Shown: in pieces, positions 1 through 49,828 of the stretch
Position numbering within the stretch: position 1 is the first letter of the stretch
Layout: each line of letters starts with the position of its first letter
Program-made: the position numbers and the translations under genes
Assembly (NCBI GenBank): GCA_902533655.1
Contig: CACAMX010000003.1
Coordinates: 1 to 49,828, forward strand
Direction: 5' to 3'
DNA: 49,828 bases
DNA from: an uncultured Bacteroidota bacterium
Lineage (GTDB): Bacteria; Bacteroidota; Bacteroidia; Flavobacteriales; BACL11
The notes under the pieces: model-generated
What the model was told of the DNA's origin: nothing
The model's database searches: none
Seen by the model: only the letters and a program-made list of their open reading frames with translations

Positions 1-141
1 ATCATTTAATATGAAGCTTGCCATTCTATCTTTGACACTCCCTCCAGGGTTCATAAGTTCTGCTTTACCCCACACTGTATATTTACCAATTGATAAGGGT
101 ATTAAAGGTGTTTTACCAACATAGTTTGATAATTTTATCAT
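1..141 (-). CDS. Cysteine synthase / PLP-dependent beta-family enzyme, N-terminal fragment (runs off left edge)
   Basis: Translated by hand: [47 protein letters not shown]; contains the [12 protein letters not shown]-lysine motif of CysK/CysM/CBS family. Not in ORF track because truncated. Confidence 0.85.
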
Positions 142-272
142 GTTATAAATTTTTTATTCATTCTACATTTTTTACTACAATATTTTACATTTAACCAATC
201 TCTTTCCCACTTTTTTCGCCAAGTAAAAGGCCTTTTACATATAATGCAAATCTTAGATTCTTTATTTTTCAT
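138..272 (-). CDS. DUF2256-like small zinc-ribbon-type protein (44 aa)
   Basis: Translated by hand: [44 protein letters not shown]; CxxC...CxxxC with [11 protein letters not shown] typical of DUF2256. ATGA overlap with the downstream PLP enzyme. Below ORF track size cutoff. Confidence 0.8.
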
Positions 273-891
273 TTTTTATAAACTGTTCATAATTCATATA
301 TGGAACACTTTTTATCTTTTGCGTAGAGTAATAAGTATTTAGACTTCCAACAGAAACAGATTTGCACTTATTATAATCGATCTCAAAATTATCGTCTAAA
401 TAAGCGTCATTGATTATTATTTTTTTTATTTCAGAAATAACGATTCTACAATTATTACTTTTAACAATTATTTCTTCTTTAAACTTCATTAACATTTTTA
501 AAGGGCTGTGCTTTACAAAAGGGACTCCACTCAAATTTTCCATTTCAATGTTGCAATTCTCAAACTCTGATATCTCTTTTGGAAACTTCAAAGATGTTAA
601 GTGAGCTTTGTCAATCATATCCTCATTAATGTGATTTATAGAAAAGAATTTATTTTGAATAATGTTTTCATAAGTATGTCTTTTAGTATTATTTACTGGT
701 CTAAAGTTTAGTGCTAAAAGTGGTGGATTACTGCCCATATGAACTAATGAACTAAATATTGCAAGATTATTAATTTGAGTCTGTCCAGTGGTTCCAACTA
801 AGACAACAGGCTTAACACCAACTACTGAGTTAATTAGATTTAACCTTTTAATTTTTTCTATACTTCTTATATTATCGAACTCAACTTTCAC
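262..891 (-). CDS. Flavin reductase-like (FMN-binding split-barrel) protein; probable GTG start at 891
   Basis: ORF 262..999; sequence '[38 protein letters not shown]' matches the flavin reductase-like domain. The N-terminal ~36 codons of the ORF overlap the photolyase-like gene and lack domain similarity, so an internal GTG start is preferred. Confidence 0.75.
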
Positions 892-1990
892 TAAATAATT
901 TTTTAATATTTTTTTGGTTGACGTTCCAAAACTTAAAAAATGATGGATAAAGATTATCTTGAGAAAAGTATGATTCTCTTTTGTCCTCAGTTCCAGCATA
1001 TTCCAGATTAGTTGGATGCTCTTTGTAAAATACTCTATTTGGTTTATGCTTAAATATCATCTCTTCAAATGTACCAACAAAGATTTTTAATCCATTAATG
1101 TTTTTTGAGAGATTTATAAAAAATTTTAAAGATTTATTAGATATCGGATATTTTGAAAAAAAATCAGTATCAATTAACAATATCCGATTATAATCTTTTT
1201 CTTGTCTCCAATTTACATCTAGATTATAAAAATTATAAATCACTGTATCTAGATTTTGATTTAAAGAAAATGAATCAGAATTTATGTGGTCTAAGTTTGT
1301 ATTTAATTCAATTTCAGATTTTTCTTTTAATTGGTTTGGCTCTTCAACTTCAGTGATATAATCATAGCTAATGTCTAAAAATGTGTTTCTTTGAGATGTG
1401 CCAAAATATTTATTTATATTCTCTTGATTTGCAAAATATTTTTTAGATCTCGAGGTTCCACTAATCCACTGCCAGTTCTGAGAATTACTACCCCAATCAG
1501 AATCAAACAAATGGTAATACATCCATTTTGATGCATTTAACCAGTGACATCCAGAAATATTACATACTATTGATGAAATGTACATTCTCATATGATTATG
1601 CATATATCCAAATTTGTAAAGATTCTTAATAGCTTGGTCAACAGCATTTATTCCGGTTGAGTGATTGACAATTGCTAAAGGTATTTCATTATAATTATTG
1701 GAAACTTGATTTTTATCAAGATTTATATCCTCTTTTTTTAAAAACCAATTAGTTTGGAAGTATTCTCTCCAAGCTAGCTCCTGAAGAAATTTATAAATTT
1801 GGTTGTATCTTAACCCCTTGTTAGAAAAAAAGTCAATTAAAAAAGAAACTGTTATTAACCCTCTTGATAGATAAGGTGATAACATTGAAACATGCCCATT
1901 ATGAAAATTTCTTGTTTTTGCATAATCATGGATTTCAAATTTTTCAATTTTTTCTAAGACCGAATTATAATTAGTTTCAAACATCAGCAA
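881..1990 (-). CDS. Photolyase/cryptochrome-like FAD-binding domain protein lacking the canonical N-terminal alpha/beta antenna domain
   Basis: FAD-domain motifs LSPYLSRGLIT, FLQELAWREYFQTN, GINAVDQAIKNLYKFGYMHNHMRM, DSDWGSNSQNWQWISG; FAD domain starts within ~30 residues of the N-terminus. Confidence 0.85.
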   Translation of the reverse strand: MLMFETNYNSVLEKIEKFEIHDYAKTRNFHNGHVSMLSPYLSRGLITVSFLIDFFSNKGLRYNQIYKFLQELAWREYFQTNWFLKKEDINLDKNQVSNNYNEIPLAIVNHSTGINAVDQAIKNLYKFGYMHNHMRMYISSIVCNISGCHWLNASKWMYYHLFDSDWGSNSQNWQWISGTSRSKKYFANQENINKYFGTSQRNTFLDISYDYITEVEEPNQLKEKSEIELNTNLDHINSDSFSLNQNLDTVIYNFYNLDVNWRQEKDYNRILLIDTDFFSKYPISNKSLKFFINLSKNINGLKIFVGTFEEMIFKHKPNRVFYKEHPTNLEYAGTEDKRESYFSQDNLYPSFFKFWNVNQKNIKKLFSES

Positions 1991-2759
1991 TTCTAAATTT
2001 GTATTTTCCTTTAAACAAGTTAATTATCCTAATTTCATCTCTTGAGGGATATTCAACAGAGTAGCTTTTGATATTACTAACTCCAAACTCTTTCACTTGA
2101 GAATCATTTACTACAGCGTATGATTTGTTTTTTAACGAATCATTAAAAGAAATAACGTAGTTTCTCTTGCCAGTGTAGAAATACTTTTTTATGCAACTAT
2201 TAAATCTATCATTATAAGTCATGATTTTCTCTAAATTAACGCATGCACCTTTACATTTTTTAAGATGGTAATTAAAACAACAGCTATTTGATTTTTCAAT
2301 ACCATTAATAACATCACATAGGTTAAATTCTACTCCAATTCTTTGCAAAAATTTTTTTGCTTTGTGTTTTGAGGTAAATGAAATTGAATTTGAGTTATCA
2401 TTATTTTGTAAGAAATTGAATTGACTATATGAATTTTTGGAGCAACTATAAGATAAATAAATTGGATTCTTTAATTTCCTCAAACGTCTATTATATATGG
2501 GTCTAAACTTTTTTACAAGTTGAGATTCAAACATCAAACTCTCAAATTCAGAATGCATTTTAATATATCCTATTTTTTGAATTTGTAATCTCATATATAT
2601 TCTTCCAGAGGATAAATGTTGCTTAACTCTCTTTTTGACATTTACACTTTTGCCTATGTATAAAATTTCATTGTTATTATTATACAAGAAATAAACACCC
2701 AGAATATTCTCTGGCACATAATTTATCTTATTGATTGAAAAAAACACTTCTTTTTGCAT
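1977..2759 (-). CDS. GIY-YIG nuclease, Cho / UvrC N-terminal-like
   Basis: GVYFLYNNNNEILYIGKSVNVKKRVKQHL...ESLMFESQLVKKFRPIYN (GIY-YIG core) plus 'SCCFNYHLKKCKGACV' Cys cluster like UvrC/Cho (C-YHL-CKGPC). Confidence 0.82.
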   Translation of the reverse strand: MQKEVFFSINKINYVPENILGVYFLYNNNNEILYIGKSVNVKKRVKQHLSSGRIYMRLQIQKIGYIKMHSEFESLMFESQLVKKFRPIYNRRLRKLKNPIYLSYSCSKNSYSQFNFLQNNDNSNSISFTSKHKAKKFLQRIGVEFNLCDVINGIEKSNSCCFNYHLKKCKGACVNLEKIMTYNDRFNSCIKKYFYTGKRNYVISFNDSLKNKSYAVVNDSQVKEFGVSNIKSYSVEYPSRDEIRIINLFKGKYKFRIADV

Positions 2760-2796
2760 AGTTTTTTTTGAAGAGAACTATACAAATATATATAGA

Positions 2797-3696
2797 TTAT
2801 TTGTTATAAAAAAGATTCATTACCACAGCATGTGGTAATGTAATAACAGAAATAATAATCATTGATAAATAAGGAATAGAAATACCAATTAATTGAATGT
2901 AGGAACAATAAAAGATTATGAATGTAAAAAACAAACTTACAAGAGTGTATGGTAATAATAACAAAATGAAGTTTCTATAGTTAAAATTCAAATTTCCCTC
3001 TTTTAAAAACTTAAATTCCTGAAACATTACAGGAATTGAATGAAGCAAAACAAAATAAAGAGTAAAGGAAATAACAAATGGAAAAATAAATGAAATAATA
3101 TTAATTAAAAGCAAGGTAAATATTTCATTAAATAATTCACTGATTGAAAATTTTTTAAAGTACACTAGTGATAATTTGAATATAATAATTACAACAAGTG
3201 ATACATAGTATACATATGAAATTATATTTTCATCAAATATTTTGTCTAAAATAATTGTGTCCTGGTTAAATTGACTTAGTGTCTTAAGCTCTGAAATATT
3301 AAAATAAATTAAAGTAGATATTACGAATATACCATAAACGAAATAGAAAATATTTTTTAAAAAATACAAATCAAAGGATACAAAATGAAATTGAGATTCC
3401 CCAAAATGATAAGCTGAAAGAAGTAGAAAAAAAATAAATGAGATAATAGGAAAATAAAGCCAAAGTAAAACATATAAAAAAATCAATCCAAAATAAAAAG
3501 AATAGAAAAACAATTTACTTGATTTCATCTTACTAACATATAATACATGATCTATAGAGCCATGTGGAATACCAAATAAAGATACTAGAGCAATACAAAA
3601 AACCAATTGATTATCAACTGAAAGATGACCAAAGGATTGGTAAATTAGTGATAAAAAATATACCACTACAATTAATACAAATGTAAACTTATTCAT
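2797..3696 (-). CDS. blh: Brp/Blh family beta-carotene 15,15'-dioxygenase
   Basis: Multi-pass membrane protein with FGIPHGSIDHVLY, SAYHFGESQFH, LHSIPVMFQEF, LPHAVVMNLFY (conserved His motifs of Brp/Blh); adjacent to proteorhodopsin. Confidence 0.92.
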   Translation of the reverse strand: MNKFTFVLIVVVYFLSLIYQSFGHLSVDNQLVFCIALVSLFGIPHGSIDHVLYVSKMKSSKLFFYSFYFGLIFLYVLLWLYFPIISFIFFLLLSAYHFGESQFHFVSFDLYFLKNIFYFVYGIFVISTLIYFNISELKTLSQFNQDTIILDKIFDENIISYVYYVSLVVIIIFKLSLVYFKKFSISELFNEIFTLLLINIISFIFPFVISFTLYFVLLHSIPVMFQEFKFLKEGNLNFNYRNFILLLLPYTLVSLFFTFIIFYCSYIQLIGISIPYLSMIIISVITLPHAVVMNLFYNK

Positions 3697-3705
3697 TGCC
3701 TAAAA

Positions 3706-3734
3706 AAAAAGCAGGTTATTTCTAACCTGCTTTT
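3706..3734 (-). terminator. Intrinsic terminator between proteorhodopsin and blh
   Basis: Inverted repeat gcaggtta(3711-3718)-tttc-taacctgc(3723-3730), flanked by A-tract/T-tract; read on minus strand the hairpin is followed by a run of 9 T (3702-3710). Confidence 0.85.
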
Positions 3735-3755
3735 ATATACTGATATTATGGACAA

Positions 3756-4484
3756 TTATTCAGATTTTGAAGTTACTGCAATATTGTATACTACAAGTCC
3801 AAATCCTACTTTATTAATTACATCAGCAATGTTGTACCATAGGTCAACATCCGAAGGATTCATAACTCCACTTAACCATCCACCTGGCATACACATGTAT
3901 CCTATTGGATAGATCGCCCATCCAACTAATACAAACCAAGCTAACGTTCTAACACCTCTCTTAACAACTTCGTCATTACTCTTCTCAGCAAGCTGAGCAA
4001 CTTCTCCATACCAAGCAGTATAAAGAACGTATAAATAACCTAAAGTTGAAATAACACCCCAGGTAACAGAGTGAGAAGTACTTCCACCTTCTGGATTGAA
4101 TGACTCACCAATGTAACCCGCTATTAGCATCCACGTTGATGCAATAATTAGCTTCCACATTAAACTTTTCGTAGCTCCAGCCATTCTTGTTAATAAATAA
4201 AATTCAACACACATTAGAGGTACTGTTAAAATCCAGTCAACATATCTGTAGAATGTTGGGTTTTCACCAAATGCAAGATAGTAATCTCTCATGTAATAAT
4301 AGTGAACAGCAGCAATACCTGTAATAAGAGCTGATACAAGAAGAGACATTCTCCACTTTTTATCAACTGATCTCATTTCTGCAAAGAAAAATACAGTAGC
4401 TGCAAACATGGCCATAAAGCCAATAAAGAACGTAAATGCAACATAATCTGTTGGACTTAGTCTTACTGCGTCTAGTAATAACAT
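3756..4484 (-). CDS. Proteorhodopsin, proton-pump type (DTE motif), predicted green-tuned
   Basis: 7TM rhodopsin; helix C 'RYVDWILTVPLMCVEFYL' gives D97/T101/E108 with Met at position 105; 'AAVHYYYMRD' (His75 equivalent); retinal Lys in 'DVINKVGFGL'. Confidence 0.97.
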   Translation of the reverse strand: MLLLDAVRLSPTDYVAFTFFIGFMAMFAATVFFFAEMRSVDKKWRMSLLVSALITGIAAVHYYYMRDYYLAFGENPTFYRYVDWILTVPLMCVEFYLLTRMAGATKSLMWKLIIASTWMLIAGYIGESFNPEGGSTSHSVTWGVISTLGYLYVLYTAWYGEVAQLAEKSNDEVVKRGVRTLAWFVLVGWAIYPIGYMCMPGGWLSGVMNPSDVDLWYNIADVINKVGFGLVVYNIAVTSKSE

Positions 4485-4521
4485 ATTATAATTTTTTGAT
4501 TAAACGCGGCTAATATAATAC

Positions 4522-4579
4522 TTTTGCATAACATATTGTATAATTAATTATACTTTTTGCATAAAAAGTTTATGCAAAA
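4522..4579 (-). promoter_or_regulatory. Candidate proteorhodopsin promoter/operator
   Basis: Minus strand: TTGCAT (4577-4572), 19-bp spacer, TATAAT (4552-4547). Dyad TTTTGCATAAA-AAG-TTTATGCAAAA (4555-4579), perfect palindrome GTATAATTAATTATAC (4538-4553) and an extra TTTTGCATAA half-site (4522-4531). Confidence 0.6.
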
Positions 4580-4598
4580 CCTATACATCTACTTATTT

Positions 4599-5357
4599 TT
4601 AAGAAGATTTTTTTGCAACCAACCAATATTTATTTAAATCATTAAAATCTAAATTCTCAATTTTTTTTGAATCATTTAAAATAATATTTTCCATTTTTTT
4701 AAATCTATTTATAAATTTTTGATTGGTTTTGTTTAAAGCATCATCTGGATTTATTTTTAAGTATCTTGAATAATTGACCAAAGAAAACAGTAAATCTCCA
4801 AACTCTTCTTCGATATTGTTTGTGTCGTTGTTAATTTCAACTTCAAGCTCATTAATTTCCTCTTTAATTTTTGATATTACATCCTTTTCTAGTTTCCAAT
4901 CAAATCCTATTCCACTAACTTTTTCTTGAATCCTGTAACTTTTAATTAATGTTGGAAGTGATTTGGGTACACCCGAGAGAATTGACTTTCCTCCTTCTTT
5001 TAGTTTAATTTTCTCCCAATTAGACTTAACATCATCCTCAGAACTTACACTAATATCACTATATATGTGTGGGTGCCTGTCAACAAGTTTTTTACAAATA
5101 TCTAAAATAACATCATCAAGATTAAACTTATTATTTTCTGAAGCAATTTTACTGTAAAAAACTATATGTAAAAGTAAATCACCAAGTTCTTTTTTAATTT
5201 CATCATAATTTTGTTTTTGTATAGATTCAGATAACTCATAAACTTCCTCAATAGTCAAATGTCTCAAAGATTGAATTGTTTGTTTTTTGTCCCATGGACA
5301 TTTCTCTCTCAATTCATCCATAATCTTGATGAGTTTATTTATTTTATGATCAGACAT
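4599..5357 (-). CDS. mazG: Nucleoside triphosphate pyrophosphohydrolase MazG
   Basis: 'MDELREKCPWDKKQTIQSLRHLTIEEVYELSESI...ELGDLLLHIVFYSKIA' and second repeat 'EEFGDLLFSLVNYSRYLKINPDDALNKTNQKFINRF'. Confidence 0.95.
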   Translation of the reverse strand: MSDHKINKLIKIMDELREKCPWDKKQTIQSLRHLTIEEVYELSESIQKQNYDEIKKELGDLLLHIVFYSKIASENNKFNLDDVILDICKKLVDRHPHIYSDISVSSEDDVKSNWEKIKLKEGGKSILSGVPKSLPTLIKSYRIQEKVSGIGFDWKLEKDVISKIKEEINELEVEINNDTNNIEEEFGDLLFSLVNYSRYLKINPDDALNKTNQKFINRFKKMENIILNDSKKIENLDFNDLNKYWLVAKKSS

Positions 5358-5413
5358 GTTTTTTGAACAAATTTATCATATTATTTGTACATTTGGTAGA
5401 ATACAATAATGCT

Positions 5414-7438
5414 ATGAAAAAAATATTTACTCTTTCACTAATTTTTGCAACTATTGCATCTAATTCCCAAACATTTGTAAGTACAACTCCAGAAAATAAA
5501 AATGTTGTTTTAGAGGAGTTTACTGGAATTTCCTGTACTTTCTGTCCTGATGGACACAGAATAGCAAATGATATTTACAATAATAATCCAACAGATGTAG
5601 TGTTAATTAATATACATACTGGAAGTTATGCAACTCCGCAAGGTCCAGGAACTGATTTTAACACCATTTTTGGAAGTGCAATTGCTGGTCAATCAAACTT
5701 AAGCGGTTATCCCGCTGGTACAGTAAATAGACGTGTTTTTGCTGCACTTGGTCAGAATGGTGGTACTGCAATGAGTAGGGGTAATTGGCAGTCTGCTTCA
5801 TCTCAAATACTAAATGAACCTTCTTATGTAAATGTTGCTGCTCAGGCCAATCTGGATATAAGCACAAGACAATTATCTGTAACTGTTGAGGCATATTACA
5901 CTGGTTCAAGTCCTGTAAATACAAATAAAATTAATGTAGCTCTGATGCAAAATAATATTGAAGGACCTCAAACTGGAGCATCAAATAACCCCACTGCGAT
6001 ACTTCCAAATGGGAATTATAATCATCAACATATGCTAAGACATATGCTCACTGGACAATGGGGAGATGACATAACAAATACTAGCAGTGGTTCATTCTTC
6101 ACAGATACATACACATACACCATACCTAACGATTTAAACGGAGTAGCATTTGATTTATTTAACCTTGAAGTTGCAGTATTTTTAACTGAAACACAACAAA
6201 ATGTAATCACAGGAAATATGTCGTCTATGAATTTAATTGTTCCACCGGGTATAAATCTTGTTGATTTAGGAGCAAGCTCAAGCATGAATGTACCTTCTTC
6301 TTATTGTGATAATAATCTAACTCCTGAAATAACAGTAACAAATAATACTACTGTTCCTGTTGACACTTTTGAAGTGAGTTATACACTAAACAATAGTGCC
6401 CCTGTAACACAAAATGTTTACAGTTCTTTACAGCCAGGTAACTCAACAACAATAAGCTTTAATTCAATAACTGTCCCCTCTGGAACAAATAATATCTCAT
6501 ATGCAGTTTCTACTGTAGCTAATACGACATACATTGATAATGTTCCTAGCAACAACGTTGCCTCAATTGGTTCATTTAATACCCTATCACCTACTGCTTT
6601 TGCCAACAATCATTCTGAAGGTTTTGAAGGATTTGCTTTAGCAACACCTGCACCAAACAATGCAATTTTAGAAAACCCTCAAGACAATTGGGTGGGTATA
6701 ATTGATGATACCTATACTCAAGGACAACCTGTTGGAGGATATGGTAGTTCAGTTAATTCCTACAGATTTAGACTAAATTCTTTTTCAGCCGGTCAAAGTG
6801 CAAAATTAATTTGGGAAAAAATTGATTTTTCTGACGTTGGAAATTATCAAATAAAGTTTGACTTAGCTCATGCTCTTAAAAATTCATGGGATGGAGATGT
6901 AATTCAAATTCTTGTTTCAACAGATTGTGGTGTCTCTTGGAACACTGTCAATCAAATATCAGGAAGTTCAACTGCGACATATGGTACACTTAGTAGTTCA
7001 GGAAACTTTAATCCACTCACAGTCGGAGGAAATACAAACTATTATCCATCAAACAACACGTCATCGCTACAACACTGGAGAACTGATTCTTTTGACTTGA
7101 GTGCATATAATGGTAATCCTGACGTTATGTTAGCTATAAATGTTATTTGTGGCGGAGGAAACAACTTGTACATAGATAACGTAATTATCGAAGCGATTTC
7201 AAACTCTACAAGTACCAACCTCATAAATAGATCTATAAATTTATATCCAAATCCAACAAATAACTTTATTGTGATTGATGATTTTGACAATACTAAAGGT
7301 TATGAAATTTTTGATAGTATGGGTAAAAAAGTAGCTATAATTGAATCTAGAAAAACTGATATTACTTTACTTGAAAGTGGAACCTATTTTGTGAAATCAA
7401 ATGGAAATCCAATAAAAAGATTTTCAGTTTTTAGGTAA
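5414..7438 (+). CDS. Secreted Omp28-like protein with CxxC thioredoxin-like N-terminus and C-terminal T9SS sorting domain
   Basis: Signal peptide MKKIFTLSLIFATIASNSQ (start at 5414 inside ORF 5363..7438); 'NVVLEEFTGISCTFCPDGH' ; C-terminus 'LYPNPTNNFIVIDDF...GTYFVKSNGNPIKRFSVFR' typical of type A T9SS CTD. Confidence 0.82.
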   Translation: MKKIFTLSLIFATIASNSQTFVSTTPENKNVVLEEFTGISCTFCPDGHRIANDIYNNNPTDVVLINIHTGSYATPQGPGTDFNTIFGSAIAGQSNLSGYPAGTVNRRVFAALGQNGGTAMSRGNWQSASSQILNEPSYVNVAAQANLDISTRQLSVTVEAYYTGSSPVNTNKINVALMQNNIEGPQTGASNNPTAILPNGNYNHQHMLRHMLTGQWGDDITNTSSGSFFTDTYTYTIPNDLNGVAFDLFNLEVAVFLTETQQNVITGNMSSMNLIVPPGINLVDLGASSSMNVPSSYCDNNLTPEITVTNNTTVPVDTFEVSYTLNNSAPVTQNVYSSLQPGNSTTISFNSITVPSGTNNISYAVSTVANTTYIDNVPSNNVASIGSFNTLSPTAFANNHSEGFEGFALATPAPNNAILENPQDNWVGIIDDTYTQGQPVGGYGSSVNSYRFRLNSFSAGQSAKLIWEKIDFSDVGNYQIKFDLAHALKNSWDGDVIQILVSTDCGVSWNTVNQISGSSTATYGTLSSSGNFNPLTVGGNTNYYPSNNTSSLQHWRTDSFDLSAYNGNPDVMLAINVICGGGNNLYIDNVIIEAISNSTSTNLINRSINLYPNPTNNFIVIDDFDNTKGYEIFDSMGKKVAIIESRKTDITLLESGTYFVKSNGNPIKRFSVFR

Positions 7439-7627
7439 ATGGAGGTATTTATTATTACTATTGTTCTTCTTCTGATTGCAGTAACTGGTATTTCAGTAAA
7501 AATTCTATTAAAAAAAAATGGGAAATTCAGCGGTACTTGTGCAAGTAATAATCCTATGTTGAATAAAGAAGGTGAAGCATGTGGTTTATGTGGTGCTTTG
7601 CCCGATGAACAATGTAACAATTCTTAG
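7439..7627 (+). CDS. NqrM-like (DUF539-like) small membrane protein with Cys-rich tail
   Basis: 62 aa: single TM helix then KKNGKFSGTCASNNPMLNKEGEACGLCGALPDEQC; TM + GxC...CxxC...C layout resembles NqrM; lies next to apbE-nqr operon. Confidence 0.6.
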   Translation: MEVFIITIVLLLIAVTGISVKILLKKNGKFSGTCASNNPMLNKEGEACGLCGALPDEQCNNS

Positions 7628-8616
7628 TTAGTTGATATTTTGTCTATTTCTGATGTTCTAAATGTAGAAATCTTATCCAATTCATCCTTATAAATAATAA
7701 TGGCCTGAATATGAGGGTGAGTTTTCAAAAAATCTTTTATTTCCTTAATATCCATACACATAAAAGATGTTGCTATCGCATCAGCTAGTGAACACTTTTT
7801 ATGCAATACAGTAGAGCTAATGACTTTTGTTTCTGAGGGAAAACCTGTACTTGGATCAATGATATGTGACATCGAAATATTATTATCTAAGTAATAATTT
7901 CTGTAACTTCCCGATGTTGCCAATGACATATCACTTAGTTCAATTACTGTATTAAAGTTTGATGTAGGTGTTTCATCTGGATTTTCAACGCCGATTCTCC
8001 ATTTCTTTTTTTTTGTATAATTTTTTCCTGAAGTTCTAACCTCACCACCAACCTCTATCATATAATTCTTAATCTCCTCTTGACTAAAATATTCTGCTAC
8101 TAGATCACACGTATAGCCTTGCGCTATAGCATTAAAATCAAGAGATGTGGATGAATCTAAATAAATATAATCCTTATCAATTTTAATATTACTCATTTTA
8201 GAGTTATATAATAAGCTGAAAATGTTGAAAGTATCAATGAATATTGGTCTTTTTTTAGTGTAAAATCCAAAATAATTAATTACCGGATAAAGTGCACACG
8301 AAAAATTATCATTTGTCATCTTATTTACTCTTATTGATTGCTTTGTAAGTGTATCGATAATTGGATCATATGAAATCCTTTTTTTTTGATTTAGTGAAAT
8401 CAGATTTGACTTTTGATTGTATAGTGAAACAGAAAAATCAATTGCTTTAAATATGCTATCTATTGCATTAGAAAAATCTTTGTTTTCAGGACAAAAATAT
8501 ATGATATTGAAAAATGTGCCTTGAGTTTGACCAGAATAACTTTTTTGATACAAAGATTCTCTATGAGCACAAGAGGTTATAATAATTGATATTAGTAAGA
8601 AAATATGAAGTTTCAT
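7624..8616 (-). CDS. apbE: FAD:protein FMN transferase, lipoprotein
   Basis: Lipobox 'MKLHIFLLISIIITSCAHRES'; 'LDFNAIAQGYTCDLVAEYF...YMIEVGGEVRTSGKN...WRIGVENP...HIIDPSTGFP' ApbE signatures. Confidence 0.93.
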   Translation of the reverse strand: MKLHIFLLISIIITSCAHRESLYQKSYSGQTQGTFFNIIYFCPENKDFSNAIDSIFKAIDFSVSLYNQKSNLISLNQKKRISYDPIIDTLTKQSIRVNKMTNDNFSCALYPVINYFGFYTKKRPIFIDTFNIFSLLYNSKMSNIKIDKDYIYLDSSTSLDFNAIAQGYTCDLVAEYFSQEEIKNYMIEVGGEVRTSGKNYTKKKKWRIGVENPDETPTSNFNTVIELSDMSLATSGSYRNYYLDNNISMSHIIDPSTGFPSETKVISSTVLHKKCSLADAIATSFMCMDIKEIKDFLKTHPHIQAIIIYKDELDKISTFRTSEIDKISTN

Positions 8617-8621
8617 GAATT

Positions 8622-9917
8622 TTAGCCTCCGAAGTCATCGAAGCGGACATTCTCATCAGGAATACCCCAATCTTCAGCCATCTTTAAAACAGCTTGGTTC
8701 ATTAGTGGAGGACCACAGAAGTATAGTTCTATATCTTCCGGGGCTTCATGATGCACTAAATATTGATCTATTACAGCCTTATGTACAAAACCCAAAAAAC
8801 CATCTCCCTCATCATTAATTGTTTTTTTAACTTTCCAATTGTCTTCTTCCAAAGGCTCTGATAAAACAACATGAAATTTGAAATTAGGATATTCTCTTTC
8901 TAAAGAGAGAAAATGCTCTAAATAAAATAATTCTCTTTTTGAGCGCCCTCCATACCAGAAAGTTACTTTTCTTCCTGTTTTAATTGTCTTGAAAAGTTCA
9001 TACAAATGAGATCTCATTGGAGCCATTCCAGCTCCGCCTCCAATGTACAACATTTCAGCATCAGATTCATTTATAAAAAATTCACCATAGGGACCTGAAA
9101 TTGTAACTTTATCACCAGGCTTTTTACTAAAGATGTAGGTAGATGCTATACCAGGATTTACATCAGCATAATCATTCTTGGAAGGATCCCAAGGGGGTGT
9201 TGCTACACGAACATTTAACATGATTCTTCTACCCTCTGCAGGGTATGAAGCCATTGAATAAGCTCTTGTTACTTCATCATCATTGACCATTTTTAAAGGC
9301 CATAATTTGAATTTATCCCACTCTAACTGAAATTTATTGGCATCATCTGGATGCTCTTCTGGATGAGCAGTTATATCAATATCTTCATAATTAACTTCAC
9401 AATCGGGGATATCTATTTGAATATATCCCCCAGCTTTGTATGGCATATCTTCTGGAACTTCAACAATAAACTCCTTTATAAAGGAAGCTACATTATAGTT
9501 AGAAACTACCGTTGCTTCCCATTTTTTCACTCCAAAAACTTCCTCAGGCACAGAAATATCCATATTTTCCTTGACCTTAACTTGACACCCTAACCTCCAG
9601 TTTTGAGCTATTTCTTTGCGAGAAAAATGAGGCTTTTCAGTTGGTAAAATACTTCCTCCTCCGCTATTAACTTGACAAGTACATTGAATACATGTACCGC
9701 CGCCTCCACAAGCTGATGGTAAAAAAACTCCAACATCGCTAAGCGTGGTTAAAAGTGTGCCACCACCATCTACCTCAATTTCTTTTTCTCCATTTATTTT
9801 TATTTTTATCTTTCCTGCAGGAGCAAGCTTAGACTTAGTAAAAATTAAAATCCCAACTAGACTTAAAATAACTACTAAAAAAACAAGAATACTACTAAGA
9901 ACTGTTAATACACCCAT
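8622..9917 (-). CDS. nqrF: Na+-translocating NADH:quinone reductase subunit F
   Basis: N-terminal TM, 2Fe-2S motif SACGGGGTCIQCTC, FAD 'RAYSMASYP', NADH domain 'YIGGGAGMAPMRSHL', 'YFCGPPLMNQAVLKM'. Confidence 0.97.
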   Translation of the reverse strand: MGVLTVLSSILVFLVVILSLVGILIFTKSKLAPAGKIKIKINGEKEIEVDGGGTLLTTLSDVGVFLPSACGGGGTCIQCTCQVNSGGGSILPTEKPHFSRKEIAQNWRLGCQVKVKENMDISVPEEVFGVKKWEATVVSNYNVASFIKEFIVEVPEDMPYKAGGYIQIDIPDCEVNYEDIDITAHPEEHPDDANKFQLEWDKFKLWPLKMVNDDEVTRAYSMASYPAEGRRIMLNVRVATPPWDPSKNDYADVNPGIASTYIFSKKPGDKVTISGPYGEFFINESDAEMLYIGGGAGMAPMRSHLYELFKTIKTGRKVTFWYGGRSKRELFYLEHFLSLEREYPNFKFHVVLSEPLEEDNWKVKKTINDEGDGFLGFVHKAVIDQYLVHHEAPEDIELYFCGPPLMNQAVLKMAEDWGIPDENVRFDDFGG

Positions 9918-9922
9918 AATAA

Positions 9923-10543
9923 TTATAATTTAATACCCATAAAACTCATAAAAGCTATTCCCATCAACCCAGTTATGATATATGTTATTCCCAATCCTCT
10001 AAGTGCTGGCGGTATATTTGAATACCTAATCTTTTCCCTTATAGCTGCAATCGCAACTATCGCCAAGAACCATCCAACTCCAGAACCCAAACCATACACT
10101 GTAGCTTCAGTAATGTTTGAGAAATCTTTCTCTTGCATAAATAATGAAGCTCCAAGAATAGCACAATTTACAGCAATAAGCGGCAAGAAAATTCCCAACG
10201 ATCCATAAAGAGCTGGAGAAAACTTTTCAATTATCATTTCAACAAGTTGAACCATAGAAGCAATGACAGCAATAAACATAATGAATGATAAAAAACTTAA
10301 ATCAATATTTTTAAAAGAATCACCGAGCAATGTGGAAAGTGCACCTTCTCTTAAAACATAATTTTCTAAAAGATAATTGATTGGTACTGTGATACCTAGT
10401 ACAAAAATAACAGCAAATCCCATTCCAACAGAAGTGCTTACAGTCTTTGATACTCCCAAGTAAGAGCACATACCAAGAAAATATGCAAAAACCATATTGT
10501 CAATGAAAATAGACTTTATAAATATATTTACTAACTCTTGCAC
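9923..10543 (-). CDS. nqrE: Na+-NQR subunit E
   Basis: FIDNMVFAYFLGMCSYLGVSKTVSTSVGMG..., position in operon. Confidence 0.97.
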   Translation of the reverse strand: MQELVNIFIKSIFIDNMVFAYFLGMCSYLGVSKTVSTSVGMGFAVIFVLGITVPINYLLENYVLREGALSTLLGDSFKNIDLSFLSFIMFIAVIASMVQLVEMIIEKFSPALYGSLGIFLPLIAVNCAILGASLFMQEKDFSNITEATVYGLGSGVGWFLAIVAIAAIREKIRYSNIPPALRGLGITYIITGLMGIAFMSFMGIKL

Positions 10544-10550
10544 TTTTATA

Positions 10551-11201
10551 TTATTTAGGTTCTATTAATTTTTTATTTCTTATTCTCTGGACCCAAATTA
10601 TTAGTCCAACAGTAACTAGTGCCATGGGAGGAAGTATCATCATCCCATTATTTTCATATCCAAAATTGTAGATTCCTAATTTTTCTAAGACTGGATAACC
10701 GTAAAAAGTACCTGATCCTAACAACTCTCTGAAAAAAGCAACTACAATTAGAATCCAAGCATAACCAAAAGAGTTACCAATTCCATCTAAGAATGATTTC
10801 CAAGGAGTGTTACCTAAAGCAAATGCTTCAAGTCTTCCCATTATTATACAATTAGTAATTATTAAGCCAACAAAAACTGAAAGCTCCTTACTTACGTCAA
10901 AAACATAGGCCTTTAAAACCTCATCAACTAAAATTACTAAAGTAGCGATAACAACTAAAAAAACAATAATTCTAATTCTAGAAGGTATAAACTTTCTTAA
11001 TAATGACACAACAACGTTGGCGACTGATAAAACAAAAAGAACTGAAAAAGACATTACAACTGCAGGCTTTAGCTGAACTGTTATTGCCAATGCAGAACAA
11101 ATACCTAATACCTGTACTGTTATAGGGTTGTTATCATCAAGAGGATCGGTAATTAATTTCTTATTCTTTTTTGAAAATAAAGCTTCTTTTTTTTGACTCA
11201 T
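10551..11201 (-). CDS. nqrD: Na+-NQR subunit D
   Basis: 'DDNNPITVQVLGICSALAIT...VGLIITNCIIMGRLEAFAL', position in operon. Confidence 0.97.
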   Translation of the reverse strand: MSQKKEALFSKKNKKLITDPLDDNNPITVQVLGICSALAITVQLKPAVVMSFSVLFVLSVANVVVSLLRKFIPSRIRIIVFLVVIATLVILVDEVLKAYVFDVSKELSVFVGLIITNCIIMGRLEAFALGNTPWKSFLDGIGNSFGYAWILIVVAFFRELLGSGTFYGYPVLEKLGIYNFGYENNGMMILPPMALVTVGLIIWVQRIRNKKLIEPK

Positions 11202-11975
11202 TTAGTTTAGTTTGTTAATCGTGTCATTTAAGTTGATATCTTCCTCAACAAAATTCATAATATCATTAACTTCGTTTTCTTTCATCTTGTTTTCAAAATA
11301 TGGAAGGTACTTCTCCAACCTTTCTTTTAACATTGCAGTTACGCCATCAGAGGTTATGGTTCCTCCAGAAATACCATCAACTCCATGATAGTCATTTTCT
11401 TTAGCACCACCTTTAACAACAGCAATTGAAACGAAATCTCCTTTAAGATCAAATATTTTCTTTCCATTAAATGGCATTTCAAAAAAATCTCTGTTAATTT
11501 CAGCACCTAGTCCAGGAGTTTCTGCTTTATGATCAAAAACTGCTCCATATACAGTGTTCATATCATTATCTAAAGAGATATATCCCCAAATTGGTCCCCA
11601 AAGGCCAGTTCCTCTTAATGGAATTATATATTTTTCGCTACCATCAATATTTGAAATATATAGGGGCATATTCTGTTCTTTTTTTGGTTTTTTTGTTTCC
11701 TTATTAAGTTGAACTGATGAAATATCAATATCGGTTTTTTGCCCATCAGAGTCTAAAACAAATGAGTCGGTAATATATTTCTCATAATTTAAATCAGCTT
11801 CTTCTCTTGAAACATAAATACCAACTGAACTCAGTATGTTTTGTTTGTTTTCAAGAGCGATATTTTTCTGCTGAAGAGGTTTTAATTTTATTGATGTAAA
11901 AGATAATAATGCAGCAACAACCAAGACCATTGCAGTAGAAAAAAAGAAGACATAAGTGTTTTTATTTAAATCCAT
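11202..11975 (-). CDS. nqrC: Na+-NQR subunit C
   Basis: 'GAVFDHKAETPGLGAEI' and FMN-attachment-like motif 'GISGGTITSDGV'. Confidence 0.96.
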   Translation of the reverse strand: MDLNKNTYVFFFSTAMVLVVAALLSFTSIKLKPLQQKNIALENKQNILSSVGIYVSREEADLNYEKYITDSFVLDSDGQKTDIDISSVQLNKETKKPKKEQNMPLYISNIDGSEKYIIPLRGTGLWGPIWGYISLDNDMNTVYGAVFDHKAETPGLGAEINRDFFEMPFNGKKIFDLKGDFVSIAVVKGGAKENDYHGVDGISGGTITSDGVTAMLKERLEKYLPYFENKMKENEVNDIMNFVEEDINLNDTINKLN

Positions 11976-13126
11976 TATACAGTTGCTCTTTTTAATCTTT
12001 TATTAACATTAGCTAGTACTATGTAATGATCAATTAGTGGAGCAAAAATATTCATTAGTAATATCGCAAGCATCATTCCTTCAGGGTAAGCTGGATTAAA
12101 AGTTCTTATTAGAATTGCAAAAACACCAATTAAAAATCCATATATATATTTTCCTTTGTTAGTTTGACTAGCGGTTACCGGATCAGTAGCCATAAATACT
12201 GCACCAAACGCAAAGCTTCCGATCATTAAATGAATATGTGCAGGAGTTGACATCAATTCATTATAGCCCCACAAATTAAACAGATATGCCATGAAATACC
12301 CCCCTATGAAAGTTGAAAGAATTATTCTCCAACTTCCAACTCCAGTAAAAAGTAAAATTAGTGCACCGAGAATAATAGCTACCATTGAAGTTTCTCCAAC
12401 AGATCCAGGAACAGTTCCAAAAAACATATCACTCATACTCCATTGTCCTGAAAGACTTTGCCAATTCATTGAGGATGCTAAATCTCCAAGTATTGTTGCT
12501 CCAGAATATCCATCGACTGAAGCATTCTGAACCCATACTTTATCACCTGACATCCAAGATGGATATGCAAAAAATAAAAAAGCTCTTGCTGTTAAAGCAG
12601 GGTTTAATATATTCATGCCAGTACCACCGAAGACTTCCTTACCAATTACTACAGCAAAAATTACAGAAATCGCTAACATCCACAAAGGCACGTCGATTGG
12701 CATGGTTAAGGGGATTAACATTCCAGTAACTAGATAGCCCTCATTCACTTGATGTCCTCTTAATACTGCAAAAGCAAATTCTACTGCTAAACCAACTGCA
12801 TAGGAAACAATTATTAATGGTAAGAATTTCCAAAATCCAAAGTTAAACTGCTTTATAAACGTCATACTTTCTCCACTTGCGATTGAGTACTGATAACCAA
12901 CATTCCACATACCAAATAAAACACATGGAATAAGTGCAACAATGACCATGAACATTGTACGTTTTAAATCAATTGCATCTTTAATATGAGTTCCTTTTTT
13001 TGTGGTATGATCAGGAACGAATAAAAAAGTTTCAAATGCATCATATGCTGGATATAATTTTTCAAGTTTACCTCCCCTTTCAAAGTTTGGCTTTATTGCA
13101 TCTAATAAATTTCTAAAAACTTTCAT
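11975..13126 (-). CDS. nqrB: Na+-NQR subunit B
   Basis: 'VDGYSGATILG' covalent FMN (SGAT) motif; 'MNILNPALTARAFLFFAYPSWMSGDKVW'. Confidence 0.97.
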   Translation of the reverse strand: MKVFRNLLDAIKPNFERGGKLEKLYPAYDAFETFLFVPDHTTKKGTHIKDAIDLKRTMFMVIVALIPCVLFGMWNVGYQYSIASGESMTFIKQFNFGFWKFLPLIIVSYAVGLAVEFAFAVLRGHQVNEGYLVTGMLIPLTMPIDVPLWMLAISVIFAVVIGKEVFGGTGMNILNPALTARAFLFFAYPSWMSGDKVWVQNASVDGYSGATILGDLASSMNWQSLSGQWSMSDMFFGTVPGSVGETSMVAIILGALILLFTGVGSWRIILSTFIGGYFMAYLFNLWGYNELMSTPAHIHLMIGSFAFGAVFMATDPVTASQTNKGKYIYGFLIGVFAILIRTFNPAYPEGMMLAILLMNIFAPLIDHYIVLANVNKRLKRATV

Positions 13127-14473
13127 TTAACTATTTTCTTTTAACATTAAATCTAAACCCTTTCTAATTATATTTTGAACATCCATTTTAGAAGTGCAAA
13201 CGAATTCACACAAAGCAAAATCTTCTGATGAAACCTCGTATATGCCTAATCCCTCCATCATTTCAATATCTTCCATCATAATAGATTTGATGAGTTGCAT
13301 TGGAAATATATTCATTGGGAGAACCTTTTCATATTGACCAGTTACTACAAATGCTCGCTCTTCACCATTATTATTAGTGTTCAAGTTAAATCTTTTATTA
13401 GGAAATAGCCAGGAAAAAAATGTTTTTGACATAGAAAATTTATGAAATCCAGGAAGAAGCCAACCTAAAAACTCTGATGAATTTCCTTCTGGTATTACAC
13501 ATATTTGAGTATCATAAAATCCAAGATATCCCTTTTCACTAATTTTTTTTCCAGTAAGCACATCACCTGAAATTATTCTTTTTTCTCCTTCATTAACATT
13601 ATTTTCTAGAAGGGGGAATATACATGCACCTGCAACCATTCTGTAATATCTAGGTTTTAAAACCATAGAGCCTGAAAGAGATACAATTCTTGAAAAATCA
13701 GCTTTACCTTCATGAAATAATCTGCCTATAGAAATCACATCTTGTGGACTTAGATACCACACTACATCACCCTTGTTTATTGGATCTATGTGGTGTATTT
13801 GAATACCTACATTTCCACTAGGATGTGGTCCAGATACTTTATTTATCTGTACTCCTTTTGCACTTGTAAAAACTTTAGAAGGAATAGTATTACCATCAAC
13901 ATTTAGATGAGTTCTTCCAGTTGTTAGTTTAGTTATTTTATCAAGTCCGACCTGAAAGAGTTCATCTAGACCATATAGTGCGAAGTCATTGTCTGTTGCT
14001 AATGGTGATGATGAAAATGAGGAAATAAAAATAGCTTTTGGATTATCTTCAGGGTTAGCTATTATATCAAAAGGTTTTTGTCTAAAAAAGGGCCAAAGTC
14101 CGGAATCTAACAATAAACCTATAATATCATCTTTGCTTTCTGATTTGTTGACATTAAAATTCTTATACTTAATTTCTTGATCAGTGTCGATAACAACTTG
14201 TAAAATTTTTCTTTTTTCTCCTCTAATAATAGCTTTTACAGAACCGCTAACAGGTGAACAAATCTTAATTCTTTTATTGTATTTATCAAAAAAAATACAA
14301 TCTCCAGCTGAAACTCTTTCAGATTCTTTAACAGCTAATTTCGGAGTAAGATTATGAAAATCATCTGGCTTAATTGCATAAGACTTTGGAGGTTTGGTAG
14401 AAGCATAAACTTTGTCAGCTTTTCCTTCCAACTTAATATTTAAGCCCTTTTTTAATATAATGTTTTTGGACAT
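13127..14473 (-). CDS. nqrA: Na+-NQR subunit A (probable start MSKNIILKKG at 14473)
   Basis: ORF 13127..14497; NqrA N-terminus 'KLEGKADKVYASTKPPKSYAIKPDDFHNLTPKLAVKESERVSAGD'. Confidence 0.95.
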   Translation of the reverse strand: MSKNIILKKGLNIKLEGKADKVYASTKPPKSYAIKPDDFHNLTPKLAVKESERVSAGDCIFFDKYNKRIKICSPVSGSVKAIIRGEKRKILQVVIDTDQEIKYKNFNVNKSESKDDIIGLLLDSGLWPFFRQKPFDIIANPEDNPKAIFISSFSSSPLATDNDFALYGLDELFQVGLDKITKLTTGRTHLNVDGNTIPSKVFTSAKGVQINKVSGPHPSGNVGIQIHHIDPINKGDVVWYLSPQDVISIGRLFHEGKADFSRIVSLSGSMVLKPRYYRMVAGACIFPLLENNVNEGEKRIISGDVLTGKKISEKGYLGFYDTQICVIPEGNSSEFLGWLLPGFHKFSMSKTFFSWLFPNKRFNLNTNNNGEERAFVVTGQYEKVLPMNIFPMQLIKSIMMEDIEMMEGLGIYEVSSEDFALCEFVCTSKMDVQNIIRKGLDLMLKENS

Positions 14474-14556
14474 TAATTCATCAAATTCAATGTTCAAATT
14501 TAGTAATATTGCAATGAATAATTTTTAATTTTTTTTAAATATTTTTTAACGAATCT

Positions 14557-14579
14557 TTATTTAGATTAATTCTAAATAA
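14557..14579. repeat. Inverted repeat in nqrA/plug-gene divergent intergenic region
   Basis: TTATTTAGA-TTAAT-TCTAAATAA, 9-bp perfect arms, ends 4 bp before the + strand ATG at 14584. Confidence 0.55.
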
Positions 14580-14583
14580 CAAT

Positions 14584-15888
14584 ATGAAACAAGGCATAAA
14601 AATTATAATATTAACAATACTTATTTCTTGCTCTTTGACAAAAAAGAATGATGATATTTTATTTATAAGACCAGAGATAACTGTTGATGAAATTAAAATT
14701 TTTGATGACATAATATATGATAAAAATATTAATACTGTTCGCATTCATAAATTCAATGATCAATTAAGTAATCCAATAATTTTTCTAAACTCAAAAGATA
14801 GTTTAAAATTAAGTCTTGATGATTTTAATGATAAATACAGAAAGCTGTATTACAGAATAATTCATTGTGATAGTGAATGGAAAAAAACTGATCTGAATGA
14901 AACTGAATATTTAAATGGATTTAGTGTTAATGAAATTTACGATTATGAAAATTCCTTCAATACTAAAATAAAATACAGAAACTATTTTTTAAAAATCCCA
15001 AACAAAGAAATTGAAATTACAAAATCAGGAAATTATGTTATTCAAATAAAAGATGACGATAAAATTCTTTTAGAAAAAAAATTCTATGTCGCTGAAAATG
15101 AAGTTAATTTAAGGTCAACTGTAAACAAAGTTAAGTTAATAGAATATAGAAATACCAAACAAAATATAAATATTGAGATTGATTTAATGAATCTAAACGT
15201 TTCTGATCCTTTCTCAGAAATTAAGTTAGTGATAAAAAAAAATAACAGTAACATTGAAAAAATAGAAAATTTAAAACCATTGTTTGTTAAAGATAGAACT
15301 TTGATTTATGATTATGAAAATGAAAGTAATTTCTGGGGAGGTAACCAATTTAGATATTTTAACACATCTTCAACTAAATATCTTTCTGATAGAATAGAAA
15401 ATATAATAGTTGATAGCACAATAACTTTTGTCATAGAAGAAGATTGGCCAAGATTACTTGAAAACTATATAATTTACCCAGATATTAATGGGAATTTCTA
15501 CATTGATTGTGAAACATGTTGGAATAGCGACACAGAGTCAGAATACGTTGATGTTAAATTTAAATTAAATTATGATGAAAAAATTAGTTACGGTTCTGTT
15601 TATTTGATTGGTAATTTTACGAATTGGAACTTAAATGACAATTTTAAGCTAGATTATGATCAAATCAGCAGATCATATATTAAAACAATTAAAATTAAAC
15701 AAGGCTACTATAATTATCAATACATTTTATTAGATAATTATTCTAATTTATCAAGCTCAAACATATTTGAAGGAAGTCATTATCAAACAACAAATGATTA
15801 TTATATTTACGTTTATTTTGAGCAGGCGCAAAGTAGATATACTAGACTTGTTGGATATAAAAAAATATCATCTAAAAATTTATTATAA
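14584..15888 (+). CDS. Type IX secretion system plug protein (DUF5103)
   Basis: Lipobox-like 'ILTILISCSL'; 'LYYRIIHCDSEWKKTDLNETEYLNGF', 'FWGGNQFRYFNTSSTKYLSDRI', 'YGSVYLIGNFTNWNLND', 'EGSHYQTTNDYYIYVYF' are DUF5103 landmarks. Confidence 0.88.
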   Translation: MKQGIKIIILTILISCSLTKKNDDILFIRPEITVDEIKIFDDIIYDKNINTVRIHKFNDQLSNPIIFLNSKDSLKLSLDDFNDKYRKLYYRIIHCDSEWKKTDLNETEYLNGFSVNEIYDYENSFNTKIKYRNYFLKIPNKEIEITKSGNYVIQIKDDDKILLEKKFYVAENEVNLRSTVNKVKLIEYRNTKQNINIEIDLMNLNVSDPFSEIKLVIKKNNSNIEKIENLKPLFVKDRTLIYDYENESNFWGGNQFRYFNTSSTKYLSDRIENIIVDSTITFVIEEDWPRLLENYIIYPDINGNFYIDCETCWNSDTESEYVDVKFKLNYDEKISYGSVYLIGNFTNWNLNDNFKLDYDQISRSYIKTIKIKQGYYNYQYILLDNYSNLSSSNIFEGSHYQTTNDYYIYVYFEQAQSRYTRLVGYKKISSKNLL

Positions 15889-15889
15889 A

Positions 15890-17518
15890 ATGAGCAAATC
15901 AATATTTAAAGTACCAACTCCAGTAAATGAAAATGTCAAAGAATACAGCAAAGACAGTGAAGAGCTAAAATTACTTCTACATGAATACGATGAAATGTAC
16001 AAGAAAGAAATTGATATTCCTATGATAATTGGTGGTAACAAGGTAACAACTAAAGAAAAAATTAATATTTATCCGCCCCATGACATAAATCATTGTGTAG
16101 GTCATTATTACTCAGGAAACAAAAATCATGTTGAAGAAGCCATAAAGGCTGCAATGAAAGCAAAAGCAAAGTGGTCTGCAATGAAATGGCAAGACAGAGC
16201 AAGTATTTTTCTAAAAGCAGCAGATTTATTAATCGGGCCATACAGAAATAAAATAAATGCTGCAACAATGATTGGTCAAAGTAAAAATGTACATCAAGCT
16301 GAGATAGATGCAGCATGTGAACTGATTGACTTTCTAAAATTTAATGTAAAATTCATGACAGAAGTTTATGAAAATCAACCCATCTCAGGAAATGGTACAT
16401 GGAACAGAATAGAGTACAGACCTCTAGAGGGATTTGTCTTTGCATTGACACCATTCAACTTCACATCAATTTGTGCTAATCTTTGTGCAGCACCCGCACT
16501 AATGGGTAATGTTGTAGTATGGAAGCCTGCAAGAACACAAATTTATTCAGCAAAAGTTATTATGGATCTTTTCAAAGAAGCTGGCTTGCCTGATGGCGTT
16601 ATTAATATGATAACTGTTGATGGATCATCTGCCGGTGATGTTATTTTTAAAAATAAGTTTTTTGCTGGTCTTCATTTTACTGGGTCTACTAAAGTATTTA
16701 ATAAATTTTGGGAGATCATTGGTAAAAATATTGACAATTATATTAATTACCCAAGAATAGTTGGAGAGACTGGTGGTAAAGATTTTATAGTAGCACATGA
16801 GTCATGTGACATTAAAGAGTTAAATACAGCAATAATAAGAGGTTCTTTTGAATTTCAAGGGCAAAAGTGTTCAGCCTCCTCCAGAGTTTATGTTCCCAAA
16901 AGTATGTGGAAAAAGCTAAAAAGAATCTTGATTAACGAATTGAAAAAAATTAAAATTGGTTCTCCCAGAGATACTCAAAATTTTATGAACGCAGTAATTT
17001 CCGAACAATCGTACAATAAAATAACAGAATATATTGAAATTTGTAAAAATTCAAATGAAACTGAAATTATTTTTGGTGGAGAATATAAAAAATCAAAAGG
17101 TTATTTTATTGAGCCCACTGTTGTATTAACCAGTCGTTCTGACTTCATAACAATGAAAGAAGAGATTTTTGGTCCTCTTGTAACAATCTTCCTATACGAT
17201 GATAATAAATGGAAAGAAATTTTAAAAATTGTTGATAATACATCTGATTATGCACTTACTGGCGCTGTTTTTTCTAAGGATCGATATGCTATTGAGGAAG
17301 CTTTAGAAATTTTACAAAATAGTGCAGGTAATTTTTATATTAATGATAAACCTACTGGAGCGGTTGTTGGTCAACAACCTTTTGGTGGTTCGAGATCTTC
17401 TGGTACAAATGACAAGGCGGGTTCGTCCATAAATTTGTATAGATGGGTTTCAGCTAGAACAATTAAAGAGACATTCAACTCAGCTAAGTCGTTTGAGTAT
17501 AGTTTCATGAAAAGCTAA
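15890..17518 (+). CDS. pruA: L-glutamate gamma-semialdehyde (delta-1-pyrroline-5-carboxylate) dehydrogenase
   Basis: Start MSKSIFKVPTP at 15890 inside ORF 15767..17518; 'FALTPFNFTSICANL', 'VGETGGKDFIVAH', 'RGSFEFQGQKCSASSRVYVP' active-site Cys; 'QQPFGGSRSSGTNDKAG'. Confidence 0.93.
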   Translation: MSKSIFKVPTPVNENVKEYSKDSEELKLLLHEYDEMYKKEIDIPMIIGGNKVTTKEKINIYPPHDINHCVGHYYSGNKNHVEEAIKAAMKAKAKWSAMKWQDRASIFLKAADLLIGPYRNKINAATMIGQSKNVHQAEIDAACELIDFLKFNVKFMTEVYENQPISGNGTWNRIEYRPLEGFVFALTPFNFTSICANLCAAPALMGNVVVWKPARTQIYSAKVIMDLFKEAGLPDGVINMITVDGSSAGDVIFKNKFFAGLHFTGSTKVFNKFWEIIGKNIDNYINYPRIVGETGGKDFIVAHESCDIKELNTAIIRGSFEFQGQKCSASSRVYVPKSMWKKLKRILINELKKIKIGSPRDTQNFMNAVISEQSYNKITEYIEICKNSNETEIIFGGEYKKSKGYFIEPTVVLTSRSDFITMKEEIFGPLVTIFLYDDNKWKEILKIVDNTSDYALTGAVFSKDRYAIEEALEILQNSAGNFYINDKPTGAVVGQQPFGGSRSSGTNDKAGSSINLYRWVSARTIKETFNSAKSFEYSFMKS

Positions 17519-17539
17519 TTAAAAACTCTTGAACTATAT

Positions 17540-17863
17540 CTATGCTAATGGAGTTGGACCACCAAAATTAATTGGCATATTAAAGTTTTGGTTTAGTTCT
17601 TGAATATTACCAAACTGATCTTCAAACTTTTTAATATTTTCTTCAAGAGCAGACTTTAATCTTTTAGCATGCTGTGGTGTTAACAAAATTCTCGATCTTA
17701 CTTTTGCCTTAGGAATTCCAGGCATGATTTGAATAAAATCTAATACAAACTCTGAGTTAGAATGGTTTATAACTGCTAAATTGCTGTAGATTCCAGATGC
17801 TACTTCTTCAGAGAGTTCTATGTTTATTCCTTCTTTACTATTTGATTTTTTTGTTTCCAACAA
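17540..17863 (-). CDS. DUF3467 domain protein downstream of rpoC
   Basis: 'YSNLAVINHSNSEFVLDFIQIMPGIPKAKVRSRILLTPQHAKRLKSALEENI'. Confidence 0.88.
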   Translation of the reverse strand: MLETKKSNSKEGINIELSEEVASGIYSNLAVINHSNSEFVLDFIQIMPGIPKAKVRSRILLTPQHAKRLKSALEENIKKFEDQFGNIQELNQNFNMPINFGGPTPLA

Positions 17864-17865
17864 TA

Positions 17866-20800
17866 TTATTTTTCATTTAATAATTCGTTAACTTCTTCTT
17901 CAATTTCAAATTCATTATTAAATTCGATTTTCGAACCTACAAGAATCTCATCAGCATGAACCATTCCTGTACCTGCGGGAATTTTCTTTCCGACAATGAC
18001 ATTTTCTTTAAGTCCTTTTAGTGTGTCTCTCTTTGCATTTATTGCAGCTTCATTTAAAACTTTAGTTGTTTGTTGAAAAGAGGCAGCTGAGATCCAACTA
18101 TCAGTTTGTAGTGAAGCTCTTGTAATACCTTGCAAAACAGGTTTTGAAACAGCAGGAGTGACATCTCTAGAAACAACGAGTTTTAAATCATCTCTCTTTA
18201 GTCTTGAGTTTTCCTCTCTAAGTTTTCTTGAATCAATAATTTGACCTACTTTAAGGTTATTTGAATCACCTGAGTCAACAACATATTTTTTTCCAAAAAT
18301 AGAATCATTATATTCCATAAAATCATCCTTGGAAATAAGTTGCTTTTCAAGAAATATTGTATCTCCTGAATCAGTTATCTCAACTTTTCTTAACATTTGC
18401 CTTACTAATACTTCAAAGTGCTTATCATTAATCTTAACACCCTGAAGTCTATAAACATCTTGAATTTCATTTACGATATATTCTTGTACAGCAGTAACTC
18501 CTTTTATTGAAAGGATATCAGACGGTGTAACTACACCATCACATAAAGGAGTACCTGCTTTCACAAAATCATTTTCTTGAACTAAAATATGCCTAGAAAG
18601 TTTAATTAGATATTTTTTTATTTCATTACTTTTAGATGTAATTATTATTTCTTTGTTTCCTCTTTTAATCTTGCCGAAACTTACAATACCATCAATCTCA
18701 GAAACAACTGCAGGATTTGATGGATTTCTAGCTTCAAACATTTCAGTTACTCTGGGTAATCCTCCTGTAATGTCTCCTGATGCATTTGCAGATCTAGGCA
18801 TCTTAGCAATAATAGTTCCTGCCTTTATTTTCTCTTTCTCAGAAACAATTACATGTGCTCCTACCGGAACGTTGTAAGTCCTATTATCCTTTTTTTCAAC
18901 TACTGATATTGAGGGTGATAAAGTCTTAGATCTGCTATCAATAATAACTTTTTCCTTGTAACCTGTTTGCTCATCAGATTCAACTCTGTATGTAGTACCT
19001 TCAATAATGTCTCCAAAGGTGACTTTTCCATCTATCTCAGAAATTATAAGTGCGTTATATGGATCCCATTCACAAATTTTTTGACCAATCTTAACATCTC
19101 CTTCTTTGATATGTATTGTAGAGCCGTATGGGATAACATGTGATGCTAAGACATTTCCATATTGCTTATCTAAAAATCTTAATTCTGCTGTTCTACTAAT
19201 TACTATCTCAATTTTTTTTCCATTTTCATCTTTAGTGTTTACTGTCTTTAAATCATCGATTTGAACTAAACAATCAGATTTAGCAGTAATGTTAGCATCA
19301 ACTTCAGACCTTGATGCTGTTCCTCCAACATGAAAGGTCCTTAATGTAAGCTGTGTTCCAGGCTCACCAATTGATTGTGCTGCCACAATTCCTATAGGTT
19401 CACCTGTTTGTGCTAATCTAGCAGATCCTAAACTAACACCATAACACTTAGCACATATCCCTCTCTTACTTTGACATGTGAGTGCAGACCTAACTTCTAT
19501 TGAATCATATCCAGAATCTTCAATTAAAATTGCACTGTTTTCATCAATAATTTCACCAGCAGGCAATACACTTCCATCGATTGGAACATCATTTAACAAA
19601 GTTCTACCAATAATTCTATCTTTCAAAGACTCTATTACCTCTTGATTATTTTTTAAAGAACTTACTTCTATTCCACGAAGTGTTCCACAATCATTTTCAA
19701 CAACAATCACATCTTGCGCAACATCTACTAATCTTCTAGTCAAATAACCCGCGTCCGCTGTTTTTAAAGCAGTATCCGCAAGACCTTTTCTAGCACCATG
19801 CGTTGAAATGAAATATTCTAAAATTGACAAACCTTCGCTAAAATTAGTTACAATTGGATTTTCAATAATTGACTCTCCATGATCACCCGATTTTTTTGGT
19901 TTTGCCATGAGACCTCTCATACCTGAAAGCTGTCTTATTTGCTCTTTGGAGCCTCTGGCGCCAGAATCAAGCATCATGTAAACAGAATTAAATCCTTGTT
20001 TATCAGAACTAATTTTTGACATAACAGTCTCAGTTAGTCTAGCATTTGTATTTGTCCAAACATCGATAACCTGATTGTATCTCTCATTGTTAGTAATAAA
20101 ACCCATTTGATAGTTTGATTTTATTTCATCAACTTGGTTGTTAGCTTTATTTATTAGCTCTTCTTTTTCATCAGGAACAATAACATCTCCCAAATTAAAA
20201 GATAATCCACCTTTAAAAGCCATCTCAAATCCTGCTTTCTTAATTTTATCCAAAAAGAACACAGTATCAGCAACTCCAAACTTATCGAGAATATCGCCAA
20301 TGATTGATCTGAGTGATTTTTTTGTCAGTAACTCATTAACAAAGTCTGCACCCTCAGGCAATAGTTCATTAAATAATGACCTACCCACTGTTGTTTCAAT
20401 AATTATTTTCTTGTATCTTAATTTGATAATAGCATGTAAATCAACTTTCTTTTCATTATATGCAATTCTAACCTCTTGAGGTGAATAAAATGTAATGCCT
20501 TCACCTTTTACTTTTACTTCATCAGTAGATTTTTTACTTTTTGTCATGTAATACAATCCAAGAACCATATCTTGTGAAGGAACAGTAATTGGAGCTCCAT
20601 TAGCAGGGTTAAGAATATTGTGCGAGGCTAACATCAACATTTGTGCTTCAAGTATTGCAGCGGAACCAAGTGGTAAATGAACAGCCATTTGATCACCATC
20701 AAAATCAGCATTAAATGCTGTACATACCAAAGGATGGAGTTGGATAGCCTTTCCTTCAATCATTTTGGGTTGAAATGCTTGTATACCTAATCTGTGTAAT

Positions 20801-22137
20801 GTTGGAGCTCTGTTTAAAAGTACTGGATGTCCTTTCATTACGTTCTCTAAAATATCCCAAACAACAGCTTCTCTAGAGTCAACAATTTTTTTTGCAGTTT
20901 TTACAGTTTTAACAATCCCTCTTTCGATGAGCTTTCTAATAATAAATGGTTTATATAATTCAGCTGCCATTTCTTTAGGAATACCACATTCATGCATTTC
21001 TAACTCAGGACCAACTACAATAACAGACCTTGCAGAATAGTCAACTCTCTTTCCTAATAAATTTTGTCTAAATCTTCCTTGCTTTCCTTTAAGTGAATCT
21101 GACAAAGATTTGAGTGCCCTATTACCATCTGCTTTGACAGCAGATGATTTTCTTGAGTTATCAAAGAGTGCATCTACAGATTCTTGTAACATTCTTTTCT
21201 CATTTCTGAGTATTATATCTGGTGCATTTATTTCCATTAACCTTTTAAGCCTGTTATTTCTGATTATAACTCTTCTATACAGATCGTTTAAGTCAGAAGT
21301 TGCGAATCTACCGCCATCAAGAGGCACAAGTGGTCTTAGCTCGGGTGGGATAACTGGTATTACCTTGATAGTCATCCATTCTGGTCGATTTTCAGAGTGG
21401 CTGTTAGCATCTCTGAACGCTTCAACAACTTGTAGTCTTTTTAATGCTTCAGCTTTTCTTTGCTGTGAAGTTTCTGTATTTGCTCTATCTCTAAGCTCGT
21501 ATGATAGCAAATCAAGATCTAACCTAGCTAACAAATCATGTATTGCTTCAGCACCCATTTTTGCAATAAACTTGCTTGGGTCTTCATCGGATAAATATTG
21601 ATTTTCAGCAGGTAATTTATCTAAAATATTTAGGTACTCTTCTTCAGTTAGAAAGTCCATTTTTTTGATTTCTTCACCTTCTTCATTAGTAATACCATCT
21701 ACAGTTTGTATCACAACATATCTTTCATAGTAGACAATCATGTCTAACTTTTTGGAAGGAAGACCAAGAAGATAACCTATTTTATTGGGAAGTGTTCTGA
21801 AATACCAAATGTGTGCAACAGGTACAACTAGATTAATATGTCCTATCCTTTGTCTTCTTACCTTCTTTTCAGTTACTTCAACTCCACATCTATCGCAAAT
21901 TATACCTCTATATCTAATTCTCTTGTATTTACCACAATGACATTCATAGTCTTTTGTTGGCCCAAAAACCCTTTCACAAAAAAGTCCACCAATTTCTGGC
22001 TTGTATGTTCTATAATTTATTGTTTCAGGTTTAACAACCTCACCATGAGATTTTGCTAAAACGTCTTCAGGTGATGACAAACTAATTTTTAATGTTGTAA
22101 AATCAAGATTTTGAGAATTGTTTTTTATATTTTTCAT
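17866..22137 (-). CDS. rpoC: RNA polymerase beta' subunit
   Basis: '[15 protein letters not shown]' catalytic motif, '[24 protein letters not shown]' zinc finger; 1423 aa. Confidence 0.99.
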
Positions 22138-22147
22138 TTATTAATTT

Positions 22148-25100
22148 TTATTCAAATGATACTTTCAATCCAAGTCCATTAAGTTCATGTAATAGAACAT
22201 TAAATGATTCTGGGATATTCGCAACTGGCAGCTCTTTACCTTTGACGATACTTTCAAATGTTTTTGCTCTTCCAGTAACATCGTCAGATTTTAATGTTAA
22301 CATTTCTTGTAGAATATTTGATGCTCCGTAACCCTCTAATGCCCAAACCTCCATCTCACCTAATCTCTGACCACCAAACTGAGCCTTTCCACCTAGGGGT
22401 TGTTGAGTAATTAGTGAGTAAGGTCCAATTGATCTAGCATGCATTTTATCATCAATAAGATGACCAAGTTTAAGCATGTAAATAACACCAACAGTTGCAG
22501 GTTGCTCAAACTTTTCTCCTGTTCCACCATCAAATAAATAGGTTTGCCCAAGTCTAGGTAGCTTAGCTTCATCTGTCTCAATGTTTATTTGATCAATAGT
22601 AGCACCATCAAAAACTGGAGTAAAGTATTTCTTGTTTAATTTCAGTCCAGCCCATCCTAGAATGGTTTCATAAATTTGTCCGAGATTCATCCTAGATGGA
22701 ACTCCTAGGGGGTTCAAGATAATATCAACAGGTGTTCCATCATCCAAATATGGCATATCTTCATCTCGAACAACTCTTGATACTATACCTTTATTTCCAT
22801 GCCTACCTGCAAGTTTGTCACCAACTTTAACTTTTCTCTTTTTTGCAACTTGAACTTTAGCGAGTTGTAATACACCTTTTGGTAATTCATCACCAACAGT
22901 TATTGAAAATAGATCTCTTCTATAATCTCCATAAACTTCATTGTATTTTCTAACATAGTTCTGAATGAGTAGTTTGACTAAATTATTGTTGTCGTCTTTC
23001 ATAGTCCACAAGTCAGGATCTACAATTAAATAGTTAACATCTGTGAGTATTTTCTTTGTAAATTTTACACTTTTTTCAATGACAACTTCACCTAAGATAT
23101 TTTTAACACCTCTTGTAGCCTTTCCACCTATTACAGAGTAAAGTTTTGAAACCAACAAAGACTTCAAATCCTTGGTTGTTGATTTAAATGAATTCTCAAT
23201 AGCTTCAACTTTTTCTTTGTCGTATTCTCTATCTTTTTTGGTTTTTAAAGATTTCGAAAATAAAGACTTGCTGATTACAACACCTTGATGCGATGGCTTT
23301 GCTTTTAACGAAGCATCTTTTACATCACCAGCTTTTTCTCCAAATATAGCTCTCAAAAGCTTTTCTTCAGGTGTTGGATCTGATTCTCCTTTCGGCGTTA
23401 TTTTACCAATTAAAATATCTCCTGTTTTAATTTTAGTTCCAACCCTAATCATTCCATTTTCATCTAAATCTTTTGTTGCAATTTCACTAATGTTAGGGAT
23501 GTCGGCAGTTAATTCTTCAGCTCCCCTTTTAGTTTCTCTTACACTTACTGAATGTTCTTCAATGTGTAAAGAAGTAAATAAATCTTCTCTTACAACTCTT
23601 TCAGATAAAACTATAGCATCCTCAAAATTATATCCTTTCCAAGGCATGAATGCCACTTTCAAATTTCTTCCAATTGCTAACTCACCATTTTCTGTTGCGT
23701 AACCTTCACATAAAACTTGCCCTTTTTTTATTTTATCTCCAACTCTGACTATTGGTCTAATGTTTATACAAGTATTCTGGTTGGTTTTTTTAAACTTGGT
23801 AAGAAAATAATCTTTTTCTAGACTATCAAAACTTATTAATTCTTCATCTTTATTTTTTTTGTATTTAACACTAATTTTATTAGCATCAACATAAGTAACC
23901 TCACCACTTCCTTCAGCATTAATTAGAGTTCTTGAGTCTTTGGCAACATGAGGTTCTAAACCTGTTCCTACAATTGGAGCTTCAGTTTTTAGCAGGGGAA
24001 CCGCTTGTCTCATCATGTTAGAGCCCATTAGTGCTCTATTTGCATCATCATGCTCTAAAAATGGTATAAGTGACGCGGCTATAGACGCAATTTGATTTGG
24101 AGCAACATCCATTAAGTCTACATTATCTGGTTCAGTCACCATATAATCTGACTCTTTTCTAGACTTTATTCTACTAGACATAAAGTTTCCATTGTTGTCT
24201 AATGGGGCGTTTGCTTGAGCTATTATTTTATTTTCTTCTTCTTCGGCGCTAATGTATTTAGGTTCTGAATGCATATCAACTTTACCTTTAATTAAGGTTC
24301 TGTATGGGGTTTCAATAAAACCCAATTTATTGACCTTTGCGTAAACGCAAAGAGATGAAATAAGTCCAATGTTAGGACCCTCGGGTGTTTCAATTGGACA
24401 TAATCTACCATAATGTGTATAGTGAACATCTCTTACCTCAAAACCAGCTCTTTCTCTTGAGAGGCCACCGGGTCCTAAAGCAGAAACTCTTCTTTTGTGA
24501 GTTACTTCAGCCAGAGGATTTGTTTGATCCATAAATTGGGACAACTGACTTGTTCCAAAGAAAGAATTAATTACTGAAGATAAAGTTTTTGCATTAATTA
24601 AATCAATTGGTGTAAACACTTCATTATCTCTGACATTCATTCTCTCTCTTATTGTTCTTGCCATTCTATTTAACCCCACAGTGAATTGAGAAGATAACTG
24701 TTCTCCTACTGTTCTAACTCTCCTGTTTGATAAATGATCTATGTCGTCGACATCAACTTTTGAGTTAACAAGATGAATTAGGTTTTTGATAATCGATACA
24801 ATATCTTCATTTGTTAGTACATGCTTCTCTAAGTCTATATCAAGTTTGAGTCTCTTGTTAATCCTGTATCTTCCTACATGGCCAAGACTATACCTTTGAT
24901 CAGAAAAAAATAATTTATCAATTATTCCCCTAGCAGTTTCATCGTCAGGTGCCTCAGCAGACCTTAGTTGTCTGTAAATATGACGAATTGCTTCGATTTC
25001 TGAATTCGAAGGATCTTTCTGTAATGTATTATGAATAAGAGAGTGGTCAGCAATATCATTGTCTGACTTGTGAAGTAATATTGTCTCGCAACCAGAATTA

Positions 25101-25957
25101 ATTATCTCATCAACATGACTATTTTCTAAGATGATATCTCTATCGAGGATTACTTCGTTTCTTTCAATTGGCACAAGTTCTCCTGTATCCTCGTCAACAA
25201 AATCATCAACCCATGATTTTAGCACTCTTGCCGCTAACTTTCTACCAATTACCCTCTTTAATCCACTCTTCGTTACTTTAACTTCATCAGCTAGATCAAA
25301 TATTTCTAGTATATCTCTATCGCTTTCAAAGCCAATAGCACGAAGTAATGTTGTAACAGGCAACTTCTTCTTTCTATCAATGTATGCATACATGACGTTG
25401 TTTATGTCAGTAGTGAACTCAATCCAAGAACCCTTGAACGGAATTACTCTTGCAGAATATAGCTTAGTACCATTAGAATGAAAGCTTTGACCAAAGAACA
25501 CGCCAGGTGATCTGTGTAATTGTGATACAACAACTCTTTCAGCACCATTTATTAAGAACGTCCCTTTAGGGGTCATAATTGGTATATTACCAAAATAAAC
25601 ATCTTGAACAATTGTTTCAAAATCCTCATGATCAGGGTCTGTACAATAGAGCTTGAGCTTTACTTTTAATGGAACCTTGAATGTCAAACCCCTTTCAATG
25701 CATTCCTCGATGTTGTATCTAGGAGGGTCAATAGTATAATCTACAAATTCAAGAACAAAATTATTTCTTGAATCAGTAATGGGAAAAAGTTCTTGAAAGG
25801 TTTTGTATAACCCCTCTTGTTTTCTTTCTTCCAAAGTTGTTCCAATCTTAAAGAAAGACTGAAAACTCTTAAGTTGAATGTCAAGGAAATCAGGGTAATC
25901 AACAATTGAGGAAATTTTAGCAAAATTAGTTCTATCTTTAGAGGTATATTTTTTCAA
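22148..25957 (-). CDS. rpoB: RNA polymerase beta subunit
   Basis: '[30 protein letters not shown]', '[15 protein letters not shown]'; 1269 aa. Confidence 0.99.
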
Positions 25958-26029
25958 TTTTTTTTTTGGTTTTTGTTAGAAATTTTATTGATAGTTTACT
26001 CAAAAATAATTAAGAGTTGTTAAGTTGAA

Positions 26030-26413
26030 CTACTTTAATTCAACCTCAGCTCCGGCATCTTCTAAAGCTTTCTTTACTCCTTCTGCTTCTTCTTTACTAA
26101 CACCTTCTTTCACTGCTTTTGGAGCGCTATCAACTATTTCCTTAGCCTCTTTTAAACCAAGTCCAGTTAACTCTTTAACTGCTTTCACAACTTGCAATTT
26201 TGAACCACCGGCTGCTTTTAATATAATATCGAATTCACTTTTTTCTTCAGCTTGGTCAGCACCACCTGCGGTAGCTCCTGGCGCTGCTGCAACTGCTACA
26301 GCTGCCGCTGCTGGTTCAATTCCATATTCTTCTTTTAATATGTTCGCTAGTTCATTTACCTCCTTTACTGAGAGATTAACTAACTTTTCTGCGAAATCTT
26401 TTATATCTGCCAT
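26030..26413 (-). CDS. rplL: 50S ribosomal protein L7/L12
   Basis: '[43 protein letters not shown]'. Confidence 0.99.
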
Positions 26414-26453
26414 TTTTTTTGTTTTTAGTTATTATTGATTTTAATGTTATTAA

Positions 26454-26993
26454 TTATGTGGAAGCATTATTTGAAGAAGCTTTTTCTTCAATACTTTTTA
26501 ATAAATTAGATAATTTTGCATTACTAGATTTCAAAGATGCTATAACATTTTTGATTGGTGAATCTAGTAATGTAATTATATCTCCTATTAATTCTTCTTT
26601 AGACTTTAACCTGGCAAGAGCTGGTAGATGCTCATCTCCAATGTAAAATTCTTCATCTATGTGTGCTGCTTTGAGAATTGGCTTCTCGTTTTTCTTTCTA
26701 AATTCTTTTATAATTTTGGCAGGAACGCTAGCGGATTCAGAGAACATGATTGACGTATTACCATTTAGAATTTCATGTAGAGAACTGAAATCAGTTTCAT
26801 TTAAATCAAGTGCTTTTTTCAAAAGGGTATTTTTAACTACAGATAAACTAACTTCTCTTTTGTAGCAAAGCCTTCTGAGACTACTAGTTTGCTCAGCATT
26901 AAGACCAGAAATGTCAGCTAAATAAAAATTCCTGTTTTCTTTCAGGTTTTTGTCGATTAAACTTATTATTTTATTTTTTTCCTCTTTTTTCAT
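26454..26993 (-). CDS. rplJ: 50S ribosomal protein L10
   Basis: Position between rplL and rplA; 'FYLADISGLNAEQTSSLRRLCYKREVSLSVVKNTLLKKAL'. Confidence 0.98.
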   Translation of the reverse strand: MKKEEKNKIISLIDKNLKENRNFYLADISGLNAEQTSSLRRLCYKREVSLSVVKNTLLKKALDLNETDFSSLHEILNGNTSIMFSESASVPAKIIKEFRKKNEKPILKAAHIDEEFYIGDEHLPALARLKSKEELIGDIITLLDSPIKNVIASLKSSNAKLSNLLKSIEEKASSNNAST

Positions 26994-26994
26994 T

Positions 26995-27687
26995 TTATTG
27001 ATTAAAACTTGATGATTCTACAGTTATAGCATGTCCCATTGAACTTGAGATGCTTATGCTCTTAATATAGGTTCCCTTTGACGCAGAGGGCTTAAGTTTT
27101 TTGATTGTTGACAATAGCTCCTCAGCATTTTCGGAAATTTTTTTGATATCAAAAGAAACTTTGCCGATTGATGCATGAACGATTCCATTTTTATCTACTT
27201 TAAAATCTATTTTACCTTTTTTGATATCAATTATAGCTTTTCCTATTTCGTTCGTGACTGTTCCTGACTTTGGATTAGGCATTAAGCCACGTGGTCCAAG
27301 AACTTTTCCTAAAGCACCTAGCTTAGACATTGCAGATGGCATTGTAACTATAACATCAACATCTGTCCAACCATTCTTTATCTTTTTAATGTAATCTTCA
27401 AAACCTACATGATCAGCTCCTGCTTTGATCGCTTCCTCTTTTTTGTCATCAGTCACAATTGCTAAGACAGAAACTTTTTTACCAGTACCATGCGGAAGAG
27501 TAGCAACACCTCTTACCATCTGGTTTGCTTGCTTGGGATCTACTCCAAGTCTGATTGCAATATCGATTGATGCATCGAACTTTTCCATTGATGCTTCTTT
27601 TACAATTTTACTAGCTGATTTTAGGTCATAAGGAATGGAAAAATCAAACTTTTCAGTAACTTCTTTTCTATTTCTTGTTAACTTCAT
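26995..27687 (-). CDS. rplA: 50S ribosomal protein L1
   Basis: 'LPHGTGKKVSVLAI', 'LGKVLGPRGLMPNPKSGTVT'. Confidence 0.99.
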   Translation of the reverse strand: MKLTRNRKEVTEKFDFSIPYDLKSASKIVKEASMEKFDASIDIAIRLGVDPKQANQMVRGVATLPHGTGKKVSVLAIVTDDKKEEAIKAGADHVGFEDYIKKIKNGWTDVDVIVTMPSAMSKLGALGKVLGPRGLMPNPKSGTVTNEIGKAIIDIKKGKIDFKVDKNGIVHASIGKVSFDIKKISENAEELLSTIKKLKPSASKGTYIKSISISSSMGHAITVESSSFNQ

Positions 27688-27689
27688 TT

Positions 27690-28133
27690 TTAATTATTTT
27701 TCGGAAAGTTTCCTTTAACATTTATACCCATGCTTCTAGCAGTTCCAGCAACCATTTTCATAGCCGACTGAACACTAAATGCATTAAGATCATTCATTTT
27801 ATCTTCAGCTATTAATTTAACTTGATCCCATGTGACACTTCCAATTTTACTTCTATTTGGTTCGCTTGAACCTTTTGATTTTTTCATTGCTTCGAGTAGT
27901 TGAGATGCTGCTGGAGCAGTTTTAATAACAAATTCAAATGATTTGTCAGCAAATACAGTAATTACGACTGGGACAATTTTTCCAGGTTTGTCTTGCGTTC
28001 TAGCGTTAAATTGTTTGCAAAACTCCATTATGTTAACACCTTTTGCACCTAAAGCTGGTCCGACTGGTGGTGCAGGGTTTGCAGCACCACCTCGAATTTG
28101 TAATTTAATTATTCCTGAAATCTCTTTTGCCAT
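27690..28133 (-). CDS. rplK: 50S ribosomal protein L11
   Basis: '[36 protein letters not shown]'. Confidence 0.99.
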
Positions 28134-28135
28134 AA

Positions 28136-28690
28136 CTATATTTTTTCAACTTGCATAAAATTTAACTCAAGGGGTGTTTTCCTTCCAAAAATTTTTACCA
28201 TTAACTTGAGCTTTTTTCTTTGTTCATCAATCGCTTCAATTTCAGCATCAAAACTGTTGAAAGGACCATCAATTACCTTTACAATTTCACCAATGACAAA
28301 GGGTATATTAACATTTTCAACAGAAACAGCCATTTCATCAACTTTTCCAAGGATTCTATTAATCTCGCTTTTTCTCATCGGAACAGGAACTCCACCTTTT
28401 TTGGAACTTAAAAATCCCATAACCCCAGGAACTCTTCTTAGTATATGAGGCACTTCACCGACTAAATCAGCCTCAACTAACACATAACCGGGGAAAAAAT
28501 TCCTATCCTTACTTACCTTTTTGCCATTTCTGATTTGATATACTTTCTCAGTTGGCACAAGTATTTTGGAGACAAATTTACTCATTCCATTAATTTCAAC
28601 TTCTTTTTCAATTGATTCAGCTGTCTTTTTTTCTTTGCCCCCCACTACGCGAAGTACATACCAATTGTTCTGTTTAGTTTCTGTGTTCAT
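28136..28690 (-). CDS. nusG: Transcription termination/antitermination factor NusG
   Basis: '[21 protein letters not shown]', '[12 protein letters not shown]', '[21 protein letters not shown]' KOW. Confidence 0.98.
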
Positions 28691-28693
28691 AAT

Positions 28694-28888
28694 CTATACG
28701 AAAAAACTGTAATAAAAATCTAGAATGTTGCTAAATGAGGTGTCTAAGAGATATATGATAAGAGCTATGAAGACTGTTGCAATGGCGACAACTATTGAAC
28801 TATTTTGAAGATCACTCCAACTTGGCCAGGTAACCTTGTGAAGAAGTTCAGCGAAAGCTTCTTTTATGTATAATATCATTTTACTCAT
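28694..28888 (-). CDS. secE: Preprotein translocase subunit SecE
   Basis: 64 aa, 'EAFAELLHKVTWPSWSDLQNSSIVV' SecE motif; upstream of nusG. Confidence 0.96.
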   Translation of the reverse strand: MSKMILYIKEAFAELLHKVTWPSWSDLQNSSIVVAIATVFIALIIYLLDTSFSNILDFYYSFFV

Positions 28889-28901
28889 AAACTACTATTA
28901 G

Positions 28902-28974
28902 CACGGGTGGAGAGACTCGAACTCCCAACCAATGGTTTTGGAGACCACTACTCTACCAATTGAGCTACACCCGT
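28902..28974 (-). tRNA. tRNA-Trp (CCA anticodon)
   Basis: Cloverleaf: acceptor ACGGGTG/CACCCGT, T-loop GGTTCGAGTC-type 'GAGTTCGAGTCTC', anticodon loop CTCCAAA. Confidence 0.97.
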
Positions 28975-29000
28975 TTGCATTATAAACAGTTGCTTCTCCT

Positions 29001-30188
29001 TTACTTTTCAATAGAGGTAATTTGCCCTGCACCAACAGTTCTTCCACCCTCTCTAATCGCAAACCTTAATCCTTCACTCATAGCAACTGGGCTTATAAGC
29101 TCAACAGTTATCGTAAGATTATCTCCTGGCATAACCATTTCAGTACCATCGGGAAGAATTATTTCACCTGTAACATCAGTTGTTCTTAGATAAAATTGTG
29201 GTCTATACTTGTTGTGAAATGGTGTATGTCTACCTCCTTCTTCTTTCTTTAGTATATAAACTTCAGCTTTGAACTTGGTATGGGGTGTTACAGAACCAGG
29301 TTTACATATTACCATACCTCTTTTGATATCAGTTTTTTCAATTCCTCTTAGAAGAATTCCAACGTTGTCACCAGCTTCACCTCTGTCAAGAATTTTTCTG
29401 AACATTTCAACACCAGTTACTGTAGATGCTAATTTTTCAGCACCCATACCAATGATGTCTACAGCATCACCTGAGTTTGCTACCCCAGTCTCAATTCTAC
29501 CAGTTGCAACTGTTCCTCTACCAGTAATCGTAAAAACGTCTTCAATTGGCATCAGAAAGTCTTTTTGATTATCTCTAACAGGTTCAGGAATGTACTTATC
29601 TACTTCACTCATTAATTCCTCTACTTTTGAAGTCCATTCTGCTTCACCATTTAGTGCACCTAAAGCAGATCCAGTAATGATTGGAGCGTTGTCCCCATCA
29701 TATTCATAAAAAGATAATAATTCCCTCACCTCCATCTCAACTAATTCCATTAATTCATCATCATCAACCATATCAGCTTTGTTTAGAAAAACTACAATGG
29801 CAGGTACGCCTACTTGTCTTGCAAGTAGTATATGCTCTCTTGTTTGTGGCATTGGGCCATCAGTTGCAGCACACACTAATATGGCACCATCCATTTGGGC
29901 AGCACCAGTAACCATATTTTTTACGTAATCAGCGTGACCAGGGCAATCGACATGAGCATAGTGTCTATTGTCAGTTTCATACTCAACGTGAGATGTATTT
30001 ATTGTTATTCCTCTTTCCTTTTCCTCAGGTGCATTATCAATTGTATCAAAGTCTCTAACTTCAGCACCACCCTTGGCAGCTAGTACTTTAGTTATAGCTG
30101 CTGTAAGTGTTGTTTTACCATGATCAACATGACCAATTGTACCAATGTTTAAATGTGGTTTGGTACGATTAAAATTTTCTTTTGCCAT
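29001..30188 (-). CDS. tuf: Elongation factor Tu
   Basis: '[22 protein letters not shown]', '[21 protein letters not shown]'-type motifs; 395 aa. Confidence 0.99.
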
Positions 30189-30254
30189 TTTTTTTAAATT
30201 TTAATTATTAATATTTCTTTTCCAACTCTCAATCAATTCAATTTTTTCCCTCAG

Positions 30255-30326
30255 AGCCAATGACGGGAATTGAACCCGTGACCTCTTCCTTACCAAGGAA
30301 ACGCTCTACCCCTGAGCTACATCGGC
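30255..30326 (-). tRNA. tRNA-Thr (GGT)
   Basis: Acceptor GCCGATG/CATTGGC, anticodon loop TTGGTAA, T-loop GGTTCAATTCC; CCA not encoded. Confidence 0.96.
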
Positions 30327-30337
30327 TAAAAGCCTAG

Positions 30338-30411
30338 AGCGAGAAACGGGATTCGAACCCGCGACCCTCAGCTTGGAAGGCTGATGCTCTAGCCAACTGA
30401 GCTATTCTCGC
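30338..30411 (-). tRNA. tRNA-Gly (TCC)
   Basis: Acceptor GCGAGAA/TTCTCGC, anticodon loop CTTCCAA, T-loop GGTTCGAATCC. Confidence 0.96.
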
Positions 30412-30422
30412 AGTTTTTGTTG

Positions 30423-30504
30423 TGGGGAGAACAGGATTCGAACCTGTGAAGGCTAAGCCAACAGATTTACAGTCTGCCCTCGTTGACCGCTTGAGTATCT
30501 CCCC
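30423..30504 (-). tRNA. tRNA-Tyr (GTA)
   Basis: Acceptor GGGGAGA/TCTCCCC, long variable arm, anticodon GTA in CTGTAAA. Confidence 0.96.
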
Positions 30505-30526
30505 AAATAAAGGAATGATAAATAAG

Positions 30527-30600
30527 AGCCGATAGAGGGACTCGAACCCACGACCTGCTGATTACAAATCAGCTGCTCTAGCCAGCTGAGCTATATCGGC
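30527..30600 (-). tRNA. tRNA-Thr (TGT)
   Basis: Acceptor GCCGATA/TATCGGC, anticodon loop TTTGTAA, T-loop GGTTCGAGTCC. Confidence 0.96.
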
Positions 30601-30714
30601 ATATCTACTTTCCTATCTAGTAAAAAAAGAACAAGCCCATTTAAGGTTTGCAAATTTATTAAAGTTTTGCTTACTATCACCATGTTTTACGTTTTTTTTA
30701 ACTAAAATAATTTA

Positions 30715-31581
30715 TCATGACCTAGGATGTGCTTTCTTGTAAATAGTTTTAATTTTTTCAATTGAGTTGTGAGTGTAAATTTGAGTGGCGTTTAAACTAC
30801 TATGACCAAGCATTTCTTTAATTGCATTTATATCTGCTCCATTATTTAACATATGAGTTGCAAAAGTGTGTCGCAATATGTGAGGACTATTATTAGTTTT
30901 TGAAGAGTATTTCGATAAATAATCTTTTACAATTCTATATATTTTTTTTGAGTATAATTTTTTCTTTTTTTCATCTGTAAACAAAAAATTAGTGATTTTA
31001 AATTGTTTTACGAAAATTTTAATTGTTTTTATGCAATTGTCTGATAATGGAACATATCTTTCTTTTTTTCCCTTTCCAACAATTTTTATGCTTTTTTTTT
31101 CGAAATCAAAATCTTTTGTTTTTATTGACAATAACTCAGACACTCGCACTCCAGTTAAGTACAAAAACTCGATAATTAAAAAATTTCTTTTTCCAACAAA
31201 ATCATCTGTAAAATTACTTTTATCTAATATCTTAGACATATGGTATTGCGCAATATGACTTGGGATTTTTTTATTGATTTTGGGTGCAACAATTTTAGTT
31301 ATTGGATTTTTTTCAATAATTGAAAACGTTATTAGGTATTTAAAATAAGACCTTAGAGTTGATATCTTTCTATTTACAGTAGTAACTGAATTTTTTGAAT
31401 CTAACAAAAAAGCAACCCAGCCTCTTATCATTTCAAATCTTATATCTCTATCAAGATATACATCAAATTTTATTTTTAAAAATTGTTGAAATTGAGATAA
31501 GTCTCTAAGGTAAGATGTACAGGTATGAAATGAATATCTTCTTTCAGATTTTATGTAATTCAGGAATTCTTTTATCTGCAT
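30715..31581 (-). CDS. xerC: Tyrosine recombinase XerC-like
   Basis: 288 aa; 'LYLTGVRVSELLSI', 'HILRHTFATHMLNNGADINAIKEMLGHSSLNATQIYTH' R-H-R-H-Y catalytic residues. Confidence 0.9.
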   Translation of the reverse strand: MQIKEFLNYIKSERRYSFHTCTSYLRDLSQFQQFLKIKFDVYLDRDIRFEMIRGWVAFLLDSKNSVTTVNRKISTLRSYFKYLITFSIIEKNPITKIVAPKINKKIPSHIAQYHMSKILDKSNFTDDFVGKRNFLIIEFLYLTGVRVSELLSIKTKDFDFEKKSIKIVGKGKKERYVPLSDNCIKTIKIFVKQFKITNFLFTDEKKKKLYSKKIYRIVKDYLSKYSSKTNNSPHILRHTFATHMLNNGADINAIKEMLGHSSLNATQIYTHNSIEKIKTIYKKAHPRS

Positions 31582-31630
31582 TGTATTCTAGCAAAACAAA
31601 TATAATCTTAAAAAAAGATTTGGGAAACTA

Positions 31631-31822
31631 CTATTCAGTATTTCTTAATAAATTTTCTGAAAAAACAGCTTTTTGCTTTTTGACTCTAAGTTTTTCTGAT
31701 TTTTTTGTAAACTCTTTTCTTTGTCTTATTTCTTTAAGCACCTGAGTTTGCAAGAATTTTCTTTTAAAGCGCTTGAGAGCTCTATCAATATTTTCGCCTT
31801 CTTTAACTGGTATTATTAACAT
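31631..31822 (-). CDS. rpsU: 30S ribosomal protein S21
   Basis: 'MLIIPVKEGENIDRALKRFKRKFLQTQVLKEIRQRKEFTKKSEKLRVKKQKA'. Confidence 0.96.
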   Translation of the reverse strand: MLIIPVKEGENIDRALKRFKRKFLQTQVLKEIRQRKEFTKKSEKLRVKKQKAVFSENLLRNTE

Positions 31823-31855
31823 TAAAATAATTTTTCAGGTGCAAAAATAGTATTA

Positions 31856-32995
31856 TTATTTAAATAACAAATTACTAATGACTTGTTTTTGAATTTGTGT
31901 TGTTCCTTCTCCAATTGTACAAAGTTTTGAATCCCGATAATATTTTTCAACAGGAAAATCTTTTGTATATCCATATCCACCTAAAATCTGCACAGCATCT
32001 GATGAAATTTCAACACAGCTTTCAGATGAGTAAAATTTTGCCATTGCACTTTCTTTTGTTACTTTTTTATTTTGGTTTTTGAGTTGAGCAGCTTGATAAA
32101 TTAGCATCTCTGATGCTTCAATTTTTTTGTACATATCAGCAAGCTTAAAAGAAATAGCTTGAAATTGGCTTATCTTTCTACCAAATTGTTCTCTTTGACT
32201 CGAATATTTTAGTGCTGCTTTAAATGCTCCCATTGAAATTCCCTGTGATAATGCAGCAATTGAAATTCTACCACCGTCTAAAATTTTCATTGACTGAATA
32301 AATCCTTGACCAATGTCTCCAATAATATTATCTAATGGAATACGACAATCTTCCAAGATTACCTCAGAAGTTTCTGAAGCTCTCATTCCAAGTTTATCTT
32401 CCTTTTTTCCATTAAAAATTCCTTTTACTGACTTATCAACAATAAAAGAAGACATTCCTCTCGAGTCACCTTTTTTTCCAGTTCTTGCAATTATCACATA
32501 AACATCTGCTGATATTCCATGAGTAATAAAGTTTTTTGTGCCGTTTAAAACCCACTCATTACCGTCTTTAAATGCAGTGGTATTCATACCACCAGCATCT
32601 GATCCAGTATTATGCTCAGTTAATCCCCATGCCCCAAGAGATTGGCCCGATGCAAGCTTAGTTACCCACATATTTTTCTGAGTTTCATTGCCATGATTTA
32701 AAATATGACCAGTACAAAGGGAGTTATGAGCGGCAACTGACAATGCTATGGAAGGATCTACAATCGCAAGCTCTTGAATAGCAGTTACATATTCAAAATA
32801 ACCAAATGCTGATCCATTATATTTTTCAGGAACCAAAATACCCATTAGACCTAAACTTCCTAGTTCTTTAAATAATGGATAGGGAAAATATTGTTTATCA
32901 TCCCATTCTCTAACAAAAGGAGTTATTTTTTGTTTGGCAAATTGCTGAACCATATCAGCAATCATCATTTGATTTTCTGTATACTTAAAGTCCAT
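31856..32995 (-). CDS. Acyl-CoA dehydrogenase
   Basis: 'AWGLTEHNTGSDAGGMNT', 'SQREQFGRKISQFQAISFKLADM', 'QILGGYGYTKDFPVEKYYRDSKLCTIGEGTTQIQ'. Confidence 0.95.
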   Translation of the reverse strand: MDFKYTENQMMIADMVQQFAKQKITPFVREWDDKQYFPYPLFKELGSLGLMGILVPEKYNGSAFGYFEYVTAIQELAIVDPSIALSVAAHNSLCTGHILNHGNETQKNMWVTKLASGQSLGAWGLTEHNTGSDAGGMNTTAFKDGNEWVLNGTKNFITHGISADVYVIIARTGKKGDSRGMSSFIVDKSVKGIFNGKKEDKLGMRASETSEVILEDCRIPLDNIIGDIGQGFIQSMKILDGGRISIAALSQGISMGAFKAALKYSSQREQFGRKISQFQAISFKLADMYKKIEASEMLIYQAAQLKNQNKKVTKESAMAKFYSSESCVEISSDAVQILGGYGYTKDFPVEKYYRDSKLCTIGEGTTQIQKQVISNLLFK

Positions 32996-32996
32996 T

Positions 32997-33524
32997 TTAA
33001 TAATCTGCTAAACTAATAATATTATCAGAAAATTTAGATAATTTCTTATCTCCATTTAGACTTTTTAATGAAATTAAAAAGGCATACCCAGCAACATTAG
33101 CACCTAGCATTTTAATTAGCTCTGAAGCAGCAACTGCAGTACCGCCAGTTGCAAGTAAATCATCATGAATTAAAATATTCCAATCAGATTTTATGTCATT
33201 TTTATGAATTTCAAGCATAGCTTGACCATATTCTAAAGAATACTTTTTTTGAACTACTAATCCTGGTAGTTTACCACTTTTTCTAGCAGGAACAAAAGGA
33301 ATTTGCAATTTCATTGCTAAAGAATATCCAAACAAAAAACCTCTACTTTCAACACCAACAATTGCATCTAATTTTGTGCTTTTAAGTTTTTCAACTAGTA
33401 AATCTAAAATTTTTGATCCTAGCTTGGGGCGCAGCAATATAGATGTAATATCTTTAAAATTAATTCCTTTTTTAGGAAAATTTTTAATCTCTCTTAAAGC
33501 AGAATCAATTTCTTTATCAATCAT
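32997..33524 (-). CDS. apt: Adenine phosphoribosyltransferase
   Basis: 'FPKKGINFKDITSIL', 'IVGVESRGFLFG', PRPP motif 'ILIHDDLLATGGTA'. Confidence 0.96.
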   Translation of the reverse strand: MIDKEIDSALREIKNFPKKGINFKDITSILLRPKLGSKILDLLVEKLKSTKLDAIVGVESRGFLFGYSLAMKLQIPFVPARKSGKLPGLVVQKKYSLEYGQAMLEIHKNDIKSDWNILIHDDLLATGGTAVAASELIKMLGANVAGYAFLISLKSLNGDKKLSKFSDNIISLADY

Positions 33525-35073
33525 CTGAGGGTTTTCCTTTTATTGCTTTTATATAATTATCAAGTTCGTGCTTAACCTTTGGAAATAGAAAAAATAAACC
33601 AATCATATTTGGAAATATAAGTGCAAGAATCATTGCATCTGAAAATCCCCAAACAGCATCCATATTTGCTGCAGCTCCAATAACAATAAACAACAAAAAC
33701 ATAATTTTATAAATCAAATCAGAGATTTTACTTTTTCCAAAAAGGAACATCCATGCCTGCAACCCATAATAAGACCATGAAATCATAGTAGAAATTGCAA
33801 ATAAAATTATTGCAATTGTTAAAACCAATGGAAACCAAGGAATTGCATCAGCAAATGCCATAGAAGTTAAAACAGCTCCTTCAATTTTTTCTCCGTTAAT
33901 AATGATATCTTGTCCATATTCAAAAATACCAGAACTGTTATACATTATAATGACTAATGCTGTCATTGTACAAATAACTACAGTGTCAATAAAAGGTTCT
34001 AATAATGCCACAACCCCTTCAGACGCAGGATACTTTGTTTTTACCGCTGAGTGAGCTATTGCTGCAGAGCCTGCACCAGCTTCATTTGAAAATGCAGCTC
34101 TCTGAAAACCAACAATTAAAACACCTAATAATCCACCAAATCCTGCCTGAAGTGAAAATGCTCCTTTGAGTATTAATGAAAAAGCATTATCAATATAGCT
34201 GAAATTTGAAAAAATTATAAAAAGACATGCTAGAACATAAATCAAAGCCATAAAAGGAACTATTTTTTCAGTAACTGATGCTATTCGCTTGATGCCCCCT
34301 ATAATGACAATGCCAACAATAATTGCGAGAATAAATCCAATGCTAGTACCAGCGTTACCACCATGCATACCTAAAATAGATGCAATCTGAAGAGCAGCTT
34401 GATTTGATTGTGCAGCGTTTCCACCTCCGAATGATGCACCAACACATAAAAATGCAAACAATACTGCTAATCCTTTTCCAAGTTTTTCATATCCGCCTTC
34501 TTTTAAACCCTTACTTAGATAGTACATGGGTCCGCCGTAAACTGTACCATCTGATCCTACATCTCGATATTTAACACCTAGTGTACACTCAACAAACTTA
34601 GTGGACATTCCAATTAAGCCACAAACTATCATCCAAAATGTTGCACCTGGACCTCCGATAGCGATAGCCAACGCTACTCCAGCTATATTGCCAAGACCAA
34701 CAGTTCCTGAAACTGCTGTTGCAAGAGCCTGAAAATGACTAACCTCTCCTTCGTCTTTTATTTTTTTTGTTTTGTCAGATTCATATTTTTCATTCTCAAT
34801 GTTATCGTATACTCCACTAACAGTTTTTATTGCAGTAGAAAAATGTTTGATATTTACAAAAGAAAATCTTAATGTAAAAAAAACTGCCCCTAAGACTAGC
34901 AAAATCAGAACAATTGGCATACTAATTTCATCCGAAAAATTTATTGGATATAAAACAATATTTACCCATACATCAGCAATTGGCTTAAACCAATCGTTAA
35001 TCTTATCATCAATGCCTCTTGAAAAAGAAAGCAACGGAAAGAGAAATGTGAAGATTAGAAGTGTTTTTTTCAT
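33517..35073 (-). CDS. Alanine/glycine:cation symporter family (AGCS)
   Basis: 'ALATAVSGTVGLGNIAGVALAIAIGGPGATFWM', 'GFQRAAFSNEAGAGSAAIAHSA'; overlaps apt by 8 bp. Confidence 0.93.
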   Translation of the reverse strand: MKKTLLIFTFLFPLLSFSRGIDDKINDWFKPIADVWVNIVLYPINFSDEISMPIVLILLVLGAVFFTLRFSFVNIKHFSTAIKTVSGVYDNIENEKYESDKTKKIKDEGEVSHFQALATAVSGTVGLGNIAGVALAIAIGGPGATFWMIVCGLIGMSTKFVECTLGVKYRDVGSDGTVYGGPMYYLSKGLKEGGYEKLGKGLAVLFAFLCVGASFGGGNAAQSNQAALQIASILGMHGGNAGTSIGFILAIIVGIVIIGGIKRIASVTEKIVPFMALIYVLACLFIIFSNFSYIDNAFSLILKGAFSLQAGFGGLLGVLIVGFQRAAFSNEAGAGSAAIAHSAVKTKYPASEGVVALLEPFIDTVVICTMTALVIIMYNSSGIFEYGQDIIINGEKIEGAVLTSMAFADAIPWFPLVLTIAIILFAISTMISWSYYGLQAWMFLFGKSKISDLIYKIMFLLFIVIGAAANMDAVWGFSDAMILALIFPNMIGLFFLFPKVKHELDNYIKAIKGKPSDD

Positions 35074-35975
35074 TTGTAAATTTTTATTTGGTTTTCTATT
35101 AAAGACAGACTTTCTTTGAATGTTTTTGGACTATAATTAAATTTTTTCTTGGCTTTTAAAAGTTCCATTCCTGTAAATTTAGGTCTTTTTGCTTTTTGAG
35201 CAAGAATCCTTGAGCTAATTCTCTGGATATTTTGCACTGGAAAATTAAAATATCTAGCTATCTCAATAACTATTTCATAAATACTCATAACTTCAGGTCC
35301 AGATGTGTTATAAATACCATATGCTTTGCAGATTATCACATTTATGCATGCCTCAGATAAATCCTCTGCCAAAGTTGGAGCTCTAAACTCATCATCTATT
35401 ATTTTAATTTTTTTTTCATTTCTAAGTTGGTCAATTGCCCAAAGTACAATGTTTGTTTTTCTTAAATTTTTAGCAACTCCAAAAACAACACTTGTTCTCA
35501 ATATGGTCCAATTAAACTTTTTATCATAAAATATCTTCTCTGATTTTAACTTTGATAAACCATAAAAAGAAATAGGATTTGGTAAATCATTTTCATTGTA
35601 TAAATCGTTTTTATTTCCATCAAAAATAAAATCACTCGAAATATGAACTAAATGAATATTCTTTTTCAAGCAAATTTCAGAAAGATACTCTACAGCTTTA
35701 ACATTGACATTATCACAATGAACTTTATTTTGTTCACAATAATCAACATTAGTTACCGCTGCCGTATTGATGATAGCATCGGGAAGGTGCTTGCAAACAA
35801 ACTGATTAATTTTTTCTTGATTTGTGACATCTAAAGAGAAATACTTAAAATAATCACTATTTACAACACAATTTCCTAGAGAAGTTGCAATTAGTTCAAA
35901 TCTATTATCACTGCTGATTTTGTCAATTAACTTTTGACCAAGCAATCCATTTGAGCCAGTTAACATTATTTTCAT
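35070..35975 (-). CDS. dTDP-4-dehydrorhamnose reductase-like SDR
   Basis: 'MLTGSNGLLGQKLIDKI', 'IINTAAVTNVDYCE', 'LVHISSDFIFDG', YGLSK motif; RmlD-like. Confidence 0.85.
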   Translation of the reverse strand: MKIMLTGSNGLLGQKLIDKISSDNRFELIATSLGNCVVNSDYFKYFSLDVTNQEKINQFVCKHLPDAIINTAAVTNVDYCEQNKVHCDNVNVKAVEYLSEICLKKNIHLVHISSDFIFDGNKNDLYNENDLPNPISFYGLSKLKSEKIFYDKKFNWTILRTSVVFGVAKNLRKTNIVLWAIDQLRNEKKIKIIDDEFRAPTLAEDLSEACINVIICKAYGIYNTSGPEVMSIYEIVIEIARYFNFPVQNIQRISSRILAQKAKRPKFTGMELLKAKKKFNYSPKTFKESLSLIENQIKIYK

Positions 35976-36124
35976 AATAAGTATTTCATTACCAAATAGA
36001 TTGAAAAATATATAAGAAAAACTGGTGTATTTCCAAAAATAAGTGATAATACAAATATAAGTCTGATAATTACAACATTAATTTTTGATTCATTTGAAAG
36101 CCAATTACATACGCCTAAAATCAT
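35972..36124 (-). CDS. PspC-like mini membrane protein (50 aa)
   Basis: Translated by hand: MILGVCNWLSNESKINVVIIRLIFVLSLIFGNTPVFLIYFSIYLVMKYLL; PspC-like 'GVCxWL...RLIFVLS...G...IYFxIYLVM'. ATGA overlap with next gene. Confidence 0.65.
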   Translation of the reverse strand: MILGVCNWLSNESKINVVIIRLIFVLSLIFGNTPVFLIYFSIYLVMKYLL

Positions 36125-36339
36125 CCACTATTTTTTTGTTTTATTAAAACGTCGATTTTCTCAATTATTTTTTCTTCCAAACCCATTATTTTTTTTTCAA
36201 CATCTAAAATTTGATTTTCTAATACAATAATTTGATCTTGCTTTTTTTTAGATTTTCTAATATCAATAATAAGCCAAGCAAATGCAATTAGCTCAATTAC
36301 GATTAAAAATATAGTTAAAAAAATTTGCAAATCAAACAT
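36121..36339 (-). CDS. Small single-TM coiled-coil protein, unknown function
   Basis: 72 aa: N-terminal hydrophobic helix then Lys/Glu/Ile heptad-like region; overlaps PspC-like start by 4 bp. Confidence 0.6.
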   Translation of the reverse strand: MFDLQIFLTIFLIVIELIAFAWLIIDIRKSKKKQDQIIVLENQILDVEKKIMGLEEKIIEKIDVLIKQKNSG

Positions 36340-36378
36340 AGAATACTAAAATAAGGATATTTAATTTATTTTTGATAG

Positions 36379-37122
36379 ATGTTTTTTGTTGTTTCTAAAT
36401 TAATGAACTTTATAATAAGTCCTATGACATGGGTTTTTTTTATTCTGTTGATGGCCCTATTTAGCTCTAAACATCAAAAAAAATTAGTTTTTGTTTCATT
36501 ATCAATGCTATTCTTTTTTTCTAATGCATTTATATTTAATGAGATTTCAAGACTCTGGGGATTAAAAAAATCAATGAATACAGAAGTCCAATATGATGTT
36601 GGAATAGTTTTAGGTGGAGTGGCTGATTTTGATAAACAAAGTAACTTATTAAATTTCAACAATTATTCCGACAGGCTTTTTTTTGCAAAAAAATTATTTT
36701 TTAACGAAAAAATAAATAAAATACTTTTTTCAGGAGGAAATGGTGAGTTATTTTCAAATGACTATGTTGAAGCTATTGAAATGAAAAAATTTTTAATAAA
36801 AAATGGGATTAATGAGAATGATATTTTGATAGAAACTAGAAGTAGAAACACTCATGAAAATATTAAAAACTCAATAGAAATTTGTGAAGAAAAGAAATAT
36901 GAAAGAATTTTATTAATCACATCATCAATGCATATGAGAAGAGCTTTGTTATGTTGTGAAAAGAACAATTTTAATGTTGACTATTTTTGTACTGACAGAA
37001 CCAAATCTTATCGAGTTTGGAAGGTAAAGCACATTTTGGTTCCTCAAAACCAATTTATAAAAAAATGGGAAGAGCTAATTCATGAAATGGTAGGCTTTAT
37101 TGCCTACAAGATTTTGCTTTAA
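36379..37122 (+). CDS. YdcF/ElyC family (DUF218) protein
   Basis: 'YDVGIVLGGVADFD', 'KILFSGGNGEL', 'ETRSRNTHENIKNSIEIC', 'LLITSSMHMRRAL'. Confidence 0.9.
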   Translation: MFFVVSKLMNFIISPMTWVFFILLMALFSSKHQKKLVFVSLSMLFFFSNAFIFNEISRLWGLKKSMNTEVQYDVGIVLGGVADFDKQSNLLNFNNYSDRLFFAKKLFFNEKINKILFSGGNGELFSNDYVEAIEMKKFLIKNGINENDILIETRSRNTHENIKNSIEICEEKKYERILLITSSMHMRRALLCCEKNNFNVDYFCTDRTKSYRVWKVKHILVPQNQFIKKWEELIHEMVGFIAYKILL

Positions 37123-37955
37123 ATTATGCTATTACTTTTTAAGATTTTTTGCATATCATTTTGGAGTGCTTTGGCACTTTCTCTTGCACATTTAGCAAAA
37201 TCCTTGTCTGCACCTGAGTAAATTATTGATCTAGATGAGTTAATTAAAATACCGCAATCTTTATTTATGAGTTTATTTGAGACAGTTTCTAAATTTCCGC
37301 CTTGTGCTCCAACGCCGGGAACAAGTAAAAAATTATCAGGAGCTATTTTTCTAATATTATCATAATTTTCTTCATTAGTAGCTCCAACAACAAACATTAT
37401 ATTATCATTATTTTTCAACTTTAATGATTCTTTTATTACTCTCTCGTATAAAGGAGAACCTTTTTTATCAACTACAGTTTGGAAATCGGATGATCCAGCA
37501 TTTGACGTGAGAGCTAAAATTATACACCACTTATTTTCATAACTATTGTAATGAGTTAAAGTTTCTATACCCATGTATGGAGATAATGTTAGAGCATCAA
37601 AATTTAAATTTTCAAAAAATGCATTAGCATATTTTTTTGATGTATTACCAATATCACCTCTTTTTGCATCAGCAATTTTTAAAATATTTTTTGGAATATA
37701 TTCTAACGTTTTTTGCATTGAACACCAACCTTTGTAGCCAACAGATTCATAAAAAGCGGTATTAATTTTAAAAGCTACACAAAAATCTTTGGTAGAATCA
37801 ATAACTTGCTTATTGAATTCGAATATAGGGTCTTCATAATGTAATAGATGCTTAGGAATTCTTTCAAGATCAGTGTCTAGTCCAATACATAAATAGGAGT
37901 TTTTAATTTTTATTTGTTTTATGATATCTTTTTTATTCATCAGTTGATTTTCCAA
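37119..37955 (-). CDS. pyrF: Orotidine-5'-phosphate decarboxylase (type 2)
   Basis: '[17 protein letters not shown]', '[20 protein letters not shown]', '[12 protein letters not shown]'. Confidence 0.95.
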
Positions 37956-39012
37956 GTTTTAACTTTTGAGTATTCTCAGCTATAATTAACTCGTCAACAA
38001 ATTCTTGAAGATCTCCTGAAACTACAGATTGAAGATTATATTTTGTAAGTCCAATTCTATGATCAGTCACTCGTCCTTGTGGGTAATTATATGTTCTAAT
38101 TTTCTCCGATCTATCACCAGAAGAAACCATTGTCTTTCTTTGGCTTGATTCCTCCTCCAATTTTTTTTGTAGTTCCATCTCATAGATGCGAGATCTTAAA
38201 ACCTTTAGTGCCTTTTCATAATTCTTGATCTGAGACTTTTGGTCTTGACATTGAGCAATTACGCCAGTAGGAACATGTGTTAACCTAACAGCTGAATATG
38301 TTGTATTTACGGACTGTCCACCAGGACCTGAAGAACAATATGTGTCTTTTCTAATGTCAGAGGGTTTTAATTCAATATCAAACTCCTCAGCCTCAGGCAA
38401 AACAATTACAGATGCTGCTGATGTATGAACTCTGCCCTGTGTTTCAGTTTCCGGAACTCTTTGAACTCGATGAACTCCAGATTCAAACTTTAGTTGCCCA
38501 TATACGTCATTTCCTTGTACATTAAAAATTACCTCTTTGAAACCACCAGATGTTCCCTCAGCAACATCAACCAACTCAATTTTCCATTTTTTCATTGCGC
38601 AGTATGATGCGTACATTTTATATAAATCACCTGCAAATATACTAGCCTCATCTCCACCAGTGCCAGCTCGAATTTCTACAACTGCATTTTTCGAATCCTC
38701 AGGATCTTTTGGGATTAACAAAATTTTAATCTTTTCTTCCTGTAAATCTTTTTCTATATTCCACTCACTCAGTTCCATTTTAGCCAAATCTATCAGGTCA
38801 TTATCATTTGAGCTTGAGATTATCTTCTTTGCATCGCATATGTTGCTCAAAAGATTTTTATAGCTATGATATGCTTCTGAAATGGGCTTTAAATCTTTGT
38901 ATTCTTTGTTGTTTCTAACATAAAGCTTCATATCTAACATTGCATCAGGAGATAAAAGTGTCTTTTCTACTTCCAAAAACCTAATTTGTATTTCTTTAAG
39001 CTTCTCTAACAT
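37933..39012 (-). CDS. prfA: Peptide chain release factor 1
   Basis: GGQ in '[26 protein letters not shown]', '[22 protein letters not shown]'. Confidence 0.97.
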
Positions 39013-40166
39013 CAGTAAATGTAACTACCAAATTTTGTAGAAATTGTAAGTTTTTTTGAACTTGATTTTTCAACTCTTCCAATAACCTTAGCTTCAACAT
39101 CAAAAGATTTAGAAATTTTAATTATTGAATCTGCATATTTTTCATCAACATAAATCTCCATTCGATGTCCCATATTAAATACTTTAAACATCTCTCTCCA
39201 TTCAGTTCCTGATTCTTGCTTTATTATATTAAAAACGGGCGGGATTTCAAACATTTTATCTTTTATTACATGAAGATTTTCTACAAAATGTAAAACTTTT
39301 GTTTGTCCTCCACCAGTACAATGAATAATTCCATCAATTTTATCTATATGATTTTTAAAAATTTCTTTTAAGATTGGCGCATAGGTTCTGGTTGGAGATA
39401 AAATAAGCTTTCCAAAATCATAATCTTGAAATTTTTCAGTTAATTTTTTGGATCCTGTGTAAGTAAAATCACTATCAATTGAACTATCGTAAGTTTCTGG
39501 ATACTTTTCTGCAATTGATTTGTCAAAAACATCATGCCTTGCAGATGTTAATCCGTTGCTTCCTATCCCAGAGTTATATTCTTTTTCGTAGTTGCATTTT
39601 CCAAAAGATGATAAACCGATTATTACATTACCATCTTTTATATTTGCATTGTTAATAACTTGATTTCTTTTCATTCGTGCAACTACAGTTGTATCTACAA
39701 TTATTGTTTTAACTAGATCTCCAACATCAGCTGTCTCTCCACCTGTATGTATGATATTTATACCGAAATTTTTATACTCGTCAATTAAACTATTAGTTCC
39801 ATCGATTAAAGCTTTGATAACATTTCCACTTATTTTTAATTTATTTCTTCCAATTGTTGATGAAAGCAAAATATTGTCATGTACACCTACACACATTATA
39901 TCATCAATATTCATTACAAGACTATCTTGAGCAATTCCTTTCCATACACTTAAATCACCAGTTTCTTTCCAATATGCATAGGCCAGAGAAGACTTTGTAC
40001 CAGCACCATCTGCATGCATCACTATGCAATAATCTTTACTTTTACTCAATAAGTCTGGAACTATTTTACAAAAGGCTTTAGGGAAAAGTCCTTTTTCACT
40101 ATTCTGTATGGCTTTATGAACATCCTCTTTTTGTGATGAAACTCCTCTTTGTTCATATTTATCCAT
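39012..40166 (-). CDS. purM: AIR synthase (phosphoribosylformylglycinamidine cyclo-ligase)-like
   Basis: '[46 protein letters not shown]', '[14 protein letters not shown]', '[14 protein letters not shown]'. Confidence 0.85.
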
Positions 40167-40200
40167 AATTAATGATGAAATTTAAGATATAAGAAAAAAA

Positions 40201-42180
40201 TTACTCAGAGGTATCTTCAATTAAAACTTTGAATGTTGTCCTTCTATTGTATTGATTCGCTTTGTCTCTATTTTTTCTAAACCTCATTTTCTTAATGTAT
40301 GCCTCAGTTAATACATCTCCTAGATTCAAACTCCCATCTTTTTGCTCCATAACATATGGCTCACTTTCACCCATTCCAAGTGCAGTAATTCTATTTTTAC
40401 TAATACCTTTTTCTGTCAAATATCTTACACATTCATCCGCTCTTTTCTGCGATAATCTTTTATTCTGCATATTACTTCCAACAAAATCTGTATGTGATTT
40501 TAATTCTATGTTGACGTCTGGATTGTCATTAAGTGTTGTAACGAGCTTGTCTAAGTCCTGTTTAGATTTTTCTCTTAAATCAAACTTCGCAAAGTCATAT
40601 TCAATTCTCGGTAAAATGATTTCCTTTTTTACAGGGTCTAGTTGAAAATCAACAAGTATTGTCTTGTCATTTTCAATGGCATGCGTAGTTTCAGTTTTTA
40701 TATTTTTTAAAAACTTATTTTTGAATGCAATTATTTCATAAGATGTTAATGGTTTTAGCCTAACTTTATATGCTCCAGAATTATCTGTTTTAATATCCTT
40801 TTGACTTCCATCACTGCCAACAAACTTAATGTTTGCTTCTGTTAAAATAGCTCCTGTTTTTGAATCAGTAACAACTCCTTGAGCAAAAATAACGAGTGGG
40901 GGCAACTCAAAAGTATATACATCATCATTTCCTTTGCCGCCCTTTCTATTTGATGTAAAATATCCTCTCTCTCCGTCAGATTCGATAATCATTCCAAAAT
41001 CGTCGGATGATGAGTTGACTGGAAACTTTAAGTTAATAACTGAGGAATATGCTTCATTTTCGTCAGGAGTTGTTTTAAAAATGTCATGTCCTCCCATACC
41101 AATATGACCATTAGAACTAAAATAAAGCGAGCCATCAAGATGAAGGAATGGAAACATTTCATCAGCAGATGTATTTATTGCGGGGCCTAAATTAATTGGC
41201 TTACTCCATTTATTTCTCTTTTCTTTTTTTACAATCCACAAGTCTTTACCTCCATAACCTCCTTTCATATCAGAAGAAAATATTAAGGTTTTTTCATCAT
41301 TGCTTACTGATGGGTGTCCGATTGAAGTATTACTATCAAGTTTAATTTGAAGAGGCTGTGGATCACTCCAAATTTGACCATTTCTTTTGCTAATATGAAT
41401 CCTACATCCAAGAGACTTTTTCTTTTCAACTTTACACTTTGTTAAATACATAGTTGTTCCTCTACTGTTTAGTGCGACTGACCCCTCGTTTCCATCTCCA
41501 CTAATGGGTTCTCCAACTATTTGAGGTGCACTCCATTTATTTTTTTTGTCTAGTTTGGTTAGGTATATATCAGTAAAGGATTCTCCAGTTCTATCATCAA
41601 TTTTGTCAGAAAAACCTCCTTTTCTTGATGATGTAAAATAAATCTCAGAATAATCCCCATTACCAAATGAAGGAGAAAAATCACTATATCTTGAATTTAT
41701 TATGGGCATTAACTCAACTTTGTATCTAGTAGGGTTTGAGAGCCATTCAATTGAATAATTACAAGATTTTACTCCTATCTGACCTCTTATGTCTGTAGGA
41801 TTAAGTTGAACGTACTTTTTGTACTGTTCCAATGCTTCATCGTATTTTTGATTCATTCTTAAAACATCACCATACCTTAGAACTGCAATAACATCGGGAT
41901 ATTTAGCTTTAATCGCTCTTTTGTAATAATTTTCTGCTCTTTTTATGTTGCCTGACAATCTGTAACATTCTGCTTGTTTAAAAATAATTTCAGATTTTAA
42001 ACTTCTACTTTTTGTTTTTTCATAAGCTTTTTTGTAAAGTTCAGCAGCTTTGTAATATTCTTCAAGCGCAAAAGCTTGATCAGCCTTAGCAACTCTTTTG
42101 TTGTTTTTTTGAGAAAAAGAATTATTTGCTAGAAATAATAAAAAAAATAATGTAAAGTAGAGCTTAGAATTTGGTATCAT
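40201..42180 (-). CDS. PorE-like OmpA-family protein (TPR + PD40/WD40-like repeats + carboxypeptidase-regulatory-like + OmpA)
   Basis: Signal peptide, N-terminal TPRs (AEDYYKRAIKAKYPD.., ALEQYKKYVQLNP), repeats 'IYFTSSRKGGFSD', 'LIFSSDMKGGYGGKDLWI', 'LYFSSNGHIGMGGHDIF', CRD 'GVVTDSKTGAILTEANIKF', OmpA 'IELKSHTDFVGSNMQNKRLSQKRADECVRYL'. Confidence 0.85.
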   Translation of the reverse strand: MIPNSKLYFTLFFLLFLANNSFSQKNNKRVAKADQAFALEEYYKAAELYKKAYEKTKSRSLKSEIIFKQAECYRLSGNIKRAENYYKRAIKAKYPDVIAVLRYGDVLRMNQKYDEALEQYKKYVQLNPTDIRGQIGVKSCNYSIEWLSNPTRYKVELMPIINSRYSDFSPSFGNGDYSEIYFTSSRKGGFSDKIDDRTGESFTDIYLTKLDKKNKWSAPQIVGEPISGDGNEGSVALNSRGTTMYLTKCKVEKKKSLGCRIHISKRNGQIWSDPQPLQIKLDSNTSIGHPSVSNDEKTLIFSSDMKGGYGGKDLWIVKKEKRNKWSKPINLGPAINTSADEMFPFLHLDGSLYFSSNGHIGMGGHDIFKTTPDENEAYSSVINLKFPVNSSSDDFGMIIESDGERGYFTSNRKGGKGNDDVYTFELPPLVIFAQGVVTDSKTGAILTEANIKFVGSDGSQKDIKTDNSGAYKVRLKPLTSYEIIAFKNKFLKNIKTETTHAIENDKTILVDFQLDPVKKEIILPRIEYDFAKFDLREKSKQDLDKLVTTLNDNPDVNIELKSHTDFVGSNMQNKRLSQKRADECVRYLTEKGISKNRITALGMGESEPYVMEQKDGSLNLGDVLTEAYIKKMRFRKNRDKANQYNRRTTFKVLIEDTSE

Positions 42181-42401
42181 TGTTTATTAATTTTCGCTAA
42201 AATAAACAATAAATTTAAATACTGTCTAAGAATATAAATTCAATAAAAACAGCTAAATGTTAATAAAGTATTGAAAAGTTTCATAAGAATTAGTTAGTTG
42301 ATTTTGTTTAGTAATTGATAATTTTCTTAATTGAAAAAATAATTATTAACGACCTCTAAACTATAACATAGTGTACAACTTACACTTTTAAATCACTGAA
42401 A

Positions 42402-43415
42402 ATGAACAAATCTAAACTTGAATACATATGGCTTGATGGATACAAGCCAACACAAAATATGAGAAGTAAAACAAAATTAATTGAGAACTTCTCAGGTAAA
42501 TTAGAAGACTGCCCCACATGGTCTTTTGATGGAAGTTCAACCAAACAGGCTGAGGGAAATTCTTCAGATTGTCTTTTAAAACCAGTAGCAATTTTTCCGG
42601 ACCCAGCAAGAAACGATGGATACTTGGTAATGACAGAGGTACTAAATGCTGATGGGACACCTCATGAATCCAATGCAAGAGCATTGGTAGATGACGATGA
42701 TAATGATTTTTGGTTTGGATTTGAGCAAGAATATTTCATAATGGATGTTGAAACTCAACTACCTTTAGGTTTTCCATTAGGTGGGTATCCAGGTCCTCAA
42801 GGTCTTTATTATTGTTCTGTCGGAGGTAAAAACACTCATGGAAGACATATAGTGGAGGAACATGCTGATTTATGTCTAGAAGCTGGAATAAATTTTGAAG
42901 GTATTAATCAAGAAGTCGCATGCGGACAATGGGAGTTTCAATTATTTGCCAAGGGAGCCAAAAAAGCGGGTGATGAAATGTGGATTGCAAGATATCTTCT
43001 TGATCGATTAACTGAATCTTATGGCTATTATATTGAATACCATCCAAAACCAATTAAAGGTGATTGGAACGGTTCAGGTATGCATGCAAACTTTTCAAAC
43101 TCGTTGTTAAGAGAATGTGGCTCACAAGAGACTTATGAAAAAATTTGTGAAGCATTTAGGCCTGCAGCCAGTGAACATATAGCTGTTTATGGTGAGTTTA
43201 ATGAACAAAGATTAACTGGACTACACGAAACTGCATCAATTCATGATTTTAGCTATGGAATTTCAGATAGAGGAGCTTCTATCAGAATACCAATAATCAC
43301 TGTTGAAAAAGGTTGGAAGGGCTGGCTTGAAGACAGGAGACCTGCTTCAAATGGAGATCCATACAAGATTGCTGGAAGAATTATAAAAACAGTTAAGTCA
43401 GCTAATGTAAGTTAG
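42402..43415 (+). CDS. Glutamine synthetase, GSII (eukaryotic-like) type
   Basis: 337 aa; 'CPTWSFDGSSTKQAEGNSSDCLLKPVAIFPDPARN', 'WFGFEQEYFIMD', 'GDWNGSGMHANFS', 'NEQRLTGLHETASIHDFSYGISDRGASIRIP'. Confidence 0.93.
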   Translation: MNKSKLEYIWLDGYKPTQNMRSKTKLIENFSGKLEDCPTWSFDGSSTKQAEGNSSDCLLKPVAIFPDPARNDGYLVMTEVLNADGTPHESNARALVDDDDNDFWFGFEQEYFIMDVETQLPLGFPLGGYPGPQGLYYCSVGGKNTHGRHIVEEHADLCLEAGINFEGINQEVACGQWEFQLFAKGAKKAGDEMWIARYLLDRLTESYGYYIEYHPKPIKGDWNGSGMHANFSNSLLRECGSQETYEKICEAFRPAASEHIAVYGEFNEQRLTGLHETASIHDFSYGISDRGASIRIPIITVEKGWKGWLEDRRPASNGDPYKIAGRIIKTVKSANVS

Positions 43416-44347
43416 GTTATTGCAATAATTAGAAAAAATATATAGAAACATAGCAACATGACACCAGATAGCTTATTGTTTTTATTTAAATATGAGTTGT
43501 ATACTACTAAAGAAAGTAGAAATGTACTTAGAATTAAAAAAACAACATCATATGTCAGTACTTTTATGTCAATAAGCTCGATTGTATCATAGATTGAAGT
43601 AATACCCAAAACAATCAATATGTTGAAGATGTTTGAACCAATCAAGTTCCCAACAGCTAAACTTTTTTCTTTTTTATAAATTGCAACAAAAGAAGTTGAT
43701 AGTTCAGGAAGACTAGTTCCCAAAGCAACTAAAGTAAATGCAATAATTCTATCACTAATACCAAAATCAATTGCAATAGCACTTACGCCAGAAATAAGCC
43801 AATCAGCCCCAGCCTTTAACATTATAGCTGATACTAACAAAATTAAGAACTGTTGTGCAATGTTAGATTTAAACTCACTTTGTTCTATATTATCTTTTCC
43901 TGTATACGACTTTTTAATTAAAATGAACAGATAGAATGAAATTAAAAAGAAAAAAATAAGTCCCATCCAACTGGTAATGCTTTTGAAAATAAATAAAAAG
44001 TAAGAAAACAAAAGCGTTGAAAAAATCAGAAAAGGTACATCAATTTTTTTTGTCAAATTACTAAAACTGACGTTTACAAAAATCAATGTAATTGCTAAAA
44101 CAAGACAAATATTAGCAATGTTTGAGCCTATTACGTTTCCAAAAATTATGTCATATTTTTGATTATTAATTGCTTCAAGACTAATAAAAAGCTCGGGTGC
44201 TGAAGTAGCTAAAGACACAATAGTTAGACCAATTATGAAGGTAGGAACTTTAAACTTTTTTGAAATTTTAGTGGAGCTTTTAACTAGAAAATCTCCTCCA
44301 ATTATGAGAAAAGAAAGGCCAATAACAAACAAAAAGTAAGAATTCAT
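43412..44347 (-). CDS. Calcium/sodium antiporter (CaCA family, YrbG-like)
   Basis: Duplicated alpha repeats 'IGLTIVSLATSAPELFISLEAI...GNVIGSNIANICLVL' and 'FTLVALGTSLPELSTSFVAI...GNLIGSNIFNILIVLG'. Confidence 0.95.
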   Translation of the reverse strand: MNSYFLFVIGLSFLIIGGDFLVKSSTKISKKFKVPTFIIGLTIVSLATSAPELFISLEAINNQKYDIIFGNVIGSNIANICLVLAITLIFVNVSFSNLTKKIDVPFLIFSTLLFSYFLFIFKSITSWMGLIFFFLISFYLFILIKKSYTGKDNIEQSEFKSNIAQQFLILLVSAIMLKAGADWLISGVSAIAIDFGISDRIIAFTLVALGTSLPELSTSFVAIYKKEKSLAVGNLIGSNIFNILIVLGITSIYDTIELIDIKVLTYDVVFLILSTFLLSLVVYNSYLNKNNKLSGVMLLCFYIFFLIIAIT

Positions 44348-44541
44348 TTTTTGAATGTATCGTTCATGTCTTCTGAACTTTTTTTTATTTCTTTTCTAAT
44401 CTCGTTGGATGCATCTTTTATTTCGTTCATTGCTTTAGCAAAAGCCTTAGCAAACTCAGGAATCTTTTTTGAACCAAAAAATAATACAATAACTAAGACT
44501 ATTAATATTATCTCAGGTCCTCCAATAAAAATAAACATCAC
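44344..44541 (-). CDS. tatA: Sec-independent translocase TatA/TatB-like
   Basis: 'IGGPEIILIVLVIVLFFGSKKIPEFAKAFAKAMNEIKDASNEIRKEI'. Confidence 0.93.
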   Translation of the reverse strand: MMFIFIGGPEIILIVLVIVLFFGSKKIPEFAKAFAKAMNEIKDASNEIRKEIKKSSEDMNDTFKK

Positions 44542-47500
44542 TTATTTTTTGTCTTACTTATTGTATCCAACATGATTGGTGATGCAACAAAAAGTGAAGA
44601 GTAAGTACCAACGATAACACCAACCATTAATGCAAACATAAATCCTCTTATCACTTCCCCACCAAAAATAAAGATGATAAGAAGAACAAAGAAAGTTGTT
44701 AATGAAGTATTGATTGTTCTAGAAAGAGTGCTGTTCAAAGAAGTATTCATATACTCTTTGATCTCTTTTCTTTTGTTAATGTTCATATATTCTCTAACTC
44801 TATCAAATACAACAACAGTATCGTTTAATGAGTAACCAATTATAGTAAGTAAAGCTGCTATAAACGCTTGATCAATTTCTAAAGAAAAAGGTAAAAGACC
44901 ATAGAAAAAAGAAAAAATAGAAAGAACTATTAATACATCATGAAAGACTGCTATGACAGCACCTAAACTAAACTGCCACTTTCTAAATCTTAAGAGAATG
45001 TATAAAAATATAATTATCAGTGAAAAAATTATTGAACCCATTGCGGCATTCTTTATGTCATCTGCAATAGTTGGACCAACTTTTTGTGAACTCATGATTT
45101 CGTAATCTTGCTCTATTTTAGACAATCCTTCATTCAATTTTTTTTCAACAATTTCATCAGTTTGTAAATTATTATTATCTATCATAAATGATGTCGTAAT
45201 TTTTACCTGGTTATCACTTCCAAAGGTCTTTACTTGCGGAGAATACGAGAGTCCCGCTTCATCTACAAATGTTGCATTAAGCTTTTCTCGTACCTTTTCA
45301 TTATCTACAGTATTATCAAATCTTACTACATATGTCCTACCCCCAACAAAATCAACACCATAGTTCAGTCCTTTGGTAAATAAAGAAAATGAGCCAGCTA
45401 AAACAATAATTGATGAAACTATATAAAACCTTTTCCTATTTCCTATAAAATCAATTTTTGTGTTTTTGAAAGCTCCATGAGTTATTTTGTTTGAAAAACT
45501 AATATTCTTACCCTTATTAAGTCTTGCACTAATCACAAGTCTTGTGATAAAAATAGCAGCAAACAAAGAAGTTAAAATACCTATTATGAGCGTAGTAGCA
45601 AAGCCTTTAATTGGTCCTGAACCAAATGTATACAATACAATTCCTGTTAATAGTGTTGTCACATTTGCATCAATTATTGAACTATAAGCATTTTTGTAAC
45701 CATCAGCAATAGCTAGTTTGATTCCTTTATTATTTTTTAGCTCCTCACGTATTCTCTCGTATATTAGGACATTAGCATCAACAGACATACCTATGGTTAA
45801 AACTATACCAGCAATTCCTGGAAGTGTTAGCACAGCACCCAAAGAGGATAAAACACCAAAAATGAAGAAGATATTAGCAAGTAAGGCTACATTTGATACC
45901 AATCCAGCTTTGTTATAATAAAAAATCATATAAATAAGAACCATTAATAGAGCAAATATGAACGATTTTAGGCCTGCATTGATAGCCTCTTCACCTAAAG
46001 AGGGGCCGACAATTGCTTCCTCAATTATTCTAGCAGGTGCAGGTAACTTACCAGACTTTAAAATATTAGCAAGATCTTTTGCTTCGTTTACTGTAAAATT
46101 TCCAGTTATTGAAGATCTTCCACCACTAATTTCTGACTGAACAGTAGGGAACGAGTATACATATCCATCTAGTACAATAGCGACTGAGCGTCCAATATTC
46201 TCAGCAGTTAATCTTTTCCACATTTTTGCACCTTCTTGATTCATACTCATGGAAATCTCAGGGCTTGAGCTAAATTGACCATACACTTGATCGGCATCTG
46301 TTACCACATCACCTTCCATTGCTGATTTTCCGTCTCTATTTGTTATTTTTAAAGCTACAAGCTGTACAAACTTTCCTTCAGTGTCATAAGGGATGGCAGT
46401 ATAAGCAAACTTAACATCAACAGGTAGTCTTTTGATTACAGCAGGATCTTTCAAGTATGAATTGAGTTTAGATGTGTCTTTGGTTGCAGTAAAACCAACT
46501 ACAGGCCCTTCTTGTATTCTGTTTTGTTGATCAACATTTGGATATAATACAGCATACAACGGATTTTCAGCTGCAAATTCTTCAAATGTTAACGTGTTGG
46601 CTGAATCGGTTAAAAGAGAATCATCAATTTGGTCAAGTAAACTCGTAGATAATGTGTCTGAAATATCTTCAGTAACATCAGCTAGTAGACTATTTATTTC
46701 ATCAGAGTTTTCATTAACAACTTTATCTAACTCTGCGTTAATTTTTTCAGCTTCGGTTTCACGTAAGTATTGGTTAACATCCTCTAGCTGAGGAAACAAC
46801 TCTTGATATTCATATGTTTCCCAAAACTGTAGTTGAGCCGTAGACTGTAGTAATTTTCTTGCTCTGTCAGTATCTTTAATTCCTGGAAGCTCAACCAAAA
46901 TTCTTCCAGTGGTTTCTAATCTTTGAATATTTGGTTGAGTTACTCCAAATCTATCGATTCTACTTCTTAAAATATTAAATGATCGATTTATTGCATCCTC
47001 AACTTCAACTCTAATTAAATCCAAAACTTGTTGATTTGTTGAGGAGAAATTTATTTTTTCCCTCAAATCTGGTGTGCTAAATACACCTGAAAGTCCAGAA
47101 TTTGGTGATGGGGCAATTTTTTCATATTCATTTCCAAATAAAGTGACAAAATCTTCTTGACTATTTGATTGAAGTTTAAGTGCATTAGAAATTGCAAGAT
47201 TAAATTTTACGTCTTTGCTGTTGTTTGAGAGAGCTTTGATCACATCAACTACCATGACTTCTAAAGTCACATTCATACCTCCTTTCAAGTCTAGTCCTAA
47301 GTTGATTTCTCTTTGCTTACATTCTGAATATGTATACTCAGCAATTAAGATATCATAAACTTTTTCACCACTAATTGAGTCAAGATAAAACCTATATTTA
47401 TCAACGTACTCTTCAGGTAAAAAATTCATTGCATAGTCATCAGCATCATTTTCAATAGAATCAGCAACCCAAGTGAAGGAAAGCTGGTATAAACATACGA

Positions 47501-47567
47501 TTGAAAAAACAATTGCGAATACTTTAAAAAAATTTCTGTTTTGCATTATACTTGATTTGGTGGGCAA
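44538..47567 (-). CDS. secDF: Fused protein-export membrane protein SecDF
   Basis: 1009 aa; SecD 'NLGLDLKGGMNVTLEV', 'GMSVDANVLIYERIREEL', SecF 'GLNYGVDFVGGRTYVVRF', 'IGYSLNDTVVVFDRVRE'. Confidence 0.97.
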   Translation of the reverse strand: MPTKSSIMQNRNFFKVFAIVFSIVCLYQLSFTWVADSIENDADDYAMNFLPEEYVDKYRFYLDSISGEKVYDILIAEYTYSECKQREINLGLDLKGGMNVTLEVMVVDVIKALSNNSKDVKFNLAISNALKLQSNSQEDFVTLFGNEYEKIAPSPNSGLSGVFSTPDLREKINFSSTNQQVLDLIRVEVEDAINRSFNILRSRIDRFGVTQPNIQRLETTGRILVELPGIKDTDRARKLLQSTAQLQFWETYEYQELFPQLEDVNQYLRETEAEKINAELDKVVNENSDEINSLLADVTEDISDTLSTSLLDQIDDSLLTDSANTLTFEEFAAENPLYAVLYPNVDQQNRIQEGPVVGFTATKDTSKLNSYLKDPAVIKRLPVDVKFAYTAIPYDTEGKFVQLVALKITNRDGKSAMEGDVVTDADQVYGQFSSSPEISMSMNQEGAKMWKRLTAENIGRSVAIVLDGYVYSFPTVQSEISGGRSSITGNFTVNEAKDLANILKSGKLPAPARIIEEAIVGPSLGEEAINAGLKSFIFALLMVLIYMIFYYNKAGLVSNVALLANIFFIFGVLSSLGAVLTLPGIAGIVLTIGMSVDANVLIYERIREELKNNKGIKLAIADGYKNAYSSIIDANVTTLLTGIVLYTFGSGPIKGFATTLIIGILTSLFAAIFITRLVISARLNKGKNISFSNKITHGAFKNTKIDFIGNRKRFYIVSSIIVLAGSFSLFTKGLNYGVDFVGGRTYVVRFDNTVDNEKVREKLNATFVDEAGLSYSPQVKTFGSDNQVKITTSFMIDNNNLQTDEIVEKKLNEGLSKIEQDYEIMSSQKVGPTIADDIKNAAMGSIIFSLIIIFLYILLRFRKWQFSLGAVIAVFHDVLIVLSIFSFFYGLLPFSLEIDQAFIAALLTIIGYSLNDTVVVFDRVREYMNINKRKEIKEYMNTSLNSTLSRTINTSLTTFFVLLIIFIFGGEVIRGFMFALMVGVIVGTYSSLFVASPIMLDTISKTKNK

Positions 47568-47684
47568 ATATAATCTTTTTTATAAAGATAATTATGATTT
47601 AAACATGCCATAGAATAATAAATTTTAACCAACTATATTTCTTTTCTAATCAATTAAATACTATTAACTAAATTTGTTGTCATT

Positions 47685-49828
47685 ATGAATCGTTTATTAA
47701 CCTTGACTTTTTTTTTAATCTTTACTACCTATTCATTTGCACAAATATTAGTCAACAGAGATACAAGTGTAGATGTTTATGAAAGCAATACCAAATACAA
47801 ATCTCCATGGATTGGAGGAATGAACTCAGTACAATTTAATGAAATAGATTTGAATTTAGATGGAATAAATGATTTAGTAACATTTGATAGATCAGGTAAT
47901 AAACTAAATACATTCATAAAGAAAAATAACGAATATATTTTTGCTCCCAAGTTCAGAAAAAACTTTCCAAAAATCAAAGATTGGTGTTTGACTGGCGACT
48001 ACAACTGTGATGGTAAGTTAGATCTTTTTACATATTCAAATGGAGGTATTGCAGTTTATCTCAATATATCTTCAAATGATTTAGAGTTTTCACTCGCGAC
48101 TAGTCTTTTGCTCTCAAACTATGGTTCGAGTAATTTAAATATTTTTGTAAGTCCTATTGACATTCCAGCAATTACTGATATAGATTCCGACGGTGATTTA
48201 GATATTTTGACTTTTTCAATACTTGGTGGTTTCATTGAATACCACAGAAATTTATCAATCGAGCAAAATGGAAATTGTGATAGTCTAATATTCAATTTTG
48301 AAGATGCATGCTGGGGGGATTGTTATGAAGGTCTTAATTCATATGTTCTTAATTGTTCTAATTGTCAATGTGCTCCATTAACAAATCAAAATTTTAAACA
48401 ACCACATGCCGGATCTACAATACTTGCTATCGATATTGACAACGACAATGATAAAGATTTAATTTTAGGAGATATTTTGTACAATAACTTGAACCTATTA
48501 ATAAATGGTGGAAATAATCAAAATGCTCTTGTAACTTCAGTAGATTCAATCTTTCCAAAAAATTATATAAGTACTTCACAAGTAGATTTGCCAATGTTTC
48601 CAGCTGCATTTTACATTGATGTAAATAATGATAACATAAAAGATTTAGTTGTATCACCAAATAGCACAACACTTAGTGGAACTGAAAACAAACAAAGTTC
48701 ATGGCTTTACATTAATTCAGGAACCAACACACAGTTAGATTTAACTTTAAGTACAAAAGATTTTCTTCAGTCTGAAATGATAGACTTAGGCGATGGTTCT
48801 TATCCATCTTTTTTTGATTATAACTCTGATGGACTTATGGACTTAGTTGTTGGAAATTATGGCTATTACAACACAGGTAATGACCCTACTTCATCGCTTG
48901 CACTTTTTGAAAATATTGGTACAAATTCAAATCCATCTTTTAATCTTTTAGACAGGAATTGGCAAAATATTTCCAGTATTAATTTAAATATTAATTTAGT
49001 GAAGCCTGCATTAAACTTGTATCCCTCTTTTGGAGACTTGGATGGTGATAATGATAAAGATATGATTATCGGAGATGCTGATGGAAAATTACATTTTTTT
49101 GAAAATGATGGTAACATTCCAGCTAATTTCTCACTTTCGAGTCCAAACTTTTTTCAAATTGATATTGGAAGTTTTGCAACTCCTTTTATCTGCGATGTAA
49201 ACAAAGATGGATTAAATGACTTAATTGTTGGAGAACAAATTGGTACAATAAATTATTTTCCAAATCGAGGAACAATTAATTCTGCAATTTTTGACACCAT
49301 TATTGAGAATTTTGGAAATGTTGACATCGAGGACTCAGTCATTTCAACTGGATATAGTTCTCCTAAAATAATAGACATTAACAACGAGAGATATTTGATT
49401 TCTGGCTCTTTTTCCGGAAATTTGTATGCTTTCAAAATAAACTCAATTGACTCAAGCTTTGCACCAATTAATATTGGTTTAAATAATCTTTGGGATGGAT
49501 CAATTACAGCGGTTGATTTTACTGACCTTAATAATGACTTTAAGTTAGATGTTATTGTTGGAAATAAATCAGGAGGTTTGACTTATTACAGTAGTGATAC
49601 CTTATTAACAAATACAAATAACTTAATTAACAATGAGTTAATTTTATATCCTAATCCAACAAAAAATAATATTACAATAGTTAGTAATTCATCAGGAAAT
49701 GTTGAACTTTATAATACTCACGGAATATTAATACTACAAAAGACTAAGAAATCAGATAAATTAAGAATTTCATTAAAAAACATTAATAGTGGAATTTATT
49801 ATCTAAAGTTTAATAATAAAACAAATTT
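47685..49828 (+). CDS. Secreted FG-GAP/VCBS repeat protein with T9SS type A sorting domain (truncated by right edge)
   Basis: Hand-translated open frame from ATG 47685: signal peptide MNRLLTLTFFLIFTTYSFAQ; repeated Ca-binding motifs DLNLDGINDL, DYNCDGKLDL, DIDSDGDLDI, DIDNDNDKDL, DYNSDGLMDL, DLDGDNDKDM, DVNKDGLNDL; CTD start 'LILYPNPTKNNITIV'. Absent from supplied ORF track because no stop in window. Confidence 0.9.
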   Translation, partial: MNRLLTLTFFLIFTTYSFAQILVNRDTSVDVYESNTKYKSPWIGGMNSVQFNEIDLNLDGINDLVTFDRSGNKLNTFIKKNNEYIFAPKFRKNFPKIKDWCLTGDYNCDGKLDLFTYSNGGIAVYLNISSNDLEFSLATSLLLSNYGSSNLNIFVSPIDIPAITDIDSDGDLDILTFSILGGFIEYHRNLSIEQNGNCDSLIFNFEDACWGDCYEGLNSYVLNCSNCQCAPLTNQNFKQPHAGSTILAIDIDNDNDKDLILGDILYNNLNLLINGGNNQNALVTSVDSIFPKNYISTSQVDLPMFPAAFYIDVNNDNIKDLVVSPNSTTLSGTENKQSSWLYINSGTNTQLDLTLSTKDFLQSEMIDLGDGSYPSFFDYNSDGLMDLVVGNYGYYNTGNDPTSSLALFENIGTNSNPSFNLLDRNWQNISSINLNINLVKPALNLYPSFGDLDGDNDKDMIIGDADGKLHFFENDGNIPANFSLSSPNFFQIDIGSFATPFICDVNKDGLNDLIVGEQIGTINYFPNRGTINSAIFDTIIENFGNVDIEDSVISTGYSSPKIIDINNERYLISGSFSGNLYAFKINSIDSSFAPINIGLNNLWDGSITAVDFTDLNNDFKLDVIVGNKSGGLTYYSSDTLLTNTNNLINNELILYPNPTKNNITIVSNSSGNVELYNTHGILILQKTKKSDKLRISLKNINSGIYYLKFNNKTN

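Follow-up and report, generated by a model that had tools for sequence, protein, structure and literature searches.

Known CarH operators consist of tandem 11-bp direct repeats, and the published CarH recognition element is TnnACA, with TnnRCR as its looser form (PMC9304148). In searchable open-licence papers, we found neither a report of proteorhodopsin as a CarH/LitR target nor a named regulator of proteorhodopsin. Here, we analyzed an element located upstream of a gene for proteorhodopsin, a light-driven proton pump, in a 49,828-nt stretch of DNA (hereafter, the window; contig CACAMX010000003.1, forward strand, assembly GCA_902533655.1) from an uncultured marine Bacteroidota bacterium (Flavobacteriales; BACL11) whose genome is 55% complete. 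The half-sites of this element and of its counterparts in other Bacteroidota, TTATRCA and TTAAACA, fit TnnACA, while the G variant fits TnnRCR. We think it likely that this element serves as an operator array for a light-responsive repressor of the CarH/LitR family (MerR-type, cobalamin-binding). A CarH/LitR-type operator in front of proteorhodopsin is strongly supported in silico, with binding of the regulator as the step that we infer.

Structure of the array upstream of proteorhodopsin

The repeat unit upstream of proteorhodopsin comprises two half-sites in inverted orientation with a constant inner spacing of 16 bp (GYATAR-N16-YTATRC); the half-site centres are 22 bp apart, i.e., separated by about two helical turns. 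Two such units are present (Table 1); their 33-bp offset is close to the spacing of tandem dyads elsewhere in the regulon (32–34 bp), and half-sites of the array succeed one another at 10–12 bp steps, in mixed orientation. The original prediction had described a 25-bp dyad, a 16-bp palindrome, and a third half-site at 4522–4531. All three were found on the minus strand, and their letters and coordinates stand; their parsing does not, as the pieces break down into arms of the two N16 units together with two additional half-sites. No second copy of the 25-bp dyad exists in its own genome even when three mismatches are allowed (a reversed-pattern control gave no hits). The gene downstream of proteorhodopsin, blh, is probably co-transcribed with it.

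Table 1. Coordinates of operator elements and neighbouring genes in the window.
Feature	Position	Strand	Description
Operator dyad 1 (distal)	4559..4586	-	GTATAG-N16-TTATGC; 33 bp from dyad 2
Operator dyad 2 (proximal)	4526..4553	-	GTATAA-N16-TTATGC; includes 16-bp palindrome 4538-4553
Extra half-site	4570..4575	-	GCATAA; part of 25-bp dyad 4555-4579
Extra half-site	4538..4543	-	TTATAC; one half of 16-bp palindrome
Probable -7 element	4510..4517	-	TATATTAG; Bacteroidota TAnnTTTG type; 8 nt downstream of dyad 2
Third operator dyad	2756..2783	-	GTATAG-N16-CTATGC; over start codon of GIY-YIG/photolyase-like operon
Proteorhodopsin gene	3756..4484	-	Bac_rhodopsin, 1.8e-47
blh	2797..3696	-	beta-carotene 15,15'-dioxygenase (retinal synthesis); TIGR03753 1.3e-37, above cut-off
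GIY-YIG protein	1977..2759	-	3' of third dyad; operon span 881..2759
Photolyase/cryptochrome-like FAD_binding_7 protein	881..1990	-	3' of third dyad
Flavin reductase	262..999		next after photolyase-like gene

GYATAR-N16-YTATRC matches the window four times, compared to 0.08 matches expected, and none of 100 shuffled sequences reached four. The third of these matches is preceded directly by TATATTTG, which suggests a very short leader for the GIY-YIG/photolyase-like operon; two congeneric genomes have the exact pattern of this dyad as well, and a third has a degenerate version of it. The fourth match (2658–2685) lies within a coding frame, is absent from that place in the compared congeners, and was set aside as probably due to chance. 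Sites of the CRP/FNR type, whose half-sites and spacing are different (motifs compared from general knowledge), were also set aside.

The single half-site TTATRCAAA was not enriched in the window (six occurrences vs. 4.7 expected from shuffles), and since the sequence is AT-rich, half-sites alone are uninformative. Both observations would be in line with the array being a chance or AT-rich structural feature. Such an origin is hardly credible, given the fixed gap, near-zero controls, conservation, and coherent set of neighbouring genes; the spacing histogram described below already refutes it.

Gap specificity, conservation, and neighbouring genes

Five genomes of the genus were scanned with the strict pattern GYATAA-N16-TTATRC, and gaps of 4 to 30 were scanned with GTATAA as the left arm. 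The strict pattern occurs at 10–12 places per near-complete congeneric genome, while the reversed pattern does not occur in those genomes at all. In the gap histogram compiled from the five genomes, a gap of 16 accounts for 36 sites, and every other gap for 0–7 sites (~2 on average). One site, on contig C11 of genome G036, lies inside a 1639-aa frame and was taken as a chance occurrence.

The original prediction was open to refutation by a lack of conservation upstream of orthologous proteorhodopsins or by the absence of a MerR-type regulator from the genome; it withstood both tests. The N16 dyad is kept at 16 of the 20 proteorhodopsins of the family (shuffle mean 0.004), and its tandem arrangement in all four same-genus genomes that have proteorhodopsin, own genome included. 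The four family proteorhodopsins without a dyad come from genomes in which the short MerR paralogue (see below) was the only one detected. In G036 (L005), a ~20-bp tandem duplication upstream of proteorhodopsin has produced one further half-site.

When 86 non-redundant upstream regions of Bacteroidota proteorhodopsins were searched with a loose form of the dyad, 18 had a gap of 16 and eight a gap of 17; other gaps occurred 0–5 times. In distant Bacteroidota orders, the half-site TTATRCA is replaced by TTAAACA: TGTTTAA-N14-19-TTAAACA is present at 5–7 sites per genome in Flexithrix dorotheae, Thermaurantimonas aggregans, and Marivirga. This dyad sits immediately 5' of carH in cultured F. dorotheae and T. 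aggregans, between carH and the ECF-sigma/crtI operon in Marivirga arenosa (one dyad), and before proteorhodopsin in Marivirga, Thermaurantimonas, and Hymenobacter artigasi. No such dyad was found in Hymenobacter qilianensis; the exact half-site is therefore not universal. The stretches around proteorhodopsins of other Bacteroidota did not contain carH, and so linkage of carH to proteorhodopsin is not part of our argument. Among loci L175, L177, L179, L182, L184, and L185, an ECF-type sigma gene adjoins carH in Marivirga (confirmed by Pfam in L175), ECF-type-sigma-like genes are found near carH in Thermaurantimonas and Hymenobacter, and in Flexithrix such a gene lies beside three clustered dyads.

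Genes that adjoin dyads in the congeners include crtI, carH, and genes for glutathione peroxidase (GSHPx), HemB, YceI, plastocyanin/fasciclin, and cupredoxin proteins, as well as a photolyase region with a 6-pyruvoyl-tetrahydropterin-synthase-like gene and a pirin-cryptochrome operon. The photolyase, crt, and carH genes, beside which the original prediction had proposed to look for the motif, are thus all represented. The set resembles the light-inducible genes of Pseudomonas LitR (PMC9758184). In G036 (contig C17), a dyad lies directly 5' of hemB (L156 2508–2535). This site is of interest because porphyrins are photosensitisers, and heme/porphyrin synthesis may be part of the light regulon.

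A CarH-like regulator and the promoters it may control

The only MerR_1 match in the window's own genome is a 291-aa protein whose gene is divergent from crtI. A MerR/CarH-type regulator encoded outside the window, as had been anticipated, is therefore present, and its own promoter carries a dyad: in the crtI-carH intergenic region, GCATAA-N16-TTATGC is followed 16 nt later by TATATTTG. In Pfam, the protein consists of a MerR_1 domain (1.9e-11) and a subsequent four-helix B12-binding_2 domain (1.8e-7). It matches CarH in NCBIfam (7.6e-24) and in PDB entry 5c8d (7.6e-14), and with 84 bits against the NCBIfam equivalog cut-off of 400 it is, by this model, a divergent relative and no equivalog. 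Its W-x9-EH adenosyl-group motif (WLTNYIAPSQEH) and the lower-ligand histidine (xHxxG, in NEFHEIG) align with those of CarH in 5c8d and 3whp, and E151, H152, and H188 are invariant across 18 homologues. Judged from its sequence, the protein fits the testable features of class I CarH/LitR, the NCBIfam equivalog score excepted. The two near-complete congeners encode a cobalamin adenosyltransferase, the enzyme required for making the presumed cofactor.

A dyad was found upstream of the carH-like gene in 11 of 15 family homologues (shuffle mean 0.008). The dyad-bearing homologues are all 11 from g1, g4, g6, and g15, and retain both W and H. The CarH-like proteins of the family genera g8, g10, and g14 are without the tryptophan and their genes are without an upstream dyad; the proteorhodopsins of g8 and g10 nonetheless carry one. 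Within the family, the proteorhodopsin dyad is present in 10 of 10 genomes with long CarH and in 6 of 10 without it, an association that is suggestive only, since relatives are not independent samples. In G017 (98% complete), the proteorhodopsin dyad is present and CarH was not detected; the same is true of five less complete relatives.

Four other genomes of the genus contain a short MerR paralogue (class II LitR-like, ~220 aa; L131 1480–2139 on contig C3 of G036, with similar genes in G037, G038, and G039), in which Pfam recognises the MerR domain only. The array might be bound mainly by this protein, which has no B12 domain, with another signal or a partner photoreceptor possibly involved. 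Pseudomonas class II LitRs lacking a full B12 site control similar genes (PMC9758184), and in G036 the DUF2452/GSHPx intergenic region beside the short paralogue carries a tandem pair of N16 dyads with a 34-bp offset. We consider this unlikely, however, because the dyad-less family proteorhodopsins are those of genomes with the short type only, because in the genus the short gene has no dyad directly 5' of it, and because the long carH gene is itself commonly preceded by a dyad.

The arrangement of dyads with respect to promoters bears on the sign of regulation. In all but a few proteorhodopsins of the family, a TAnnTTTG −7 box occupies the corresponding position (the genus form, TATATTAG, has one mismatch), and such a box is recognisable in most dyad-associated promoters. 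At the family proteorhodopsins, the dyad mostly ends 16–20 nt upstream of this box; in this genus and three others, the distance is 8–9 nt. In the YceI, HemB, cupredoxin, plastocyanin, GSHPx, and cryptochrome operons, the left or right arm of the dyad lies directly over the −7 box, and the third dyad of the window is just downstream of it. Carotenoid genes and carH have dyads across their core promoters, as is the case for CarH operators.

The original prediction read the array as a MerR-activated promoter of the classical kind, in which TTGCAT and TATAAT flank a 19-bp spacer. Both hexamers are present at this spacing, and promoters of this kind are often activated by MerR proteins. Yet both hexamers are half-site fragments, the likely −7 box is at another position, and a scan of the proteorhodopsin upstream region with the σ70 consensus returned two promoter-like sites, compared to 2.6 in shuffled sequences, which is no more than chance. 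Moreover, the position of the dyad, which ranges from over the −7 box to 20 nt upstream of it and is once downstream, could hardly be tolerated by an activator of fixed geometry. Activation of this type is thus very improbable.

A CarH/LitR-like regulator could also bind the array and activate proteorhodopsin in the light, with no repression in the dark. The proteorhodopsin promoters have no clear −33 TTG box (by inspection), and most family members have the dyad centre 5' of the core promoter, as would suit an activator. We nevertheless regard this as rather improbable: at YceI, HemB, cupredoxin, plastocyanin, and the photolyase-like operon, dyads cover or follow the −7 box, which is a repressor position, and the CarH/LitR proteins described in PMC9304148 and PMC9758184 are repressors. 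Since dyads touch or cover −7 boxes in various registers, a repressor that blocks RNA polymerase fits better than fixed-geometry activation.

Proposed mechanism and comparison with known systems

The motif, its conservation, the set of neighbouring genes, and the existence of a regulator with conserved cofactor residues are matters of observation. The repressor model built on them is as follows. The binding unit would be a pair of inverted TTATRCA half-sites with a 16-bp inner gap, and two units would cover the DNA just upstream of the proteorhodopsin −7 box. In the dark, the regulator loaded with adenosylcobalamin would occupy the array and block RNA polymerase. In the light, destruction of the cofactor bond would cause the regulator to leave DNA, and proteorhodopsin-blh would then be transcribed along with carotenoid, photolyase/cryptochrome, and photo-oxidative-stress genes. 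Binding of the adenosylcobalamin form in the dark and its release by light are proposed by analogy with CarH (PMC9304148). We infer the light response, the B12 dependence, and the sign of regulation in the same way as the binding; dark repression of proteorhodopsin itself, though favoured, is the least certain step.

Proteorhodopsin is a common route to light use for surface-ocean bacteria, and these bacteria often must import vitamin B12. A broader proposal, to which we give about an even chance, is that across Bacteroidota proteorhodopsin phototrophy belongs to a B12-dependent CarH light regulon with an operator geometry of its own, the level being set by B12 supply and light. If so, darkness would not keep B12-starved cells from expressing proteorhodopsin, and this could account for the conflict between reports of light-induced and of constitutive expression. 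Related flavobacteria are reported to respond differently: in Dokdonia, light stimulated growth in one strain, and another showed constitutive expression with no growth advantage (PMC3587595). With a regulator, a site, and co-regulated genes named, light control of proteorhodopsin becomes directly testable, and the use of light would be tied to vitamin B12. Some of the cultured carriers, Marivirga, Flexithrix, and Thermaurantimonas, could be used for such tests.

The CarH systems of Thermus thermophilus, Bacillus megaterium, and Myxococcus share with the system proposed here a regulator with a MerR-type domain and a cobalamin-binding domain that contains W-x9-EH and the ligand histidine. Carotenoid gene targets, half-sites of the TnnACA type, and an operator placed over the core promoter are likewise common to the CarH Pcrt operators. 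Those operators, however, are tandem 11-bp direct repeats, whereas here half-sites are inverted and separated by a 16-bp gap; the proteorhodopsin-blh target, the Bacteroidota TAnnTTTG promoter, and a protein scoring well under the NCBIfam CarH equivalog cut-off are further differences.

Class II LitR proteins (PplR1 of Pseudomonas putida and PmlR2 of P. mendocina) are repressors, and photolyase, cryptochrome-like, and pterin genes are common to both systems (PMC9758184). Their site, T(G/A)TACA-N12-TGTA(C/T)A (PMC9758184), shares TGTAYA-type half-sites with the dyads described here, but not the spacing. Of the B12 domain, class II LitR retains the four-helix part alone, while in the long protein the region of the ligand histidine is present too. 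CarA of Myxococcus xanthus, finally, binds as dimers to inverted repeats in a promoter and has a CarH paralogue alongside, as would be the case here; CarA is B12-independent, whereas the long protein described here retains the cobalamin residues.
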